Assembly: GCF_014217875.1 (NCBI RefSeq)
Contig: NZ_CP059060.1
Coordinates: 2,294,001 to 2,358,000 of the forward strand
Direction: 5' to 3'
From: Synechococcus sp. LTW-R
GTDB taxonomy: Bacteria > Cyanobacteriota > Cyanobacteriia > PCC-6307 > Cyanobiaceae
Length of the DNA stretch: 64,000 nucleotides
The notes below the pieces were generated by a model. The model worked only from the letters and a program-made list of their open reading frames with translations. It was not told the origin of the DNA and did not search any database. Positions 1-64,000 of the stretch are shown one piece after another. Within the stretch, counting starts at the first letter, position 1. Each line of letters opens with the position of its first letter. A program made the position numbers and the translations under genes.

Positions 1-1428
1 GAGCTCGCCAAGGCCAAGGAGCTGGTGGAGCGCAGCTTTGGCCGCTACCTGGCCACCCTGGATCTCAGCGAGGACGAGGCCCGCATCAGCGAGCTTCGTG
101 AGCAGCTCGGCGACCTCAGCGACAACGTCGAGAACGTCGATTGGGAGGACTTCGAGGACTACGAGAAGCAGCGCGGTCGCCTGCGGGAGGAGCGCCGTCT
201 GCTGCGGATCCTGCAGCAGCAGGCTGAGGAAACCCTGGCCCATGAATTGACCCTGGCCCTCCGCTTTGCCAGCGAGGGAACCCTGGTCAGCCTTAAGGCC
301 CCGGTACTGCGCGGCCGAGTCACCCCCGCGGTGATCGTGGAGAAGCAGCAGGGTTCAGGTCAGTTCCCGCTGCTCTGTTGCCTCACCGACGAGAACGTCT
401 GGGTGCTCGTCCCCTGCAGTGCGGTGGTCAGCCTGCACGCCGAGCTCACCTGCCTGCAGGTCAAGGATGTCGCTGTGCCTGAGCTGCATCGGGCGGGGGA
501 GCTGCGCCATGGCGACCAGGCCAGCGGCGGTCTGGCTCTGGCCGTCGGGCACATGGCCCGGCGCCACGACATGGTCACGCCCCAGTACGACCTGGCCGGC
601 GAGGTGCAGGCCCAGGCGCATCTGGTGCGTGAGTTGGAGCTGGCCCTGGAGCTGCATCCCGCCCATGGCGCCGGCGATCGCAAAAAGCTGCGCAAGCAGC
701 GCTTCCGCATGGAGGAGTTGGAGGCGGAGATCGCGGAGCGGCAGCGCGTCCTGCATTTCCGCGCCAATCGCCATTGGGAGACCTTCCTGGCCCTGATCGA
801 CATCCTGCGCTTCTTCGGTTGCCTTGATGGCGACGAGGGTTTGGATCCAAGCGAGGTGGGCCGGACCGTGGCGGCCCTGCGCGGCGACAACGAGCTCTGG
901 TTGGGCTTGGCGCTGATGAGCGGCCACCTCGATGAACTCGAGCCCGCCGACCTGGCCGCCTTGCTCGAGGCGATCTCCACGGAGGTCAACCGCCCGGATC
1001 TCTGGAGTGGCTACCCGCCGCCGCCGGCTGCCGATGAAGCCATGCACGACCTGCGCGGGATTCGCCGTGAACTGCAGCGGCAACAGGAGGCCGGCAAGGT
1101 CGTGATGCCGGTCTGGTTTGAAGGGGAACTGATGGGCCTGGTCCATGCCTGGGCCAAGGGCGTGAGTTGGAGCGACCTGATCGCCAACACCTCCCTCGAT
1201 GAGGGTGATGTGGTGCGGATCATGCGCCGCACCGTGGACCTCCTGGCCCAGATTCCCTACTGCGAGGCCATCAGCGAACAGCTGCGCACCAATGCCCGGG
1301 CCGCCCTGAAAGCAATCAACCGCTTCCCGGTGCGCGAACCGATTGATGGGGGCATGGCCGATGGCGAAGGGGCGAACCCCGCCATCGCCCGCCAAGGCGA
1401 AGCAGCGGCGCTTAATTCCGCGGCCTGA
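1..1428 (+). CDS. Ski2/Mtr4-like DExH RNA helicase, C-terminal part (truncated by window edge)
   Basis: The frame is open from base 1, so only the last 475 or so codons of the gene are present; the ATP-binding helicase core must lie upstream of the window. What is visible is the charged, helical C-terminal region typical of cyanobacterial Ski2-like helicases: a linker rich in Glu/Arg (first 80 residues), a beta-rich insert, and a C-terminal DSHCT-type helical domain (motifs PVWFEGELMGLVHAW, GVSWSDLI, DEGDVVRIMRRTVDLL). That domain is known to stabilise the helicase core in Mtr4/Ski2 RNA remodellers that assist RNA decay or rRNA processing. Assignment rests on the C-terminal domain alone. The gene ends 17 bases inside a small minus-strand ORF. 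Confidence 0.85.
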   Translation, partial: ELAKAKELVERSFGRYLATLDLSEDEARISELREQLGDLSDNVENVDWEDFEDYEKQRGRLREERRLLRILQQQAEETLAHELTLALRFASEGTLVSLKAPVLRGRVTPAVIVEKQQGSGQFPLLCCLTDENVWVLVPCSAVVSLHAELTCLQVKDVAVPELHRAGELRHGDQASGGLALAVGHMARRHDMVTPQYDLAGEVQAQAHLVRELELALELHPAHGAGDRKKLRKQRFRMEELEAEIAERQRVLHFRANRHWETFLALIDILRFFGCLDGDEGLDPSEVGRTVAALRGDNELWLGLALMSGHLDELEPADLAALLEAISTEVNRPDLWSGYPPPPAADEAMHDLRGIRRELQRQQEAGKVVMPVWFEGELMGLVHAWAKGVSWSDLIANTSLDEGDVVRIMRRTVDLLAQIPYCEAISEQLRTNARAALKAINRFPVREPIDGGMADGEGANPAIARQGEAAALNSAA

Positions 1429-1525
1429 GCACCAGCCACACGATCAGAAGAAGCCCGGCGGTGCTGCCCACCGTGTACAGCCAGTCGGCGTAGGGCGTCC
1501 AGAACAGGGCGAAAGCTGCAGTCAT
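1412..1525 (-). CDS. small single-span membrane protein (37 aa)
   Basis: A 37-codon minus-strand ORF with an ATG start at 1525 fills the gap between the helicase and rlmH and overlaps the helicase stop by 17 bases. It encodes one hydrophobic segment (FALFWTPYADWLYTVG followed by TAGLLLIVWLVL) and a short basic tail RPRN. This looks like a genuine tiny membrane protein rather than noise because the whole ORF is one coherent transmembrane helix, but no known family is recognised. Its start lies only 25 bases from the divergent rlmH start, so any promoter must overlap rlmH control sequences. Confidence 0.45.
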   Translation of the reverse strand: MTAAFALFWTPYADWLYTVGSTAGLLLIVWLVLRPRN

Positions 1526-1549
1526 GGGCGTGGGTAGCGTGGCCGCGTG

Positions 1550-1984
1550 ATGAATCCGTCCCGCATCCGCATCCTGGCGGTGGGCAAGTTGCGCAAGAGC
1601 TGGGTGCTCGAGGGGGCGTCCACCTTCCTCAAACGGCTGCCGGGATTGCAGGTCCTGGAGCTCCGGGATGCCGGGATGGCCAAGGAGGCTGAGGCCATCC
1701 TGGCGGCCTTGAAGCCCGACGAGCGCTTGGTGATCCTCACTGAAGAGGGCCAAACGTTGGATTCGGTGGCGTTGGCCCAGCGCTTAGAGGGATCCGGCTC
1801 GGAGCGCCTGGCCTTTGTGATCGGCGGCGCCGAAGGCATTGACCCGGCCCTCAAAGCCCGCGCCAGTTGGCGCCTGAGCCTCTCGCCCATGACCTTCCCG
1901 CACGAACTCGCCCGGTTACTCCTGCTGGAGCAGCTCTACCGGGCGATGACGATTCAGCAGGGCGGGCCGTATCACAAGCCCTAG
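1550..1984 (+). CDS. rlmH: 23S rRNA pseudouridine-1915 N3-methyltransferase
   Basis: RlmH is a homodimeric SPOUT-class methyltransferase that methylates pseudouridine 1915 in helix 69 of 23S rRNA using SAM. The 144-residue protein has the family length and hallmarks: N-terminal [11 protein letters not shown] strand, central [10 protein letters not shown], the SAM-knot segment [10 protein letters not shown] near residue 96, and the C-terminal [24 protein letters not shown] with final YHKP. A GTG codon directly precedes the ATG (1547), so the start could be three bases earlier. It is followed after ten bases by convergent purB. Confidence 0.96.
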
Positions 1985-1994
1985 GGGAGGCGGA

Positions 1995-3290
1995 TCAGAT
2001 CCCGAGGCGCTTCCAGATCACATCCAGGTTGGCCTGGTGCAGATCGGTGGAGAAGCAGTCCGCCAGTTGTTCGGCATTGAGGCGCGAGGTCACCTCGGCG
2101 TCCGCCTCCAGGTTGGCCCGGAAGTTACCGCCGTCGGTGTTCCAGGCGGTGTGGGCGTTGCGCTGCACGATCCGGTAGGCGTCTTCGCGGCTGATGCCGG
2201 CTTCCACCAGGGCCAGCAGTACACGCTGGCTGAAGACCACCCCGCCGTAGACGTTCATGTTGCGGGCCATGTTGCCGGGGTAGACCCCGAGGCCCTTCAC
2301 GACCGAAGTCATCTCACGCAGCATGAAGTGCAGGGTGACCGAGCAGTCGGGCAGCATCATCCGCTCGACGGAGCTGTGGCTGATGTCCCGCTCGTGCCAG
2401 AGGGCACAGTTCTCGAGGGCCGCCACGACGTAGCTGCGCAGCACACGGGCGAGACCGCTGATCCGCTCGCTGCGAATCGGGTTGCGCTTGTGGGGCATGG
2501 CGGAGCTGCCCTTCTGCCCCTTGGCGAAGTTCTCCTCGACCTCGAGGACATCGGTGCGCTGCAGGTTGCGGATCTCCGTGGAGAAGCGCTCCAGGGCGGC
2601 GCCCACCAGGGCGAGGGTCTGGATGTATTCCGCGTGGCGATCGCGAGAGATCACCTGAGTGCTGGCGGTGTCGGGCACCAGGCCGAGCTTGGCGCAGGCG
2701 ATCTCCTCCACCCGGGGGTCGGTGTTGGCGTAGGTGCCCATGGCACCGGAGATTTGGCCGACGCTGACCGCGGTTTCCAGGTGCTCCAGGCGCTCCTGGT
2801 TGCGCACCACTTCGGCCAACCAGCCCGCGACCTTGAAGCCAAAGGTGATCGGTTCACCATGGATGGCGTGGGAGCGGCCGATCATCACCGTGGCCTTGTG
2901 CTCCCGAGCCAGCAACCGCAGGGCGTCGGCCAACAGATCGAGTTCCTGGCGCAGCAGCTTGACCGAGGCCTTCATCTGTAGGGCCACACCGGTGTCGAGG
3001 ACATCGGAGCTGGTCATCCCCACGTGGATGTGGCGACCGGCGTCACCCACGTGTTCGTTGACGTTGGTGAGGAAGGCGATCACGTCATGGCGTACCTCGG
3101 CCTCGATCTCGAGGATCCGCTCGACGCTGAAGCTGGCTTTCTCTTTAATCGTGGCGACGGCCTCTGCCGGGACGCGGCCCAGTTCGCAGTTGGCTTCGGT
3201 GGCGGCAATTTCCACGTCCAGCCAGCTTTGGAATTTCGCCTGCTCGCTCCAGATGGCGCCCATCTCGGGCAGGGTGTAACGCTCGATCAA
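1995..3290 (-). CDS. purB: adenylosuccinate lyase
   Basis: PurB catalyses two beta-eliminations in purine synthesis: SAICAR to AICAR plus fumarate, and adenylosuccinate to AMP plus fumarate. The 431-residue protein matches the short bacterial PurB type. Visible motifs are the N-terminal MIERYTLPEMGAIWS, the substrate-binding TSSDVLDTG near residue 94, the catalytic-His region GRSHAIHGEPITFG near 140, and the fumarase/aspartase superfamily signature GSSAMPHKRNP near residue 262. It is a single gene on the minus strand, convergent with rlmH. No oddities are seen. Confidence 0.97.
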   Translation of the reverse strand: MIERYTLPEMGAIWSEQAKFQSWLDVEIAATEANCELGRVPAEAVATIKEKASFSVERILEIEAEVRHDVIAFLTNVNEHVGDAGRHIHVGMTSSDVLDTGVALQMKASVKLLRQELDLLADALRLLAREHKATVMIGRSHAIHGEPITFGFKVAGWLAEVVRNQERLEHLETAVSVGQISGAMGTYANTDPRVEEIACAKLGLVPDTASTQVISRDRHAEYIQTLALVGAALERFSTEIRNLQRTDVLEVEENFAKGQKGSSAMPHKRNPIRSERISGLARVLRSYVVAALENCALWHERDISHSSVERMMLPDCSVTLHFMLREMTSVVKGLGVYPGNMARNMNVYGGVVFSQRVLLALVEAGISREDAYRIVQRNAHTAWNTDGGNFRANLEADAEVTSRLNAEQLADCFSTDLHQANLDVIWKRLGI

Positions 3291-3342
3291 GGCCGCGCCT
3301 GGCTCACATCAAGACCAATGTATGGAATGGCCTTTCGGGGCC

Positions 3343-3579
3343 CTAGGCGACGCTGGTTAGCTTGTGGTGCTCGACCTCCCACTGCACGAGGGGCCCCCAG
3401 GCCTGTTGCTGGACCCAGCAGCGCCCTCCGCGGCAGCGCAGCAGCTGGAACGGAGGCAGATCGGAGGGCTGATTGCGCACTTTCACAAAGCTGCCCGGTT
3501 GCAGCAGCTCGACCACCTTCGGCTGATGGGAGTTGGGTGTACGGGCCACGGCGGTCCCCCGCGTTTGAGACATCCTCAC
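3343..3579 (-). CDS. conserved hypothetical small protein (78 aa)
   Basis: This 78-residue basic, soluble protein has no recognised catalytic motif. A central stretch (VVELLQPGSFVKVR) and a C-terminal part rich in Cys, Trp and Gln (LLRCRGGRCWVQQQAWG) suggest a small SH3-like beta-barrel fold, but that is inference. It lies between purB and tlyA in its own minus-strand unit. The start could be the second Met two codons downstream (3573). I think it is a real cyanobacterial gene because the alternative frames here have no coherent protein, but its function is unknown. Confidence 0.6.
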   Translation of the reverse strand: MRMSQTRGTAVARTPNSHQPKVVELLQPGSFVKVRNQPSDLPPFQLLRCRGGRCWVQQQAWGPLVQWEVEHHKLTSVA

Positions 3580-3688
3580 GAGTGTTCCCAGGGAACCTTG
3601 ATCAGCACCGGTTTTTATTCGGTTTCGCTTTGAGCTTTGTGATCAAACGGGCGTGCGGCACGATGCAGAGGTGCTGGGCCGCTGCCCG

Positions 3689-4522
3689 ATGGGTCGAAAG
3701 CGACGCTTGGATTTGCAGTTGGTGGAGTTGGGGCTGGTGGCCTCCCGCCAGCAGGCGCAGCAGCTGATCCGCGCCGGCAAGGTCCGCAGTGGTGATCGAA
3801 TCCTCGATAAGCCTGGTCTGGAGGTCCTGCCGGAGTTAGAGCTCCAGGTGGAGCAGCCCCAGCGCTTTGTCTCCCGGGGCGGTGAAAAGTTGTTGGCGGC
3901 CGTGGAGGCCTTCCCATTGGCCCTCGATCAGCGGGTCTGCCTCGATGGCGGGATCTCAACGGGTGGATTCACCGATTGCTTGCTCCAGCACGGGGCGGCC
4001 CGGGTCTACGGCGTGGACGTGGGCTACGGCCAAACCGCCTGGAGCCTGCGCACCGATGAGCGCTTGGTGCTGAAGGAGCGCACGAACCTGCGCCACCTCC
4101 AACCGGAGGACCTTTATGGGGAGGGGGATGTCTGGCCTGATCTGGCCGTGGCGGACGTGTCCTTTATCCGATTGGCCCTGGTGCTTCCAGCCTTGGGTCG
4201 CTTGCTGCAGAGCGAGCGCCGCGAAGCGGTCCTCTTGGTGAAGCCCCAATTTGAGGTGGGGAAAGAGCGTGTCGGCAAAGGCGGTGTGGTGCGGGACCCC
4301 CTGGCCCACGCCGATGCCATTGCTGGGGTGATCGAGGCCGCCGAAGCCGAGGGTTGGCGCGGCTGTGGGGTGGTCGCCTCACCCATCACCGGGCCCGCCG
4401 GGAATCATGAGTACCTGCTCTGGCTGCGGGCCGGAGCCTGGGAGGCGCAAGAGAAAACCTCCGAAGCGACGCCCGACGGGGAGGGCATTCGGAGGTTGGT
4501 TGAGCTGACGTTGGCGAGCTAG
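3689..4522 (+). CDS. tlyA: TlyA-family rRNA 2'-O-methyltransferase (hemolysin A family)
   Basis: TlyA proteins are SAM-dependent 2'-O-ribose methyltransferases; the characterised mycobacterial member modifies 16S and 23S rRNA cytidines, and the name hemolysin is historical. The 277-residue protein starts with an S4-like RNA-binding domain (RLDLQLVELGLVASRQQAQQ through about residue 60), followed by FVSRGGEKL and an FtsJ-type Rossmann domain with the SAM loop CLDGGISTGGFTDCLL near residue 90, VYGVDVGYGQ, and the catalytic segment LLVKPQFEVG. The ATG at 3689 was chosen because it begins the S4 domain; an upstream in-frame codon would add 12 unlikely residues. Gly replaces the more usual Ala in DGGISTGG. 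Confidence 0.92.
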   Translation: MGRKRRLDLQLVELGLVASRQQAQQLIRAGKVRSGDRILDKPGLEVLPELELQVEQPQRFVSRGGEKLLAAVEAFPLALDQRVCLDGGISTGGFTDCLLQHGAARVYGVDVGYGQTAWSLRTDERLVLKERTNLRHLQPEDLYGEGDVWPDLAVADVSFIRLALVLPALGRLLQSERREAVLLVKPQFEVGKERVGKGGVVRDPLAHADAIAGVIEAAEAEGWRGCGVVASPITGPAGNHEYLLWLRAGAWEAQEKTSEATPDGEGIRRLVELTLAS

Positions 4523-4523
4523 C

Positions 4524-4937
<414 letters not shown>

Positions 4938-4964
4938 TTACGGCGCAGCTCCCAGGCGGTTGAT

Positions 4965-4978
4965 GTGACCGTTGCTAC
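4965..4978 (-). promoter_or_regulatory. possible NtcA-binding site upstream of glnB
   Basis: On the minus strand this reads GTA-N8-CAC, one base off the NtcA consensus GTA-N8-TAC. It lies 103 bases upstream of glnB, and a TAATGG hexamer sits about 24 bases further downstream toward the gene, roughly where an NtcA-dependent -10 box would be. glnB is a classic NtcA target in cyanobacteria, so the placement is sensible, but the half-site mismatch and imperfect -10 keep this tentative. Confidence 0.3.
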
Positions 4979-5033
4979 AGCCGTGGTCGAAGGGCTGCGA
5001 TGCGTAGCATCCAAAATCAGGACGAGCGCTTGG

Positions 5034-5438
5034 ATGACTGCGACCGCAACAACCCGTACCCCCCTCTACGGCGAGCGCGCCATTGCTGAGGCAGAGTTGA
5101 TCTGCTTCGACAACCCCCGGCCGGAGCGGCCCTACGAGGTCTCCATCACCCTGCCGGAATTCACCTGCAAGTGCCCGTTCTCGGGGTACCCCGATTTCGC
5201 GACCCTCCGCCTGATCTATCAACCCGGTCCGCGGGTGATGGAGCTCAAGGCGATCAAGCTCTACGTGAACAGCTACCGCGACCAGTCGATCTCCCATGAG
5301 GAGGTCACCAACCGCATCCTGGATGACTTCGTGGCGGCCTGCGCTCCGGTCTGGATGCAGTTGGAGGCCGATTTCAACCCCCGCGGCAATGTCCACACGG
5401 TGATCCGGGCCAGCCACGGCACCCGTCAGCCCTGCTGA
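5034..5438 (+). CDS. queF: NADPH-dependent 7-cyano-7-deazaguanine reductase
   Basis: QueF reduces the nitrile preQ0 to the amine preQ1 in queuosine tRNA-modification synthesis. The 134-residue protein is the unimodular YkvM-type QueF. Motifs: the nucleophilic Cys in [10 protein letters not shown] near residue 47, and the QueF signature [20 protein letters not shown] near residue 70 with the substrate-binding Glu. The ATG at 5034 gives an N-terminus of family length; an upstream in-frame start would add 23 residues of unrelated sequence. Its 3' end overlaps the 3' end of ccs1 by 13 bases in convergent orientation. Confidence 0.96.
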
Positions 5439-6706
5439 ACCTCAGCGATCAGCAGCGGCAGTTCGTTGGCGAGGGCGGTCAGGTTGCGGTTGCAGAGGCC
5501 GGCCACGTGCAGCTTCTGGTTGCCGGCTTCGGCGATCGCCCAGATCTGACGCGTTGCGATCAGGCTCAGGGCGCCGCCGGCCAGGGCGATGGCAAATCCG
5601 CCGTAGACCAGGGGAACACCCGGGTCCCGTTTGAGCAGGATGCCACTGGCCGGGATGACCCCCGCGATCCGGAGCGGGATCCCTTCGACCTCAACGGCTT
5701 CCCCGCCGGGGATGAGGTTGGCCAGGATCTCGGCCTCGGCCGAATAGGCCGTCACTGGACCCTGCTCACTGGAGAGGGCCAGCAGCACCGGGTTACTGCC
5801 ATCGGGTCGCGTCGGCAAGACGATCCCCCAGACCTGTTCCCCGAGTTGGGGGAAGCTCTGGAGCGGGAGCTCAAGGATCGGGCTTTTGCCGAGTTGCACC
5901 TGCAGGGCGGAGAGGGCCCAATCCGCCTGGTAAAGGGTCATGCCGCGGTAACGCAGCGGATGGTTGACGCTGATCTCGGCGTTGGAGGCCTCCTGGCCCT
6001 GGCCGGGGGTCAATTTGAGGAGGGAGCTGAATTGCTCCGGCCGTCCCGCCGGGTCCCGCTCCACGCCAAAGCGCTCCAGGCTGACGCTGACCTGGGTTTC
6101 ACCGCGGCTGTTCAGCAGCTCCAGTTCATTCCCGGGGGCGAGAAAGCGTTCCATCCGCTGGCCGCCTAGGGAGCCCCAGGCGGCACCGACCATCAGCACG
6201 ACCAGTCCAGCGTGGACAAGGAGGGGGCCGACTCGTCCCAGTACACCCTTGCGGGCGGCCAGGCGGTCCCCGTGGGGTTGCAGTTCCCAGCCCTGGGATT
6301 GGAGCAGTCCCTCAAGCCGCGACAGGCTGGCGTTGGGGTCGCTGACGCTGATGGTCTCGGCCAGGGTCAGCTTGCTCAGCTGTCTGGGCGTTTGGTAGTC
6401 GATCCAGCGCAGGGCGGCCTGCAGCGCCGGCCACTGGCGGCGCCAGCTGCACAGGATCAGGGCGAGGCCCAGCCAGGCCAGCAGAGCCAGGAACCAGCTG
6501 CTCGAATAGACGTGATCGAGCTGGAGCGACAGGATCGCGTCGCCATCGAAGAGGCCCAGCCAGGGCTCCGCGTCGTAGACCCGGCGGTAGAGCGCGGCGG
6601 CTTCCTTCTGGGGCACAAAGGTGCCCAGTCCGCTGGCCGCGGCGATCAGGATCAAGAGGCCGATGGCCACCCGCAGGTCGGAGATCCAGGCGATCAGTCG
6701 CTTCAT
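5426..6706 (-). CDS. ccs1: cytochrome c biogenesis protein Ccs1/ResB
   Basis: Ccs1 (ResB) works with CcsA in system II to deliver haem and attach it to apocytochromes on the lumenal side of the thylakoid membrane. The 426-residue protein has the family architecture: an N-terminal pair of transmembrane segments (around residues 12-30 and 70-88), a third near 160-178 ([21 protein letters not shown]), a large lumenal domain, and a last transmembrane helix near 370-385. FVPQKEA near residue 30 and the VHAG histidine are typical. It is followed upstream by ccdA on the same strand, which supplies reductant to the same pathway, so the two probably form an operon (47-base gap). Confidence 0.93.
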
Positions 6707-6752
6707 CAGGGGGTAGAAGAGCCGGAGGGAGGGTGTTGGCGGAACAGGAGGT

Positions 6753-7466
6753 TCAGGTCCAGCGGGCCAAGAGGGTCAGGCAGCCGGTCACGAGCAGAAC
6801 GACCCCGCTGATGGGCGGGACCCATTGGCCAACGGAGCGCAGAGCGAGCAGTCGGGGTGCCCAGGCTGCGGCGGTGCCGGCCAGCAGCAGCGGCATGACC
6901 TGGCCCGCCGCGAAGGCCGTGAGCAAGACGGCCCCGGTCAGGGGGGTGCCCGATTGGGCGATCCAGGCCAGCAAAACCGCCAGGACAGGAGTGGTGCAGG
7001 GGGACGCGGCCAGGCCGAAGGCGAGCCCCGCGGCGATCGGGGCGAGGGCCGGCGGGACCCGCTGACGCCATTGCTCTGGGTCGGGGCCCGCCGGAAGCTG
7101 CAGCGGCACCAGGCCGAGCAGATTCAGGCCCATCAGGACCGCGAGGAGGGCCACCAGGGTTGGAACCACGCCGGGGACCTGGCCATAGATCCGGCCCAAG
7201 GCGCCACTGCCGAGGCCGAGGAGGACCAGGGAGCCGACGATGCCGCTGCAGAAGCTCAGGCTGCGGGCCCAGGGACGCTGAGCTCCTCCGTCAAAGCCAG
7301 CCAGGTAGGCCAGCGTCACCGGCAGCAAGGACAGCGAGCAGGGACCCAGGCTCGTGATCAGACCGCCAGCAAAGACCAAACCGATGGTGAGCGGCCCCGG
7401 ATGGGCCAGGGAATCGCTTAGCAGCTGCTCACCACTGCGGGCCCATTCCGCCAAGGCCAGCATCAA
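6753..7466 (-). CDS. ccdA: cytochrome c biogenesis thiol transporter CcdA
   Basis: CcdA (DsbD membrane-domain family) passes electrons from stromal thioredoxin across the thylakoid membrane to keep apocytochrome c haem-binding cysteines reduced. The 237-residue, six-helix protein contains the two membrane-embedded Cys motifs: [11 protein letters not shown] near residue 42 and [11 protein letters not shown] near residue 155. A second Met directly follows the first, so the start could be 7463. It precedes ccs1 and follows ftsW (20 bases away) on the same strand, so a ftsW-ccdA-ccs1 transcript is plausible. Confidence 0.95.
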
Positions 7467-7486
7467 GAGGTCCGCCGCGCAAGGGG

Positions 7487-8689
7487 TCAGCCTATCGGCA
7501 TGCTTCGCCGCTTGGCTTGCAGGCGGCGGTTGCGATGGGGCTTGCTGGGCTCTAGTCCCGCTCCTTCCAGGGAGCAGCGCAGCAGCAGACCGGCGGTGAG
7601 CAGGCTGGAGAGCAGGGAGTTACCGCCATAGCTGATCATCGGCAGCGGTAGGCCAGTGGTGGGCATCGCACCACTGGCCACGGCGATGTTCAGAATCGAC
7701 TGCCCCACCAGCAAAGTGGTGCAACCGATGGCCACCAGCCGCTGTTGGTTGCTCCTGCAACTCAGGGCAATGCGCAGGCCAACGAAGCCAAACAGCAGCA
7801 GGAAGACGAGCAGGAGCAGGGAGCCGACATACCCGAACTCCTCCGCAAAAACCGCGAAAATGAAGTCGGTGGTCTGGATGGGCAGGTACTGGAGCTTCTG
7901 GGTGGAGAGGCCATAGCCCTCGCCCCAGAGCCCACCCGATCCGATCGCGAGCAGGCTTTGCACCAGCTGATAGCCATCACCCTGGGCGTCCTTCCATGGG
8001 TTCAGGAAGGACGTGACACGAATGCGCTGGTATTCGTTGATCGAGATACTGCCGATGGCTACAGCCAGACCGGCCCCGGCGGTGCCCAACATCCCCCAGA
8101 GCGGCAAGCCTGCGCCCAGGGCCATCAGCCAGAGCAAAATCCCGCAAAGGGAGGCCGTGCTCAGGTTGGGCTGTTTCAGGATCAGGCCCAAGGTCACCGC
8201 AAAGACCCCAAGCCAGAGCAACTTTTGATCGGTGGCGATTCGATTCCAGTGGGAGAACAGGACGGCCCCCTGGAGGACGAGAAACGGTTTGATCAGTTCG
8301 GTCGGTTGGATCTGAATCGGCCCGAGGACCAACCAGCGGCTGGCGCCATTCACCGTGCTGCCGATCACCAGGGTGAGGGCCACCAGCACGCTGCCCATGA
8401 GCAGCACCGGTCCCGCCATCCGTAGCCAGCGTCTCAGGTTGATGCTGATGCCTGCATAGAGCAGGCCCCAGCTCGCCACCATCCAGATGGCCTGCCGTTT
8501 CAAGTAGTAGCTGGCGTCCCCCATCTCCCGGGCGGCCACCCACCAACTGGCTGAGCCCAGGACAGCGAGGCCCAGGAGACACCAGATCGCGATCATCCCC
8601 AGCAGCAACCGTGCTTCTGCCGGCCAGTGCTCAAACGGCACGGGGAGCAACGGTCGCTTTGCGGCCAAGGACCTGTGGAAATCAGACAC
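7487..8689 (-). CDS. ftsW: FtsW/RodA-family septal peptidoglycan glycosyltransferase
   Basis: SEDS-family FtsW polymerises lipid II at the division septum together with a class B penicillin-binding protein. The 400-residue protein has about ten transmembrane helices and the SEDS motifs: NGASRWLVLGPIQIQPTEL near residue 115-133, KQPNLSTA near 172 (usually KQPDLGTA), the conserved FAVFAEEFGYVG near 280-290, and PTTGLPLPMISYGGNSLL near 345-362. The ISYGGNS form is nearer FtsW than RodA. It is the first gene of a likely ftsW-ccdA-ccs1 run and sits downstream of the apcC terminator. Confidence 0.94.
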   Translation of the reverse strand: MSDFHRSLAAKRPLLPVPFEHWPAEARLLLGMIAIWCLLGLAVLGSASWWVAAREMGDASYYLKRQAIWMVASWGLLYAGISINLRRWLRMAGPVLLMGSVLVALTLVIGSTVNGASRWLVLGPIQIQPTELIKPFLVLQGAVLFSHWNRIATDQKLLWLGVFAVTLGLILKQPNLSTASLCGILLWLMALGAGLPLWGMLGTAGAGLAVAIGSISINEYQRIRVTSFLNPWKDAQGDGYQLVQSLLAIGSGGLWGEGYGLSTQKLQYLPIQTTDFIFAVFAEEFGYVGSLLLLVFLLLFGFVGLRIALSCRSNQQRLVAIGCTTLLVGQSILNIAVASGAMPTTGLPLPMISYGGNSLLSSLLTAGLLLRCSLEGAGLEPSKPHRNRRLQAKRRSMPIG

Positions 8690-8722
8690 TGACTATCCCG
8701 TACTTCCAGTTTGCTTGCCAAT

Positions 8723-8747
8723 AAAAAAGCCCGGCTATGCCGGGCTT
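8723..8747 (-). terminator. intrinsic terminator of apcABC
   Basis: On the minus strand, an 8-bp GC-rich stem (AGCCCGGC / GCCGGGCT, loop ATA) is followed by a run of six T. It lies 25 bases downstream of apcC and insulates ftsW from phycobilisome transcription. Confidence 0.85.
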
Positions 8748-8771
8748 GTGGGAAGAATTGTCCTGAAGGAA

Positions 8772-8972
8772 TCAGTTACCCAGGTTCACCTGACGGCGAC
8801 CAGCAACGAGTTCAACTTTCAGGATTTTTCCCCCTTGCTTCATGATCCGCTGCTGCTCAGCGAACCAGCTTTCGTAGGGCACCCACTTGGTGAAGAAGGT
8901 GTTCTGCAGCTCGCGCTGAGTACGAGTCTTCTCGGGAGAAGGGATGCAGGCGGTGATTTTGAAGAGGCGCAT
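8772..8972 (-). CDS. apcC: allophycocyanin-associated small core linker (Lc 7.8)
   Basis: ApcC caps the allophycocyanin trimers at the ends of phycobilisome core cylinders. The 66-residue protein is exactly family length and is a CpcD-type linker domain: MRLFKITACIPSPEKTRTQRELQNTFFTKW, with the C-terminal GGKILKVELV strand. It is the last gene of apcA-apcB-apcC, 32 bases after apcB, and is followed by a strong terminator. Confidence 0.97.
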   Translation of the reverse strand: MRLFKITACIPSPEKTRTQRELQNTFFTKWVPYESWFAEQQRIMKQGGKILKVELVAGRRQVNLGN

Positions 8973-9004
8973 GGCTTGATCCTCAGGTGTGCCAGAGGCA
9001 GGGA

Positions 9005-9493
9005 TCAGTTACCCAGGCCGGAGCTGATGTAGTCGAAGTACACGCCCATTTCACGACCAGCGTCGGGGCCCACCAGGGAGGCGGTGGCTTCCTTCATGGC
9101 CTGGATGGACTGGACGGTTGCACCGATGGGCACACCCAGGGAGTTGTAGGTCTCCTTGAGGCCGTTCAGAACACGCTCGTCGAGGATCGAGGTGTCACCA
9201 GCCAGCATGGCGTAGGTGGCGTAGCGCAGGTAGTAGTCCAGGTCGCGGATGCAGGCTGCATAGCGACGGGTGGTGTACATGTTGCCGCCGGGACGGGTGA
9301 TGTCGGAATAAAGCAGTGCTTTAGCGACGGCGTCCTTGATGATGGCGGAGGCGTTGGCGCTGATGGTGGCAGCGGCACGAACGCGCAGTTCGCCGCTGGC
9401 GAAGTACTGCTCCAGACGGCCCATGGAGGTGCTGTCCAGATACATGCCCTGAACGTCAGCCTGGTTGATGACGTTGGTGATTGCGTCTTGCAT
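9005..9493 (-). CDS. apcB: allophycocyanin beta subunit
   Basis: ApcB forms the alpha-beta monomer of allophycocyanin in the phycobilisome core that passes excitation to photosystem II. The 162-residue globin-like protein carries the phycocyanobilin attachment Cys81 in [16 protein letters not shown] and Asn71 (GGNMYTT), the residue that is N-methylated in beta phycobiliproteins. It lies between apcA (43-base gap) and apcC, as in most cyanobacteria. Confidence 0.98.
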
Positions 9494-9536
9494 GGAATCT
9501 TGTCTGAGGGGCGGTTATGTCAGGGAGAGAGCAGCC

Positions 9537-10022
9537 TCAGGAGAGGGCGCCAACGACGTAGTCGAAGTAGAAGCCGGCTTCTGCGGCGTCTTCGCCGGTC
9601 AGAAGGCCCATGGCGGCAATTTTCATTTCCCGAACGGACTCAGCAAGAGCGTCCAGGGGGGTGCCAAGGGAGCGATACATCTCCTTGGCGCCAATGATGC
9701 CGATCTCTTCGATCGGGGTGACATCGCCTGCGATCAGGCCGTAGGTCACGAGGCGCAGGTAGTAATCCATGTCGCGCAGGCAGGTCGCGGTCATGTCCTC
9801 GCCGTAGGCGTTGCCGCCGGGGGAGATGACATCAGGACGCTTCTGGAAGAGGGCGCCGCCTGCGGTCTTAACGATGCGCTCACGGCTCTCGCTCAGGACC
9901 TGAGCGACGCGAAGACGACGCTGACCACCGCTGACGAAGGACTTGATTTGGTCCAGTTCGCCAGGGCTGAGGTAGCGGGCTTCGGCGTCCGCGTTGATGA
10001 TCGAGTTGGAGACGATGCTCAT
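9537..10022 (-). CDS. apcA: allophycocyanin alpha subunit
   Basis: ApcA pairs with ApcB to form the red-absorbing core trimers of the phycobilisome. The 161-residue protein has phycocyanobilin Cys81 in [15 protein letters not shown] and the usual C-terminus [12 protein letters not shown]. It is the first gene of apcABC; a long leader and candidate promoter lie upstream (10023-10186), and the apcE terminator lies beyond. Confidence 0.98.
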
Positions 10023-10157
10023 GCAGTTCTGCCTCGAAACAAGCGGCCGCCTTGCGGAGACCGGTATCCGGTGGGTGGGTTAAGGGGGTGATCCGATTTG
10101 GATCGAGCCTCAGGGTAAGAGCTGAGGGTGACTCGCGGAGTCGGTTGGGCGACCAGG

Positions 10158-10186
10158 TTTACAACGGTCAACACTGACCCTTGCAA
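10158..10186 (-). promoter_or_regulatory. candidate apcA promoter
   Basis: On the minus strand TTGCAA (10186-10181) and TGTAAA (10163-10158) are separated by exactly 17 bases, a fair sigma70-type promoter. It would give a leader of roughly 130 bases before apcA, consistent with the long leaders known for phycobilisome operons. No other good pair was seen between the apcE terminator and apcA. Confidence 0.35.
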
Positions 10187-10339
10187 GTGGAATGCCCGCT
10201 CTGGAGACGCTGAAGATTCTCGGGCTCAAAGCGACCCTGGATCTGCTGCGGGTAACAGTTCTTCACTCCGGCCTTATTTTTCTGGGACCCCCTGCGGGGC
10301 AACGGTTTCCTGGAATTGTTTGTTGATCTTTTCTCCATG

Positions 10340-10371
10340 AAAAAGCCGCCCTTGCTAGCAGCGAGGGCGGC
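10340..10371 (-). terminator. intrinsic terminator of apcE
   Basis: On the minus strand a GCCGCCC / GGGCGGC stem with further internal pairing is followed by five T. It lies 55 bases downstream of apcE, so apcE and apcABC are separate transcription units although they are adjacent and collinear. Confidence 0.85.
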
Positions 10372-10425
10372 AACTGTTGTTTAGTTCCAGGCCTCGTAAA
10401 GAGGCTCTTGGATGTACTGATGCCG

Positions 10426-13356
10426 TTAGATCTTGTCCGTCGTAGGCGGGTTCATTCCCGCATTGCCGCGGTAGAGGGCTGCGGTGCGCTGCATGGTGGC
10501 CTGGGTCGTGCCAGTCGTGGTTTCCATTCCACCCACCCTCGGGACCGATTGGTCTCGATCAGCCAGCAGCGCTTTGACAGCAGCAGGTTGACCTGCACTT
10601 GCCCGCAGTTGGAGGAACGCGGTGGTTTCCTCAGGCGTTGTTGCGCGGCCTAGCAGTGCAAGGCCAGCTGCAGAGGCTGCCCGGAGGGGCGCCATCTTGG
10701 AGAGTCGGCTTTGGAAGGCTTCGCCCATGGCAACGGCTTCGATAAAGCCCTTGAGATCGATGTCTCGGTTGCGCAGTTTCGACTCCGCGCTCGCCAAGCG
10801 TTCGGACTCAAGAGGAACTTTGTTGAGCAGCTGTTTGTAGGTGGCGTTAATGGCCGCGGTCAGTTCGGACTCGGTGCTGTTCGGCTCGAGTTTGGTGATC
10901 GCCGGGATGCCACCGCGCTTGAGATAGCCGCTGGCGTCGCTGGTGCGCAGCGCATTGGCCATCCGCGAGATGGGGGCTGCGCCGGCTGCCGATACAGCCG
11001 GCTTCCAGGCGACCTGCGCAGCATTGCTCTGAGCGTTTTTGGGTGCCGACGGTGTCGAGATGGAGAACGGTGTGCCGGTGCCCTGTGTCCGCAGCAACCC
11101 AGCCCAGCGTGAATCGGGAGCGTTGGTGCTCACGTCCGCGCTCCAGCTGCCGCGCACGGCCTGCTCACGGTTGACCAGGTTGCGGGCCGTGATGTCCGCC
11201 GTGGTTTTCAAGCTGTCCTTGACCCGTGCCATGGGCCTTTGCCCAAGGCTCAGATCGGGCTGGGCAATGTCCTCAAACGCAGTCGCGAAGGACGGGACGC
11301 GACGTTGGTTGACATCGGTCGGAGTGATGAAGCGCTCGTAGGGGACGGTGTCCAGGCCGAAGGCTTCTTGATATTCCGGGCTGTTGAGCATGGCGTCGAC
11401 GACGCCATAGAAGCCCTGACGTGCTGCAACGTCGAAGTAGCTGTCGATTTCCCAGCGTCCGAAGGTCGGCCGTCCGAGAAGTCGGCGGTGCATCACTTCA
11501 ACGGCCTTACAGATGTAAAGACCACTCCAATAGCGGCGGCGGAAGGCGTCGCTGCGCGCGACCTCACGCACAAAGTCCTTAAGGCCGATGTCGCCGTTTT
11601 CGAGTCGGGTTTCGGCGGTCCCAACCCGTTCACCGGCGTAGCCGGCATTGCCCAGGATCTGGACGTAAACAGCCTTGATGACTGATTGGGTGCTCGATTC
11701 CGTAAACCGCACGCTCGGACGGGTTTGGAGGCCGCGACGAGGAACCGAATTACCGCCGGTGGCGATTTGGGTGAGGCGTCGGGTCTTGGGACCAACCCGC
11801 CTCGGTGTGGCGCTTCTGAACTGAGGGCTATTCATCTGCCCTGGCTGAGCCATGCCGTTGCCGATGAGCAGGCGACGGGTGTCGTAACTCAGTGGTGCAG
11901 GACGGGTTGCGACGTTGGCCGTGCCCGAAGGGAAGATTGCGCCGTAGCTGAGCCCTAAGGGATCATTGCCGCCGCCGTAGGGATGTTGGTCGGCGTAGGG
12001 CTGGCGGTAGCTGGCGTAAAGGGTGATGTACTGAGGTGCGCCCTCAAACGGTGCACTGAAGCGGAAGAGCTTGCGGTTGGAACCCCAGCCAGCACTTTCT
12101 TGGGCTTCTTCGCCGAGATCGCGCAGATAGGGAACCGCCTCTTCACCGAAGACCTGGGCGTACTCCATCGAGTTGACCAGGGAATCAACGAGACCGTTGA
12201 GCCCTTGCTCGCTGACGATGCTGAAGTAGCGGTTGAATTCTTCCCGTGAGCTAATGCCACGACCCAGGAAGTGACGGAAGGCCAGCTCAACAGCACGGCT
12301 GTTTGAGAAGGGGCCAAAAAACTGGGCGCGGTATTCCTTGCTTTTTCCGAGCGCGCGAATGTATTCGCGCATGCTGATCTTGCCCTGCGTGACCTGCGAG
12401 GTTTCGACCGAGCAGGGATCTTGGCTGTAGGCCTTCGCGATGTCCCGTTCGAAGACCTGTCGGTAGGCCGCCCGGATGACCTCGGCCTTCTGAGCGCCAC
12501 TCATGGCGGGCTTCATGTTGAAGCGCTGGACGTTGCCTTGTGCTGCCAGTGCGTAGATGGCTGGAAGCTGGAGGCCCTGGTTCTCGGGGCTGCCAAGGCG
12601 CTGGCGAGCGGAGGGGGTGGGAACGGCCAGCTCCTCGAGCAGGACGTTGAAGCAGCCAATCAGTAGCTGGCGGGCTTCCGGCAAATCCTTCAGCAGTTCG
12701 GCCGCACCGGCACGCATTTCCTGCAGCGCGACATTGGTGGCAGCCAGGGAGCAGCCCTTTTCCAGGACATCCCTCAAGCCGCGTGTATTGACGCGCAGGA
12801 TGCTCGGATCGCCTGCAATCACCGCATACCCGACATAGCGGAGGAACCAAGCCATGTCGCGGACGGACTTGCGCATCCGCTCAGTCCCGTAGATGGCGAC
12901 TGAAATCGGGTTGAAGCCTGTTGGCAGGATCACGCGGACGTCGGCATCGCCGCCGCCGCCGTCCAGCAGTCGGGTCAGGAAATTGCCGCGTTTCGAGTTG
13001 TCGCTCGCGCCCGAGAAGGTTTGAACCGAGCGCTGGAAAGCTGCCTGGTCAGAGGCGAGTGGAGTCGCCGAGCTTGCCGCCGCGGGAGTCAGGGGCGCGT
13101 CGAGATAGGACAGCGGGGTGCCACCGGCAAAGATCCGGCTTGCTGCCCGAGCCACGATCGCTTCGGCATTGGCCGACACGCGACGGGCTGCCTCAACCCG
13201 AAGTTGACCGCTTTGGAAAAAGGTTGTGAGGTTGCTGAGCTCGCCTCCATCGGGGAAGCGGTCTTGCTGCTCCGCCTGACGGACGCTGGAGAGCGGCAGG
13301 GTGTCGAAGCGCTGAGGAGCAACCCTGCTGCTGCCGCTGCTGGCGGTCACAGTCAT
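10426..13356 (-). CDS. apcE: phycobilisome core-membrane linker / terminal emitter Lcm
   Basis: ApcE organises the phycobilisome core, carries the terminal emitter bilin and docks the complex to the thylakoid. The 976-residue protein starts at the second in-frame Met (MTVTASSGSS), which is the conserved ApcE N-terminus. Order: phycobilin-like domain (residues 20-235, interrupted by the ApcE loop insertion around 80-150) with the bilin-binding Cys202 in LEKGCSLAATN; linker repeat 1 (about 270-430), repeat 2 (about 535-690) and repeat 3 (about 800-930). Three repeats indicate a three-cylinder core. The third repeat is shorter and more diverged than the first two. Long Pro/Ser/Thr-rich arms connect the repeats. 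Confidence 0.97.
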   Translation of the reverse strand: MTVTASSGSSRVAPQRFDTLPLSSVRQAEQQDRFPDGGELSNLTTFFQSGQLRVEAARRVSANAEAIVARAASRIFAGGTPLSYLDAPLTPAAASSATPLASDQAAFQRSVQTFSGASDNSKRGNFLTRLLDGGGGDADVRVILPTGFNPISVAIYGTERMRKSVRDMAWFLRYVGYAVIAGDPSILRVNTRGLRDVLEKGCSLAATNVALQEMRAGAAELLKDLPEARQLLIGCFNVLLEELAVPTPSARQRLGSPENQGLQLPAIYALAAQGNVQRFNMKPAMSGAQKAEVIRAAYRQVFERDIAKAYSQDPCSVETSQVTQGKISMREYIRALGKSKEYRAQFFGPFSNSRAVELAFRHFLGRGISSREEFNRYFSIVSEQGLNGLVDSLVNSMEYAQVFGEEAVPYLRDLGEEAQESAGWGSNRKLFRFSAPFEGAPQYITLYASYRQPYADQHPYGGGNDPLGLSYGAIFPSGTANVATRPAPLSYDTRRLLIGNGMAQPGQMNSPQFRSATPRRVGPKTRRLTQIATGGNSVPRRGLQTRPSVRFTESSTQSVIKAVYVQILGNAGYAGERVGTAETRLENGDIGLKDFVREVARSDAFRRRYWSGLYICKAVEVMHRRLLGRPTFGRWEIDSYFDVAARQGFYGVVDAMLNSPEYQEAFGLDTVPYERFITPTDVNQRRVPSFATAFEDIAQPDLSLGQRPMARVKDSLKTTADITARNLVNREQAVRGSWSADVSTNAPDSRWAGLLRTQGTGTPFSISTPSAPKNAQSNAAQVAWKPAVSAAGAAPISRMANALRTSDASGYLKRGGIPAITKLEPNSTESELTAAINATYKQLLNKVPLESERLASAESKLRNRDIDLKGFIEAVAMGEAFQSRLSKMAPLRAASAAGLALLGRATTPEETTAFLQLRASAGQPAAVKALLADRDQSVPRVGGMETTTGTTQATMQRTAALYRGNAGMNPPTTDKI

Positions 13357-13470
13357 GGACGAAAGCGAACCTGGCTTAGGCACGTTACGGCTGCCCCTCT
13401 GACCTCCCGGGGGGCCATGAACAAATGTTTGCAGCCTGTTGTCGGTTTCCCTTCAACCGGAGAGCAGGCC

Positions 13471-14724
13471 ATGAAATGCTCGGCCACTGCGCACTCGCTT
13501 TCCGATTCGCTCCCAGCCATGACTCAGGGCCCTGCTGATGCCGCCACTCCGGTGGTGAGCGACTTTTATGACCGCTTCCCCTACCCGGGGGACCCGCTTC
13601 AAGACGGCCCCCCGCCTGGATACAACTGGCGTTGGTTTGTTGATGCGGCTTATTCGGCAGCCACCGGATCGCTGCCCACAGCACGTGTCAACGGAGAGCC
13701 CTTACGAATCCTGGATGCGGGGTGTGGGACCGGCGTTAGTACCGACTACCTCGCTCACCTGAATCCAGGGGCCGAGATCCTGGCTGTGGATATTTCGCCT
13801 GGAACGTTGGAGGTGGCTCGGGAGCGCTGCCGCCGCTCCGGTGCGTTTGAGCAGGCCCAGCTCTGTATCGAAAACCGGAGCCTGCTGGACTTGGCTGGAG
13901 AGGGGCCCTTCGACTACATCAATTCCGTCGGGGTGTTGCACCACCTCAAGCAACCGGAGGCCGGACTGCGGGCCTTAGCCCAGTTGTTGAAACCCGGTGC
14001 GCTCCTCCACCTGTTCTTGTACGCCGATGGTGGCCGCTGGGAGATCCATCGCACCCAGCGCGTTCTGAGTGCAATTGGCGCTGGCACGGAGGCCGAAGGC
14101 CTTCGCTTGGGGCGTCAGTTGATGGCTGATCTTCCGGCGCAGAACCGGCTCCGTCTCAATTACGAGCAACGCTGGGCCATCGACTGCGCAGCCGACGCGA
14201 ACTTCGCGGATATGTATCTGCATCCCCAGGAGACCAGTTACAACCTGGAGCGCCTGATGGCCTTTGTGGCCTCTGCTGATCTGCACTTTGCAGGCTTCTC
14301 CAATCCAGGGGTCTGGGATCCGGCTCGGCTCCTGAACGGCGAGCTTTTGGAGCGGGCTCAGGCTCTTCCAGCGGAGGCGCAATGGCGCTTGGTGGAGGAC
14401 CTGGACCCTGACATCAGCCATTTCGAGTTCTTCTTGAGCAAGGGCCCGGTTCAGGTTCAGCGCTGGGATGAGGACAGCGCCGTGCTCGCCGCCCGGGGCT
14501 GCCGGAACCGTTGCCTCTGGGGCTGGCCCGGCCGCGCTCTGCTGGATTCCGACATGGCCCCCTTGGACCTGAGCGCCGAGGGATTGAGCTTGCTGGAAGC
14601 CCTGGAGCAAGCGAATCCTGAGACGGCCATTGGTCAGCTTCCATTGGACTGGTCTGACGCCCAGACCGCTTCTGTGGCAAGGGAACTACAGCGTCAGCGG
14701 GTGCTTCTGCTTCGCCCCGCCTAG
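13471..14724 (+). CDS. class I SAM-dependent methyltransferase, substrate unknown
   Basis: A Rossmann-fold methyltransferase domain is clear: motif I LRILDAGCGTGVSTDYLA, acidic strand ILAVDISPGTLEVAR, and motif post-II FDYINSVGVLHHLKQPEAGL. The N-terminal VSDFYDRFPYPGDPLQ and the 200-residue C-terminal extension occur in cyanobacterial proteins of unknown substrate. Start: the ATG at 13471 has a GGAGAG six bases upstream; an ATG at 13519 is an alternative close to the conserved region. It is divergent from apcE and lies just upstream of the ATP synthase genes, but a functional link is not implied. Confidence 0.8.
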   Translation: MKCSATAHSLSDSLPAMTQGPADAATPVVSDFYDRFPYPGDPLQDGPPPGYNWRWFVDAAYSAATGSLPTARVNGEPLRILDAGCGTGVSTDYLAHLNPGAEILAVDISPGTLEVARERCRRSGAFEQAQLCIENRSLLDLAGEGPFDYINSVGVLHHLKQPEAGLRALAQLLKPGALLHLFLYADGGRWEIHRTQRVLSAIGAGTEAEGLRLGRQLMADLPAQNRLRLNYEQRWAIDCAADANFADMYLHPQETSYNLERLMAFVASADLHFAGFSNPGVWDPARLLNGELLERAQALPAEAQWRLVEDLDPDISHFEFFLSKGPVQVQRWDEDSAVLAARGCRNRCLWGWPGRALLDSDMAPLDLSAEGLSLLEALEQANPETAIGQLPLDWSDAQTASVARELQRQRVLLLRPA

Positions 14725-14843
14725 GGCGAGGCAGCGTGATAGATTCCGCGCGCCTTTTCAGAGCAAAGGCACCTTTGTTGGCGACTTCCTCTCCCCAGTC
14801 AGGTTCGGACGCTCCCCGTGAGCTGCCGAGTTCGCTGGACGAG

Positions 14844-15281
14844 ATGACTAGTCAAGAAACGGCTGCTTCTTCTCCTCTGGAAACAGAGTCCTCAGAGACC
14901 TCGCCTGCTTCCGAAACCGATTCGGTTCCCGGAGATGGCGCTGACCTCTCGGACTTTGAGAGGCTTCAACGTCGCCTGATCGTCGCCACCTTGCTGGTCT
15001 CCGCCATCGCGGTTCCAGCCACGGCTCTGATCTACGACCTTCACATCGCCAGCAGTGTGCTGATCGGTGGCCTAGCCGGTGCCCTCTACCTCAGGCTTCT
15101 TGCCCGAAGTGTTGGAAAGCTCGGCAACGGTTCCAAGAAGGTCAGCAAGTTGCAGCTTCTCGTCCCCGTTGTGCTTGTCATGGCTGCGGCTCGTCTGCCC
15201 CAGCTCGAGTTGTTGCCAGCTCTGCTCGGCTTTCTGCTCTACAAGCCCGCGGTGATCCTCCAGGCACTCACAGATCGCTGA
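14844..15281 (+). CDS. atpI: ATP synthase protein I
   Basis: AtpI is a small membrane protein that heads many bacterial atp operons and assists assembly of the c-ring. This 145-residue version has a Ser/Thr/Glu-rich N-terminal tail and four hydrophobic segments from about residue 40 ([62 protein letters not shown]). The start is uncertain: a GTG at 14736 would add 36 residues, while the ATG at 14844 gives normal length. It is the first gene of the ATP synthase cluster and is followed by atpB. Confidence 0.85.
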
Positions 15282-15330
15282 GCGCCAAAACCTTTTCAAC
15301 GTCGCAATCGCGACCCCGAACGTCGACCCG

Positions 15331-16478
<1,148 letters not shown>

Positions 16479-16607
16479 TCGCGCTTGAGGTGACGAGGGA
16501 CGGGCGGTTGTCAGTTCGCTGGACCGCCCACCCCCTCATCCCTTGCCTCAGCCTCTAGCTTCCGCCGCCGTTCCGCGGCCCGCTTCAACCGCCCGCACCC
16601 CTGCCTC

Positions 16608-17069
16608 ATGACCAGCTGGCTTTTGCTAGGTGCAACGGAGGGAGGTCTCTTTGACCTCGACGCCACCCTGCCTTTGATGGCAGTTCAGGTGGTTCTCCTC
16701 ACCTTCATCCTCAATTCCCTGTTCTTCAGCCCCGTCGGTCGGGTCGTGGAAGAGCGGGAGGGTTACGTGACCACCAGCCGTGCGGAGGCCAAGCAGAAGC
16801 TGGCCCAAGCCGAACGCTTGGAAGCTGACCTCAAGGAACAGCTCAAGGACGCACGTCTGTCCGCCTCGAAGCTGATCCAAGAAGCGGAAGCTGATTCCGA
16901 CAAGCTTTATCGCGAGGCCCTGGCCGCAGCTACCGCTGATGCCAATGCCGCCCGCGAGCAGGCACGCCGCGAGATCGATGCCCAGCGCGAGTCGGCCATG
17001 AGCCAACTCAAGACTGACGCCGACAAGCTCGGTGACCTGATCGTCGACCGTCTGCTGGCAGCCCGATGA
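16608..17069 (+). CDS. atpF': F0F1 ATP synthase subunit b'
   Basis: Photosynthetic organisms have two different stalk subunits, b and b', forming a heterodimeric peripheral stalk. This 153-residue protein has a single N-terminal membrane helix ([20 protein letters not shown]) followed by a long Ala/Glu/Lys-rich coiled coil to the end. The frame overlaps the start of atpF by four bases (ATGA), indicating translational coupling. Confidence 0.95.
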
Positions 17070-17583
17070 CCATTCCTTCCCTTTTCGCCAGCCACGGTGG
17101 CTTTGGTCTGAACCTCAATGTGTTCGAGACCAACATCATCAACCTGGCCATCGTCATCTTCGGCCTCTACAAGTTTCTGCCCAACTTCCTGGGCAGCATC
17201 CTGGAGCGCCGTCGCGCGATCATCCTTGCCGACCTGAAAGACGCTGAAGAGCGCCTCAGCTCGGCAACCGCATCCCTGTCTCAAGCCCAGCAGGATCTGG
17301 CCGCTGCCCAGCAGAAGGCTGAACAGATTCGCGTTGATGGCAAGGCACGGGCTGAAGCCATCCGTCTTGACTCTGAGAAGCGCACCATCGAGGAGATGGC
17401 CCGTCTCAAGCAAGGCGCCGCTGCTGATCTCAACGCTGAAGCCTCCCGGGTCAGCAACCAGCTCCGCCGTGAGGCGGCCCGACTGGCCATCGAGAAGGCA
17501 CTCGCCACCCTGCCCGGCAAGCTCAGCGCTGATGCCCAAGCGCAGCTGGTGAATCAGTCCATCAAAACGTTGGGGAACGCCTG

Positions 17584-17584
<1 letters not shown>
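17066..17584 (+). CDS. atpF: F0F1 ATP synthase subunit b
   Basis: The second peripheral-stalk subunit: 172 residues with an N-terminal membrane helix ([21 protein letters not shown], residues 24-44) and the motif [19 protein letters not shown], then coiled coil. It overlaps atpF' by four bases and abuts atpH by one base, so the three genes are translationally coupled. Confidence 0.96.
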
Positions 17585-19702
<2,118 letters not shown>

Positions 19703-19733
19703 TCCCTGACGGTTACCCCGGAGAGTCCAATCC

Positions 19734-20687
19734 ATGGCCAACCTGAAGGAGATCCGCGACAGGATCAGTTCCGTCAAAAACACCCGGAAGATCACCGAGG
19801 CCATGCGCCTCGTGGCAGCCGCCAAGGTCCGCCGGGCCCAGGAACAGGTTCTGCGTAGCCGTCCGTTCGCCGATCGTCTTGCTCGCGTTCTGGAGAATCT
19901 TCAGACCCGCATGCAGTTCGAGACCGCCGACGCACCGCTGCTCGAGAACCGCGACGTCCGCACGATCACCCTGCTCGCCGTTACCGGTGACCGGGGTCTG
20001 TGCGGCGGCTACAACGCCAACATCATCAAGCGAACCGAACAGCGTCACGCTGAGCTGAAGTCTCAGGGCTATGACGTGGATCTGGTGTTGATCGGCGGCA
20101 AAGTCGCCTCCTACTTCCAGAACCGCGCCAGCCAGTACACGATTCGCGCCACCTTTACGGGGCTCGAACAGGTTCCGAGTGCTGCCGAAGCCGGCAAGAT
20201 CGCCGACGAGGTGCTTGCCGAATTCCTCTCGGCCTCGACCGATCGCGTGGAGATCATCTTCACCAAGTTCATCAACCTGGTGAGCTCCAAGCCCGTCTCC
20301 CAGACGCTGCTGCCCCTGGATCCCCAGGGCATCGCCAGCGCGGACGACGAGATCTTCCGTCTCACCACCCGTGACGGTCAACTCGGCGTCGAAACCGGCA
20401 CGGTCAACAATGACCAGCCTTCCCTGCCCTCTGATCTGGTCTTCGAACAGAGCCCTGATCAGCTGCTGAACGCCCTGCTGCCTCTGTATCTGCAGAACCA
20501 GCTGCTGCGTTCGCTGCAGGAAGCGGCCGCTTCCGAGCTCGCTAGCCGGATGACCGCCATGAACAACGCCAGCGATAACGCCAAGGCCCTCGCGAAGTCC
20601 CTCACCCTGGACTACAACAAGGCCCGCCAGGCTGCCATTACCCAGGAGATCCTGGAAGTGGTTGGTGGCGCCGCCGCCATGGCCTGA
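19734..20687 (+). CDS. atpG: F0F1 ATP synthase subunit gamma
   Basis: Gamma is the central shaft. The 317-residue protein begins [24 protein letters not shown] and ends with the coiled-coil signature [17 protein letters not shown]. The insertion around residues 195-230 is the cyanobacterial type and lacks the redox-active Cys pair found in chloroplasts, so it is not expected to be thiol-regulated. It ends the cluster; a terminator follows. The name atpC is used for gamma in chloroplast-style nomenclature. Confidence 0.98.
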
Positions 20688-20710
20688 GCGTTCTTGCTCA
20701 GCTTTCTTAA

Positions 20711-20737
20711 GCCCTCCCTATGGGGAGGGCTTTTTTT
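20711..20737 (+). terminator. intrinsic terminator of the ATP synthase cluster
   Basis: An 8-bp stem GCCCTCCC / GGGAGGGC with a four-base loop is followed by seven T, 23 bases after the atpG stop. Confidence 0.9.
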
Positions 20738-20783
20738 GTAGCCGGTGTCCGGCATCGCAGGATGACTAGAGCGCCTGCGCGTC

Positions 20784-21485
20784 ATGACGCTTTCCCTGCA
20801 ACCGCTGTTTCCGTTGGCGCTGGCCACGGCGCAGCTGCCCTTGGATCCGATGGATTCTGTCCTGTTGCTCCAGGACGTTTTGGCGTTGCGCGGCGAGGAC
20901 AGCGGTAACCCCAATCCGGGCTGTGCCTGGACCGGTGACATCAACGGCATCTGGCAGGTGCACCAGCTCCCCGCTTTTGCGGCCATCAGTGAGCTGGTGC
21001 GGCGGCACGCCTGGGAGTACCTCACGCAGCTCGGTTTCCAGTGCGATCAAGTCGCCCTTCATATCCAGCGGGCCTGGCCCGTCGTCAGTGAACCCGGGCA
21101 GGTGGTTGGGCGGCACCACCATCCCAATGCGCACCTGAGCGCCATCGTCTATCTCAACGGGGATGGCTCAGGCCGCAGTGGTTGCCTGCGGCTTTACCCC
21201 GCTACCCAAAGCAATGAATTGGTGCCGGGTCTGGCCGTGGGCCATGGCGGGCCCCTCGACGGTGCGATCAGCTGGAATGCGCCCCATTTCGACCTGGCCC
21301 CCCGGGCTGGACTGCTGGTTCTCTTCCCGGCGGCGACCGACCACGCCGTGACGGCTAATGAGGATGACGACGACCTTCGGGTCTCCTTGGCCTTTGATTT
21401 GGCCCTCAGCGCACCCCTAGGCGGGGCTCCCCCCGAATACCTGGCCCCGCACCCGCAGCAGTGGACCCCCCTCGGCGGGCCGTGA
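20784..21485 (+). CDS. putative 2-oxoglutarate/Fe(II)-dependent oxygenase
   Basis: The 233-residue protein has the double-stranded beta-helix pattern of the putative 2OG-Fe(II) oxygenase family seen in marine bacteria and phages (TIGR02466-like): H-x-H/N-x-HLSAIVYLNGDGSGRSG near residues 113-132, supplying the first metal ligands, then LVLFPAATDHAV near 180-190 for the distal His, and the 2OG-binding basic residue in DLRVSLAFDL near 200. The substrate is unknown. It begins right after the ATP synthase terminator and is followed by a ferredoxin gene, which could supply electrons, but that is only positional. Confidence 0.75.
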   Translation: MTLSLQPLFPLALATAQLPLDPMDSVLLLQDVLALRGEDSGNPNPGCAWTGDINGIWQVHQLPAFAAISELVRRHAWEYLTQLGFQCDQVALHIQRAWPVVSEPGQVVGRHHHPNAHLSAIVYLNGDGSGRSGCLRLYPATQSNELVPGLAVGHGGPLDGAISWNAPHFDLAPRAGLLVLFPAATDHAVTANEDDDDLRVSLAFDLALSAPLGGAPPEYLAPHPQQWTPLGGP

Positions 21486-21526
21486 TCCTGGACAATGGGG
21501 AGCTTCTGGACTGAGCAGCTCCATCC

Positions 21527-21850
21527 ATGGGCGAGACCTACACCGTTGTCTGTGAACTCAACGGCGCTAGCCACAGCTTCAGCTGCGCCGCCGACCAGAC
21601 CGTTCTCGCTGCTGCTGAAGCCGCCGGCGTTCCCGTCCCCAGCTCCTGCTGCTCCGGTGTCTGCACGACCTGTGCGGCCGTCGTCAAAGAGGGTTCCGTG
21701 CATCAACCCGACGCCATGGGCGTCAAGGCAGAGCTCCAGGAGCAGGGCTTCGCGCTGCTCTGTGTGGCCTTCCCCCGCAGCGACCTCAAGGTGGTCGCCG
21801 GCCAGGAGGATGCCCTCTACGAAGCCCAGTTCGGTCAGTACCAAAAGTGA
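21527..21850 (+). CDS. [2Fe-2S] plant-type ferredoxin
   Basis: A 107-residue soluble electron carrier. The cluster ligands are visible as C-x4-C-x2-C in SSCCSGVCTTCAAVV (around residues 43-51) and the fourth Cys in LLCVAFP near residue 84. Compared with the photosynthetic PetF it has Cys-Ser in place of the usual Arg-Ala after the first ligand and a longer C-terminus, so it is probably a specialised ferredoxin rather than the main photosystem I acceptor. Its stop overlaps the GTG start of the next gene by four bases. Confidence 0.92.
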   Translation: MGETYTVVCELNGASHSFSCAADQTVLAAAEAAGVPVPSSCCSGVCTTCAAVVKEGSVHQPDAMGVKAELQEQGFALLCVAFPRSDLKVVAGQEDALYEAQFGQYQK

Positions 21851-22050
21851 GCCCGGGGCTCTCTGGTTTTCGCTCCCTGGCGCTCACGCTCGTCTGTGAA
21901 CCCGGCCCGCTGCTGCCCCAGATCGAGGCTGCGCTCCGGACCCATGGCGTGCCCCTGCGCTGGGCGATTACCGAGGCGACCTGTCTGCCCAATGGCGGGC
22001 GCCAGCTGACCCTCGAAGCGATGGTTCACCAGCCCGCCCTGCTCGTATGA
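21847..22050 (+). CDS. conserved hypothetical protein (67 aa)
   Basis: The 67-residue protein starts at a GTG overlapping the ferredoxin stop (GTGA) and its own stop overlaps the next gene by four bases, so it is embedded in a coupled ferredoxin-orf-DUF3326 string. That coupling is the main evidence that it is real. The sequence (LALTLVCEPGPLLPQIEAALRTHG, then PLRWAITEA) suggests a small alpha-beta fold. No function is recognised. Confidence 0.7.
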   Translation: MSPGLSGFRSLALTLVCEPGPLLPQIEAALRTHGVPLRWAITEATCLPNGGRQLTLEAMVHQPALLV

Positions 22051-23093
22051 CCCGTTCTGGGGAGCCCCTGCCCACCTTGATGGTTTTGCCCACGGGCATC
22101 GGCTGTGAGGTGGGTGGCTACGCCGGTGATGCGGTGCCCGCCGCTCGGCTGTTGGCGGCCGCCAGTGGCTGTCTGATCACCCACCCCAATGTGATGAATG
22201 GGGCCTCGCTTTATTGGAGTGACTCCCGCATTCACTACGTCGAGGGATCGAGCCTCGATCGTTTTGCGGCTGGAGAACTGGCGCTCGAACCGGTGCGCTC
22301 CCAGCGCATCGGTCTGCTGCTGGATACCGGCATCGAGGAGGACTTGCGCCTCCGGCACCTGCAGGTCGCCGACGGTTGCCGGGCCAGCCTGGGCCTCACG
22401 CTTGGCCCTGTTGAGACCACAGCCGCGCCCATCGGCGTGAGCCTGAGCCAAGGGGAGAGTGGCGCGAGCTGGGGCCAACTGGAGCGCCCTGATGTCCTGC
22501 TCGCGGCTGGAGAGCGCCTGCGGGATGCCGGTGCCACCGCGATTGCCGTCGTTGCCCGTTTCCCCGATGATCCCGATAGCGAGGCCCTGACGGCTTACCG
22601 CCAAGGGGGCGGCGTCGATGCCTTGGCTGGTGCGGAGGCCGTCATCAGCCACTGGCTCAGCCGTCAACTGAACCTGCCTTGCGCCCATGCCCCAGCCCTG
22701 AGCCCCCTAGAGATTGACCCCCAGTTGGATCCTCGGGCGGCTGGAGAAGAGCTGGGCTACACCTTTTTGCCCTGTGTCCTCGTGGGCTTGAGCCGGGCTC
22801 CGGCGCTCTGGCCCGCGGCCGAGGCCCCTGCGGGATCGATTCGGCCCGATCAGATTGGTGCCGTGGTGGCCCCGGCTGGTGCCCTGGGGGGGGCGGCGGT
22901 GTTGGCCTGCGCGGAGCGCGGAGTTCCGGTGATCGCCGTGGAGAACCCATGCGTCCTGTCGGTCACGTCCGAGGCCTTGGGGATCGAGGTGCTCCCGGCG
23001 TCCAGTTACAGCGAGGCGGCGGGCTTGCTGCTGGCCCTGCGGGAGGGGATCAACCCTGAAGCCCTGCAGCGTCCCTTGGGGCGGCTCGGCTGA
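22047..23093 (+). CDS. DUF3326 family protein
   Basis: The 348-residue soluble protein matches the cyanobacterial/plant DUF3326 family: N-terminal LMVLPTGIGCEVGGYAGDA, then LITHPNVMNGASLYW, and a C-terminal segment AGALGGAAVLACAERGVPVIAVENP that resembles a nucleotide- or sugar-binding Rossmann-like loop. The family is universal in cyanobacteria and plastid-bearing plants but its biochemical role is not known to me. It is translationally coupled on both sides (four-base overlap with the preceding gene, one-base overlap with the next). Confidence 0.88.
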   Translation: MTRSGEPLPTLMVLPTGIGCEVGGYAGDAVPAARLLAAASGCLITHPNVMNGASLYWSDSRIHYVEGSSLDRFAAGELALEPVRSQRIGLLLDTGIEEDLRLRHLQVADGCRASLGLTLGPVETTAAPIGVSLSQGESGASWGQLERPDVLLAAGERLRDAGATAIAVVARFPDDPDSEALTAYRQGGGVDALAGAEAVISHWLSRQLNLPCAHAPALSPLEIDPQLDPRAAGEELGYTFLPCVLVGLSRAPALWPAAEAPAGSIRPDQIGAVVAPAGALGGAAVLACAERGVPVIAVENPCVLSVTSEALGIEVLPASSYSEAAGLLLALREGINPEALQRPLGRLG

Positions 23094-23512
23094 TGGCTGG
23101 CTTTGGCTCCTCCGCTGAGCCCTGTCCCTGCGGGGGGGAGTGCTACGCCACCTGTTGTGAGCCATTTCACCTGGGTACGGCACGGCCTGAGACCGCCGAG
23201 CAGTTGATGCGTTCGCGCTACAGCGCCTTCAGCAGGAACCTGATCGATTACTTGATCGAGACCCACCCCTCCCCAGAGCCCATGGCCGAGCGTCGCCAAG
23301 CCCTGAAGGCGAGCAACCGCGGCGTGCGCTGGACTCGGCTGCGGATCAGCGCCAGGGAGGCTGGGGGGGCGACCGACCTCAGCGGCACGGTGACCTTTGA
23401 GGCCCACTACCGCCAATCCGGCCAGACGCATGTCCTGCGGGAGTGCTCCCGTTTTGGCCGCGAGGGTGAGGATCTAGTCGGCCGTTGGCTCTATCTGGCG
23501 GCTGAGGGTTAA
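23093..23512 (+). CDS. YchJ-family protein (UPF0225)
   Basis: The 139-residue protein has an N-terminal SEC-C-like zinc motif (PCPCGGECYATCCEPFH, residues 10-26) followed by an NTF2-like domain beginning RPETAEQLMRSRYSAFSRN, the standard YchJ layout. The zinc motif is probably protein-binding; the function of the family is unknown. It is the last gene of the ferredoxin string and faces the convergent minus-strand unit at 23538-23684. Confidence 0.88.
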   Translation: MAGFGSSAEPCPCGGECYATCCEPFHLGTARPETAEQLMRSRYSAFSRNLIDYLIETHPSPEPMAERRQALKASNRGVRWTRLRISAREAGGATDLSGTVTFEAHYRQSGQTHVLRECSRFGREGEDLVGRWLYLAAEG

Positions 23513-23537
23513 TGGCTTCCTCTCATTAGAAGCAGCG

Positions 23538-23684
23538 AAAAAAGCCCCCGTCCGTCAACGGGGGCCGCCTGCTCTTCGGTGCCCCCTCCCTGCGGGCTTG
23601 GATCTCTTTGCTTCTGCGCCTAGCCATCCCCCAAGCCCCAAATGGGGGCAATCCAGCCGCTGACGGCCGTGTCCCCATTTGGGG
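23538..23684 (-). ncRNA. candidate structured small RNA unit 1 (upstream of psbA)
   Basis: Read on the minus strand, this unit starts with two oppositely written 12-bp palindromes (CCCCAAATGGGG at 23684-23673 and CCCCATTTGGGG at 23647-23636), continues through a C/G-rich region with a possible hairpin around GCCCGCAGGGAGGGGGC, and ends in an 8-bp terminator stem (GCCCCCGT / ACGGGGGC) followed by six T (23565-23538). The same order of parts occurs at three other places between here and 28.4 kb, always on the minus strand. No ORF fits inside it. It would end against the convergent ychJ-like gene. Transcription is inferred, not seen. Confidence 0.4.
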
Positions 23685-23887
23685 GCGATTCAGCCTCAGA
23701 TGATCGCAAGAGCTCAGTCATGACGGGGCTGATCAGCTCTGGTTATCGCTGTGATCGCCAGAGGCGATCGCCAAAAGGGTTCCCAGTTCTTGGTCGATGC
23801 CCATAAGTTCAGTTGCAACAGCCCAACAGGGCCGTTTTGCATCCCCGCTCTGACGGCTAGTCCGTTGAGCCTTTCTTTCCCGTACTC

Positions 23888-24967
23888 ATGACGACCACCA
23901 TCCAGCAGCGCCAAGGCGCTTCTGCGTGGAACCAGTTCTGCGAGTGGGTCACCAGCACCGACAACCGCCTCTATGTGGGTTGGTTCGGCGTTCTGATGAT
24001 TCCCTGCCTGCTGGCCGCCACCATCTGCTTCATCGTTGCGTTCATCGCAGCACCCCCCGTCGACATCGACGGCATCCGTGAGCCTGTTGCTGGCTCCCTG
24101 ATCTACGGAAACAACATCATCTCTGGTGCTGTTATCCCCTCCAGCAACGCCATCGGCCTGCACTTCTATCCCATCTGGGAAGCCGCCAGCCTCGACGAGT
24201 GGCTGTACAACGGCGGTCCTTTCCAGCTGGTTGTTTTCCACTTCCTCATCGGCATCTACGCCTACATGGGTCGTGAGTGGGAACTCTCCTACCGCCTCGG
24301 CATGCGCCCCTGGATCTGCGTTGCTTACAGCGCACCCGTGGCTGCTGCTTCCGCAGTGTTCCTGGTGTATCCCTTCGGTCAGGGCTCCTTCTCGGACGCC
24401 ATGCCCCTGGGCATCTCCGGCACCTTCAACTACATGCTGGTGTTCCAGGCTGAGCACAACATCCTGATGCACCCCTTCCACATGCTTGGTGTGGCTGGTG
24501 TGTTCGGTGGTTCCCTGTTCTCCGCCATGCACGGCTCCCTGGTGACCTCCTCCCTGGTGCGTGAAACCACCGAGAGCGAGTCCCAGAACTACGGCTACAA
24601 GTTCGGCCAAGAGGAAGAGACCTACAACATCGTGGCTGCCCACGGTTACTTCGGTCGCCTGATCTTCCAATACGCCTCCTTCAACAACAGCCGCAGCCTG
24701 CACTTCTTCCTGGCTGCCTGGCCTGTGGTTGGTATCTGGTTCACCGCCCTGGGCGTTAGCACCATGGCGTTCAACCTGAACGGCTTCAACTTCAACCAGT
24801 CGATCCTGGATTCCCAGGGTCGTGTGCTGAACACCTGGGCTGACGTGCTGAACCGCGCCAACCTCGGTATGGAAGTGATGCACGAGCGCAACGCTCACAA
24901 CTTCCCCCTCGACCTGGCTGCTGCTGAGTCCACCCCCGTGGCTCTGACTGCTCCCGCCATCGGCTGA
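23888..24967 (+). CDS. psbA: photosystem II D1 protein, D1:2 (high-light) type
   Basis: D1 binds the P680 chlorophylls, pheophytin, QB and the Mn cluster. The 359-residue precursor has five transmembrane helices, the His198 region [17 protein letters not shown] further on, and the C-terminal processing site after Ala344 (NFPLDLA / AAESTP). Residue 130 is Glu ([11 protein letters not shown]), the form found in high-light-induced D1:2, not Gln as in D1:1. Codon use is extremely biased. There is no clear Shine-Dalgarno before the ATG, usual for psbA. A terminator follows at 25021. One copy is in the window; other copies are expected elsewhere in the genome. Confidence 0.99.
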
Positions 24968-25020
24968 GGCTGAACCCCAAGATTCAGCTTCTTCTCGAAC
25001 TTCGAGGAGTGTTGAATCAA

Positions 25021-25048
25021 AAGCCCCCGCGAAAGCGGGGGCTTTTTG
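25021..25048 (+). terminator. psbA terminator (bidirectional form)
   Basis: A 10-bp perfect stem AAGCCCCCGC / GCGGGGGCTT with a GAAA loop is followed by T-rich sequence on the plus strand and flanked by four A on the other side, so it could also stop minus-strand transcription coming from unit 2. Confidence 0.92.
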
Positions 25049-25204
25049 TTGCTTGGGCTTGCAGTTGTGAGGTCACCGGAGCCATAACCGCCGAGGAGAT
25101 GTCCGAGAACATTCCGCCGTTGTCCGAGCAGGGGAGACTTATCCGACCCCCCGACCCAATCCCCTTGGCACCAAGAAGAAGGCCGCTGAACGAGTGAAGT
25201 CCAT

Positions 25205-25298
25205 AAAAAATCCCCCCGGGCAGGCGTCCGAGGGGATGGACTGACGTTTCGATGCCAGCTTCATTCAATCTTCCTGAGCAGAAAACCCCCATATGGGG
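25205..25298 (-). ncRNA. candidate structured small RNA unit 2 (between psbA and ocp)
   Basis: On the minus strand this unit opens with the perfect palindrome CCCCATATGGGG (25298-25287), has a small hairpin CTGGC / GTCAG closing a loop that contains CGAAA (25258-25241), and ends in a 9-bp terminator stem (TCCCCTCGG / CCGGGGGGA) with six T (25210-25205). It has the same architecture as units 1, 3 and 4. The sequence between the palindrome and the terminator is not obviously coding. Confidence 0.4.
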
Positions 25299-25390
25299 TC
25301 AATGATGTGGAGTCGCGAGTAGTTGATCACCCAGGTCGGGCACAATCAGAAAAGCGACTGACGCGTTTAGCAAGAACAAGGCGAGGCTCG

Positions 25391-25399
25391 TGCTATTGT
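25391..25399 (+). promoter_or_regulatory. possible extended -10 promoter element of ocp
   Basis: TGCTATTGT is an extended -10 type element (TGn plus TATTGT) 25 bases upstream of the ocp ATG. No convincing -35 box accompanies it, which suits extended -10 promoters. GTGAGA just before the start codon can act as ribosome binding site. Confidence 0.3.
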
Positions 25400-25423
25400 G
25401 TAACAACTTGTAAGTGAGAACGA

Positions 25424-26380
25424 ATGTTCACGATCGAGAAGGCTGCTCAGATATTCCCAGAGACGAAGACCGCTGATGTTATTCCCGCTATTACTGCTCG
25501 ATATCAGCTTTTAAGTGCCGAAGACCAGCTGGCGCTGATCTGGTTTGCATACACAGAGATGGGTAAAACCATCACTGTTGCAGCACCTGGGGCCGCGCGC
25601 ATGCAGTTTTGCCAGCTCGCTCTCAAGGAGATCTCTGAGATGTCTCCTGATCAGCAGAGCAAGGTCATGTGCGACTTGGCGACCAAGGTGGACATGCCGA
25701 TTGGCCGTCAATATGCCAACTGGTCGATCAACGTCAAACTCGGCTTCTGGTACGAGCTTGGCGAGCTAATGAGAAAAGGTGCTGTCGCGGGTATACCGCA
25801 AGGCTACAAGCTTTCTGCTAACGCAAACTCGGTCCTTGAATCCCTTAAGAAGGTCGAGCAAGGGCAGCAGATCAGTATTCTCAGAAACTTTGTTGTTGAT
25901 ATGGGCTTCGATCCTGCTAAGGACGAAGACAACCTTGCTAGCGAGCCAGAGGTGATCCCTACACCTCAATCAGAACGTCAGCAAATTTTCATTCCCGGTG
26001 TGCTCAACCAAACGGTTTTGAGTTACATGGAGCTTCTCAACTCGAATGACTTCGATGCTCTTATTGAGTTGTTCCTGCCCGACGGCGCACTGCAGCCTCC
26101 GTTTCAGAGGCCAATTATTGGTAAAGAAGCAATCCTTAAGTTCTTCAAGAGAGACTGCCAAAATCTAAAGCTTATGCCCCAAGGTGGTTTTGGTGAGCCT
26201 GCAGAGTCTGGCTTTAACCAGATCAAGGTCACGGGAAAAGTGCAGACACCGTGGTTCGGCAGTGAAGTCGGCATGAACGTCGCTTGGCGCTTCTTGCTCG
26301 ATGAAAATGACAAGATCTACTTCGTTGCCATTGATCTTCTGGCCAATCCAGCCGAACTCCTAAAGCTGGGCAAGCGTTGA
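25424..26380 (+). CDS. ocp: orange carotenoid protein
   Basis: OCP binds a keto-carotenoid, senses blue light and quenches phycobilisome excitation. The 318-residue protein has the full two-domain form: an all-helical carotenoid domain (1-160), a linker (161-185) and an NTF2-like C-terminal domain (186-318). Carotenoid contacts are conserved: Tyr201 and Trp288, which hydrogen-bond the keto group, and Tyr43/Trp109 equivalent to Tyr44/Trp110 of Synechocystis. The inter-domain salt bridge is Arg154 with Asp244 in place of Arg-Glu. The stop overlaps the crtW start by four bases. Base composition is AT-richer than the flanking core genes. Confidence 0.97.
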   Translation: MFTIEKAAQIFPETKTADVIPAITARYQLLSAEDQLALIWFAYTEMGKTITVAAPGAARMQFCQLALKEISEMSPDQQSKVMCDLATKVDMPIGRQYANWSINVKLGFWYELGELMRKGAVAGIPQGYKLSANANSVLESLKKVEQGQQISILRNFVVDMGFDPAKDEDNLASEPEVIPTPQSERQQIFIPGVLNQTVLSYMELLNSNDFDALIELFLPDGALQPPFQRPIIGKEAILKFFKRDCQNLKLMPQGGFGEPAESGFNQIKVTGKVQTPWFGSEVGMNVAWRFLLDENDKIYFVAIDLLANPAELLKLGKR

Positions 26381-27087
26381 AATCGGTTCAACGAAGCACG
26401 ACCGGTCTCTTTCATGCCATGGCAATCCTATTGCCATGGCTGGGCGTTGCGATCGTGACTATCAACGTAGAGCCTGTTAAAGCCAGTGTTGGGCTGACTT
26501 TGTTGCTGATTTGCGCGAAGTGCTATCTGAATACTGGCCTTTTTATCGTTGCGCATGACAGCATGCACGGCACTCTTTCTCCAAGTTGGCCTCGCATCAA
26601 CAAGGTAATTGGTGCTGCGGCTTTGTTCCTCTATGCAGGACTAAGCTATTCATCCTGCAAGCGCAAGCATCTGCTTCACCACCTTGCGCCCGAGACTTCT
26701 CTCGACCCCGATTACCGAAAGGAGCATGAAGCTTCTTTTGTTAAATGGTTCGCGAGGTTTCTTTGTTCGTACACCAGCGTTGGCTCGCTCGTCATCCTGG
26801 GTATGGGCTGGGCTCTTGTCTATTCTCAATCCGTTGACCCGTTCCGAAGTGTAATTCTCTTTGGTGCTGTTCCTTTGGTGCTTAGTTCGATCCAGCTTTT
26901 CACTTTTGGGATATGGATGCCGCACAAACCCGGGAAAGACTCTGCTCGGAATACCCCCAGAAGTAATTATTTCTCGCCATTCGTATCTCTGTTGACTTGC
27001 TACAACTTTGGGTATCACAGAGAGCACCACGAAAACCCACATATTCCTTGGTATCAGCTCTATAGACTGGCAATGGCAAAAATATAG
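26377..27087 (+). CDS. crtW: beta-carotene ketolase, CrtW type
   Basis: CrtW is a membrane di-iron oxygenase that adds 4-keto groups to beta-carotene, giving echinenone or canthaxanthin, the pigment that OCP needs. The 236-residue protein shows the histidine boxes of the desaturase/hydroxylase superfamily: HDSMHG near residue 60, HLLHH near 97, and HREHHENPHIPWY near 212-224, with about four hydrophobic segments. The start is taken as the TTG overlapping the ocp stop (TTGA); an ATG 14 codons downstream (26419) is the alternative. It lies between ocp and frp, so supply of the OCP cofactor is co-transcribed with its user. Confidence 0.93.
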   Translation: MKSVQRSTTGLFHAMAILLPWLGVAIVTINVEPVKASVGLTLLLICAKCYLNTGLFIVAHDSMHGTLSPSWPRINKVIGAAALFLYAGLSYSSCKRKHLLHHLAPETSLDPDYRKEHEASFVKWFARFLCSYTSVGSLVILGMGWALVYSQSVDPFRSVILFGAVPLVLSSIQLFTFGIWMPHKPGKDSARNTPRSNYFSPFVSLLTCYNFGYHREHHENPHIPWYQLYRLAMAKI

Positions 27088-27131
27088 TCCCTTCCTGAGC
27101 ATCCTCCACCTGTTGACCGCACCCCAATCCA

Positions 27132-27452
27132 ATGAACAACGCAGAATGGACTTCAACGGAGATTGAAATAGCAAAACAGGCCTTTGCGGCTGGGAATAAA
27201 AATGCTGAGCTTCAACTTATCTCACTTGTTCAGGACAAAGCGTCCGACTTGCCTGACATTGAATCCCTTTACGCTCTACATGACTATCTCAGCATCGAGC
27301 GTCATGAGCTAGAAGGGCGGTCGCAGTTTGATCCAGAGACGGCTTTGTTTGCATTTGCAGAAATGGTCAAGCGAGGATTGGTGTCATTGAGCCAGCTTGA
27401 GGGACTTGATGCGAAAAAGATTGCAAAGGTCAAAGCAATGTCGATGTTCTAG
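27132..27452 (+). CDS. frp: fluorescence recovery protein
   Basis: FRP binds the C-terminal domain of light-activated OCP, detaches it from the phycobilisome and speeds return to the orange form. The 106-residue, mostly helical protein has the conserved central patch LYALHDYLSIERHEL, with His50, Asp51 and Arg57 aligned to His53, Asp54 and Arg60 of the Synechocystis protein by constant spacing. The patch residue Trp50 is replaced here by Tyr47. The end FAEMVKRGLVSLSQLEGLDAKKI is typical. It lies 44 bases downstream of crtW in the same orientation, completing an ocp-crtW-frp operon. Confidence 0.9.
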   Translation: MNNAEWTSTEIEIAKQAFAAGNKNAELQLISLVQDKASDLPDIESLYALHDYLSIERHELEGRSQFDPETALFAFAEMVKRGLVSLSQLEGLDAKKIAKVKAMSMF

Positions 27453-27490
27453 GTCATTAGAATCTGCTCTCCAGGTGGAGAAATGTATTT

Positions 27491-27676
27491 ATGACTAATT
27501 CGACGCCAACGTTGGCTCTGCTTATACCTCAATATGTAGAGTATCTCCGCTGTCTCGACTCAGCACACATCATCGAGCAAGAGATCCACGAATCGTTGAA
27601 AGCTGCTGGCCTCACTTGGGGAGACCTAGAACAGGCTGCTGCGAGCGCTGAGCAATCAGGTCAAGCGCCCGGATGA
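27491..27676 (+). CDS. small hypothetical protein downstream of frp (61 aa)
   Basis: A 61-codon ORF starts 38 bases after frp with a good ribosome binding site (GGTGGAG, ten bases before the ATG). The product is soluble and helical with a YVEYLRCLDSAHIIEQEIHESLK core and the motif AAGLTWGDLEQAA, without membrane segments. Position and strand suggest it is the fourth gene of the ocp operon. I recognise no family. Confidence 0.55.
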   Translation: MTNSTPTLALLIPQYVEYLRCLDSAHIIEQEIHESLKAAGLTWGDLEQAAASAEQSGQAPG

Positions 27677-27686
27677 GCTAGGTGAA

Positions 27687-27839
27687 GTGAATATCGAGTC
27701 TCTGGAGAAACTTGCCGCCATCATCGTTGCTGTCGGATTAGTGGCTGGAAATCTCTTTATGTTTTCACCTTTACGCACAGACAATCGGCATCTTCCTGAT
27801 TCCCTTGGGGAAGATAAATTGCCGGCAAGTAGTAATTAA
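27687..27839 (+). CDS. small membrane protein at the end of the ocp operon (50 aa)
   Basis: A 50-codon ORF with a GTG start preceded by AGGTGA begins ten bases after the previous stop. It encodes a short acidic/basic head (NIESLEK), one strongly hydrophobic helix (LAAIIVAVGLVAGNLFMF) and a polar tail. The one-helix design, tight spacing and clear ribosome binding site argue for a real gene. It could be a thylakoid or plasma membrane mini-protein; no homologue is known to me. Confidence 0.5.
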   Translation: MNIESLEKLAAIIVAVGLVAGNLFMFSPLRTDNRHLPDSLGEDKLPASSN

Positions 27840-28041
27840 TATTCTTTCCACAGGCTATTCGTGGTGGTTCTCAGCTGCAGTTGAGTTGCTTGCGCGAGGT
27901 TGATTGGCCGCTGATCCATGGAAGAGGCAGGGCGGACCTGCATGCTTCTTCAGCCAATTCAGTATGAGTGTGGCGATCCCTGATGGCCCCCAGCAAGCCT
28001 TCCAGCGGCAGATCAGATCCGCTCGGAGTCTGTTCTAGTCG

Positions 28042-28157
28042 AAAAAAATCCCCCTGCCCACCGGAAAGTGTCAGGGGGGATGAGCATCAGGCCCCTCCTT
28101 TCGGAGTTGGCACCACTTAACTGTGATCGAGTGAATTGGGGATAGCCCCAAATGGGG
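28042..28157 (-). ncRNA. candidate structured small RNA unit 3
   Basis: On the minus strand: palindrome CCCCATTTGGGG (28157-28146) followed by GCTATC, then CGATCAC, then a hairpin CTCC-GAAA-GGAG (28106-28095), then GCCTGA, and finally a terminator stem (TCCCCCCTG / CAGGGGGA) with seven T (28080-28042). Unit 4 repeats nearly every block; the hairpin differs by a compensating pair (CTCC/GGAG here, CCCC/GGGG there), which supports an RNA structure rather than a DNA site. It starts right after the small minus-strand ORF at 28168-28320. Confidence 0.5.
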
Positions 28158-28167
28158 GCAACTGAGG

Positions 28168-28320
28168 TTAGGCCTGCTCTTGGGTCTCAGGGTGGGCCTG
28201 ATCTCCTTGGCGAGACTCACGAATAAAGCGCTTCCGCTGGGCGCTGTCCTCAGGACTTTTGTCCAAGGGAACAACGTGCCAGCCACCCTGGAAGCGTGTG
28301 TCTCTCTCAGGTGTCGTCAT
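28168..28320 (-). CDS. candidate small protein between RNA units (50 aa)
   Basis: A 50-codon minus-strand ORF from the ATG at 28320 encodes a hydrophilic, highly charged peptide (MTTPERDTRFQGGW, HVVPLDKSPEDSAQRKRF, then a Gln/Glu-rich tail). Codon choice looks like that of real genes here. The ATG comes three bases after the T-run of unit 4's terminator hairpin, and the stop lies just before unit 3, so the ORF is sandwiched between the two RNA-like units on the same strand. There is no clear ribosome binding site. It may be a short protein gene under attenuation by the hairpin, or an accidental frame. Confidence 0.4.
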   Translation of the reverse strand: MTTPERDTRFQGGWHVVPLDKSPEDSAQRKRFIRESRQGDQAHPETQEQA

Positions 28321-28323
28321 ACG

Positions 28324-28435
28324 AAAAACCCCCCGATCCAAAAGAAGTGCGGGGGGTCGTCTTTCAGGCACCCCCCTTTCGGGGTTGTGCTTACTTTCGC
28401 CGTGTTCGGGGTGATCGAGATAGCCCCAAATAGGG
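28324..28435 (-). ncRNA. candidate structured small RNA unit 4
   Basis: On the minus strand: imperfect palindrome CCCTATTTGGGG (28435-28424) followed by GCTATC and CGATCAC, then GCAC-AA-CCCC-GAAA-GGGG with a closing GTGC (hairpin core 28384-28373), GCCTGA, and a terminator stem CCCCCCG / CGGGGGG with five T (28356-28324). Block-by-block match with unit 3 over about 110 bases shows these are duplicated copies. It lies downstream of the convergent-facing end of ald and upstream of the small ORF at 28168-28320. Confidence 0.5.
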
Positions 28436-28474
28436 ACATCTCTTCTCTTCGGCAAAACCGAGGCAAGCCGAGGC

Positions 28475-29608
28475 CTAGTTCAAGCAGGCCATCGGATGAC
28501 GGTTGCCCACGCCCAGGGCTTTGGCCACGCCGGGATGGCAGACGGAGCCGCCGACGGTGTTTAGGCCGGAGACCAGTTCGGGCCGGTCGGTGACCGCTTC
28601 GATCAGGCCCCGCCCGGCGATCGCGAGGATGTAGGGCAGGGTGACGCTGACCAGGGCTTCGGTGGAGGTGTAGGGCACGGCGCCGGGCATGTTGCCGACG
28701 GCGTAGTGCTGCACGCCGTGGATCGTCACCACCGGATCGGTGTGGGTCGTCTCCCTGCTGGTGGCGATGCAGCCCCCCTGGTCGATGGCGACATCGACGA
28801 TCACAGAACCGGGCTGCATCTGTTTGACGAGCTCTTCGCTCACCAGGGTCGGGGTGCGATCACCTGGACGCAGCACCGCGCCGATGACAAGGTCGGCGCT
28901 GGGAATCAGCCGCTCCAGCCGGCCGACGCTGCTGACCAGGCTCACCATCCGCCCCTGCCGCGCCGGCTCCAGTTGCCGTAGCCGCTCGGGGGAGAGATCC
29001 AGCAGCAGAACCTCCGCGTCCATCGCGGCCGCGACCCGGGCTGCGTTCCAGCCGACGCTGCCAGCCCCCAGGACCACCACCCGGGCGGGACGAACGCCGG
29101 TGCAGCCTCCGATCAAGACACCACGCCCGCCGTGGGGTTTCTCCAGCAGGTGGGCGCCCACCTGGGCCGCGAGCCGGCCGGCGATCTCGCTCATGGGCGC
29201 CAGCAGGGGCAGGCTGCCGTCCGCGAGCTGGACCGTTTCGTAGGCGATGGCGGTGGTGCCGGCCTTGATCAGGGCTTCGCCGACATCGGGGTAGGCGGCG
29301 AGGTGCAGGTAGGTGAAGAGCACCTGATCGGCGCGGAGGAAGGGGAATTCCTCCACCTGGGGTTCCTTGACCTTGACCACGAGGTGGGCGCCCCAGGCGT
29401 CTTCGCGGCTGACCAGCTCGGCCCCGGCTGCCACGTAGGCCGCGTCCTCAATACCAGCCCCGGACCCGGCGTTCTGTTCCACCCGCACCGAAAGGCCATG
29501 GCTCACCAGCTCGCGTACGGCATCGGGGGTTAGGGCGACCCGCTGCTCATCGGGTTTGACTTCCCGTGGCACCCCGATGCTGGAGATCGGTGCGATGGAG
29601 CCGGCCAT
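28475..29608 (-). CDS. ald: alanine dehydrogenase
   Basis: Ald interconverts L-alanine and pyruvate plus ammonia with NAD(H). The 377-residue protein starts IGVPREVKPDEQRVALTPDAV, has the substrate-binding Lys in VKVKEPQVEEF near residue 75, the catalytic His in LFTYLHLAAY near 96, the NAD-binding loop VVVLGAGSVGWNAARVAAAMDAEV near 170-192, and the C-terminal signature VTIHGVQHYAVGNMPGAVPYTST. The ATG at 29608 was chosen to give the family N-terminus. Usual length is about 370 residues. Confidence 0.96.
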   Translation of the reverse strand: MAGSIAPISSIGVPREVKPDEQRVALTPDAVRELVSHGLSVRVEQNAGSGAGIEDAAYVAAGAELVSREDAWGAHLVVKVKEPQVEEFPFLRADQVLFTYLHLAAYPDVGEALIKAGTTAIAYETVQLADGSLPLLAPMSEIAGRLAAQVGAHLLEKPHGGRGVLIGGCTGVRPARVVVLGAGSVGWNAARVAAAMDAEVLLLDLSPERLRQLEPARQGRMVSLVSSVGRLERLIPSADLVIGAVLRPGDRTPTLVSEELVKQMQPGSVIVDVAIDQGGCIATSRETTHTDPVVTIHGVQHYAVGNMPGAVPYTSTEALVSVTLPYILAIAGRGLIEAVTDRPELVSGLNTVGGSVCHPGVAKALGVGNRHPMACLN

Positions 29609-29655
29609 GGCAGACCTTCGATCATCTCCACGATGGCGGGGTTCGCCGCCTCTGG

Positions 29656-31341
29656 CTACTGGCTGGCCGCCGCGATCGGCATCCGCCAACCGCTCCCGAA
29701 AGCCCGTTGGCTGAGTTTCAGCACTGGTGGTGCCTGGCGCCGCTTGAACTCGGCGCGGCGCAGCAGACCCATCACCCGTTCGGCGAGAGCAGGATCCGTT
29801 CCCTGTTGGCTCAACTCTTCCGGGCTCTGGTGCTCTTCGAGTAGGGCCTTGAGCAGCGGATCCAGCACGGCGTAATCCGGGAGTGAATCGCTGTCTTTTT
29901 GATCGGGGCGCAACTCGGCGCTGGGCGGTTTCTCGCGAATCGCCGCTCCAATCAATTCCCCTTGTGCCGGCAGTCCCAGCTCCTGGCGCACCGCCTGGGC
30001 GGCCTCGGAGTCGATCCAGTTGCAGAGATGAAACACGGTGGATTTGTAGAGGTCGCCGATCACGGCGAGCCCCCCATTCATGTCGCCGTAGAGGGTGCAG
30101 TAGCCCACGGCCAGCTCGCTCTTGTTGCCCGTGGTCAGCAGCAGTTGCCCCTGTTGATTGGCCACTGCCATCAGCAGGGTGCCTCGGATGCGGGATTGCA
30201 GGTTCTCCGCCGTGACGCCCGCTGGCGTTCCCCCCAAGGGAGGGCTCAAGGCGGCATCAAACCCTCCCATCAACCCTTCGATGGGCACCGTTTGGGTGTG
30301 GATGCCCAGCCGCTTGGCGAGGTGCAGGGAGTCGTTGATCGATCCCTCGGAACTCCAGGGGGAGGGCATCAGCAGCGCTTGCACCTTCTCGGCGCCGAGG
30401 GCCGCCGCCGCCAGCACCGCCACCAGGGCGGAATCGATGCCGCCGCTCAGGCCCAACAGGGCTTTGCCGAAGCTGCATTTGCGCGCGTAATCCCGCACCC
30501 CCAGCACCAGGGCCCGCAGCAGCAGCTCCTCATCCGAGGGGATGGCGGCCGCCTCAGCGGCCTGGCCGGGTTCCCAGCAGGCCAGATCCGCGGCACCGAA
30601 GGCCAGCTGGGCGCCCACGGCGCCGCTGGCAGTGCTGACGAAGCTGCCGCCATCGAAGATCAGCTCGTCATTGCCTCCCACCTGGTTGACGTAGATCACC
30701 GGAGCGCTCAGCCGCTGGGCCGCGCTCTTGGCGAGCTCCCGCCGCAGGTGCGGTTTGCCTTGGCCGAAGGGCGAGGCCGAGAGATTGATCAGCAGGTCGG
30801 GGGCCATGGCTGCTAAGTCCCCGACGGGATCTCCGCCGAGCAGCCGTTGGCTGTGCAGGTGCTCCTCGACCCAGAGGTCCTCGCAAATGGTTAGGCCCAG
30901 CCGCCAGCTGCGTCCGTCCCGCTCGAGCTCCAGCAGGCAGGGCTCTTCGGCGGGGCGGAAGTAGCGCCGTTCATCGAAGACGTCGTAGCTGGGGAGCAGG
31001 CGTTTGCGCGCCACGATCCGCCAGCGGCCCTTCTCCACGAGGGCCACGCTGTTGAACAGATCGGGTTGCTGGCCATCGCGAACCGTTTCGCTGACCCCCA
31101 GCAGCAGCGCCTGCTCCGCCGGGAGGTCGCGGGCGAGCGCCTCGAGCACGTCCTCCTGCCGTTGCCGCAGGGACGGCCGCAGCAGCAGGTCCCGCGGGGG
31201 ATAGCCCCAGAGCGCCAGTTCCGGCGCGACCATCAGATCGGCTCCGTCTGCTGCGGCGCGGCGGCACGCCGCCAGCAGTTGGGCGCCATTGCCGCTCAGG
31301 TCCCCCACCAAGGGATTGATCTGGGCCAGGGCGATGCGCAT
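29656..31341 (-). CDS. nadE: glutamine-dependent NAD+ synthetase
   Basis: NadE makes NAD from deamido-NAD and ATP using ammonia released from glutamine. The 561-residue two-domain form is complete: an N-terminal nitrilase-like glutaminase (1-260) with the Glu-Lys-Cys triad in APELALWGYPP, RKRLLPSYDVFDERRYF and LTICEDLW, and a C-terminal synthetase with the PP-loop LGLSGGIDSALVAVLA near residue 300 and TTGNKSELAVGYCTLYGD near 400. The stop of nadD overlaps its start by one base, so the last two NAD synthesis steps are co-expressed. Confidence 0.97.
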   Translation of the reverse strand: MRIALAQINPLVGDLSGNGAQLLAACRRAAADGADLMVAPELALWGYPPRDLLLRPSLRQRQEDVLEALARDLPAEQALLLGVSETVRDGQQPDLFNSVALVEKGRWRIVARKRLLPSYDVFDERRYFRPAEEPCLLELERDGRSWRLGLTICEDLWVEEHLHSQRLLGGDPVGDLAAMAPDLLINLSASPFGQGKPHLRRELAKSAAQRLSAPVIYVNQVGGNDELIFDGGSFVSTASGAVGAQLAFGAADLACWEPGQAAEAAAIPSDEELLLRALVLGVRDYARKCSFGKALLGLSGGIDSALVAVLAAAALGAEKVQALLMPSPWSSEGSINDSLHLAKRLGIHTQTVPIEGLMGGFDAALSPPLGGTPAGVTAENLQSRIRGTLLMAVANQQGQLLLTTGNKSELAVGYCTLYGDMNGGLAVIGDLYKSTVFHLCNWIDSEAAQAVRQELGLPAQGELIGAAIREKPPSAELRPDQKDSDSLPDYAVLDPLLKALLEEHQSPEELSQQGTDPALAERVMGLLRRAEFKRRQAPPVLKLSQRAFGSGWRMPIAAASQ

Positions 31342-31925
31342 TAGGGAGCGATCTTTGCGGTGAGGCCATAGAGATTGTGCTTGAGCAGTTCCGGCCAGAG
31401 CACCTCGGGAATCGAGCGGCTCTCGTGTCCGCCGCGAATCGCGGAGCTGGCCGTGGCAGGGACAGGCAGCTCCAGCAGCTCAACCTCGGCCCCCAGCTCC
31501 CGGAGCCGCTCGAGCGCGCCATCCGCGATGGGGTGTCCCTGGCGCGGCACCACCGTCAAGCGGCAGCGTTGCAGCAGCGCTTGGGCCTGAAACCAGCTGG
31601 GGATTTGTCCGGCTAGATCGCCACCGACGACAAACACGAGATCCAGATCGGGCCACCGCTGGGCAGCGCGATCGAGGGTCTCAATGGCCTTGGGACTGCT
31701 CAGGTCCTGGGCGAGTTCGATCTGGGAGTTGCCCAGGCTGTCGATCAGGGTGCCCAGCAACTGGGCCCGCAGCTCCAGGGGAGCCCCGTGCTGTTTGAAG
31801 GGGTTGTCGCTGGCCCAGGCCGCCACCTGGCCGTAGCGCTGGGCGAGGCCAAGCAGCAGCGCCCGATGCCCCTCGGTCGGCGGGTCGGCACTGGTGCCGA
31901 ATAGGGCCAGCTCGCGCCTGTTCAC
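31341..31925 (-). CDS. nadD: nicotinate-nucleotide adenylyltransferase
   Basis: NadD adenylates nicotinate mononucleotide, feeding NadE encoded next to it. The 194-residue protein has the nucleotidyltransferase loop ALFGTSADPPTEGHRALL (a variant of GGxFxPxHxGH), VFVVGGDLAGQIPSW, and the C-terminal SSAIRGG (ISSTxIR variant). A GTG start at 31925, four bases inside the preceding gene, is preferred because it places the nucleotide loop at the N-terminus; longer frames extend into the GTPase gene. Confidence 0.9.
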   Translation of the reverse strand: MNRRELALFGTSADPPTEGHRALLLGLAQRYGQVAAWASDNPFKQHGAPLELRAQLLGTLIDSLGNSQIELAQDLSSPKAIETLDRAAQRWPDLDLVFVVGGDLAGQIPSWFQAQALLQRCRLTVVPRQGHPIADGALERLRELGAEVELLELPVPATASSAIRGGHESRSIPEVLWPELLKHNLYGLTAKIAP

Positions 31926-33280
31926 GGCAGCAGGTTGCCGGAGGCGATTGCGCCCCCACCCATGCGCTGCCACTGCTGCAGCCAGTCGCGCACCTGCGGG
32001 TCCTGGCCCGCTAGACGCCTCAGCAGGGATGCGGGCCGAAAGCGACCCCGTTGGGCGCTGCGCAACAGCTCCGCCGCCGCCAAACGTCCGGTGAGACGGG
32101 TGCTGTAAACGGCAAGGGCGGCCTGGGCCATCGCGACTGGCGCGGCGGGGGCCAGGCTCAACCCACCACTGAGAGGGGCCGCCAGGAGCAGCACCTGCCG
32201 CAGTCCCCCCAACAGCAGTTGGATGCCCAATTGCGTTCCCCCCAGCAGGGCGTTCTGGGCGGAGAGCCGCGTCAACAGGGCCCGAGCCCCGCTGCTGCTC
32301 ATCTCCAGGTCGTAGAGCTTGCAGAGCTGCAGCACCAGGGCGGTGTCGATCGCAAAGCCGCCGGCGAGATCCAGCAGCAGCAGCGGGTTGGCCGCCACTC
32401 CCGTCGCCTTCATCGCCGCATAACGACCGATCAGTCCCTGGGCGGCGGCCTTGCCGCGCTTCAGGCGCCAGGCGTGCAGGCTTTGGCTGAAGCGATCGGC
32501 GGCCCTGAGCCCATTGAGGCCGAGCAAGAGCGAGCCCTGGTCCTTGAGCAGCTCCAGCAGGGCCGTGCGCAAGGGGGCGATGCGGGCCGGTTGCACTTCG
32601 CTGCGCACCCGGCCCCCCTCCAGCAGGACCGCCCGCCGCGGGGCGGCGGCCACCGGCAGGATCTCCAGGTGCTGGGCCTGGCGGGGCAGGCGGGAGCGGA
32701 TGCTCTCGATCAGGGCCGCCCGCTCGTCGCTCGGCCAGTTGTCGATGCGATTCAGCACCAGCAGCAGCGGTTTGCCGGCGCTGAGCAACTGCTCGATCGC
32801 CTCGGCTTCCGGGGTGGTCAGGTCGCTGTCGAGCACGAGCAGGACCAGGTCAGCCCCAAGGGCGACCCGAGCCGCCAAGCGGTGCCGGGCCCGGGCGGCG
32901 ATTTCATCAATGCCTGGGGTGTCCACCAGCTCGATCCGGCTGAGCTCTGGCACCTGGACCCCCCAGGCTTCGCGCTGCTGGCGGCGGGTGCAGCCGTGGG
33001 CCACATCCGTGGCGAAGACCGGCTTCTCCAGCAGGGCATTGAGCAGGCTGGACTTGCCGACGCCCACCCGACCAAAGACCGCCACCCGCAGCCGCCGCTC
33101 TTTGAGGGCCAGTAGCTGTTGATCCAGGGTCCGCAGTTCCGGCTCCAGCAGGGAACGCTCCCGGTCGCTCAGGCGCAGGTCTCCCCGCCACTGCGAGAGC
33201 AGCAGTTCGCAGCGTTCAGCGGTGGAGGGCTGAGGCACGGGCGCGGACCTGGTCGCCATGCATTGAAGCGGTTGTGCCAT
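31922..33280 (-). CDS. membrane-associated GTPase with DUF697-like C-terminus
   Basis: An Era/dynamin-like G domain occupies about residues 60-230: G1 FGRVGVGKSSLLNAL, G3 ELVDTPGIDE, G4 VLNRID. The C-terminal part (about 280-430) is hydrophobic with several helical segments (LLLLDLAGGFAIDTALVLQL, LLLGGLRQVLLLAAPLSGG), as in the YcjF/DUF697 family of GTPases found across cyanobacteria. A role in membrane remodelling or stress is inferred from the family only. Starts at 33280 or 33259 are possible, neither with a clear ribosome site. It overlaps nadD by four bases and is divergent from pepP with fewer than 50 bases between them. Confidence 0.82.
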   Translation of the reverse strand: MAQPLQCMATRSAPVPQPSTAERCELLLSQWRGDLRLSDRERSLLEPELRTLDQQLLALKERRLRVAVFGRVGVGKSSLLNALLEKPVFATDVAHGCTRRQQREAWGVQVPELSRIELVDTPGIDEIAARARHRLAARVALGADLVLLVLDSDLTTPEAEAIEQLLSAGKPLLLVLNRIDNWPSDERAALIESIRSRLPRQAQHLEILPVAAAPRRAVLLEGGRVRSEVQPARIAPLRTALLELLKDQGSLLLGLNGLRAADRFSQSLHAWRLKRGKAAAQGLIGRYAAMKATGVAANPLLLLDLAGGFAIDTALVLQLCKLYDLEMSSSGARALLTRLSAQNALLGGTQLGIQLLLGGLRQVLLLAAPLSGGLSLAPAAPVAMAQAALAVYSTRLTGRLAAAELLRSAQRGRFRPASLLRRLAGQDPQVRDWLQQWQRMGGGAIASGNLLP

Positions 33281-33306
33281 CGTCGCGCTCAGCACCGCTC
33301 GCTTCC

Positions 33307-34629
33307 ATGTCGCTCGCTCCGGACGTCTTTGCCCAGCGCCGTGCTCGTTTCTTTGAGGCCCTCGGTGGTGCCGCTGCGGTGATTCCCGCCGCTCCGCTGG
33401 TGACCCACCACGCCGACTGCGAGTGGCCGTTTCGCCAGAACAGTGACTTCTGGTATCTGACGGGCTTCGATGAGCCCGACGCCGTCGCCCTGTTTCTGCC
33501 CCACCGGCCGGAGGGGGAACGGTTCGTCCTCTTCGTCCAGCCCAAGGAACCCAGTGCCGAGGTCTGGATGGGGTTCCGTTGGGGCTGTGAAGGCGCTGTG
33601 GAGCGCTTTGGCGCTGATCTGGCCCATCCCCGTGAGGAGTTGGCTGAACGGCTCGCGGACTACTTGCGCGGTGCCGAGGGCATTGCCTTCCGGGTGGGCC
33701 AACACCCCAAGGTTGAACCCCATGTCCTGCAGGCCTGGGCCGGCCAGCTCGATCGGGCGCCCCGCACGGGTGCGGCCGCCCTGGGCCTGGTGGCGCCCTG
33801 CCCGCTGCTCCATGCCCTGCGGCTACGCAAGAGCCCTGAGGAGATCGTGCGCATGCGCGAGGCGGCGCGCATTTCCGCGGAGGCCCATGAACTGGCCCGT
33901 CAGGTGGCGCGCCCTGGGCTGAACGAGCGTCAGGTGCAAGGCGTGATCGAGCAGCACTTCCTTGAGCAGGGAGCGCGAGGTCCGGCCTATGGCTCGATCG
34001 TCGCCGGCGGGGACAACGCCTGCGTTCTGCACTACACGGCGAACAACGCGGTGCTGAACGACGGCGATCTGCTCTTGATCGACGCCGGTTGCTCCCTGAA
34101 CGACTACTACAACGGAGACATCACCCGCACCTTCCCGATCAACGGTCGCTTCAGCCCTGAGCAGCGCGCCCTCTACGAGCTGGTGTTGGCCGCCCAAGAG
34201 TCCGCCGTGGCCGCCGTGGCTCCGGGGCAAACCGCTGAAGCGGTCCATGACACCGCCGTTCGGGTGCTCGTGGAGGGCTTGGTGGACCTGGGCCTGCTGC
34301 GCGGTGAGGTGGACGGGATCATCGAGCAGGGCGCCTACCGCCACCTCTACATGCATCGCACCGGCCATTGGCTGGGCCTCGATGTCCATGACGTCGGCGC
34401 CTATCGCCTGGGTGAACACCACGTGGGCCTCGAGCCCGGGATGGTTCTGACCGTTGAGCCGGGCCTCTATGTCAGTGACCGGCTGCCTGTCCCCGAGGGC
34501 CAGCCAGAGATCGAAGAGCGTTGGAAGGGCATCGGCATCCGGATTGAAGACGATGTCGCCGTGACCGAGCACGGCCACGAGAACCTGACGGCGGCCGCCC
34601 TCAAGGCTCCAGCGGCGCTGGAGCGCTAG
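33307..34629 (+). CDS. pepP: Xaa-Pro aminopeptidase
   Basis: PepP removes N-terminal residues preceding proline. The 440-residue protein has the AMP_N domain (1-170; FRQNSDFWYLTGFDEPDA) and the pita-bread M24 domain, with metal ligands visible as Asp in LLIDAGCSLNDYYNGDITRTFP (two Asp), His in YMHRTGHWLGLDVHD, Glu in LTVEPGLY, and Glu in GIRIEDDVAVTEHGHENLT. The ATG at 33307 was chosen because it opens the AMP_N domain. Its last bases overlap the convergent HAD gene by four. Confidence 0.95.
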   Translation: MSLAPDVFAQRRARFFEALGGAAAVIPAAPLVTHHADCEWPFRQNSDFWYLTGFDEPDAVALFLPHRPEGERFVLFVQPKEPSAEVWMGFRWGCEGAVERFGADLAHPREELAERLADYLRGAEGIAFRVGQHPKVEPHVLQAWAGQLDRAPRTGAAALGLVAPCPLLHALRLRKSPEEIVRMREAARISAEAHELARQVARPGLNERQVQGVIEQHFLEQGARGPAYGSIVAGGDNACVLHYTANNAVLNDGDLLLIDAGCSLNDYYNGDITRTFPINGRFSPEQRALYELVLAAQESAVAAVAPGQTAEAVHDTAVRVLVEGLVDLGLLRGEVDGIIEQGAYRHLYMHRTGHWLGLDVHDVGAYRLGEHHVGLEPGMVLTVEPGLYVSDRLPVPEGQPEIEERWKGIGIRIEDDVAVTEHGHENLTAAALKAPAALER

Positions 34630-35357
34630 GCGATCGCCTGCTCCAATGCCGCCAACACCGCTGTGGTGCCAGGAATGACCACGTCCGCTCCGGCTTGGCG
34701 CAGCTGGCCCTCATAGGCCGCGCGCCTGGGGGTGCTGTGCAGGTGTGGCGGGGCCACCGCGAGGCTGATGAAGCGCTGATCGGGTTTCGCCTGGCGCGCG
34801 CGCACCACGGTGGTGACATCGGCCACGGTATCTCCGAGATAGGCCACAGGCACCGACGGGGGCGCCAGGGCATTGGCGAGTCGCAGAAAGCCGCTGGGAT
34901 CAGGTTTGTCGGGGGCCTCCCCCATGGCAATTAGGGGCGGCTGCTCAAGCCCCAGACGGGTTTGGAGCACGAACCGTGCCGATGGCGGTTCGGCGCCGCT
35001 GACAAAGCCCCAGGCCACATCGGCCGCCGAGAGGGCGGAAAACAAGGCCGCATCCACCAGCAGGGGTTCATTGCGGATAAAACCAGTCCAGGCCGCGGGA
35101 TCCCCCTCTGGATCCCCACCGAAATAGAAGCCGTTGAAGACCTCCACCAGCGCCTCAAAGGCCGGGAGGTCCTGCTGACCCTGCCGGCGCAGCAACTCCA
35201 GGGAGGCTTCCCAGTCGTTGTTCCAGCAGCCCTCGGCCTTCAGGGCATCGATGCTCTCGGGGCTCGGGCGCTGGCCGCTGTAGTGATGCACCGTCTCCAC
35301 GATTGCCTTGCGGTAACTGCCCCCCACATCGCGGATCACGCCATCGATGTCGAACAA
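34626..35357 (-). CDS. HAD-superfamily phosphatase-like hydrolase, start unusual
   Basis: The protein is a HAD hydrolase of the cyanobacterial TIGR01548 type: motif I FDIDGVIRDVGGSYRKA, a cap domain, motif II FVSGA, motif III with Lys in GEAPDKPDPSGF, and motif IV YLGDTVADV. The substrate is unknown. The start is odd: TTG at 35357 leaves Phe-Asp-Ile-Asp at residue 2 and removes half of the first beta strand. The frame continues upstream with the family-like residues PLNPRAVLL, yet holds no ATG, GTG or TTG before the next stop; CTG codons at 35378 or 35393 are possible starts. Confidence 0.82.
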   Translation of the reverse strand: MFDIDGVIRDVGGSYRKAIVETVHHYSGQRPSPESIDALKAEGCWNNDWEASLELLRRQGQQDLPAFEALVEVFNGFYFGGDPEGDPAAWTGFIRNEPLLVDAALFSALSAADVAWGFVSGAEPPSARFVLQTRLGLEQPPLIAMGEAPDKPDPSGFLRLANALAPPSVPVAYLGDTVADVTTVVRARQAKPDQRFISLAVAPPHLHSTPRRAAYEGQLRQAGADVVIPGTTAVLAALEQAIA

Positions 35358-35422
35358 GAGAACAGCGCGTGGGTTCAGGGGACTGGAGAACAGCGGCTGG
35401 TAGGTTAGTTGTTTGTCATTAA

Positions 35423-35917
<495 letters not shown>

Positions 35918-35940
35918 TTTGCGGCTGCCCCATCTCCCCA

Positions 35941-35965
35941 GCCCCCGCAGAGCGGGGGCTTTTTT
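35941..35965 (+). terminator. intrinsic terminator of PSRP-3 gene
   Basis: Perfect 8-bp stem GCCCCCGC / GCGGGGGC with a three-base loop and six T. Confidence 0.92.
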
Positions 35966-35973
35966 GTACCTGT

Positions 35974-36909
35974 TTAGCGGCGTGGACTGACCACCTGACC
36001 AAAGCTGCTGGCGGTGATCAGACCCGGCTGGCTCGCGATGTCCACCGTGAAGGAGCGGGATTCCGCCTGGCTGGTGCCATCGGGATAGACGAAGGTCACG
36101 ACCCCCTGCAGGGTGACCTTCGAGCCATCGCGGTTGACCTCCTGAAGGCTGTCCACCGCCACCCGTTGGAACTGGCTGAAGAAGGCGGGATCGAATTGAT
36201 CGGCGGCCTGGGGGCCGAACAGTTGCTTGGCGGCAGCGGTGTTCCCCAGGGAGATGTCGTCGTAGAGCTGTCGCACGGTCTCGACGGCCTGGTTCAGCTG
36301 CAGTTGCGCTGGATCCGGCTTGGGCTCAGTGGTGGCGGGCTCCGGTTCCGTTGTGGTGGGCTCAGGCGCACTCACCAGGGCAGGTGCGCTGGCAGTGGAG
36401 GGCGTCATCGAGCGGTTCAGCAGCACCATCCAGGTGAGGGCGCCGACGACCCCCACCACGAGCACTCCGGCGATGAAGCTCAGCACCGCCACCAAACCGC
36501 TGTTGGAGCGTGGCGCGGTGCTCAGCGGCGCATCCACGTGCTGCTCGTCGTCCTCCTCGATGGAGCTGGGGATGCTGGGGATCGCCTGCCCATCGGGGGC
36601 TAGGCCGAGTAGACCCCGGAGGACGTCGGCCATCCGCAGGCAGAGGGCCGGGGCGAAGAGGGCATCGAGCTCCTGCTGCAGCCGCAGGTTCAGTTGGGTT
36701 TCGCTGGGTAGGGGCGGCCGCTCCGCCACGGCCTCCTGGAAGGCAGCGGTTTGCACCAGGTGCTTCAGGGCCGGCAGCAGCAGCAGTTCGTTGTCTCCGC
36801 AAAAGTCGCTGAGCAGGGCCTGGTAGCGGCGCACATCACTGCTGATCCCCCGCTCAAAGTCCGCCAGGATTTGGCGCCGCAGCTTCACGCCGAGCTGGTA
36901 GTCGTTCAT
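35974..36909 (-). CDS. membrane protein of the kinase/FHA cluster (helical N-domain, TM, NTF2/IMS-like C-domain)
   Basis: The 311-residue protein has three parts: a cytosolic helical domain (1-105, LGVKLRRQILADFE, then DFCGDNELLLLPALKHLV), one transmembrane helix at about 138-162 (LVAVLSFIAGVLVVGVVGAL), a Pro/Thr/Glu-rich linker, and a C-terminal domain (about 205-311) with the helix-plus-beta pattern of ARC6/IMS-like or NTF2-like domains (AVETVRQLYDDISLGNTAAAKQLF, then alternating strands). The helical N-domain resembles that of the rhomboid-like protein at 43373-44476. It is the last gene of the operon, 26 bases after the PP2C gene. Function unknown; I infer a membrane-bound substrate or output component. 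Confidence 0.7.
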   Translation of the reverse strand: MNDYQLGVKLRRQILADFERGISSDVRRYQALLSDFCGDNELLLLPALKHLVQTAAFQEAVAERPPLPSETQLNLRLQQELDALFAPALCLRMADVLRGLLGLAPDGQAIPSIPSSIEEDDEQHVDAPLSTAPRSNSGLVAVLSFIAGVLVVGVVGALTWMVLLNRSMTPSTASAPALVSAPEPTTTEPEPATTEPKPDPAQLQLNQAVETVRQLYDDISLGNTAAAKQLFGPQAADQFDPAFFSQFQRVAVDSLQEVNRDGSKVTLQGVVTFVYPDGTSQAESRSFTVDIASQPGLITASSFGQVVSPRR

Positions 36910-36935
36910 GGTCGCGCCGTGGCGCGGGATGGCTC

Positions 36936-38060
36936 CTAAGTCTCGCGCGCCGCCTTCCATTGCGCCCGCAGGGCCTGCTCCAGGGCGGGGCAGAGCTGCA
37001 GCTTTGATGAAGCCTCAGGGGCACTGCCGGCAATGAGTGCGCCCAGGGGATCGACCTGGGGTTGCTCCAGCAGCGCTTGCGCTTTGGAGGGTGTGGCTAG
37101 GAGGGCCAGGAATTGTTGCCGCCGTTGCTTGAGGCTGGCCTCGATGCGCTCGGGATGACGGCAGAGCTGCTGGATCTCGAGGGCCAGTGGATCAGCGGGC
37201 TTGAGCCACCACCACAGACCGGCGCCGACCGCCGCCGCGGCCACACCGAGCGCAGCCAATGCGGTGCCCCTGCCGCTGCGGGTTGGGAGGCCCCGCTGGG
37301 CGATCGCCACCGAGACGTCATCACCGCTGCCGCGGGCCGTGATCTCCGCCAAGCCCTCAGCCAGGGCCTCCCCCTGGATCTCCAGCATTTGCACGCAGAG
37401 CTGCAGAAAGTCCGCGTCGGTGGCGCAGGACTTGCGGACCCCATCGGTGCAGAGCACCAGGGCGGTTTCGCTGGGTTGGGGCTGCAGCTGAGCCCGCGTC
37501 GCCCAGGCGCTGAGGGCGCCGCTCTGGCAGAGGCTGAGGGTGGCCTCGCCTGAGGCTTGGCTCAGCTGCTCTTGGTTCACCAGGCTGGCGTCCCCACCGG
37601 CTTGGATCGCCACCAAATCCCAGTCACCGATGCCGGTGCAGCCCCACCACTGGGGCGTGAGCAGGACCACCCCCAAGGTGCAGCCGTAGAGCGTGCTGGA
37701 GAAGGACTCCTCGCCCGTCTTGAGCTGGCTGCTCCAGTGGGTTTCGATCGCGCGAAGCCAGCGCTGTTCAATGGCCGCCGGCAGCTCGCGCTCGAGCTGT
37801 TTGCGCCACCCCGCCTGGTCCTGGAGGGACAGCGTGGCGGCCGTCGCGCCGATGGCCTCTTCTGCCGCCACGCAGGCCAATCGACTGCCGACGTCGCTGA
37901 GGCGATAGCGACTGCCGCCATGGCCGTCGGAGACCAGCAGCAGTCGCAGATCAGGGCTGATGCGGCAGACCCGGGAGGCGTCTTGGCAGGGCTTGTTCTG
38001 ACGCCGGTGGGCCGCACCGATGACGCTGCAATGGCGGCCGGCGGACCAGGTGCGCATCAC
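36936..38060 (-). CDS. PP2C-family Ser/Thr phosphatase with C-terminal membrane anchor
   Basis: Residues 1-255 form a PP2C phosphatase: N-terminal GAAHRRQNKPCQDA, the metal-binding VSDGHGGSRY near residue 43, VLCTDGVRKSC near 205, and GSGDDVSVA near 245. Then follow a transmembrane helix (about 268-288) and a 90-residue helical tail outside the catalytic domain. All metal Asp residues appear present, so it should be active, most simply as the antagonist of the adjacent kinase. It overlaps the VWA gene by four bases (start ATGATG, VWA stop TGA). A second Met follows the first. Confidence 0.9.
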   Translation of the reverse strand: MMRTWSAGRHCSVIGAAHRRQNKPCQDASRVCRISPDLRLLLVSDGHGGSRYRLSDVGSRLACVAAEEAIGATAATLSLQDQAGWRKQLERELPAAIEQRWLRAIETHWSSQLKTGEESFSSTLYGCTLGVVLLTPQWWGCTGIGDWDLVAIQAGGDASLVNQEQLSQASGEATLSLCQSGALSAWATRAQLQPQPSETALVLCTDGVRKSCATDADFLQLCVQMLEIQGEALAEGLAEITARGSGDDVSVAIAQRGLPTRSGRGTALAALGVAAAAVGAGLWWWLKPADPLALEIQQLCRHPERIEASLKQRRQQFLALLATPSKAQALLEQPQVDPLGALIAGSAPEASSKLQLCPALEQALRAQWKAARET

Positions 38061-38788
38061 CAGACCAAGGGCCCGACATCGTCGACGGGATCCAGCAGGG
38101 TCGGGGGCAGATCCGGCAGGGGGATGTTGCCGCCCTCGTCCGCGGCCTCATTGAGGCGGCTGGCGGGCATCGAGGCGGCCCCGACCACGGCGGTGGACGC
38201 CCACTGGATGTACTGCGCCAGGGTGGTGGCATTGCTGGCCTGCAGGGGGCGCCGCGGCGACTTCCCGCCGCCGCTGGGCTCGGGCCCGATGAAGTGCTGC
38301 AGCACCTCCAGGTCCGCGTCGTGGCCCATGGCGATCGCCAAGCGCACGGCCTTCTGGGCCCAAGGCTCCCGCATCAGCTTGGCCAGGCCCGCATCGAAGT
38401 CGTCGGTGGGTTGGCCATCGGAGATCAGGACCAGGACCGGCGGCAGCGCCCGTTCCTCCATCGGCGGGGACTGCAGGACGCCAGCCACCAGCTCGAGGGC
38501 TTCCCCCATGGCCGTGATGCCCCCGGCTTCCAGGTCACGCCACTGCAGCTCCTGCACCGGTGTGGGGTCGGCCAGGTGCCATGCGGCGCCATCGGCGAAG
38601 CGCACGGCCCGCACCAGCACCCGCGCCTCCGGGTTGTGCTCGGCCACCTCCGCCATGCCCGGGAGGGACTGGCGGATCGCCTGGTTCAGGGCCTGCATCT
38701 TGCCCTGGGCGGCCATCGAGCCGGAGCAATCGCAGAGGTAGATGAAGTGCAGCGGGCGGTTGCTGAGGCGAACGTTGGGGAAGGGCAT
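38057..38788 (-). CDS. TerY-like von Willebrand factor A domain protein
   Basis: The 243-residue protein is a single VWA domain of the TerY type with an intact MIDAS: DCSGSMAAQGK (DxSxS) near residue 20, the Thr in AGGITAMGEALELV near 88, and the Asp in LVLISDGQPTDDF near 128. It has a short polar tail. TerY VWA proteins are known to occur in a fixed triad with a PP2C phosphatase and a Ser/Thr kinase, exactly the genes on either side here. It probably acts as a metal-dependent scaffold. Start ATG at 38788, three bases after the kinase stop. Confidence 0.9.
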   Translation of the reverse strand: MPFPNVRLSNRPLHFIYLCDCSGSMAAQGKMQALNQAIRQSLPGMAEVAEHNPEARVLVRAVRFADGAAWHLADPTPVQELQWRDLEAGGITAMGEALELVAGVLQSPPMEERALPPVLVLISDGQPTDDFDAGLAKLMREPWAQKAVRLAIAMGHDADLEVLQHFIGPEPSGGGKSPRRPLQASNATTLAQYIQWASTAVVGAASMPASRLNEAADEGGNIPLPDLPPTLLDPVDDVGPLVW

Positions 38789-38791
38789 GGC

Positions 38792-40114
38792 TTATGTGCG
38801 GATCGGGGTGATCGGCCCGGCCGGGGTGCTGAGCTGCTGCAGGGCCGCGACATTACAGGTTTTGCCCGGCTCCACTTCGAGCCGTTGGCCGTTGGGCAAC
38901 TGGCCCTGCCAGGGGGCATCGCTGAGGTTGCGGAGGCCCACCAGTGCGGCATCCGTGGGGTGGGCGACGAAGACCGCCAGGGGGTGATCGAGGCGTTCAC
39001 CCTGGAGGCCATCGAAGTGATGGCGGTAGAGGGCATTCCCTGGGTGGGCGGCCACCTGTCCCTGGGGCAGTTGCAGCTGCAACCCCCCTGCGTTGCCCTG
39101 ACTGCAGCTCCAGCAGGGGCCGTCTTGGAAGACTTCTTCGCCGCAGTGCTGGCACAGCCGCCGTTGATCCAGGCAGCGCGCGAGCTGCTGTTTCCACTGC
39201 CCGGTTAGGGGGCGTTGGCTGGGTTGCCGCAGTCCGGCGCCAAAGATCGTCTCAAAGAGCTGCTGGAGGCTGCGCGGATAAATCGGCCAGGTGACCAGGG
39301 CCGCGGCATGGTCCTCGGGGTCGGGACGGTTCGCGGGGTTGTTCGGGTCAAAGATGAACAGTGCCTCCTCGCCGTAGAGCCGGCGCCGGGCGGGCTCATC
39401 GAGGCAGCGGATGGCCAGTTCCTGTCGACCGCGGAAGGGGTCGTGGCGGGTGAGCAGCCGAAAGAGCAGGATGGCCAGGCTGAATTGATCGGTGCTGGCA
39501 CTCGGCTTGGCGGCACCCAGCAGCACCTCGGGGGCCATGAAGCCCGGGGTCCCGAGCACGCTTCCGGCCCCCTGGCCATCGACCGCGACGTTGTCGTTGT
39601 CGCAGATCAAGATCGCCCCATCGCCGGGCCGAAGAAAGAGGTTGCCCAGGGAGATGTCCTTGTAACAGAGCCCCTTGAGGTGGAGTTCGTGGAAGGCCGT
39701 GGCCAGGAAGAAGCAGGCCCGCAGGATGTTCTGCAGGCTGATCTCCATCCGCCCGCCGGCGTGGAGATGGGCCCCCTTAAAGCCACTGGGCCGCAGGGGC
39801 ATCAGGTAGCCGAAACCGGGCTCTTGGCTCCGGAGCAGCGGACGACTCTCCGCACTGGGCTCCAGCAGGGCCATCGGCCAGAGGAAGTCGCCGTTGGGGG
39901 CCCCCAGGCGAATGCTTTGCTGCAGGCGCTGCCGCAGCAGCGGGTCCCGGGCGATGCAACTCGGGAAGTACCACTTCAGGGCCAGACCCTCAGTCCCGCA
40001 GCGCACGGCGTAGACCTGTCCCTGGGTGCCGCCGCCGAGGCAGCGTTCGATCTCGAGGGGCTGCTCGAGGCCGTCGAAGGCGAGGCGGCTCCCCAGCGGC
40101 AGCAGGGTGTTCAT
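38792..40114 (-). CDS. Ser/Thr protein kinase with C-terminal zinc ribbon (TerY-P triad type)
   Basis: The kinase domain spans about residues 15-310: glycine loop CLGGGTQGQVYAV, VAIK-lysine equivalent in LALKWYF, catalytic loop YKDISLGNLFL (HRD has become YKD but Asp and Asn are kept), DFG replaced by DND in LICDNDNVAV, and GTPGFMAPEVLLG. After it comes a zinc ribbon CQHCGEEVFQDGPCWSC (CxxC-x9-CxxC, about 335-352) and a small beta-rich C-terminal domain (about 360-440). This layout is the known kinase of TerY-P triads. Start: ATG at 40114 overlaps the FHA gene stop by four bases; the open frame extends upstream but without a kinase-like sequence. Confidence 0.88.
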   Translation of the reverse strand: MNTLLPLGSRLAFDGLEQPLEIERCLGGGTQGQVYAVRCGTEGLALKWYFPSCIARDPLLRQRLQQSIRLGAPNGDFLWPMALLEPSAESRPLLRSQEPGFGYLMPLRPSGFKGAHLHAGGRMEISLQNILRACFFLATAFHELHLKGLCYKDISLGNLFLRPGDGAILICDNDNVAVDGQGAGSVLGTPGFMAPEVLLGAAKPSASTDQFSLAILLFRLLTRHDPFRGRQELAIRCLDEPARRRLYGEEALFIFDPNNPANRPDPEDHAAALVTWPIYPRSLQQLFETIFGAGLRQPSQRPLTGQWKQQLARCLDQRRLCQHCGEEVFQDGPCWSCSQGNAGGLQLQLPQGQVAAHPGNALYRHHFDGLQGERLDHPLAVFVAHPTDAALVGLRNLSDAPWQGQLPNGQRLEVEPGKTCNVAALQQLSTPAGPITPIRT

Positions 40115-40803
40115 CGGGCCTGGGCTCCGAGGGCTTTGCGGATGCCGTTGCGGTGGGCCAGGGCGGTGCGGCGGTTGGCAAAGCCATGGCGCAGGGCGCG
40201 TCCATCGCGGAGCACCACCACCAGGCTGTGGTCCTTGCGGGACCCCAGCACGATCCAGCCGGCCAGGGCGCCGAGTTCCAGGGGCCAGAAGATCAGGGGG
40301 AAGGGCAGCAGCAAGAGGCCCCCAAGGCAGAGCAAGAGCCACCAGCTGAAGACGTGGGGATGGCGAGGCAGGCTCTGCACTCCCGCCGAGAGCACCGCGG
40401 CCAGCTCGACCGCTTCCCCATCCACATCGATCCGGCGGGGCGCGGCGGGTTTGGGTTGGGTTGGGGTGGCCGCTGGCTTGGTCGGAGTGGCCGCGATCAG
40501 CTCGAACTGCAGCACGGGGCCCTGGAGTCCGAGCCGGATCTCATCGCCGTCCTCGAGCTGGCGGCACTGTTGAATCCGTTGCCCTTCGTGGAAGGTGCCG
40601 TCGTTGCTCTGCCACTCGCAGACCAACCAGCCCTGGGTTTGCGAGAACCGGACGACGGCGTGGTGATCGGAGACCCCGGTTTGGCTGGCGAGGCAGAGCC
40701 GATTGCTCGGCGCCTTGCCGATGGTCAGGGGCTGTTTGGGATCGAGGGGCGCGGCTTTGCTGGGATCGCTAGCGAGCAGCAAGCGCGCTTTGGGGGCACT
40801 CAT
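40111..40803 (-). CDS. FHA-domain protein with C-terminal membrane segments
   Basis: The 230-residue protein has an FHA phosphothreonine-binding domain (about 10-105): LTIGKAPSNRLCLAS (the usual Gly-Arg is Gly-Lys), VSDHHAVVRF in place of SRxHA, and SNDGTFHEG in place of SNGTxxNG. A Pro/Thr-rich linker follows, then two hydrophobic segments (about 160-205) and a basic tail. The deviations in the FHA core may alter phosphopeptide affinity. It is coupled by four-base overlaps to the genes on both sides, so it belongs to the kinase operon and probably recruits phosphorylated partners to the membrane. Confidence 0.87.
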   Translation of the reverse strand: MSAPKARLLLASDPSKAAPLDPKQPLTIGKAPSNRLCLASQTGVSDHHAVVRFSQTQGWLVCEWQSNDGTFHEGQRIQQCRQLEDGDEIRLGLQGPVLQFELIAATPTKPAATPTQPKPAAPRRIDVDGEAVELAAVLSAGVQSLPRHPHVFSWWLLLCLGGLLLLPFPLIFWPLELGALAGWIVLGSRKDHSLVVVLRDGRALRHGFANRRTALAHRNGIRKALGAQAR

Positions 40804-41126
40804 CGCTCCCCTCGGCGGCGCGCCCACCACAGCCTCCAGTCATCGCGGAGGTCGTTCCAGAGGCCGCCATCCCCCTCGCGATAGGGAAGGACACGCCCGG
40901 GGAAGAGGACCGCTTTGCTGGCGAGGGCCAGGGCCACGAGCACCATCAGCAGCAGGATCCAGCCGGGGATCGCCCCCACCCAGGTGTAGGCAAAGAAGGC
41001 CCGCAGGGCATAGAGGCCGATCGTGATCGCCAACCAGAGGCGGAAGGGCTCCCAGGGATCCCGTTGACGCTGCACCGAAGGGGGGCTGACGTTGGCTGGT
41101 CTTAGCCTATGGCTGGACTGCAACAC
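40800..41126 (-). CDS. small membrane protein, first gene of the kinase operon
   Basis: About 108 residues with two hydrophobic segments (LWLAITIGLYALRAFFAY and IPGWILLLMVLVALALASKAVLF) and a positively charged C-terminus (LRDDWRLWWARRRGER). The start is uncertain: a GTG at 41126 is chosen because longer forms run deep into the divergent PBP gene and are Arg/Lys-rich noise. It overlaps the FHA gene by four bases (ATGA), which supports translation. No family recognised; possibly a membrane adaptor for the system. Confidence 0.6.
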   Translation of the reverse strand: MLQSSHRLRPANVSPPSVQRQRDPWEPFRLWLAITIGLYALRAFFAYTWVGAIPGWILLLMVLVALALASKAVLFPGRVLPYREGDGGLWNDLRDDWRLWWARRRGER

Positions 41127-43398
41127 CCGCCTGAGCCCCTCCCCTCGCTTGGATCGCTTTGCCTCGCCGGCCGTTCGTGAGGCGTGGGCAGCCTTCGCCC
41201 GGGCAGCCTTCCGCGGACCCTGGCGGGCGCGTCCTGATGCAGTCCGCCGCACCCTGCCGGCGCTGCTGCAGCACCAGGCTCGTCTTGAGCTCTGGGTGAA
41301 GGAGCAGAAGCTCCTGGAGCTCGACCTCGAGACCCAGCGCTATCGCCTCGGCCGGGACCCCTCCTGCGAGCTGCCCCTGGCGGACCCGAGCTTGAGCCGG
41401 ATTCACGCGATTCTCGAGCGCGAGCGTCCCAGCGACCGGGACTTTGCCTTGGAGGACTTCGGCTCCTCGAATGGACTCTTTCACCGGGACCGGCGCATTC
41501 GCTGGATTCAGCTGCGCGACGGTGATGCGGTCCAGTTGGGTTCGCCCTTGAAGGGAGAGGCGCCCGAGTTGCGCTACGTCCATCCCCGCAGCCCCTTGGA
41601 GCAGGCGGTTCGCCTGCTGGGCATCGGTGCCTTGGCGGGTTCAGCCCTGTTGGTGAGCGGCATGCTCCTGGCGGCCAGCATCGGCGGCGGCTCGAGGATA
41701 CGGAGCATTGAAGGCCCGGTCAAAATCTTTGCCGCCAATGGCCAGCAGGTGGATGCCAAGGAGGGCTCCTCCACGGCGCTGCCCTCGCTGCAGTCCTACC
41801 CCTTGCACCTGCGCCAGGCCCTGATGGCCTCAGAAGAGGCGCGGTTTGGCTGGAACAGCGGCATCGATTTATTCGGCACGCTGCGCTCGGCGGTGTTGGG
41901 GAGCGGTGGCGGCAGCGGCCTGACCCAGCAGGTCGCCCGCATGGTTTATCCGGAGGTGGGACGGGACCTGAGCCTGACCCGCAAGCTCCGGGAGTTGTCG
42001 GTGGCGCTCCAGCTGGAGGTGGGCTTCAGCAAGAACCAGATCCTCAAGCTCTATCTCGATCGCGCCTATCTCGGCCTTGGGACCGAGGGGTTTGAGCAGG
42101 CCGCTCAGCTCTATTTCCGCAAGTCCGCCAGCGATCTGGATGTCGGCCAGTCGGCCTTCCTCGTGGGACTGCTCCCCAGCCCGAATGGCTACAGCCCCTG
42201 CAACCTCGACGACCCGGGGGCGGGCCTCGAGCGCCGCAACCTGGTGCTGAAGCTGATGCATGAGCAGGGTTGGCTGAGCGATCAGGGCTTGATCGATGCC
42301 CGGCGCCGGCCCCTCAACATCGATCCCTCGGCCTGCCGGGAGTCGAGCTTCAGCAGCTACCCCTTCTTCAGTGACTACGTCGTTGGGGAGCTGGAGGGCA
42401 CCCGTTTTGGCCTGAACCTCCGGGGTTCCGATGCGGCTGGAAATTATGCGGTGGAGAGCACGATCAACCCCAAGCTGCAGCAGTTGGCGCAGGAGCAGCT
42501 CAAGCGTTTCTTGGATGGACCGGCGGCTTCGGCGGGTTTGACCCAGGGGGCCCTGATCAGCCTGAACACCAAGACGGGCGACATCGTGGCCTATGTCGGC
42601 GGCGGGGATTACAGCCGCTCGAGCTTTGACCGGGTGCAGGCCCTGCGGCAGCCCGGTTCGACCTTCAAGCTCTTTCCCTTTCTGGCGGCCCTCGCGTCGG
42701 GGGTCTCCCCGGCCGAGTCCATCTCCTGTGCCCCTTTGGACTATGTCAGGGGCTGCCGCCATCACACGGGGCTCATCAGCGTGGCGGCCGGCCTGGCCGG
42801 CTCGGAGAACGTTGTGGCCTTGCGCCTGGCGGAGCGGGCGGGGTTCTCCCAGGTGCTGAAAATGGCGCGACGACTGGGGATCACGACGCCGCTGGACGCC
42901 GACTACAACACGATGCTGGGGGGGCGCGAGACCTACCTCTATGAGATGGCCCGGGCCTATGCCGTCGTGGCCAATGGGGGGCGCTCGGTGCCCGTCCATG
43001 GGGTCAGCCGGATTTATGACCTCGGCATTTGCCGCTCGGTGAAAAGCCTGGACCGCTGCCCGGCCCGCGGGGTGACGACCCCCATCGGAGAGCGATCCCG
43101 TCAGCTGATTCGGCCGGAGGTGGCCGCGGCAATGGACCAATTGCTGGCGGGCGTGGTGCAGGGGGGGACGGGCCGCGCGGCCGCGGTGATTCCGGATGCC
43201 CGCGGCAAAACCGGGACCACGAACAACGGGGTTGATGCCCTTTTCATTGGTTATTCCCCCGCCTTGAGGCTGTTGACGGCGATCTGGATGGGGAACGACG
43301 ACAACCGGCCCGCCTCCGGTGCGAGCGGAGGCCTTGTGGCAGACCTTTGGGGTCGTTACATGCAGCAGGCCGCTAAAGCGCTGCCAGCAGCCGGCTGA
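41092..43398 (+). CDS. class A penicillin-binding protein with N-terminal FHA domain
   Basis: A bifunctional PBP1A-like peptidoglycan synthase carrying a cytosolic FHA domain. Order: FHA (about 60-150) with canonical YRLGRDPSCELPL, PSLSRIHA and DFGSSNGLF; transmembrane helix (about 172-200); GT51 glycosyltransferase (about 235-400) with SEEARFGWNSGIDLFG, GGSGLTQQVARMV and RKLRELSVALQLE; transpeptidase with SxxK in PGSTFKLFP near 522, SEN near 565 and KTG in RGKTGTTNNG near 705. The FHA faces the cytoplasm and could read threonine phosphorylation by the divergently encoded kinase. The start is unclear: TTG at 41092 overlaps the divergent gene; TTG 41149 is an alternative. Confidence 0.9.
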   Translation: MAGLSLWLDCNTRLSPSPRLDRFASPAVREAWAAFARAAFRGPWRARPDAVRRTLPALLQHQARLELWVKEQKLLELDLETQRYRLGRDPSCELPLADPSLSRIHAILERERPSDRDFALEDFGSSNGLFHRDRRIRWIQLRDGDAVQLGSPLKGEAPELRYVHPRSPLEQAVRLLGIGALAGSALLVSGMLLAASIGGGSRIRSIEGPVKIFAANGQQVDAKEGSSTALPSLQSYPLHLRQALMASEEARFGWNSGIDLFGTLRSAVLGSGGGSGLTQQVARMVYPEVGRDLSLTRKLRELSVALQLEVGFSKNQILKLYLDRAYLGLGTEGFEQAAQLYFRKSASDLDVGQSAFLVGLLPSPNGYSPCNLDDPGAGLERRNLVLKLMHEQGWLSDQGLIDARRRPLNIDPSACRESSFSSYPFFSDYVVGELEGTRFGLNLRGSDAAGNYAVESTINPKLQQLAQEQLKRFLDGPAASAGLTQGALISLNTKTGDIVAYVGGGDYSRSSFDRVQALRQPGSTFKLFPFLAALASGVSPAESISCAPLDYVRGCRHHTGLISVAAGLAGSENVVALRLAERAGFSQVLKMARRLGITTPLDADYNTMLGGRETYLYEMARAYAVVANGGRSVPVHGVSRIYDLGICRSVKSLDRCPARGVTTPIGERSRQLIRPEVAAAMDQLLAGVVQGGTGRAAAVIPDARGKTGTTNNGVDALFIGYSPALRLLTAIWMGNDDNRPASGASGGLVADLWGRYMQQAAKALPAAG

Positions 43399-44476
43399 TC
43401 AGGGCCCAGCCCACACCGAGGAGGAGTCCCCAGCTGCAGCTCGAGGCCAGCAGGCGTTGCAGGGCGATGCTCGCTTCGCCGGGGTGTTGCCGGGGCAGTT
43501 GCCAGCCCAGTTGCAGGGCTCCCACGACGAGCAGCAGGACCCAGGCCGGGATGCTGAAGCCCAGGGGGCGAAAGACCAGCAGCTTCCACTGCAGGAGGCT
43601 TGAGCCCGCCGCCAGGCCAATCAGGGCACAGACCGGCCCCGCGGATCCGCTCCAGGTGCGTTGGATGGACCAGCGTTCGGCGGCAATCGCGGCTAGGGCC
43701 AGACAGGCCAGCGCGGTGAGGCTGTAGCGCAGGATCACCTGCCCCAGGGGAAGGGGGGAGCCCCCCAAGATGATTAGTAGGACGGCCAGATTCAGCCCTG
43801 CCTCTGCCCGGTTGCGATGCACCCAGGGGGCACTGATCCAGCGCCAAACCTCCCGCGGTCGGCCGGCCTGCTCGCTGCTGAGACTCCAGTGCTCCCGCAG
43901 CCTCTTCCCCCAGGGGCCGACGCCGAGACCGGCGAGGCCGAGGACCAGGACAACGCCCCCGCTCCAGCCCCAGCCCTCGAAGATCAGCCGATCCAGTTCT
44001 TGACCCAACCAGCTCAGCACCAGGGCGCCGCAGGCCGAGAGGGCCAGTCCAGGTGCCAGGGGTTCCAGACGGCGCAGGCTTGGCGTGAACCCCGCAAGCG
44101 GTTCGGGTTGTGGCGCTGGAGCGGTTGGGCGTGGTGCGGCTGTTGAAGCAGGAGCAGAGCGTTCGTTTACCGGCGACTCTTGGCCGCAGACCGCGTCGAG
44201 CAGATCCTGCAGCTCGGCTTGCACCTCGGCGGAGTAGGTCTGGCGGATGTGTGCGCCCAGGCTGGCGCGGGCACTGGCTTGGCTGGCGCCACTCCCATGC
44301 AGGAGTTGCAGCAGTAGGGGCTGATTGGCGAGGTCCCGGATCGGCCCTTTGAGGCCGTCCTCCGCGCCGATGGCATCAATGAGGCGGTTGGCGATCGCCC
44401 GACCGCTCTGGAGCGCCTCAGGGTCCTGGATCAGCCATTGGCGCAGCTGCCTGCCGAGAGTGGTGCCGAGGCCCAT
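43373..44476 (-). CDS. rhomboid-like polytopic membrane protein lacking the GxSG active site
   Basis: The 367-residue protein has a soluble helical N-domain (1-96; LGRQLRQWLIQDPEAL, then IDAIGAEDGLKGPIRDLA), a Pro/Ala linker and about seven hydrophobic segments. The membrane part resembles a rhomboid fold (WRWISAPWVHRNRAEAGLNL is like the HxxxN helix of rhomboids), but where GxSG is expected there is TWSGSAGPVCALIGL, so peptidase activity is doubtful. The N-domain resembles that of the protein at 35974-36909, linking it to the kinase cluster. It is convergent with the PBP gene, overlapping it by 26 bases. Confidence 0.65.
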   Translation of the reverse strand: MGLGTTLGRQLRQWLIQDPEALQSGRAIANRLIDAIGAEDGLKGPIRDLANQPLLLQLLHGSGASQASARASLGAHIRQTYSAEVQAELQDLLDAVCGQESPVNERSAPASTAAPRPTAPAPQPEPLAGFTPSLRRLEPLAPGLALSACGALVLSWLGQELDRLIFEGWGWSGGVVLVLGLAGLGVGPWGKRLREHWSLSSEQAGRPREVWRWISAPWVHRNRAEAGLNLAVLLIILGGSPLPLGQVILRYSLTALACLALAAIAAERWSIQRTWSGSAGPVCALIGLAAGSSLLQWKLLVFRPLGFSIPAWVLLLVVGALQLGWQLPRQHPGEASIALQRLLASSCSWGLLLGVGWALISRLLAAL

Positions 44477-44501
44477 GGCTTGGGATCTGTGGGCTGAGCA
44501 T

Positions 44502-44526
44502 AAAAAAGCGCCCCCGCGGGGGCGCT
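44502..44526 (-). terminator. intrinsic terminator of atpD-atpC
   Basis: On the minus strand a perfect 20-bp palindrome AGCGCCCCCGCGGGGGCGCT runs into six T. It lies 25 bases after atpC. Confidence 0.88.
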
Positions 44527-44550
44527 TGAGCGATCAAGGTGAGCCTGGAC

Positions 44551-44961
44551 TCACTTGTTGAGGGTTGCGGCCTGCACCCGGGCGCGGGCACGGGAAAGGG
44601 CTTGTTGGGCCTTCAGCTTTTCGGTGCTGGCGGCTTGACCTTCGAACTGATTGGCGGCCGCGGTGGCTGCTTCCAGTTCTTTGTTGGCTTCATCAGCATT
44701 GATGGAGCTGCCGAGTTCAGCGGTGTTCACCAGAACGGTGACTTCATCCGCTTCGATCTCAGCGAAACCACCCTGAAGGGCAATGGCTTTCCAGTTGTTG
44801 TTCTCGCGAACCCGCAGCACCCCGTAGTCGAGGGCGGTGAGTAGGGAGACGTGACCGGGAAGGATGCCCAGTTGGCCAGTGGTGGAAGGAAGGATGACTT
44901 CGTCGGCGGGGCCGTCGAAGACGCTCTGGTCTGGAGCCAGAACGCGGAGGGTAAGAGACAT
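44551..44961 (-). CDS. atpC: F0F1 ATP synthase subunit epsilon
   Basis: Epsilon couples the shaft to the c-ring and can inhibit ATP hydrolysis. The 136-residue protein has the N-terminal beta-sandwich (SLTLRVLAPDQSVFDGPADEV, LPSTTGQLGILPGHVSLLTALDYG) and the C-terminal helical hairpin rich in Ala/Glu. It follows atpD by 16 bases; the pair is separated from the main cluster, the normal cyanobacterial arrangement. Confidence 0.97.
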   Translation of the reverse strand: MSLTLRVLAPDQSVFDGPADEVILPSTTGQLGILPGHVSLLTALDYGVLRVRENNNWKAIALQGGFAEIEADEVTVLVNTAELGSSINADEANKELEAATAAANQFEGQAASTEKLKAQQALSRARARVQAATLNK

Positions 44962-44977
44962 CAGCTAACGCTCCGGA

Positions 44978-46438
<1,461 letters not shown>

Positions 46439-46592
46439 TTAAAGGAGAAGTAGCAGGGCGCGCAGCGGGACCAATCCCACTTGAAGCGGCGCAAACATAC
46501 CACCGCGCCCCGTCGCTCCGTCACCCCTCCCCAGCCCTGTTCGGTCACCCGCCCCGCTAGGTGGTTGTGGACGAGGGAAGCGCGCCCATAAC

Positions 46593-46619
46593 TTGGCACT
46601 CAAGGGATGCGAGTGCTAA
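46593..46619 (+). promoter_or_regulatory. CIRCE operator upstream of groES-groEL
   Basis: The sequence TTGGCACTC-N9-GAGTGCTAA matches the CIRCE inverted repeat (TTAGCACTC-N9-GAGTGCTAA) in all but one base of 18 and with the exact nine-base spacer. CIRCE is bound by the repressor HrcA. It lies 90 bases upstream of groES, so the operon should be derepressed on heat shock. Confidence 0.93.
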
Positions 46620-46708
46620 CTCGCGTTCCCAGGCGTGATTACGCCGCGACCCTGGCAGCGTCTCTGGCGCCATGCCAATGGTTTCGCCACCCAACCCGAA
46701 TTCCATCC

Positions 46709-47020
46709 ATGGCTGCTGTTTCCCTCAGCGTTTCCACCGTCAAGCCCCTGGGCGATCGCATCTTCATCAAGGTCTCCGAGTCCGAAGAGAAGACCGCCGG
46801 CGGCATCCTTCTGCCTGACTCCGCCAAAGAAAAGCCCCAGGTGGGTGAAGTGGTGCAGGTGGGCCCCGGCAAGCGCAACGACGACGGTTCCCGTCAGGCT
46901 CCTGAAGTGAGCGTTGGCGACAAGGTCCTCTACAGCAAGTACGCCGGCACCGACATCAAGCTCGGCAGCGACGAGTACGTGCTCCTGTCTGAGAAGGACA
47001 TCCTGGCTGTCGTCAGCTGA
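46709..47020 (+). CDS. groES: co-chaperonin GroES
   Basis: GroES forms the heptameric lid of the GroEL cage. The 103-residue protein has [25 protein letters not shown], the mobile-loop region, and the signature [13 protein letters not shown]. The ATG at 46709 follows the CIRCE element; the frame is open further upstream but crosses the operator. It is 48 bases before groEL. Confidence 0.98.
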
Positions 47021-47041
47021 GTCCGACCCGTTTTTTCCTAA

Positions 47042-48703
<1,662 letters not shown>

Positions 48704-48763
48704 GGTCGGTCGGGGAGCGGTTGACCTTCTCCCCTTCGACTCTTCAGTCATTGCAACGTATCT

Positions 48764-48787
48764 GGGGCACATCCGTGCCCTTTTTTT
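48764..48787 (+). terminator. intrinsic terminator of groES-groEL
   Basis: Stem GGGCAC / GTGCCC with a four-base loop, followed by seven T, about 60 bases after groEL. Confidence 0.85.
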
Positions 48788-48978
48788 GTGCCTGTCGAGC
48801 CGGCCGATCCGAGGCGGCCCGGTTCTTCTGTATAGGTGGCGCAATGCAGGTCTATGTAGGTGGAGCCGTTTTCTGTTTGCGGGAGGGCTCAGTGGTGCAG
48901 GTGCAACGTCTTCGTCGCTGAGCCGGGAAATGAACCCAAGCGGAGAGACGTATTGTTCTTGCTATACGAATCTTGGTT

Positions 48979-49338
48979 GTGTCGCGTCCTGGTGCCTTCG
49001 CTGCGAACTTCAAGCCTGAGGTCTTGGATCGCTTTCGGGATCTCTGCCGGCGTCAGGGCCGGCAGTACACGAAGGTTCTCGAGCGTCTCGCTGAGGTGTA
49101 TCTGGAGACCGACGGTGCCGTGCTGGATGGAACGGCCTCTTCTGGGCCTGCGGATCCCGACAAGAAGAAGCGGCTTGTTCAGGTGGAGTCACTCCAGAAC
49201 AAACTCCTGGAGGATCTCTTGAAGCGTGTCGAGGTCCTGGAGAAGCAAAAGGTGAAAACGGACTATGAGATCGAGCGTGTTCAAAAGAGCGTTGCCTTTC
49301 TGCGCTCCGGTCTTCAAGAACCTGGTTCTCAGGGCTGA
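48979..49338 (+). CDS. ribbon-helix-helix-like protein with coiled-coil tail
   Basis: The roughly 119-residue protein starts with a segment (AFAANFKPEVLDRFRDLCRR followed by GRQYTKVLERLAEVYLE) that has the beta-strand, helix, helix pattern of RHH/CopG DNA-binding domains, then a Lys/Glu-rich coiled coil (about 65-105). It could be a small transcription factor that oligomerises through the coiled coil. The start is uncertain: GTG at 48979 or TTG at 48973. It lies alone between the groEL terminator and mscL. Confidence 0.65.
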   Translation: MSRPGAFAANFKPEVLDRFRDLCRRQGRQYTKVLERLAEVYLETDGAVLDGTASSGPADPDKKKRLVQVESLQNKLLEDLLKRVEVLEKQKVKTDYEIERVQKSVAFLRSGLQEPGSQG

Positions 49339-49397
49339 ACGGTTAAGGGCTTGCTGTATCCCGTGTTCGAATGAAAGTCTGAGTTCTCTGGTCTTTC

Positions 49398-49763
49398 ATG
49401 CTCGCTTTTCGTCGCTGGTTGCGGGAATTCACGGAGTTCTTCTTTCAGAAGGGCAATGCCCTGAATCTGGCCATCGCGGTGGTCGTGGGCACGCAGTTTC
49501 AGCAGATCGTCGATGCCCTCACGAAGGATCTCTTGATGCCTTTGCTGAATCCCCTGATTCGCAATGGCGGCTGGGAAAAGTGGGTGATTCCTTATGCCGG
49601 TGGGCAGCTTCTGATCGGACAGGCCCTGAATGTGCTGCTCAATTCCCTGATTGTGGGCTGGGCTCTCTTCTTGATTGTTAAGGCGATCAATCGCTCCCAG
49701 CGCATGGCTTCCGCGGGGATGGACCGCCTGCGCGCTGAACAGGGCGGGGATTCCGAGGTCTGA
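49398..49763 (+). CDS. mscL: large-conductance mechanosensitive channel
   Basis: MscL opens under membrane tension to release solutes on hypo-osmotic shock. The 121-residue protein has the N-terminal amphipathic helix (FRRWLREFTEFFFQKG), TM1 with the conserved gate region NALNLAIAVVVGTQFQQIVDAL, a short periplasmic loop, and TM2 (LLNSLIVGWALFLIVKAINR). It is slightly shorter than typical (about 130-140) because the C-terminal helix is reduced. Confidence 0.93.
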   Translation: MLAFRRWLREFTEFFFQKGNALNLAIAVVVGTQFQQIVDALTKDLLMPLLNPLIRNGGWEKWVIPYAGGQLLIGQALNVLLNSLIVGWALFLIVKAINRSQRMASAGMDRLRAEQGGDSEV

Positions 49764-49793
49764 ACGGATGCGGACCGCTAGGAGGAGGTAAAA

Positions 49794-49856
49794 ATGTTCA
49801 TTGTGAACAGTCTGGGCTCCCTGTTGCCTGAAACGGTAGCCGTCATTACCGAATGA
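49794..49856 (+). CDS. possible leader ORF before the ammonium transporter (20 codons)
   Basis: An ATG at 49794 is preceded at good distance by AGGAGGAGG, the strongest Shine-Dalgarno sequence in this part of the window. The frame runs 20 codons to a TGA at 49854 and is in the same frame as the transporter, whose GTG start follows two codons later. It could be a regulatory leader peptide, an N-terminal extension cut by a nonsense codon, or a chance event. An NtcA-like site lies inside it. Confidence 0.35.
   Translation: MFIVNSLGSLLPETVAVITE
49796..49808. promoter_or_regulatory. perfect short inverted repeat upstream of amt
   Basis: GTTCA-TTG-TGAAC is a perfect 5-bp inverted repeat with a three-base centre immediately after the strong ribosome binding site. 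It could be an operator or a small hairpin; its role is unknown. Confidence 0.3.
49836..49849 (+). promoter_or_regulatory. NtcA-type site (GTA-N8-TAC) before amt
   Basis: GTA-GCCGTCAT-TAC matches the NtcA consensus exactly. Ammonium transporter genes are typical NtcA targets. However the site ends only 13 bases before the GTG start, too close for the usual activator position, so either the true start or promoter differs, NtcA acts as a repressor here, or the match is by chance. Confidence 0.4.
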
Positions 49857-49862
49857 ACTCGC

Positions 49863-51215
49863 GTGCGGTTTTTTTCGAGACAGCGCCGATTGCTGATCGC
49901 TATTCTCACTGTTCCTGCGCTTCAGCTCCTGCTGGGTGCCTTCCTGCCAGCCCAGGCCGCTGAGGCCACGCTGGACAGCTCTGACAACACCTTGCTGCTG
50001 ATGTCGGCAGCGATGGTTCTGTTGATGACCCCTGGTCTGGCCTTCTTCTACGGCGGCTTTGTTCAGGGGCGGAATGTCCTCAACACGATGGCGATGAGCT
50101 TCGTGATGATGGGCATCGCCACCTTGGTCTGGGCCACCTTTGGTTTCAGCTTGGCTTTCGCTGATGGCGGCGCCGCTCAGGCGGTGGTGGGGAACCCCTT
50201 CACGTTTGCTCTGTTGGAGCGTCTGCCGGAGGTCTGGGATGGCTTGGCCGTTCCCGGCTTGACCTTCGCCCTGTTCCAGGGCATGTTCGCGATCATCACG
50301 CCGGCTCTGATTTCAGGCGCCTTGGTGGAGCGCATCAGCTTCCGCTTCTGGTGCCTGTTCACGCCGATCTGGCTGCTCCTGGTTTATTCCCCGCTGGCCC
50401 ACATGGTCTGGGGCGGCGGCTTCCTGGGCAAAGACCTGGACTTCGCCGGTGGCACCGTGGTGCACATCAGCTCCGGCGTCACCGCATTGGTCTTGGCTGG
50501 TCTGATCGGCGCCCGGCGCCAGTGGCCCAAGGCGATCCGTCCTCCCCATGACGTGACCCAGATCCTGCTCGGCACCGGTCTGCTCTGGTTTGGTTGGTTC
50601 GGCTTCAACGGCGGTAGCCAGCTTGCCGTTGGCGGCGCTGAGATTCCGTTCACCACCACCCATGTCGCGGCTGCGGCCGGTTTAGTGGCCTGGTCGGTTG
50701 TGGAGACCTGGCGCGATGGCAAGCCCACTGCCGTGGGAATGGCCACCGGTGCTGTCTCTGGCTTGGTGGGTGTGACCCCTGCCGCTGGTTTTGTGACCAT
50801 CGGCTCGGGCATGGCGATCGGCGCGATCACCGCCGTCCTTTGCTATTTCTCGGTCCAGGTCAAGGTGAAGCTGCGCTTTGACGATTCCCTCGACACCTAT
50901 GCCGTCCATGGCGTGGGCGGCACCGCCGGTGCCCTGTTGACGGGTGTCTTTGCCAACGCTGAGCTGATCTCCGCGCACCCTGCCGGTCAGGTTCTGGCGG
51001 AACAGGGCCGCGGTGCCCTGGTTCTCGGTCAGCTGCAGGCCGTGCTGGTGGCCTATGGCCTGGCTGCGATCGGTACCTTCCTGATCGCTGGTGTTCTGCG
51101 GGGTCTTGGCGTTCAGTTCCGCGTGACGGAAGAGGCTGAGAACCTCGGTGTGGATGTCGCCGAACATGGCGAAGAGGCCTATGCCGAGCGCGTCGGTTCT
51201 CCGCAGCTGTACTGA
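49863..51215 (+). CDS. amt1: Amt-family ammonium transporter
   Basis: Amt proteins import ammonium across the plasma membrane. The 450-residue protein has a cleavable-looking signal (basic FFSRQRR, then LLIAILTVPALQLLLGAFLPAQAA) and eleven transmembrane helices. Family motifs: TPGLAFFYGGFVQGRNVLN, DFAGGTVVHISSGVTAL with the first conserved His of the pore pair, GFNGGSQLAVGG, and DTYAVHGVGGTAGALLTGVF with the second His. The start is GTG at 49863. A hairpin terminator follows. Confidence 0.96.
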   Translation: MRFFSRQRRLLIAILTVPALQLLLGAFLPAQAAEATLDSSDNTLLLMSAAMVLLMTPGLAFFYGGFVQGRNVLNTMAMSFVMMGIATLVWATFGFSLAFADGGAAQAVVGNPFTFALLERLPEVWDGLAVPGLTFALFQGMFAIITPALISGALVERISFRFWCLFTPIWLLLVYSPLAHMVWGGGFLGKDLDFAGGTVVHISSGVTALVLAGLIGARRQWPKAIRPPHDVTQILLGTGLLWFGWFGFNGGSQLAVGGAEIPFTTTHVAAAAGLVAWSVVETWRDGKPTAVGMATGAVSGLVGVTPAAGFVTIGSGMAIGAITAVLCYFSVQVKVKLRFDDSLDTYAVHGVGGTAGALLTGVFANAELISAHPAGQVLAEQGRGALVLGQLQAVLVAYGLAAIGTFLIAGVLRGLGVQFRVTEEAENLGVDVAEHGEEAYAERVGSPQLY

Positions 51216-51233
51216 GCACCGTCTCCATGAGCA

Positions 51234-51263
51234 AGCCCGGGGTGCAGAGCATCCCGGGCTTTT
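51234..51263 (+). terminator. intrinsic terminator of amt1
   Basis: An 8-bp stem AGCCCGGG / CCCGGGCT with an 11-base loop is followed by T-rich sequence, 19 bases after the amt stop. Confidence 0.8.
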
Positions 51264-51573
51264 GCTGTTTTGTTTCAACAGAAGGGCAAAGGGTTTGCAA
51301 CTTCCTTGTCCGAAGTCTTTAGAGGCTAAGAATTATCGAGAATACCCCTCGATTACAGTCATTGATGAGTGACCTGAATGTTTCCATTGGTTCTAAGTTG
51401 ATGTACACAAGTTTTTCATCGCCATTTCGGCTTCGTTAATTATTCACCCTACAATTGTGAATGTATTTATGCAGTTCTGTTGACTCCTCTGAAAGACTTG
51501 TTTTGGGCGCCTCCGGCTATTGAGGCTTGCTGCAGTTTGGTGTTAATATTTTGGCAAAAATGTTTTGGTGAAG
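51264..51573. other. AT-rich intergenic region before the orphan membrane protein
   Basis: About 310 bases with a sudden fall in GC compared with the amt gene. I see no convincing ORF, repeat or RNA gene. It marks the left edge of an AT-rich segment that runs to about 53.9 kb. Confidence 0.5.
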
Positions 51574-53397
51574 ATGCGGAAAGAGCTACGAGTCTCTCTG
51601 CTTTGCCACTTGGTGATCACTTCGATACTCGCTACTGTTGTTTCGTATCAAGTCCTTGCCCCGCTGTTTGGCCCTGAGGCTTGGGTTCTAAATAATGATC
51701 ACTTGATGCCATTTGATCATATTAGATTAATTCTCTCCGGCAAAGGTTTCGGACTGCGTGATATTACCTGGGCACGTATACCAAGCTTGTTTCCAGATTA
51801 TTTCCTCGCCTTTGTTTCCGGTATTTTTTCAGGGAACTGGATTGAACAGTTTTCATTCTACTGGCATGTTCAAATATTCTTTTGTGTGTCTGCGTTTCTT
51901 TTTCTAGCTCAATTTTCTTGCGGTGTGGCCGGATTGTATTTGTCTGCTGGTGTTTATTCTTTCCTTGTTTGGTTCTTTCCTGGGTATGCTGAAATAATTT
52001 TTTATTCGGGTGTTCCCATTTACCACGGAGGCAACTTTGTTAATGTTGCGCTACTTATTTTCCTGGTTTCTTGTTTGCTTTCGGGCGAGTGTCGTGGCTT
52101 CAGGGGTATAGGAATCTATGTTTTATTTGCTTACAGTCTTGTTGCATCCTTCTCGAGTAGATTGTTCTTTGTTCAGCTGATAGCTCCTCTATGGGTTCTG
52201 TTTTTGATAAACATCAGGATTGGCAATGTTTCTGCTTATTCAGTCGATTGGCGAAGGTTATGGACAAGTAAGGTTGCCCGTTTTCTTGGTTTGATCAGTA
52301 TTGCTTCAATAAGCGGTCTTGTCTCTTATGTTCTCGTCATTCATCAATGTACTGATGTTGGTATTAGTGCTCACTTCGACGTCTTCGTGGCACATTTCCG
52401 CCGCATGGGTGAGAGAGGGCTTCTAGTTTTCTGCCTGCTCTCTTATCTTCCGTTGATTCTTGCTTGGTGTGGGCCGGGAAGGGTTTTTCCTCTTGGGAGG
52501 TCAGTCAACACTTTGAATGGGAGAAAGCGCGAGATCTTTATTTACTCGCTTATTGCTATCTCGAGTCTATTTACAGTCTTTGTCTTTTATATTTCCGCTG
52601 TGGACTCGTGGAGTGGGTATGGAAGATACTTGATTACTCCTGCTTATTTTCTTCCCGTTGCTGCTGTTCTGGCTGTCCGAACTTTGTCTAGGTACTGGCC
52701 TCGAATAGTTATTGCTTTCGGGGAGTATCTTCCTGGCTCCGCTTATCTGTCTTGTCAAGACCTAAAAATCTTTCTTTCATTTTATCCGCTAATAATTTCT
52801 CTGCTCTCTTTGTGCGCTGTATTTGTTTTTACGTTTTTTGATTCAGCTGTTTCGTCCGCTATCTTGATCCGCAAAAGCCATCGTGCGCCTATTCAATGGC
52901 TTGTCAAAGTCTTAAGATCTAACAATCTTCTTGGTGAGCTAGGTTATGTTGCTGATCCCCCTTTTGAGAGTCGTGCGTTGCATGCATTGTCGAATATGAA
53001 AATTCGCGCACTATCTGTGTCGACAGATGGAAACCCTTTGATGTTTCCTCATTCGAGAACCGAATATCTCTCTCGGTGGGCTAGATCCAATAGGGCTCTT
53101 TATCCAATGAGTGGCGATGTACTGCCTCCGAAATGGGTCTTGGCGAGGCAATCTAATACTCGACGTCTTTTTGAAAGATTCGGTCATCCAATTCGTACAT
53201 TCGATTGCAATGGTAATGCATGTGTCTATGAATTTGATCAAGCTAGAGTCGTGGAGAATGGTGCGACCTACTTTCAGACGATAAGGTTTGATGTGTATAA
53301 ATGCAAGAGTGATACATTTAAGGGGATTATTATTTCTAAGTTGCATCCCTTTTATCGTCAGATTAGGGGGAGGTTGTCTTTTGTTTTTCAAGGGTGA
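51574..53397 (+). CDS. orphan polytopic membrane protein (607 aa), AT-rich
   Basis: The protein has about ten to eleven hydrophobic segments in residues 1-430 and a soluble C-terminal domain of about 175 residues. An acidic loop after the first helix (NNDHLMPFDHIRL) and the general layout recall membrane glycosyltransferases of the GT-C fold, but no signature is certain. The ATG at 51574 is preferred over TTG/GTG codons just upstream. Third positions are A/T-rich and codon use is quite unlike all neighbours, a sign of horizontal transfer. No neighbouring polysaccharide genes are present to suggest a pathway. Confidence 0.72.
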   Translation: MRKELRVSLLCHLVITSILATVVSYQVLAPLFGPEAWVLNNDHLMPFDHIRLILSGKGFGLRDITWARIPSLFPDYFLAFVSGIFSGNWIEQFSFYWHVQIFFCVSAFLFLAQFSCGVAGLYLSAGVYSFLVWFFPGYAEIIFYSGVPIYHGGNFVNVALLIFLVSCLLSGECRGFRGIGIYVLFAYSLVASFSSRLFFVQLIAPLWVLFLINIRIGNVSAYSVDWRRLWTSKVARFLGLISIASISGLVSYVLVIHQCTDVGISAHFDVFVAHFRRMGERGLLVFCLLSYLPLILAWCGPGRVFPLGRSVNTLNGRKREIFIYSLIAISSLFTVFVFYISAVDSWSGYGRYLITPAYFLPVAAVLAVRTLSRYWPRIVIAFGEYLPGSAYLSCQDLKIFLSFYPLIISLLSLCAVFVFTFFDSAVSSAILIRKSHRAPIQWLVKVLRSNNLLGELGYVADPPFESRALHALSNMKIRALSVSTDGNPLMFPHSRTEYLSRWARSNRALYPMSGDVLPPKWVLARQSNTRRLFERFGHPIRTFDCNGNACVYEFDQARVVENGATYFQTIRFDVYKCKSDTFKGIIISKLHPFYRQIRGRLSFVFQG

Positions 53398-53916
53398 CGG
53401 GCTGCCCGTGTCCTTTGTTCAAGTGCTTGTTTCTTGGCTGTGGAACAGGAAGAAGTGGAATAAATAGTCGTTGTCAAAAAGTCTTGTCGGCAAGCTGATG
53501 ATCATTTGGTAAGAGTGCCAGGCAGGTTGTTGGTAGGTCTTCAATGAACTCGATCGTGCTAGCCCTCCAAGGCTAGATGGAGCATTAGTGGTGGCGGTAT
53601 CTGCTGTTGTATCAAGCAGCGGTCAGGTAGGCGAACAGAAGAGGTGTTGGGGCCCTCGTCGTCTTCCCAGTAAACGACCGGGCTGTCGTGAAGAGATGAT
53701 CCTGAGGTCGTTCAAGCGGTGAGGTGTCGTTCGTAACTAGCTGAACGCTGTGAGCGGATGTGCTCACCTGATTGGTTCGACCTTTTCTGGCAATTTGTAC
53801 GAGTGAGTTAGAGCTGGCCTCTCTTTCCTGCTGAGTACAGTGGCTTGTGATGTGGTCAGCTCTGGCTATAGCTGTGATGAAAGTTGTTGACCCTTTTCTC
53901 CTGAACCCCTGTGTTG
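53398..53916. other. intergenic region without recognised gene
   Basis: This 519-base spacer follows the orphan membrane protein. Open frames exist but have no coherent protein-like composition. GC content rises again toward msrB. A short hairpin CTCCTGA / TCAGGAG overlaps the msrB stop without a T-run. I see nothing else in it. Confidence 0.5.
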
Positions 53917-54390
53917 TCAGGAGTCCTCGGGCTTGAACGTCAACGCAACTCCGTTGTTGCAGTAGCGCTTCCCGGTGGGGCGAGGCCCGTCGTTGAAGAC
54001 GTGGCCCTGGTGACCGCCGCAGCGCCGGCAGTGGTATTCCGTGCGGGGCACGATCAGCTTGAAGTCGACGCTGGTGCCAATGGCATTGGCCAGGGGTTCC
54101 CAGAAGCTGGGCCAACCGGTGCCGCTGTCGTATTTGGCCTTGGAGCTGAACAGCGGCAGGTCGCAGCCGGCGCAGTTGAAGATCCCAGCGCGCTTTTCGT
54201 TGTTCAGTGGGCTGGAGAAAGGCCGCTCAGTGCCCTCTTGCCGCAGCACTTGGTAGGCGGCGGGGGAAAGCCGTTGCTTCCATTGGGCGTCACTGAGTTG
54301 CCACTGGGGATCGCCGGCCTTGGCGGCCGCCTCCGCTGATTTGCCCCCTACAAGCAGAGCCAGGGAGGCGAGCAGTCCTCGACGTGTCAT
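53917..54390 (-). CDS. msrB: peptide-methionine (R)-S-oxide reductase, exported
   Basis: MsrB repairs the R form of methionine sulfoxide. The 157-residue protein starts with a twin-Arg/hydrophobic signal-like segment (MTRRGLLASLALLVGGKSAEAAA), suggesting export to the lumen or periplasm. The catalytic domain has zinc ligands in NCAGCDLPLF and CRRCGGHQGHVF, the substrate motif GTGWPSFWEP, and the catalytic Cys in RYCNNGVALTF. It abuts secG directly (no gap). Confidence 0.93.
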   Translation of the reverse strand: MTRRGLLASLALLVGGKSAEAAAKAGDPQWQLSDAQWKQRLSPAAYQVLRQEGTERPFSSPLNNEKRAGIFNCAGCDLPLFSSKAKYDSGTGWPSFWEPLANAIGTSVDFKLIVPRTEYHCRRCGGHQGHVFNDGPRPTGKRYCNNGVALTFKPEDS

Positions 54391-54627
54391 TTAGAGGCCC
54401 TTGAACCAGCCAGCGCTGAGGGCTGTGGCCAGTCCCAGGAAGATGGCCAGCAGGGTCCATGTGATGCGGTTCAGGGTTGCCTCGGCGCTGCGGGCGCTGG
54501 TGAACATCGAGCTGCCGCTGGAGGCCAAGCCACCCATGCCATCGCCCTTCGGGCTGTGCAGGAGCACGGTGATGACCAGCAGTGCGCCACTGCTGAGCCA
54601 GATCCAGGTGAGGACGCTTTGAATCAT
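54391..54627 (-). CDS. secG: preprotein translocase subunit SecG
   Basis: SecG is the small auxiliary subunit of the SecYEG channel. The 78-residue protein has two membrane helices (LTWIWLSSGALLVITVLLHS and LNRITWTLLAIFLGLATALSAGW) separated by the Gly/Ser-rich loop SPKGDGMGGLASSGSSMF, typical of the family. It is between gpmI and msrB on the minus strand, so the three probably share a transcript. Confidence 0.94.
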   Translation of the reverse strand: MIQSVLTWIWLSSGALLVITVLLHSPKGDGMGGLASSGSSMFTSARSAEATLNRITWTLLAIFLGLATALSAGWFKGL

Positions 54628-54647
54628 CGGTGCAGCCTAGGCAGTGA

Positions 54648-56315
54648 CTAGACGCCCAGGGTCTGGGGAATGCGACTGGACTGAGACGGGCTGCCGAGGG
54701 GATGGATGAGAGAGGTGCCGCTCATCCGGCTCGGCTGCTCCAGGCCCAGGATCTCCAGCAGGGTCGGCGCGACATCGGCCAGGCCGCCGCCACTGCGCAG
54801 TTCCACCGCGGTGCCATGACCGGGAATCTTGCGCTTCTCACCTTCCACCAGGATCAGCGGCACCGGGTTGGTGGTGTGCGCAGTCCAAGGCAGGCCGTCG
54901 GGGCCTTCCATCAGCTCGGCGTTGCCGTGGTCGGCGGTCACGATCAAGGTGCCGCCCATGCGGTTCGTTGCCTCCAGCAGGCGGCCGACGGCCTGGTCGA
55001 CGGCGCCAATGGCTTCCACGGTGGCCTCCATGGCTCCGGTGTGGCCGACCATGTCGGGGTTGGCGTAATTGATCACGACCAGGGAGTAGATGCCCTTGTT
55101 GATGGCGGAGATGCAGTTGTCGGTCAGCTGCTCGGCCGACATCGCTGGTGCCTGGTCGTAGGTGGCGACCCGAGGCGAGGGCACGAGGTGACGGTCTTCA
55201 CCGGGGTAGGGCTGCTCGATGCCACCGTTCATGAAGTAGGTGACGTGGGGGTACTTCTCGGTTTCGGCAGTGCGGAATTGACGCAGGCCGGCCTCGGAGA
55301 CCACCTGACCGAGTAGGCCGTCGAGGGACTCGGGCGGGAAGGCCACGCTGACCGGGAGCCCGGCCTCGTACTGGGTGAACGTGACCACGTTCAGATCGGG
55401 AATGAAACTCCGCTCGAACCCGTCGCAGTCCTCGAGGACCAGGGCCTTGACCAGCTGGCGCACCCGGTCGGGGCGGAAGTTGAAGACCACCAGGCCATCG
55501 CCGGATTGGATGGACCCGGAAGCCAAGCGGGTGGGCTCCAGGAATTCGTCGTAGATCTCCTCGCTGTAGGAGGCCTGCAGCACCTCCTGCGGGGTTTGCT
55601 CGGTGATCGTGCCGTCTTCGGTCAGGAGCCGGTAGGCCTTCTCGGTGCGCTCCCAACGGCTATCGCGGTCCATCGCCCAATAGCGCCCGCAGAGGGTGCT
55701 GATCCGGCCAACGCCTGCCGCTTCGATTTGGGCTTCGATCTTGGTCAGGAACGGCTCGGCGCTCTGGGGAGGCGTGTCACGGCCATCGGTGATGGCGTGA
55801 ATGCACACATCCTTGAGCCCGCGTGCCTTGGCCCAATGCAGGAGGCCGCCCAGGTGGTCGATGTGGCTGTGGACGCCGCCGTCGGAGCAGAGTCCGATTA
55901 GGTGCAGGGTTTTGCCGCTGCTCTGCAGTTGCTCGGCTAAAGCGTTGAGTTCTGGGTTCTCCGCGATGCTGCCGTCCCGCACGGCCTGGCTGATGCGAAC
56001 GAGCTCTTGGCGGATGATTCGACCGGCACCAATGGTGAGGTGGCCGACTTCGGAGTTGCCCATTTGATCGTCGGGCAGGCCGACATCGGCTCCGCTGGCT
56101 TCGATCAGGGTGTGGGGATAGGCATGCCAGAGGGCATCCATCACCGGGGTTTGGGCAGCCCGGATGGCGTTATGAACGTCGTCGTGCCGGTAGCCCCATC
56201 CGTCCAGGATGCACAGCACGACCGGTGAAATAGCACCCTTCCGGGAGGGATCTGAAGGCCCGGCGGTGGATGCCGCCTTGTGCGAGCCCGATTCGGTGGA
56301 CGGTACGACTGTCAC
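54648..56315 (-). CDS. gpmI: 2,3-bisphosphoglycerate-independent phosphoglycerate mutase
   Basis: GpmI interconverts 3- and 2-phosphoglycerate using two Mn ions. The 555-residue protein has [13 protein letters not shown] (first metal Asp), the phosphoserine nucleophile in [16 protein letters not shown] near residue 87, [17 protein letters not shown], and the C-terminal metal-ligand stretch [15 protein letters not shown] ... [11 protein letters not shown]. There is a Ser/Thr-rich N-terminal extension of about 25 residues. It is the first gene of a likely gpmI-secG-msrB operon. Confidence 0.97.
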
Positions 56316-56458
56316 CCGATAAAACCCCGCCTTTCCCTACACGACCAGATAGGTCCAACCTACCTCTTGCCTTGCCCGAAGCCAGTCCTCAGCATGGTTG
56401 CGTCAGCTTTTGGCTACACCGGGGATTCCCACTACCATCGCGCCCTCCGCTTAGACCC

Positions 56459-57007
56459 ATGGCCGCCGATCGCGTTGAAATTCTGTCCGCGGTTGAGCTC
56501 GGAAGAACCCTGAACCGTCTGGCCTCCCAGGTGCTGGAGAGCCTGGATGACAGCCGCGATCTGGTCCTCCTGGGGATTCCGACCCGGGGGGTGGCTTTGG
56601 CGGAGGTCCTGGCTCAGTTGCTGGAGCAGCTCTCGGGCCATCCCGTGGACTGCGGCAGCGTCGACCCCACCTTCCACCGAGATGACCTCGATCGGGTCGG
56701 CACGCGACTGGTGACACCGACTTCCCTGCCCTCCAGCCTCGATGGCAAGGAGGTGGTGCTGGTGGATGACGTGATTTTCACCGGCCGCACCGTGCGCGCC
56801 GCGCTTGAGGCCCTGCAGGCCTGGGGCCGTCCTCGCCGCGTCTCGCTGCTGGCGATGGTGGACCGCGGTCACCGGGAGCTGCCGATTCAACCCGACTTCT
56901 GCGGCCGGGTGGTTCCGACGAACCGGCAGGAACTAATCGCCCTCTGTCTCAAGGGCATTGATGGTGAGGAAGGGGTCTTCCTTTTAAAAGGGGAGCCCGA
57001 AGGCTGA
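56459..57007 (+). CDS. pyrR: PyrR-type uracil phosphoribosyltransferase / pyr regulator
   Basis: PyrR family proteins bind pyr mRNA in some bacteria and have uracil phosphoribosyltransferase activity. The 182-residue protein has the PRPP loop VVLVDDVIFTGRTVRAAL near residue 98, GIPTRGVALA, and the FHRDDLDRVG region. No pyr genes or attenuators are visible nearby, so the enzymatic role is more likely here than RNA regulation. The ATG at 56459 gives the family start. Confidence 0.94.
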   Translation: MAADRVEILSAVELGRTLNRLASQVLESLDDSRDLVLLGIPTRGVALAEVLAQLLEQLSGHPVDCGSVDPTFHRDDLDRVGTRLVTPTSLPSSLDGKEVVLVDDVIFTGRTVRAALEALQAWGRPRRVSLLAMVDRGHRELPIQPDFCGRVVPTNRQELIALCLKGIDGEEGVFLLKGEPEG

Positions 57008-57010
57008 CCC

Positions 57011-57232
57011 TCAGGCCACCGCTTCGAGTTCGTCCGCGCGGAAGTGGGCCCGGAATTTTCCGAAGGCCACGATCACGGGCATGGTCGGGCTGATGGTGCG
57101 GCCCTTGTAGTCGTTCAGGACCTGGAAGACTTCACCCTGCTGGCCCTTGAGATCGAAGGCCTGGCCGCGATGTTGCGGGTGGTGGAAGACCACAACGCTC
57201 TGGCTGACCGTGACTTGATCTCCTGCCTGCAT
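57011..57232 (-). CDS. ftrV: ferredoxin-thioredoxin reductase variable chain
   Basis: FTR passes electrons from ferredoxin to thioredoxin; the variable chain is a small SH3-like barrel beside the catalytic Fe-S chain. The 73-residue protein matches: VTVSQSVVVFHHPQHRGQAFDLKGQQGEVFQVL, YKGRTISPTMPVIVAF and the terminal AHFRADELEAV. The start at the internal Met (57232) gives the family length. It is convergent with pyrR. Confidence 0.93.
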   Translation of the reverse strand: MQAGDQVTVSQSVVVFHHPQHRGQAFDLKGQQGEVFQVLNDYKGRTISPTMPVIVAFGKFRAHFRADELEAVA

Positions 57233-57274
57233 GAAGGGGGGCCTTAGACGTGGAGCCCATCCTGTCACGCGTGA

Positions 57275-58105
57275 TTAACGCCTGCAGGCCGTTTCGGGAC
57301 CGTCTTCAACGACCTGTCCCCCGAGCTCTGCGCAGGCCTGGCTGAAGGCTTGCCAGTCATCGAGTCCCTGCTCGAGCTTCTGGCCCACCAGGCGGTTGAG
57401 CTGGGCCTCGGGGACGTTGGAGCCCAGGCCGCCGTGGGAATCGTGCTCGCCATGGTCCCGTTGGCGGAGCCCTTCGATACCGGCTTCCACCTGCTGGCGC
57501 AGCCCCTGGGTGCGGGTCCTCCACCAGGGGTGTTCGATCCGGTTGAGGGCATCGAGGGCTTCCCACCAGCGCTCCTGGGGGATCAGCCGGGCGGCCCGCT
57601 CCTTCTGAAACCGGTTGCGGCTCCAGTCTTCGCGGAGTTGATCGCCCAGCGCTGTGCCCTGGGGGTTCTGGTCGGCATTGAGGCTCTTCAGGACCGCGAT
57701 CGCCTGCTCCAGTTGACCGCGGCGATAGAGGCTGAGGGCTTCGTTCTCCAGTTGCTTTTGCCAGGCCAGCAGGCGCTGCTGGTCCTCCGGCGTGCTGTTG
57801 CCGGAGTTGACCAGCAGGCGCTGGAGTTGCAGGGCCTGGGCCCGCTGGTTGGCCTGCCAGAGCTGATCGGCTTTCAGCCGGCGGCAATGGCTGAGTTCCA
57901 GTGGCGCTTGGCCCCCCAGCCAGCGCAGGGCGGAGAGCTGCTCGCCGTAGAGCAGGCAGTCATCCAATCGCCCGGCTTTGGAGGCCTGCTCGAGGCGAGC
58001 CGGAAGTTGTTTTTCCCACCAATAGGCCGCACCGACCCCCGATGCCACCAAACCCAAGGTGAGCACCAGCCAAAAACGTGGAAGCCGGTGTCGGCGGAGG
58101 GCCAA
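57275..58105 (-). CDS. membrane-anchored helical repeat-like protein, unknown
   Basis: A 276-residue protein with one N-terminal membrane helix (FWLVLTLGLVASGVGAAYWW) and a long helical region rich in Leu/Gln/Arg/Ala that looks like TPR-type or solenoid helices (RLDDCLLYGEQLSALRWLGG, QALQLQRLLVNSG, ALSLYRRGQLEQAIAVLKSL). The start codon is TTG. It follows the Hsp70-like gene by 80 bases on the same strand, so an association with that chaperone-like protein is possible. No family recognised. Confidence 0.6.
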   Translation of the reverse strand: MALRRHRLPRFWLVLTLGLVASGVGAAYWWEKQLPARLEQASKAGRLDDCLLYGEQLSALRWLGGQAPLELSHCRRLKADQLWQANQRAQALQLQRLLVNSGNSTPEDQQRLLAWQKQLENEALSLYRRGQLEQAIAVLKSLNADQNPQGTALGDQLREDWSRNRFQKERAARLIPQERWWEALDALNRIEHPWWRTRTQGLRQQVEAGIEGLRQRDHGEHDSHGGLGSNVPEAQLNRLVGQKLEQGLDDWQAFSQACAELGGQVVEDGPETACRR

Positions 58106-58185
58106 GTGGCGGGTCTGGAATCCGCTTCCGTTCTATGCAGCCGCCCTCCGGCGATCACGCGGCCAGGGGCAGCGCCTGAGCCGGC

Positions 58186-59742
58186 CTAGCGAACAGCGCC
58201 CAGATCGATGGCGTCTTGGCGCATTTGGGTCTGCAGATCCAAGGCCTCGACCTGCAGGTGAGCCGCCCCATCAATCCAAAAGCGCAGCTCGATGCGGTCC
58301 TCCCCGGGCTCGCCGGCGGGGCTCAGCGGAATCTGGATGGGGGCCTGCGGCCAGGTCTGGACCCGGGCCTCTCCTGCCCGTTGGCGGCGCAGGACGGGCA
58401 GCCCATCCACAAAGACCACCTCGCTGCGCTCTTCCGCCTGGGGTTCCCCGAGCACCAATTCCAGGGCTTGCTGATTGCTCTGGCTGCAGGAGAGGCGAAT
58501 TACCAGGGGTTGCTCGATCGGCCAGCTCTGACCGGCCACGAAGAGCGGATGCCAGCGGTGTTCACCGCTGCGCTGATCCCAGCAACGCAGGGAGACCCCC
58601 TGGCTGAGGACGTCCTTGATGCGAACGCCGGGGGTGAGGCTCAAGGCCCCTAGGGCGACGGCTTCCACGGGACGGCTGTCCCGCAGGGGCGTGCCCGGGA
58701 GCCGTTGCTGAAGCCAGCCGCGAATCAAGGGGATTTGAGCGCTTCCCCCCACCGGCAGGATCGCGTCGATGTCCTCGCTTTGAACGCCCGCGGCCCTGGC
58801 TCCGGCCAGCACGGTTTCCAGCAGTTCATCCAGCAAGCGCAGCAGCCCTTGCTCCAGCAGCAGTTGCTCGAAGCCGGCCCGCTGCAGGCGCAAGGGGATC
58901 GGGGTCGATGCTCCCGTGGAAGTCCAAAGGGCGAGGACTTCCTCCTGGGTGCTGAGCTCGCATTTGAGCCGCTCACAGACCTGCAGGAGTCCCCGTGGCG
59001 GATGGGGAAGATCCGGGCAGAGGTGCGCGGCGATCCAGCGGTCTAAATCGCGTCCCCCGAGTGCCAAGCCGGCCTTACCCAGCACCTCGGCGGTGCGCAT
59101 CGTTTGTTGGCTCCCGCTCAGGTTGCGGCCGCCAAAGCGCAGCAATTGGGCGATGGGGGCGGCGCGCCCTTCCCCACCGGGAAGGGCCACCAATGAGAGG
59201 TCCGTGGTTCCACCGCCGACATCGACGACCAGGACGCGGCTTCCGGGGGGGAGGCCTGCGCCGATGGCGGCCGCGGTGGGTTCATCCACCAAGGCCACAT
59301 CGGGGACATCCATGGCTTCGACGGCGTCCAGGAGCCATTGGCGGTAGCCCCGGTAGCCATCGATGGGGGCGGTCAGCACTAGCCGATCCGGGCTGACGCT
59401 CGCCGGGAGGTGCGACCAGATCTGCTCGAGCAGCAGGCGTCCGCTTTGCTCCGGGGTCAACCAGCTGTCGCTGCTCTCACGGCTGGGTTGGGCAATCAGC
59501 CGTTTGAAATCCCGCTGCAGTTGGGGGCCTTCGCGCTCCAGCAGGCCCCCTTCGACAACCTGGCGACCGATCAGGGGTTGATCGCTGTCCCGGTCCGCGA
59601 GCCAGATCAGACTCGGGATGGCCACCGGCTCGGCGCTGCTGAAGGGCGGCAGGGGCAGCAGCTGGGCCTCGGGATCATTGGCGCCTTGATGGGCCACCAC
59701 CGTGGTGGTGCTGCCGAGGTCAATGGCGAGGGTGCCGGCCAT
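58186..59742 (-). CDS. Hsp70-family protein, short form without lid domain
   Basis: The actin-like ATPase domain is clear (about residues 1-370): LAIDLGSTTTVVAHQG, VALVDEPTAAAIGAG, VLVVDVGGGTTDLSLV and ILPVGGSAQIPLIRGWL correspond to the phosphate and adenosine motifs of DnaK. The remaining 145 residues are a beta-rich substrate-like domain; the helical lid and the C-terminal EEVD-like tail are absent, so total length is 518 rather than about 640. This form recurs in cyanobacteria with unknown clients. It is not the main DnaK. Confidence 0.88.
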   Translation of the reverse strand: MAGTLAIDLGSTTTVVAHQGANDPEAQLLPLPPFSSAEPVAIPSLIWLADRDSDQPLIGRQVVEGGLLEREGPQLQRDFKRLIAQPSRESSDSWLTPEQSGRLLLEQIWSHLPASVSPDRLVLTAPIDGYRGYRQWLLDAVEAMDVPDVALVDEPTAAAIGAGLPPGSRVLVVDVGGGTTDLSLVALPGGEGRAAPIAQLLRFGGRNLSGSQQTMRTAEVLGKAGLALGGRDLDRWIAAHLCPDLPHPPRGLLQVCERLKCELSTQEEVLALWTSTGASTPIPLRLQRAGFEQLLLEQGLLRLLDELLETVLAGARAAGVQSEDIDAILPVGGSAQIPLIRGWLQQRLPGTPLRDSRPVEAVALGALSLTPGVRIKDVLSQGVSLRCWDQRSGEHRWHPLFVAGQSWPIEQPLVIRLSCSQSNQQALELVLGEPQAEERSEVVFVDGLPVLRRQRAGEARVQTWPQAPIQIPLSPAGEPGEDRIELRFWIDGAAHLQVEALDLQTQMRQDAIDLGAVR

Positions 59743-59828
59743 TGGCCAAAGCTGAAGGGAAACTGCCGTCTAAGAGGGTGACGCAAAATCAGGCTTCATG
59801 GTGAGACAAGCGGGACTTGTCTTGGGTC

Positions 59829-60134
59829 ATGGAGCGGGTTGCTGTTGCCCTTTGGTCGTTCTATCGGGAAGACCCTGAGCAGGCGCGTCGCCTGGATCCG
59901 TTGCTGGCGGCCCGCCTGTCCCGGGGTTGGGGCTCCCTTCGGATCGAATGCAGGGATCTAGCCCACCGGGCCATGGTCTGCGGCGTGATCGATTTGCTGC
60001 GGCCCCCCTTGGAGGCGTTGCAGTTGGCCCGGGAGATTCGTCTAATGGTCGCCGGTGAGGAGCCAATGGTCTTCCCCGTCACCGTTCCCTTGCCCAGCAG
60101 TCTGCTGACCTACGATGAGTCGATCGGCGAATAG
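59829..60134 (+). CDS. conserved hypothetical protein upstream of rpoZ
   Basis: A 101-residue soluble protein (ERVAVALWSFYREDPEQARR, then EALQLAREIRLMVAGEEPMV). It lies three bases upstream of rpoZ, so the two are probably co-translated. The ATG at 59829 was chosen over an upstream in-frame start. No domain is recognised. Confidence 0.7.
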   Translation: MERVAVALWSFYREDPEQARRLDPLLAARLSRGWGSLRIECRDLAHRAMVCGVIDLLRPPLEALQLAREIRLMVAGEEPMVFPVTVPLPSSLLTYDESIGE

Positions 60135-60137
60135 TGC

Positions 60138-60368
60138 ATGTATCTCGGCGTCAACGTCAGCCCCAAAGAGCTCGCGCAGCGCGCTGAGAATCTCGTTCGG
60201 CACTCCAGCAACCGCTACCTGACCACCGTTCGCATCGCCTTCCGCGCCAAACAGCGTCGGTTTGATGATTTCGATGGTCTGCTGGAGGATTCGATGGTCA
60301 AGCCCGTTCAGCGCGCCATCATCGAGCTGAGCGACGAGCAGGATCAGCCTGACCTGCTGCCTGGCTGA
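60138..60368 (+). CDS. rpoZ: RNA polymerase omega subunit
   Basis: Omega assists assembly of beta'. The 76-residue protein has the cyanobacterial form: [62 protein letters not shown]. It sits between two small conserved genes in a compact plus-strand string. Confidence 0.94.
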
Positions 60369-60380
60369 GCTTCAAGATCC

Positions 60381-60767
60381 GTGCCCGTCGTGGCCGTGAT
60401 TCAGCGTGAAGGAGAAGGGTGGCGGTTGGCTTGGGATGCCGGCCGTCACCCTTTTTCGGTCTTGATTGGCGGTGACGGTTGGGCCGCTGAGCTCAGTGAG
60501 GCTGAAGCCTTCGGCCTGCGCGATGGGCTGCGGGATTTGATCGATCAACACCGTCAGCTGATCGATCAGTTGATGGCCGAAGAAGCGATCGAGCTGGAGC
60601 TCGAGCGAGGGGGCTGGTGGATCTGCCTGGATGGTGATCGCCGGGGCTGGACCCTGCGGGTGATGCTCAGCCCTGAGCCAGGCCAGCGGGCGATTGAGGG
60701 CAGCTGGAGCCGTGGGGCCGCCGCCGGTTTCAGTGCGGCGCTTTCCCAGCTCCATGGCCAGCCGTGA
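60381..60767 (+). CDS. DUF1818 family protein
   Basis: A 128-residue protein with GTG start, 12 bases after rpoZ. It matches the cyanobacterial DUF1818 family (EGEGWRLAWDAGRHPFSVLI, WAAELSEAEAFGLRDGLRDL, then WICLDGDRRGWTLRVML), a small alpha-beta protein of unknown function. Its 3' end overlaps the convergent oxidoreductase gene by 38 bases. Confidence 0.82.
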   Translation: MPVVAVIQREGEGWRLAWDAGRHPFSVLIGGDGWAAELSEAEAFGLRDGLRDLIDQHRQLIDQLMAEEAIELELERGGWWICLDGDRRGWTLRVMLSPEPGQRAIEGSWSRGAAAGFSAALSQLHGQP

Positions 60768-61608
60768 GGGCATGCAGGGCGCAGTAATCGAGCCCATCCA
60801 GTCCGGCGTCGCTGGAGCGTTGCAGCAACTGCAGTAGCCCCTTCAGTCCTTCGCCATTGAGCCCCGCGGCTTGGGAGGCCTCGAGGAATAGCGCGAGGTC
60901 CTTGCGCAGGTGGGCCGTGGGGAAATTGGGGTTGGCGTAGTCCCCCTGGAGCTCCCGCTCCAATTTCTTGTCGAAGGTCGGGGCGTAGAGGGCGCTGCCC
61001 CGCAGGATCTCCATGAAGCTCTCGACGTCCACGCCGCTGCGCTGCACCAGATGCAGCGAGAGGCTGAAGGCGTGAGTGAGGCTCGCGATCAGTTGATTGA
61101 GGGCCAGCTTGCAGGCCATGGCGCTGCCGACTGGGCCGAGGTGCCGCGGGGCTTCGCTGAGCTGCTTGAGGAGGGGTTCGGCCGCGGCGAAAACCTCGGG
61201 CTCTCCTCCGGCCATCAGCTGCAGCCGACCGACCAGTGCTTCCGGTTTGCTGCCCAGGACGGGGGCTTCGAGGTAGCGCCCGCCCCGTTCCGCCACCCCG
61301 GCGGCCAGGGCCTGGCTTTGCTCGGGAGCGATCGTGGCGATTTGAATGACGCCGCGCCCGGCGAGCTGCTGATCGAGCTCCCCCAGGAGCAGCGCTTCCG
61401 TGCTGGGCCCATCGCTGAGCACGGTGACCAACCAGTCCGCCTTCCCGGCTACCTCCTGGGCCGTGGGGGCCGTCCGGGCCCCGGCCTGGATCAAGGACTG
61501 GCAGCGCTTGGCGGTGCGGTTCCAGACCCAGAGCTCCTGCTCGCCCTCCAGCAGTCGACTGGCGATGGCTCCCCCCAGGAGGCCGGTTCCAAACAGGGCG
61601 ATGGCCAT
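60730..61608 (-). CDS. NAD(P)-dependent 3-hydroxyisobutyrate dehydrogenase-like oxidoreductase
   Basis: A 292-residue beta-hydroxyacid dehydrogenase: Rossmann loop IALFGTGLLGGAIASRLL at the N-terminus, the substrate motif YLEAPVLGSKPEA (cf. DAPVSGG), and the catalytic Lys in GSAMACKLALNQLIA near residue 165. It may be a glyoxylate or succinic semialdehyde reductase; substrate is not determined by sequence. The ATG at 61608 gives the Rossmann start; an upstream frame would add 34 residues. Confidence 0.9.
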   Translation of the reverse strand: MAIALFGTGLLGGAIASRLLEGEQELWVWNRTAKRCQSLIQAGARTAPTAQEVAGKADWLVTVLSDGPSTEALLLGELDQQLAGRGVIQIATIAPEQSQALAAGVAERGGRYLEAPVLGSKPEALVGRLQLMAGGEPEVFAAAEPLLKQLSEAPRHLGPVGSAMACKLALNQLIASLTHAFSLSLHLVQRSGVDVESFMEILRGSALYAPTFDKKLERELQGDYANPNFPTAHLRKDLALFLEASQAAGLNGEGLKGLLQLLQRSSDAGLDGLDYCALHALTAGHGAGKAPH

Positions 61609-61965
61609 GGCGTTGGGGGTGAGATTGCTGATGAGATCATCGCTCTGATCAGGACTGCTGATCAGCGTTTTTCTCCCAGGGGAGCGCACGTCTTCCCCAG
61701 GGTTTTGCACCGTTTTTCCACAGCCCCAGCCCGAGAGCGGTCAGTGATAGCGGCGGGCTGGGGAGAACGGGACTGGAATCGGCAAGGCCTGTTGACAAGC
61801 CCTGAGGCCCCCCGCAGCGGCGCCCCCTGGTGCCCATGGACGGGGCTGCATCCCCTCTGCTGGCTGGTATCTAGGCCTGAGAACGGCTGGGAATGAGCCC
61901 GTCAGGGTGCTGTTGACCGTTCCCCCGCGTTGTGGGGAACTAGTCCCATCGACCGCAGGAACGGC

Positions 61966-62193
61966 ATGGAAGCAACTGGAACGGTGAGCATGTGCGCTGA
62001 GGTTCCCGAGCCCCTGCTTCAGTCCATGCAGGGCTTCATCGAGGCCCACCCCAACTGGGACCAGTACCGCCTCTTCCAGGCCGCTCTGGCGGGGTTTCTG
62101 GTGCAGAACGGGGTGCAGACCCGCGAGATCACCCGTTGCTATCTCGCCAACCTCTTCCCGCAGCAATCGCGCTTCAGCGAGCCCCTCGCCTGA
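61966..62193 (+). CDS. DUF2811 family protein
   Basis: A 75-residue soluble protein of the cyanobacterial DUF2811 family, recognised by EPLLQSMQGFIEAHPNWDQYR and AALAGFLVQNG followed by a YLANLF end. Function unknown. It is flanked by convergent genes and its 3' end overlaps the membrane protein gene by 20 bases. Confidence 0.82.
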   Translation: MEATGTVSMCAEVPEPLLQSMQGFIEAHPNWDQYRLFQAALAGFLVQNGVQTREITRCYLANLFPQQSRFSEPLA

Positions 62194-62935
62194 TCAGGCG
62201 CCATTGGACGTAGCTGTTGGTCACGGTCGTAGCCATCAGACACAGGGCGGGCACGACCACCACGCAGGTGACCGACATACCTGAGCCATCCCAGAGCAGT
62301 TCGCTCAAGAGGCCCAAGGCGAAGGGGAGCACGGTGATGGCGAGCAGCATCCCCGCCAGGGCGATTAATCCAGGCCCCTGGTGCTCCAGCAGCACGAAGC
62401 CGGCGCGAAAGGCTTTCGTGGCCCCCAGCCCTTCAGCCACCACCAAGCAGGCGTTGAAGAGCTGGCTGAGGGCTAGCCCCCCTCCGAGGACCACACCCAG
62501 CACGAGGGGCAGGGGGGCCAGGGGCTGCGCCACCAGCAGCAGAAACGACCAACTCAAAAAGCTCATCAGCACGATCAGGCTGAGGGCGGCGGTGAGGCGC
62601 AGGACTCCCCGGGTGAGGTGCCAGCTGCAGGCCCCGTGCCAGCGATAGAGGGAGTGGGCCTGGGGGACCCGCCCGCGGCTCAGGTCCAGCCCAGCCCGGG
62701 TGAGCCCATCGATTAGCCAGATCAGGCTGACGGCATAGAGGCTGACGCCCAGCCCGTACAGCAACACCCTGAGGACGGCGTTGCTGACGCCATCCCCCAG
62801 ACCAAAGACGGTCCAACCGAGCAGGTGCAGGCCAAACAGGCTGGCCGTAAATCCCAGAACAACCCACGGGTGAGCCCTCAGCTGGCTGAGGCTGTCGAGC
62901 AGGGCTCGCCCCGGGTGGATCTGGGGTTGCTTCAA
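62174..62935 (-). CDS. polytopic membrane protein, unknown
   Basis: A 253-residue protein with about six hydrophobic segments (WVVLGFTASLFGLHLLGW, VLLYGLGVSLYAVSLIWLI, LTAALSLIVLMSFLSWSFLLL, LVLGVVLGGGLALSQLFNACLV, LIALAGMLLAITVLPFALG and one at the C-terminus). No signature is recognised. The start is TTG at 62935, overlapping the stop of the EVE gene by four bases, so the two are translationally coupled. Confidence 0.7.
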   Translation of the reverse strand: MKQPQIHPGRALLDSLSQLRAHPWVVLGFTASLFGLHLLGWTVFGLGDGVSNAVLRVLLYGLGVSLYAVSLIWLIDGLTRAGLDLSRGRVPQAHSLYRWHGACSWHLTRGVLRLTAALSLIVLMSFLSWSFLLLVAQPLAPLPLVLGVVLGGGLALSQLFNACLVVAEGLGATKAFRAGFVLLEHQGPGLIALAGMLLAITVLPFALGLLSELLWDGSGMSVTCVVVVPALCLMATTVTNSYVQWRLIRRGAR

Positions 62936-63396
62936 AGGGGACCGAGGAGGGCCAAGAGTCGCTCTGCGCTGGCCTCGGGGACCGGCAGGATCGAGAGGCG
63001 ATTGCCTTGCCGGACGACGGGCAAGTCCTCAACGCTGAACTGTTCCCGCAGGGCATCCAGGCTCAAGAGGGAACCAAACGTGCCGATGTACTTGAGCCGA
63101 ACGCAGTCCCAGCGCGGTGCCTCCGGTTTGGATTTGGGATCGAAGTATTTGTTCCCTGAATCGAACTGAGAGGGATCGGTGATCCCGGTTTCGATCACTT
63201 CCATCATCCCGACAATGCCCGGCGGTTTGGCATTGGAGTGGTAGAAAAACGCCCGATCACCGATGGACATCGAGCGCATGAAATTGCGCGCTTGATAGTT
63301 GCGAATTCCATCCCAGAGGGTTGTACCCTCCTTCTGGAGATGCTGGATACCATAGACATCCGGCTCGCTCTTCATCAGCCAATAGTTCAACCTCAT
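62932..63396 (-). CDS. EVE-domain (PUA-like) protein
   Basis: A 154-residue single-domain EVE protein: NYWLMKSEPDVYGIQHL, LWDGIRNYQARNFMRSM, DRAFFYHSN, PGIVGMMEVIE, and WDCVRLKYIG. EVE domains belong to the PUA superfamily and are thought to bind modified nucleotides in DNA or RNA. It heads a two-gene unit with the membrane protein. AT-rich sequence begins just upstream of it. Confidence 0.92.
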   Translation of the reverse strand: MRLNYWLMKSEPDVYGIQHLQKEGTTLWDGIRNYQARNFMRSMSIGDRAFFYHSNAKPPGIVGMMEVIETGITDPSQFDSGNKYFDPKSKPEAPRWDCVRLKYIGTFGSLLSLDALREQFSVEDLPVVRQGNRLSILPVPEASAERLLALLGPL

Positions 63397-64000
63397 CTCA
63401 CCATGCGTATCAAGGACATCATATCAAGGACATCAAGACAAGCGATGAATTTTTCATGTTCTATCTGATCATAGGCGAAAGTTTGATTCCTCACAAATTC
63501 TGCAAGCTATCAAATTGGAGCTGCTGCACTGGGTTCATGATCTGAGCCGCCTGACACACCTAAATGCTGGATGAGAAACCCCTGCAATTTAAATTGCTGG
63601 GCTATGAAATAGTATAGAGATTTGCGGATTAATATGTATGGGCAGCGTTGCTTTCGTTCAATAGAACTTTCATGTTGCCAACTCACCCCAACCAAATCTC
63701 TTTTATTGCTCTCGACCTGAGCCAGTCCCGATTTCAGCCCTCATCAAACCGCCTTGGAGTTTAAATTTATCTTGCATAGCAAATTATCGATAACCAATGC
63801 TGATTAATGGATTTGCAGCGCGACAGCCCTGCCTATGTGAGTGCAGATAACTTATGTTTTCCTCCTCGAGATCCTGATTTTGAGCGTATCAAGCACTCGA
63901 TTTGATACCCTTCTCTAAGGTTTGATTTTATTGTAAATACTTACAGCATGGGCATACCCGTAATTGAATCAATACCAATCCTATTTGAACTTGTAGCAGT
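63397..64000. other. AT-rich region without recognised gene (possible island edge)
   Basis: The last 600 bases are markedly AT-rich and full of stops in all frames. Only short ORFs without protein-like composition occur. It includes a tandem 14-base duplication (63409-63436). The abrupt drop in GC after 63.4 kb suggests the start of a genomic island or a long regulatory region for a gene beyond the window. Confidence 0.5.
63409..63436. repeat. tandem duplication of a 14-base unit
   Basis: TATCAAGGACATCA occurs twice head to tail, followed by a partial third match (AGACA). It is just upstream of the EVE gene start and may be a recent slippage event. Confidence 0.7.

Follow-up and report, generated by a model that had tools for sequence, protein, structure and literature searches.

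A TerY-P-type kinase, VWA and phosphatase cassette beside an FHA-bearing class A penicillin-binding protein suggests a compact switch for cell-wall synthesis in Synechococcus sp. LTW-R

The locus lies in a 64,000-nt stretch of the Synechococcus sp. LTW-R genome (assembly GCF_014217875.1, contig NZ_CP059060.1, positions 2,294,001–2,358,000), here termed the window, within which all coordinates below are given. A first-pass annotation had described six minus-strand genes divergent from a gene for a class A penicillin-binding protein (PBP) with a canonical FHA domain, and their order and strands were found to be right. An eighth gene, at 43373–44476, lies within the same span, was overlooked there, and encodes a probable rhomboid pseudoprotease. 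The features are as follows.

35426–35917, plus strand: flanking PSRP-3/Ycf65 gene, a site marker (Pfam)
35974–36909, minus strand: NTF2-like membrane protein, 311 aa, with a six-helix N-terminal domain, one transmembrane (TM) segment and a C-terminal NTF2-like domain (predicted periplasmic)
36601–36909, minus strand: N-terminal helical (adaptor-like) domain of the NTF2-like protein (profile A5, E 4.7e-31 in its own genome; the row itself is in the profile)
36936–38060, minus strand: PP2C phosphatase with one C-terminal TM segment (hydrophobic stretch 264–285; PP2C_2)
38057–38788, minus strand: TerY-like VWA protein, 243 aa (Pfam VWA; PADLOC TerY; MIDAS residues)
38060–38122, minus strand: conserved C-terminal tail of the VWA protein, P223–W243, with Thr230 and Asp233, behind a variable linker (212–220)
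38792–40114, minus strand: Hanks-type Ser/Thr kinase with a C-terminal zinc ribbon, 440 aa (Pkinase)
40111–40803, minus strand: membrane FHA protein, with the FHA domain followed by a hydrophobic stretch (149–188)
40528–40725, minus strand: FHA domain of this lone FHA protein, with Lys at the Arg position (domain search)
40800–41075, minus strand: small membrane protein, 91 aa (hydrophobic stretch 26–64)
41092–43398 (start possibly 41149), plus strand: class A PBP with a cytosolic FHA domain (Transgly, Transpeptidase, FHA; TM 172–200)
41341–41541, plus strand: canonical FHA domain of the PBP
43373–44476, minus strand: rhomboid-like membrane protein with an N-terminal helical domain, predicted pseudoprotease
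44180–44467, minus strand: N-terminal helical domain of the rhomboid-like protein (profile A5, E 1.1e-33; the row itself is in the profile)
44551–44961, minus strand: flanking ATP synthase epsilon-type gene adjoining atpB, a site marker, which we take to be atpE

The tight junctions claimed for the minus-strand genes were borne out: three neighbouring pairs overlap by 4 bases, and two are separated by 3 and 26 bases. The small membrane protein (smm) and FHA protein (fha) genes, and likewise the fha and kinase genes, share the bases ATGA in 4-base overlaps; the kinase and VWA genes are separated by 3 bases; the VWA and PP2C genes overlap by 4 bases from a GTG start or by 1 from an ATG start; and the PP2C and NTF2-like genes are separated by 26 bases, or overlap should translation begin at the upstream ATG, 36960. 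The kinase gene begins at ATG 40114 and not at the start of the listed 516-aa open reading frame. The start of the PBP gene, TTG 41092 or TTG 41149, is uncertain, which places the divergent gap at approximately 16 or 73 bases.

The kinase matches Pkinase above the Pfam cut-off (9.1e-14), retains K47, D153, N158 and D172 as well as the zinc-ribbon cysteines 321, 324, 334 and 337 in 57/57 relatives, and contains neither a TM segment nor a PASTA match (Pfam; hydrophobicity). The PP2C protein matches PP2C_2 (1.1e-30, Pfam), with metal-site motifs conserved in relatives, and its gene overlaps that of the VWA protein, for which the Pfam match is weaker (VWA 3.9e-05, 24.4 bits against a cut-off of 23.8; VWA_2 1.3e-05, slightly below cut-off). 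The MIDAS residues DxSxS, T and D are nevertheless present in 54/54 VWA proteins. Among PADLOC families the VWA protein matches TerY alone, and weakly (0.0011); four distant VWA proteins also match TerY weakly (2.5e-05 to 0.0024). Scans against PADLOC and NCBIfam yielded no better name for the locus. In composition the locus corresponds to a TerY-P triad, as had been proposed, to which further genes are joined. It shares with described triads (Anantharaman et al., 2012, as cited in PMC11090510) adjacent genes for a VWA protein, a PP2C and a kinase with a C-terminal zinc ribbon; it differs in carrying the small membrane protein, the membrane FHA protein and the FHA-PBP, in the membrane anchor of its PP2C, and in having no DNA-processing gene among those scanned. 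In the accessible part of PMC11090510, such triads have hitherto been tied to tellurite resistance and defence. Kinase relatives were confirmed in 157 stretches, the best 80 of which were taken on; among these best 80, kinases of Halanaerobacter, Methylococcales, Chloroflexi and others are 38–43% identical to that of LTW-R, and many of these distant kinases are flanked by VWA and PP2C genes. Six kinase matches outside the family cover only parts of the model, the longest being 9–348 of 439.

The PBP contains the domains of a class A enzyme (Transgly 1.8e-40, Transpeptidase 2.9e-22, FHA 2.2e-14; Pfam), and its score against the NCBIfam model PBP_1a_fam, 388, is under the cut-off of 508.75. Its catalytic motifs are intact, with SxxK and SxN in 53/53 and KTG in 51/51 readable rows. 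Canonical phosphothreonine-binding FHA domains carry Gly-Arg, Ser-x-x-His and Asn-Gly. The PBP FHA domain has Gly-Arg, Ser-Arg-x-His and Asn-Gly in 54/54 and is, by these residues, of the canonical phosphothreonine-binding type; its closest solved match is Rv1747 (4.6e-05). The lone FHA protein (FHA 7.6e-13, Pfam) has Arg at the corresponding Arg position in 46/55 relatives and Lys in 5/55, and its FHA domain is, judged by the Lys that replaces Arg in LTW-R, relaxed. The small membrane protein showed no match in the Pfam scan.

Phylogenetic analysis (391/733 columns, quick search, SH-aLRT support only) placed the cassette PBPs in a clade of their own with an SH-aLRT of 100; the tree held 57 cassette rows, three of them added from whole genomes, one of which is identical to the window PBP. 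By this tree, the older FHA-PBP of wide cyanobacterial spread is a paralog separate from the cassette PBPs. It has the same FHA-TM-transglycosylase-transpeptidase layout and is 38–41% identical over the aligned region (7 rows), but belongs to a separate clade, has no triad known alongside, and differs from the cassette PBPs, which have Asn for His in what we take to be transglycosylase motif I and Asp for Asn in what is presumably the YLN motif. The first-pass annotation had named wide occurrence of FHA-PBP genes apart from the operon as grounds for refuting its own reading; such occurrence applies to the FHA-PBP family and not to the cassette paralog. An FHA match to the PBP region is found without such a kinase in 29/101 family genomes and in many more of the phylum sample, whereas the cassette-type PBPs in the 101 family genomes have the kinase alongside in 12/12 cases. 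The 42 FHA-positive genomes among the 101 include G029, in which the match is to an ABC transporter and not to a PBP. Since FHA-PBPs are widespread without the triad, the FHA domain need not have arisen for the cassette kinase.

Divergence from the FHA-PBP, proposed earlier as a check across strains, is conserved in 53/54 picocyanobacterial loci with sufficient upstream sequence, including loci at other genome sites; two loci with <600 bases upstream (L090, L097) were excluded from this count, and one with 2173 bases, in which the PBP is seen (L109), was included. Such conservation is the outcome that the first-pass annotation had named as favouring its reading, which is thereby partly supported. 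The laboratory strain Synechococcus sp. WH 5701 (locus L111) also carries the cassette. The operon genes are similarly constant across evaluable loci (FHA protein 53/54, small protein 53/54, VWA 53/53, PP2C 49/49). The sole exception to the divergent FHA-PBP is Prochlorococcus MIT 0701, which has a two-FHA ABC transporter gene nearby on the opposite strand. Of 48 loci with sufficient flank, 42 share one site (psrp3/atp). In a survey of empty sites covering 61 genomes, 56 of which had atpE, 30 atpE loci were inspected; 5 hold the cassette, and in 24 of the 25 inspected loci without it psrp3 adjoins atpE within the 1.5-kb flank. Because the linked loci lie mostly at one ancestral site, much of the linkage can be put down to vertical inheritance.

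It is conceivable, though improbable in our judgement, that an ordinary cell-wall FHA-PBP has been inherited beside the operon by chance and that its FHA domain reads another ligand or none, as the shared site and the abundance of triad-free FHA-PBPs would allow. The remaining 6/48 loci, however, lie away from psrp3/atp, five of them with the PBP, and PBP and operon occur together at other sites in L094, L099–L102 and a further genome (G308/L210). Among the 30 loci holding all nine genes compared, PBP distances track those of the VWA protein (0.84), the small protein (0.83) and the FHA protein (0.68), against 0.51 for atpB and 0.58 for pepP, so that they follow the VWA and small proteins better than neighbouring housekeeping genes; partial Mantel comparisons gave 0 of 500 for the VWA, small and FHA proteins, and the partial Mantel values for the kinase and PP2C were only 0.30 and 0.20. 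The correlation of the PBP with the kinase, 0.57, is no better than that with pepP. The invariance of the PBP FHA residues also argues against chance association, as does the content of the complete LTW-R genome, which has two FHA domains in total, both in the locus, one Pkinase match above cut-off, also in the locus (a second match being ABC1), and one PP2C_2 match, again in the locus. By these searches, the single-copy Hanks-kinase/PP2C/FHA network of LTW-R lies wholly in one cassette. As 11/20 other genomes of the genus have at least two Pkinase matches above cut-off, the single-kinase argument is special to LTW-R.

The stable position between housekeeping genes speaks against another reading, under which the cassette would be a TerY-P system for antiphage defence or stress-induced suicide and the PBP a wall effector fired upon infection. 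TerY-P triads accompany restriction-type systems and TerY-P-like modules act as stand-alone defence in the accessible part of PMC11090510, and the LTW-R kinase matches PADLOC defence-family models (mad6 6.3e-15, PD-T4-6 5.7e-14); these matches, however, resemble general kinase similarity, nuclease and restriction domains are absent from the ten genes scanned, and the synthetic motifs of the PBP are intact. We regard this reading as very improbable.

The NTF2-like gene is present in 23/44 loci with sufficient downstream sequence and is therefore not core. The assignment of its product as an NTF2-like membrane protein holds by predicted structure but not by Pfam, in which VirB8 is matched below cut-off (E 0.02, 15.2 bits against 23.2): the AF2 model has a mean pLDDT of 83.4, and residues 199–311 align to 3b8l with a VIA-align Z of 12.8 (rmsd 2.6, 113 aligned; the VIA rows cover residues 198–311). 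The rhomboid-like protein (Rhomboid 1e-04, Pfam; top Foldseek match GlpG, E 0.15, prob 1.00) has the sequence GSAG in LTW-R, with Ala instead of the catalytic Ser that is present in 30/45 rows, and its family alignment shows no conserved His in the last helix; it is probably a pseudoprotease. Direct hhalign comparison of the N-terminal domains of the two proteins is weak (probability 5.7); a kinship between them is indicated by similar six-helix predictions and by two proteins matched by both N-terminal profiles, in L102 (2.9e-08 and 8.5e-06) and L210 (6.4e-11 and 1.7e-07).

Helical-domain proteins also occur near 10/24 distant triads. Compared with the domain found there, the NTF2-like protein gives a suggestive match (probability 88.5) and the pooled profile a weak one (23.4), whereas the rhomboid-like protein shows no link (0.5). 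Two of the three genomes without a helical copy at the kinase stretch inspected (G461, G471) have four copies each elsewhere. FHA genes are found by profile near 2/24 distant triads (L114, L128), several of these loci being short, which indicates that TerY-P triads are not generally linked to FHA genes. No FHA-PBP was seen near the distant triads in these 24 loci; 254- and 273-aa PBP-profile matches without FHA lie 6–9 kb from the triad in L118 and L130. The FHA genes near related triads encode FHA-FHA-ABC (L098, L128) and FHA-PrsW (L114) proteins, and at L098 one gene stands between the FHA-ABC gene and the divergent arm, the lone FHA and small-protein genes being absent. The occurrence of helical-domain proteins near distant triads, where no FHA-PBP was seen, together with the FHA and small proteins being as consistently present as the PBP, would suit an arrangement in which the operon regulates the membrane FHA protein and the helical-domain proteins, and the PBP is only co-expressed with them from a common promoter region. 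Of the two phospho-readers, however, the PBP FHA domain is the better preserved, a difference not easily accounted for by shared expression only, and we consider this arrangement unlikely.

The interpretation that we favour, and hold to be reasonably probable, is that the locus is a TerY-P-type switch in one cassette with its own output, the FHA-bearing class A PBP. The most likely FHA ligand predicted from the alignments is Thr230 in the VWA tail, in a pT-x-x-D context: Thr230 is invariant (54/54), as is Trp243 (54/54), and Asp233 at +3 is present in 50/54. The tails of L094 and L099–L101 keep the Thr, with the FHA-PBP also kept, and have no Asp at +3; T-x-x-D within the last 30 residues occurs in 6/17 distant VWA proteins, so that the motif alone is not specific. 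The kinase would phosphorylate a partner threonine, most likely Thr230. Both FHA domains, one in the PBP and one in the membrane FHA protein, would bind this phosphothreonine and so assemble these two proteins with the small membrane protein and the VWA protein at the membrane, in a complex that would set the place or strength of peptidoglycan building by the PBP. The membrane-anchored PP2C would undo the phosphorylation, and the NTF2-like protein and rhomboid pseudoprotease, which have related helical domains, may act as envelope sensors or as tethers for the kinase side. We thus infer control of cell-wall synthesis through a kinase-FHA-PBP route.

Actinobacterial PbpA is not known to carry an FHA domain. 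In working, the locus would be closest to the actinobacterial PknB/PstP/FhaA/FhaB/PbpA locus and to PknF-Rv1747. The former comprises fhaA, fhaB, pstP, rodA, pbpA, pknA and pknB and, in the accessible part of PMC6554272, likewise brings together a kinase, a transmembrane Ser/Thr phosphatase, FHA proteins and a PBP; unlike it, LTW-R has a soluble kinase without PASTA, a VWA protein, no RodA-type gene among the ten genes scanned, and a class A PBP with its own FHA domain. PknF and the FHA-ABC transporter Rv1747 are encoded in one operon, Rv1747 is a PknF substrate in vitro, and a kinase gene there adjoins a membrane effector with FHA domains (PMC3908365, accessible part), to which the FHA-FHA-ABC protein near the MIT 0701 triad is a parallel; in LTW-R the effector is instead a PBP, and kinase, VWA protein and PP2C are separate triad proteins. 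No description of this gene composition, and no account of the role of FHA domains on cyanobacterial PBPs, was found in the accessible parts of the open-licence literature searched, which for the composition included PMC11090510, PMC4978471, PMC6554272, PMC7880944, PMC7159879, PMC3908365, PMC6213207, PMC2605481 and PMC2877116.

A broader and more doubtful extension, offered tentatively, is that TerY-P triads of this branch are plug-in phospho-switches for cyanobacterial membrane machines, in which a phospho-Thr230 VWA tail would dock interchangeable FHA effectors (PBP, ABC exporter, PrsW protease), a helical adaptor found mostly with triads would recruit sensors, and the LTW-R network would serve one wall enzyme. 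It is weakened by the ABC gene not standing at the exact place of the PBP and by some helical-domain copies lying away from the kinase loci inspected.

To our knowledge, little is known of the control of peptidoglycan synthesis in cyanobacteria. Because LTW-R gathers its one Hanks-type kinase above cut-off, its one PP2C_2 phosphatase and its two FHA domains in a cassette with the proposed output enzyme, the proposed switch is testable there with few mutants. The locus resembles the actinobacterial kinase/phosphatase/FHA/PBP locus but is built around a different kinase type and, if the proposal is true, would give TerY-P triads a housekeeping-like role and a defined output.

The complete 2.4-Mb genome of Synechococcus sp. 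LTW-R, a relative of picocyanobacteria, has eight genes between the PSRP-3 gene (psrp3; 35426–35917) and its ATP synthase genes (from 44551 on). The first-pass annotation had described six minus-strand genes divergent from a gene for an FHA-bearing penicillin-binding protein (FHA-PBP); this gene set was confirmed, with tight operon junctions (neighbouring genes overlap by 4 bases at three of them and lie 3 and 26 bases apart at the other two), and a rhomboid-like gene absent from that list completes the cassette:

Minus strand, 1st in transcription order: small membrane protein (91 aa)
Minus strand, 2nd: membrane FHA protein
Minus strand, 3rd: Ser/Thr kinase with zinc ribbon
Minus strand, 4th: TerY-like VWA protein
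Minus strand, 5th: PP2C with one transmembrane (TM) segment
Minus strand, 6th: NTF2-like membrane protein
Plus strand, divergent from the operon: class A PBP with an N-terminal FHA domain
Convergent with the PBP gene: rhomboid-like membrane protein

A kinase-alignment scan of genome contigs confirmed 157 stretches, the best 80 of which were taken as loci; 56 are picocyanobacterial (57–78% kinase identity) and 24 are distant (38–43%). Linkage counts are drawn from these best 80 of 157 and rest on the picocyanobacterial loci with enough upstream or flanking sequence. The FHA-PBP gene is divergent from the operon in 53 of 54 such loci, and the arrangement noted in the first-pass annotation is thus a conserved one; the lone (operon-encoded) FHA protein and the small membrane protein are each present in 53/54, the VWA protein in 53/53, PP2C in 49/49, the rhomboid-like gene in 39/45, and the NTF2-like gene in only 23/44. 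On these counts, the core of the cassette consists of the PBP, small protein, FHA protein, kinase, VWA protein and PP2C. The single exception to the divergent FHA-PBP, Prochlorococcus MIT 0701 (locus L098), lacks the small-protein and lone FHA genes and carries a two-FHA ABC exporter on the opposite strand, separated from the divergent arm by one other gene. One locus labelled Bifidobacterium (L093; record title, Bifidobacterium breve MAG) nevertheless holds the picocyanobacterial cassette and psrp3, and is evidently a mislabelled cyanobacterial contig.

Other cyanobacterial triads have other FHA membrane partners, namely an FHA protein together with an FHA-PrsW protease in Pegethrix (L114:6405–8924) and an FHA-FHA-ABC exporter in Chamaesiphon (L128:16341–18860). 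In three loci of Chloroflexi-type records (L122, L125, L132), two kinases of the triad type lie near each other, one of them as part of a longer protein (689–903 aa).

Among loci of the best 80 of 157 with enough flank, the cassette lies between psrp3 and the ATP synthase genes (atpE, atpB) in 42/48 and elsewhere in 6/48; the unit from PBP to PP2C is kept in other neighbourhoods in five of these six, as well as in G308, a complete genome from a different genus in the family. The atpE gene was found in 56 of the 61 family genomes searched, and 30 atpE loci were fetched: the cassette is present in 5 and absent from 25, and in 24 of these 25 psrp3 lies inside the 1.5-kb stretch flanking atpE. Therefore, the cassette is gained or lost as one unit, PBP included.

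The tie between FHA-PBP and operon claimed in the first-pass annotation fails for the family at large and has so far held for the cassette paralog. The kinase occurs in 13 of 101 family genomes, whereas 42, including all 13, have an FHA match to the PBP region. A close PBP adjoins the kinase in 12 of the 13 (the window itself and others of 56–93% identity to it), the thirteenth being the MIT 0701-type genome G029; the remaining matches are distant FHA-PBPs or other FHA proteins (~30–46%). In a tree of 102 rows, a single branch (SH-aLRT 100, length 1.35) separates 57 cassette PBPs from 45 unlinked PBPs. A PBP profile including the FHA domain matches 375/386 phylum genomes, although it also catches FHA-less PBPs; among the matches listed, every one of the window's class starts at model position 6–27, so that the FHA domain is covered, whereas scores are much lower in at least three genomes belonging to this class (G320, G362, G447).

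Both FHA domains of the LTW-R genome are at the cassette locus, as are its one Pkinase match above Pfam's cut-off (a second, weaker match is an ABC1 protein) and its one match to PP2C_2, the phosphatase family covered by the search. When 21 genomes of the genus were sampled (LTW-R and 20 others), 11 of the 20 others had at least two Pkinase matches over the cut-off, 2 had zero and 7 had one; of these seven, only G009 is >90% complete. Given these counts, the single-network state is special to LTW-R and G009 among those sampled genomes that are complete enough to tell.

Across the relatives, the kinase Lys, catalytic Asp, Asn and metal Asp and the four zinc-ribbon Cys are kept in 57/57, the MIDAS residues of the VWA protein in 54/54, and the Gly-Arg, Ser-Arg-x-His and Asn-Gly of the PBP FHA domain in 54/54; these positions are less strictly kept in the lone FHA protein (Arg 46/55; Lys 5/55, LTW-R included; Ser 46/55). 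The transpeptidase motifs are intact in readable rows (SxxK and SxN 53/53, KTG 51/51). The rhomboid-like protein is probably a pseudoprotease, since the catalytic Ser position is Ala in the window (Ser in 30/45 relatives) and no conserved His was found in the last helix among the family rows.

Over 30 loci holding all nine genes compared, PBP distances correlated with those of the VWA protein (0.84), small protein (0.83), rhomboid-like protein (0.70), FHA protein (0.68), kinase (0.57) and PP2C (0.52), against 0.51 and 0.58 for the comparison genes atpB and pepP. Partial Mantel values given atpB and pepP were 0.77 (small protein), 0.75 (VWA), 0.59 (FHA protein), 0.53 (rhomboid-like), 0.30 (kinase) and 0.20 (PP2C), and were reached in 0/500 permutations for each gene except PP2C (3/500). 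This pattern suggests that the PBP, small protein, VWA protein and FHA protein are in mutual contact, and that the kinase and PP2C act on them.

A conserved tail (P223–W243), preceded by a variable linker, closes the VWA protein and is a candidate FHA ligand. Thr230 is invariant in the cassette VWA proteins (54/54) and Asp233, at +3, occurs in 50/54; a pT-x-x-D sequence would be in keeping with the best-known FHA preference, that of Rad53. Among 17 distant VWA proteins, PPT is absent (0/17), a C-terminal DVW occurs in 15, and some T-x-x-D lies within the last 30 residues in 6, so the motif as such could have arisen by chance; the distinctive feature of the cassette set, among the sequences compared, is the invariance of Thr230 rather than the motif. 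A Val-Trp C-terminus behind a variable linker is found in 51/54 near and 15/17 distant TerY-like VWA proteins (L058–L137) and looks like a docking peptide.

A six-helix, adaptor-like domain opens both the NTF2-like and rhomboid-like proteins; direct comparison of the two domains gives a weak match, but proteins of loci L102 and L210 (the latter in G308) match both profiles. A third LTW-R copy (5.2e-13 in a profile search) is on a TM protein whose gene adjoins two trypsin-like genes, one of them of the trypsin-TPR kind (L215:365–5708; G000:C1 ~1036364–1041707); the triads of MIT 0701 and G308 also have such trypsin-TPR genes nearby. A related-looking domain without a Pfam match occurs near the kinase at 10 of the 24 distant loci among the best 80 of 157 (L114, L115, L118, L119, L120, L122, L125, L128, L132, L136), on varied proteins; the four of these scanned were MORN, RDD, DUF1036 and WD40 proteins. 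In the nine genomes seeding its profile, 12 of 14 genome-wide copies are at the triad; in the same search of three further genomes, four copies were located outside the fetched kinase stretch in each of two genomes, and the third genome had no copy. Kinship with the picocyanobacterial domains is suggestive only (hhalign: NTF2-like 88.5, pooled profile 23.4, rhomboid-like 0.5).

From these parts, their conservation and their linkage, we infer that the kinase would phosphorylate the VWA tail or another partner, to which the FHA domains of the PBP and FHA protein would bind; PP2C would undo the phosphorylation, and PBP activity or placement would change as a consequence. Precedents are PknF and the FHA-ABC transporter Rv1747, which are encoded in one operon, Rv1747 being an in vitro substrate of PknF and their yeast two-hybrid interaction requiring both FHA domains (PMC3908365), and an actinobacterial locus grouping PstP, RodA, PbpA, PknA/B, FhaA and FhaB (PMC6554272). 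By the defining features given in PMC11090510, the LTW-R core is a TerY-P triad, here joined to an FHA-PBP. The first-pass interpretation, that the triad kinase controls cell-wall synthesis through FHA binding, is partly supported: it gains from this core and from the conserved divergence, and is weakened by the FHA-PBPs of another paralog that occur without the operon in the family.
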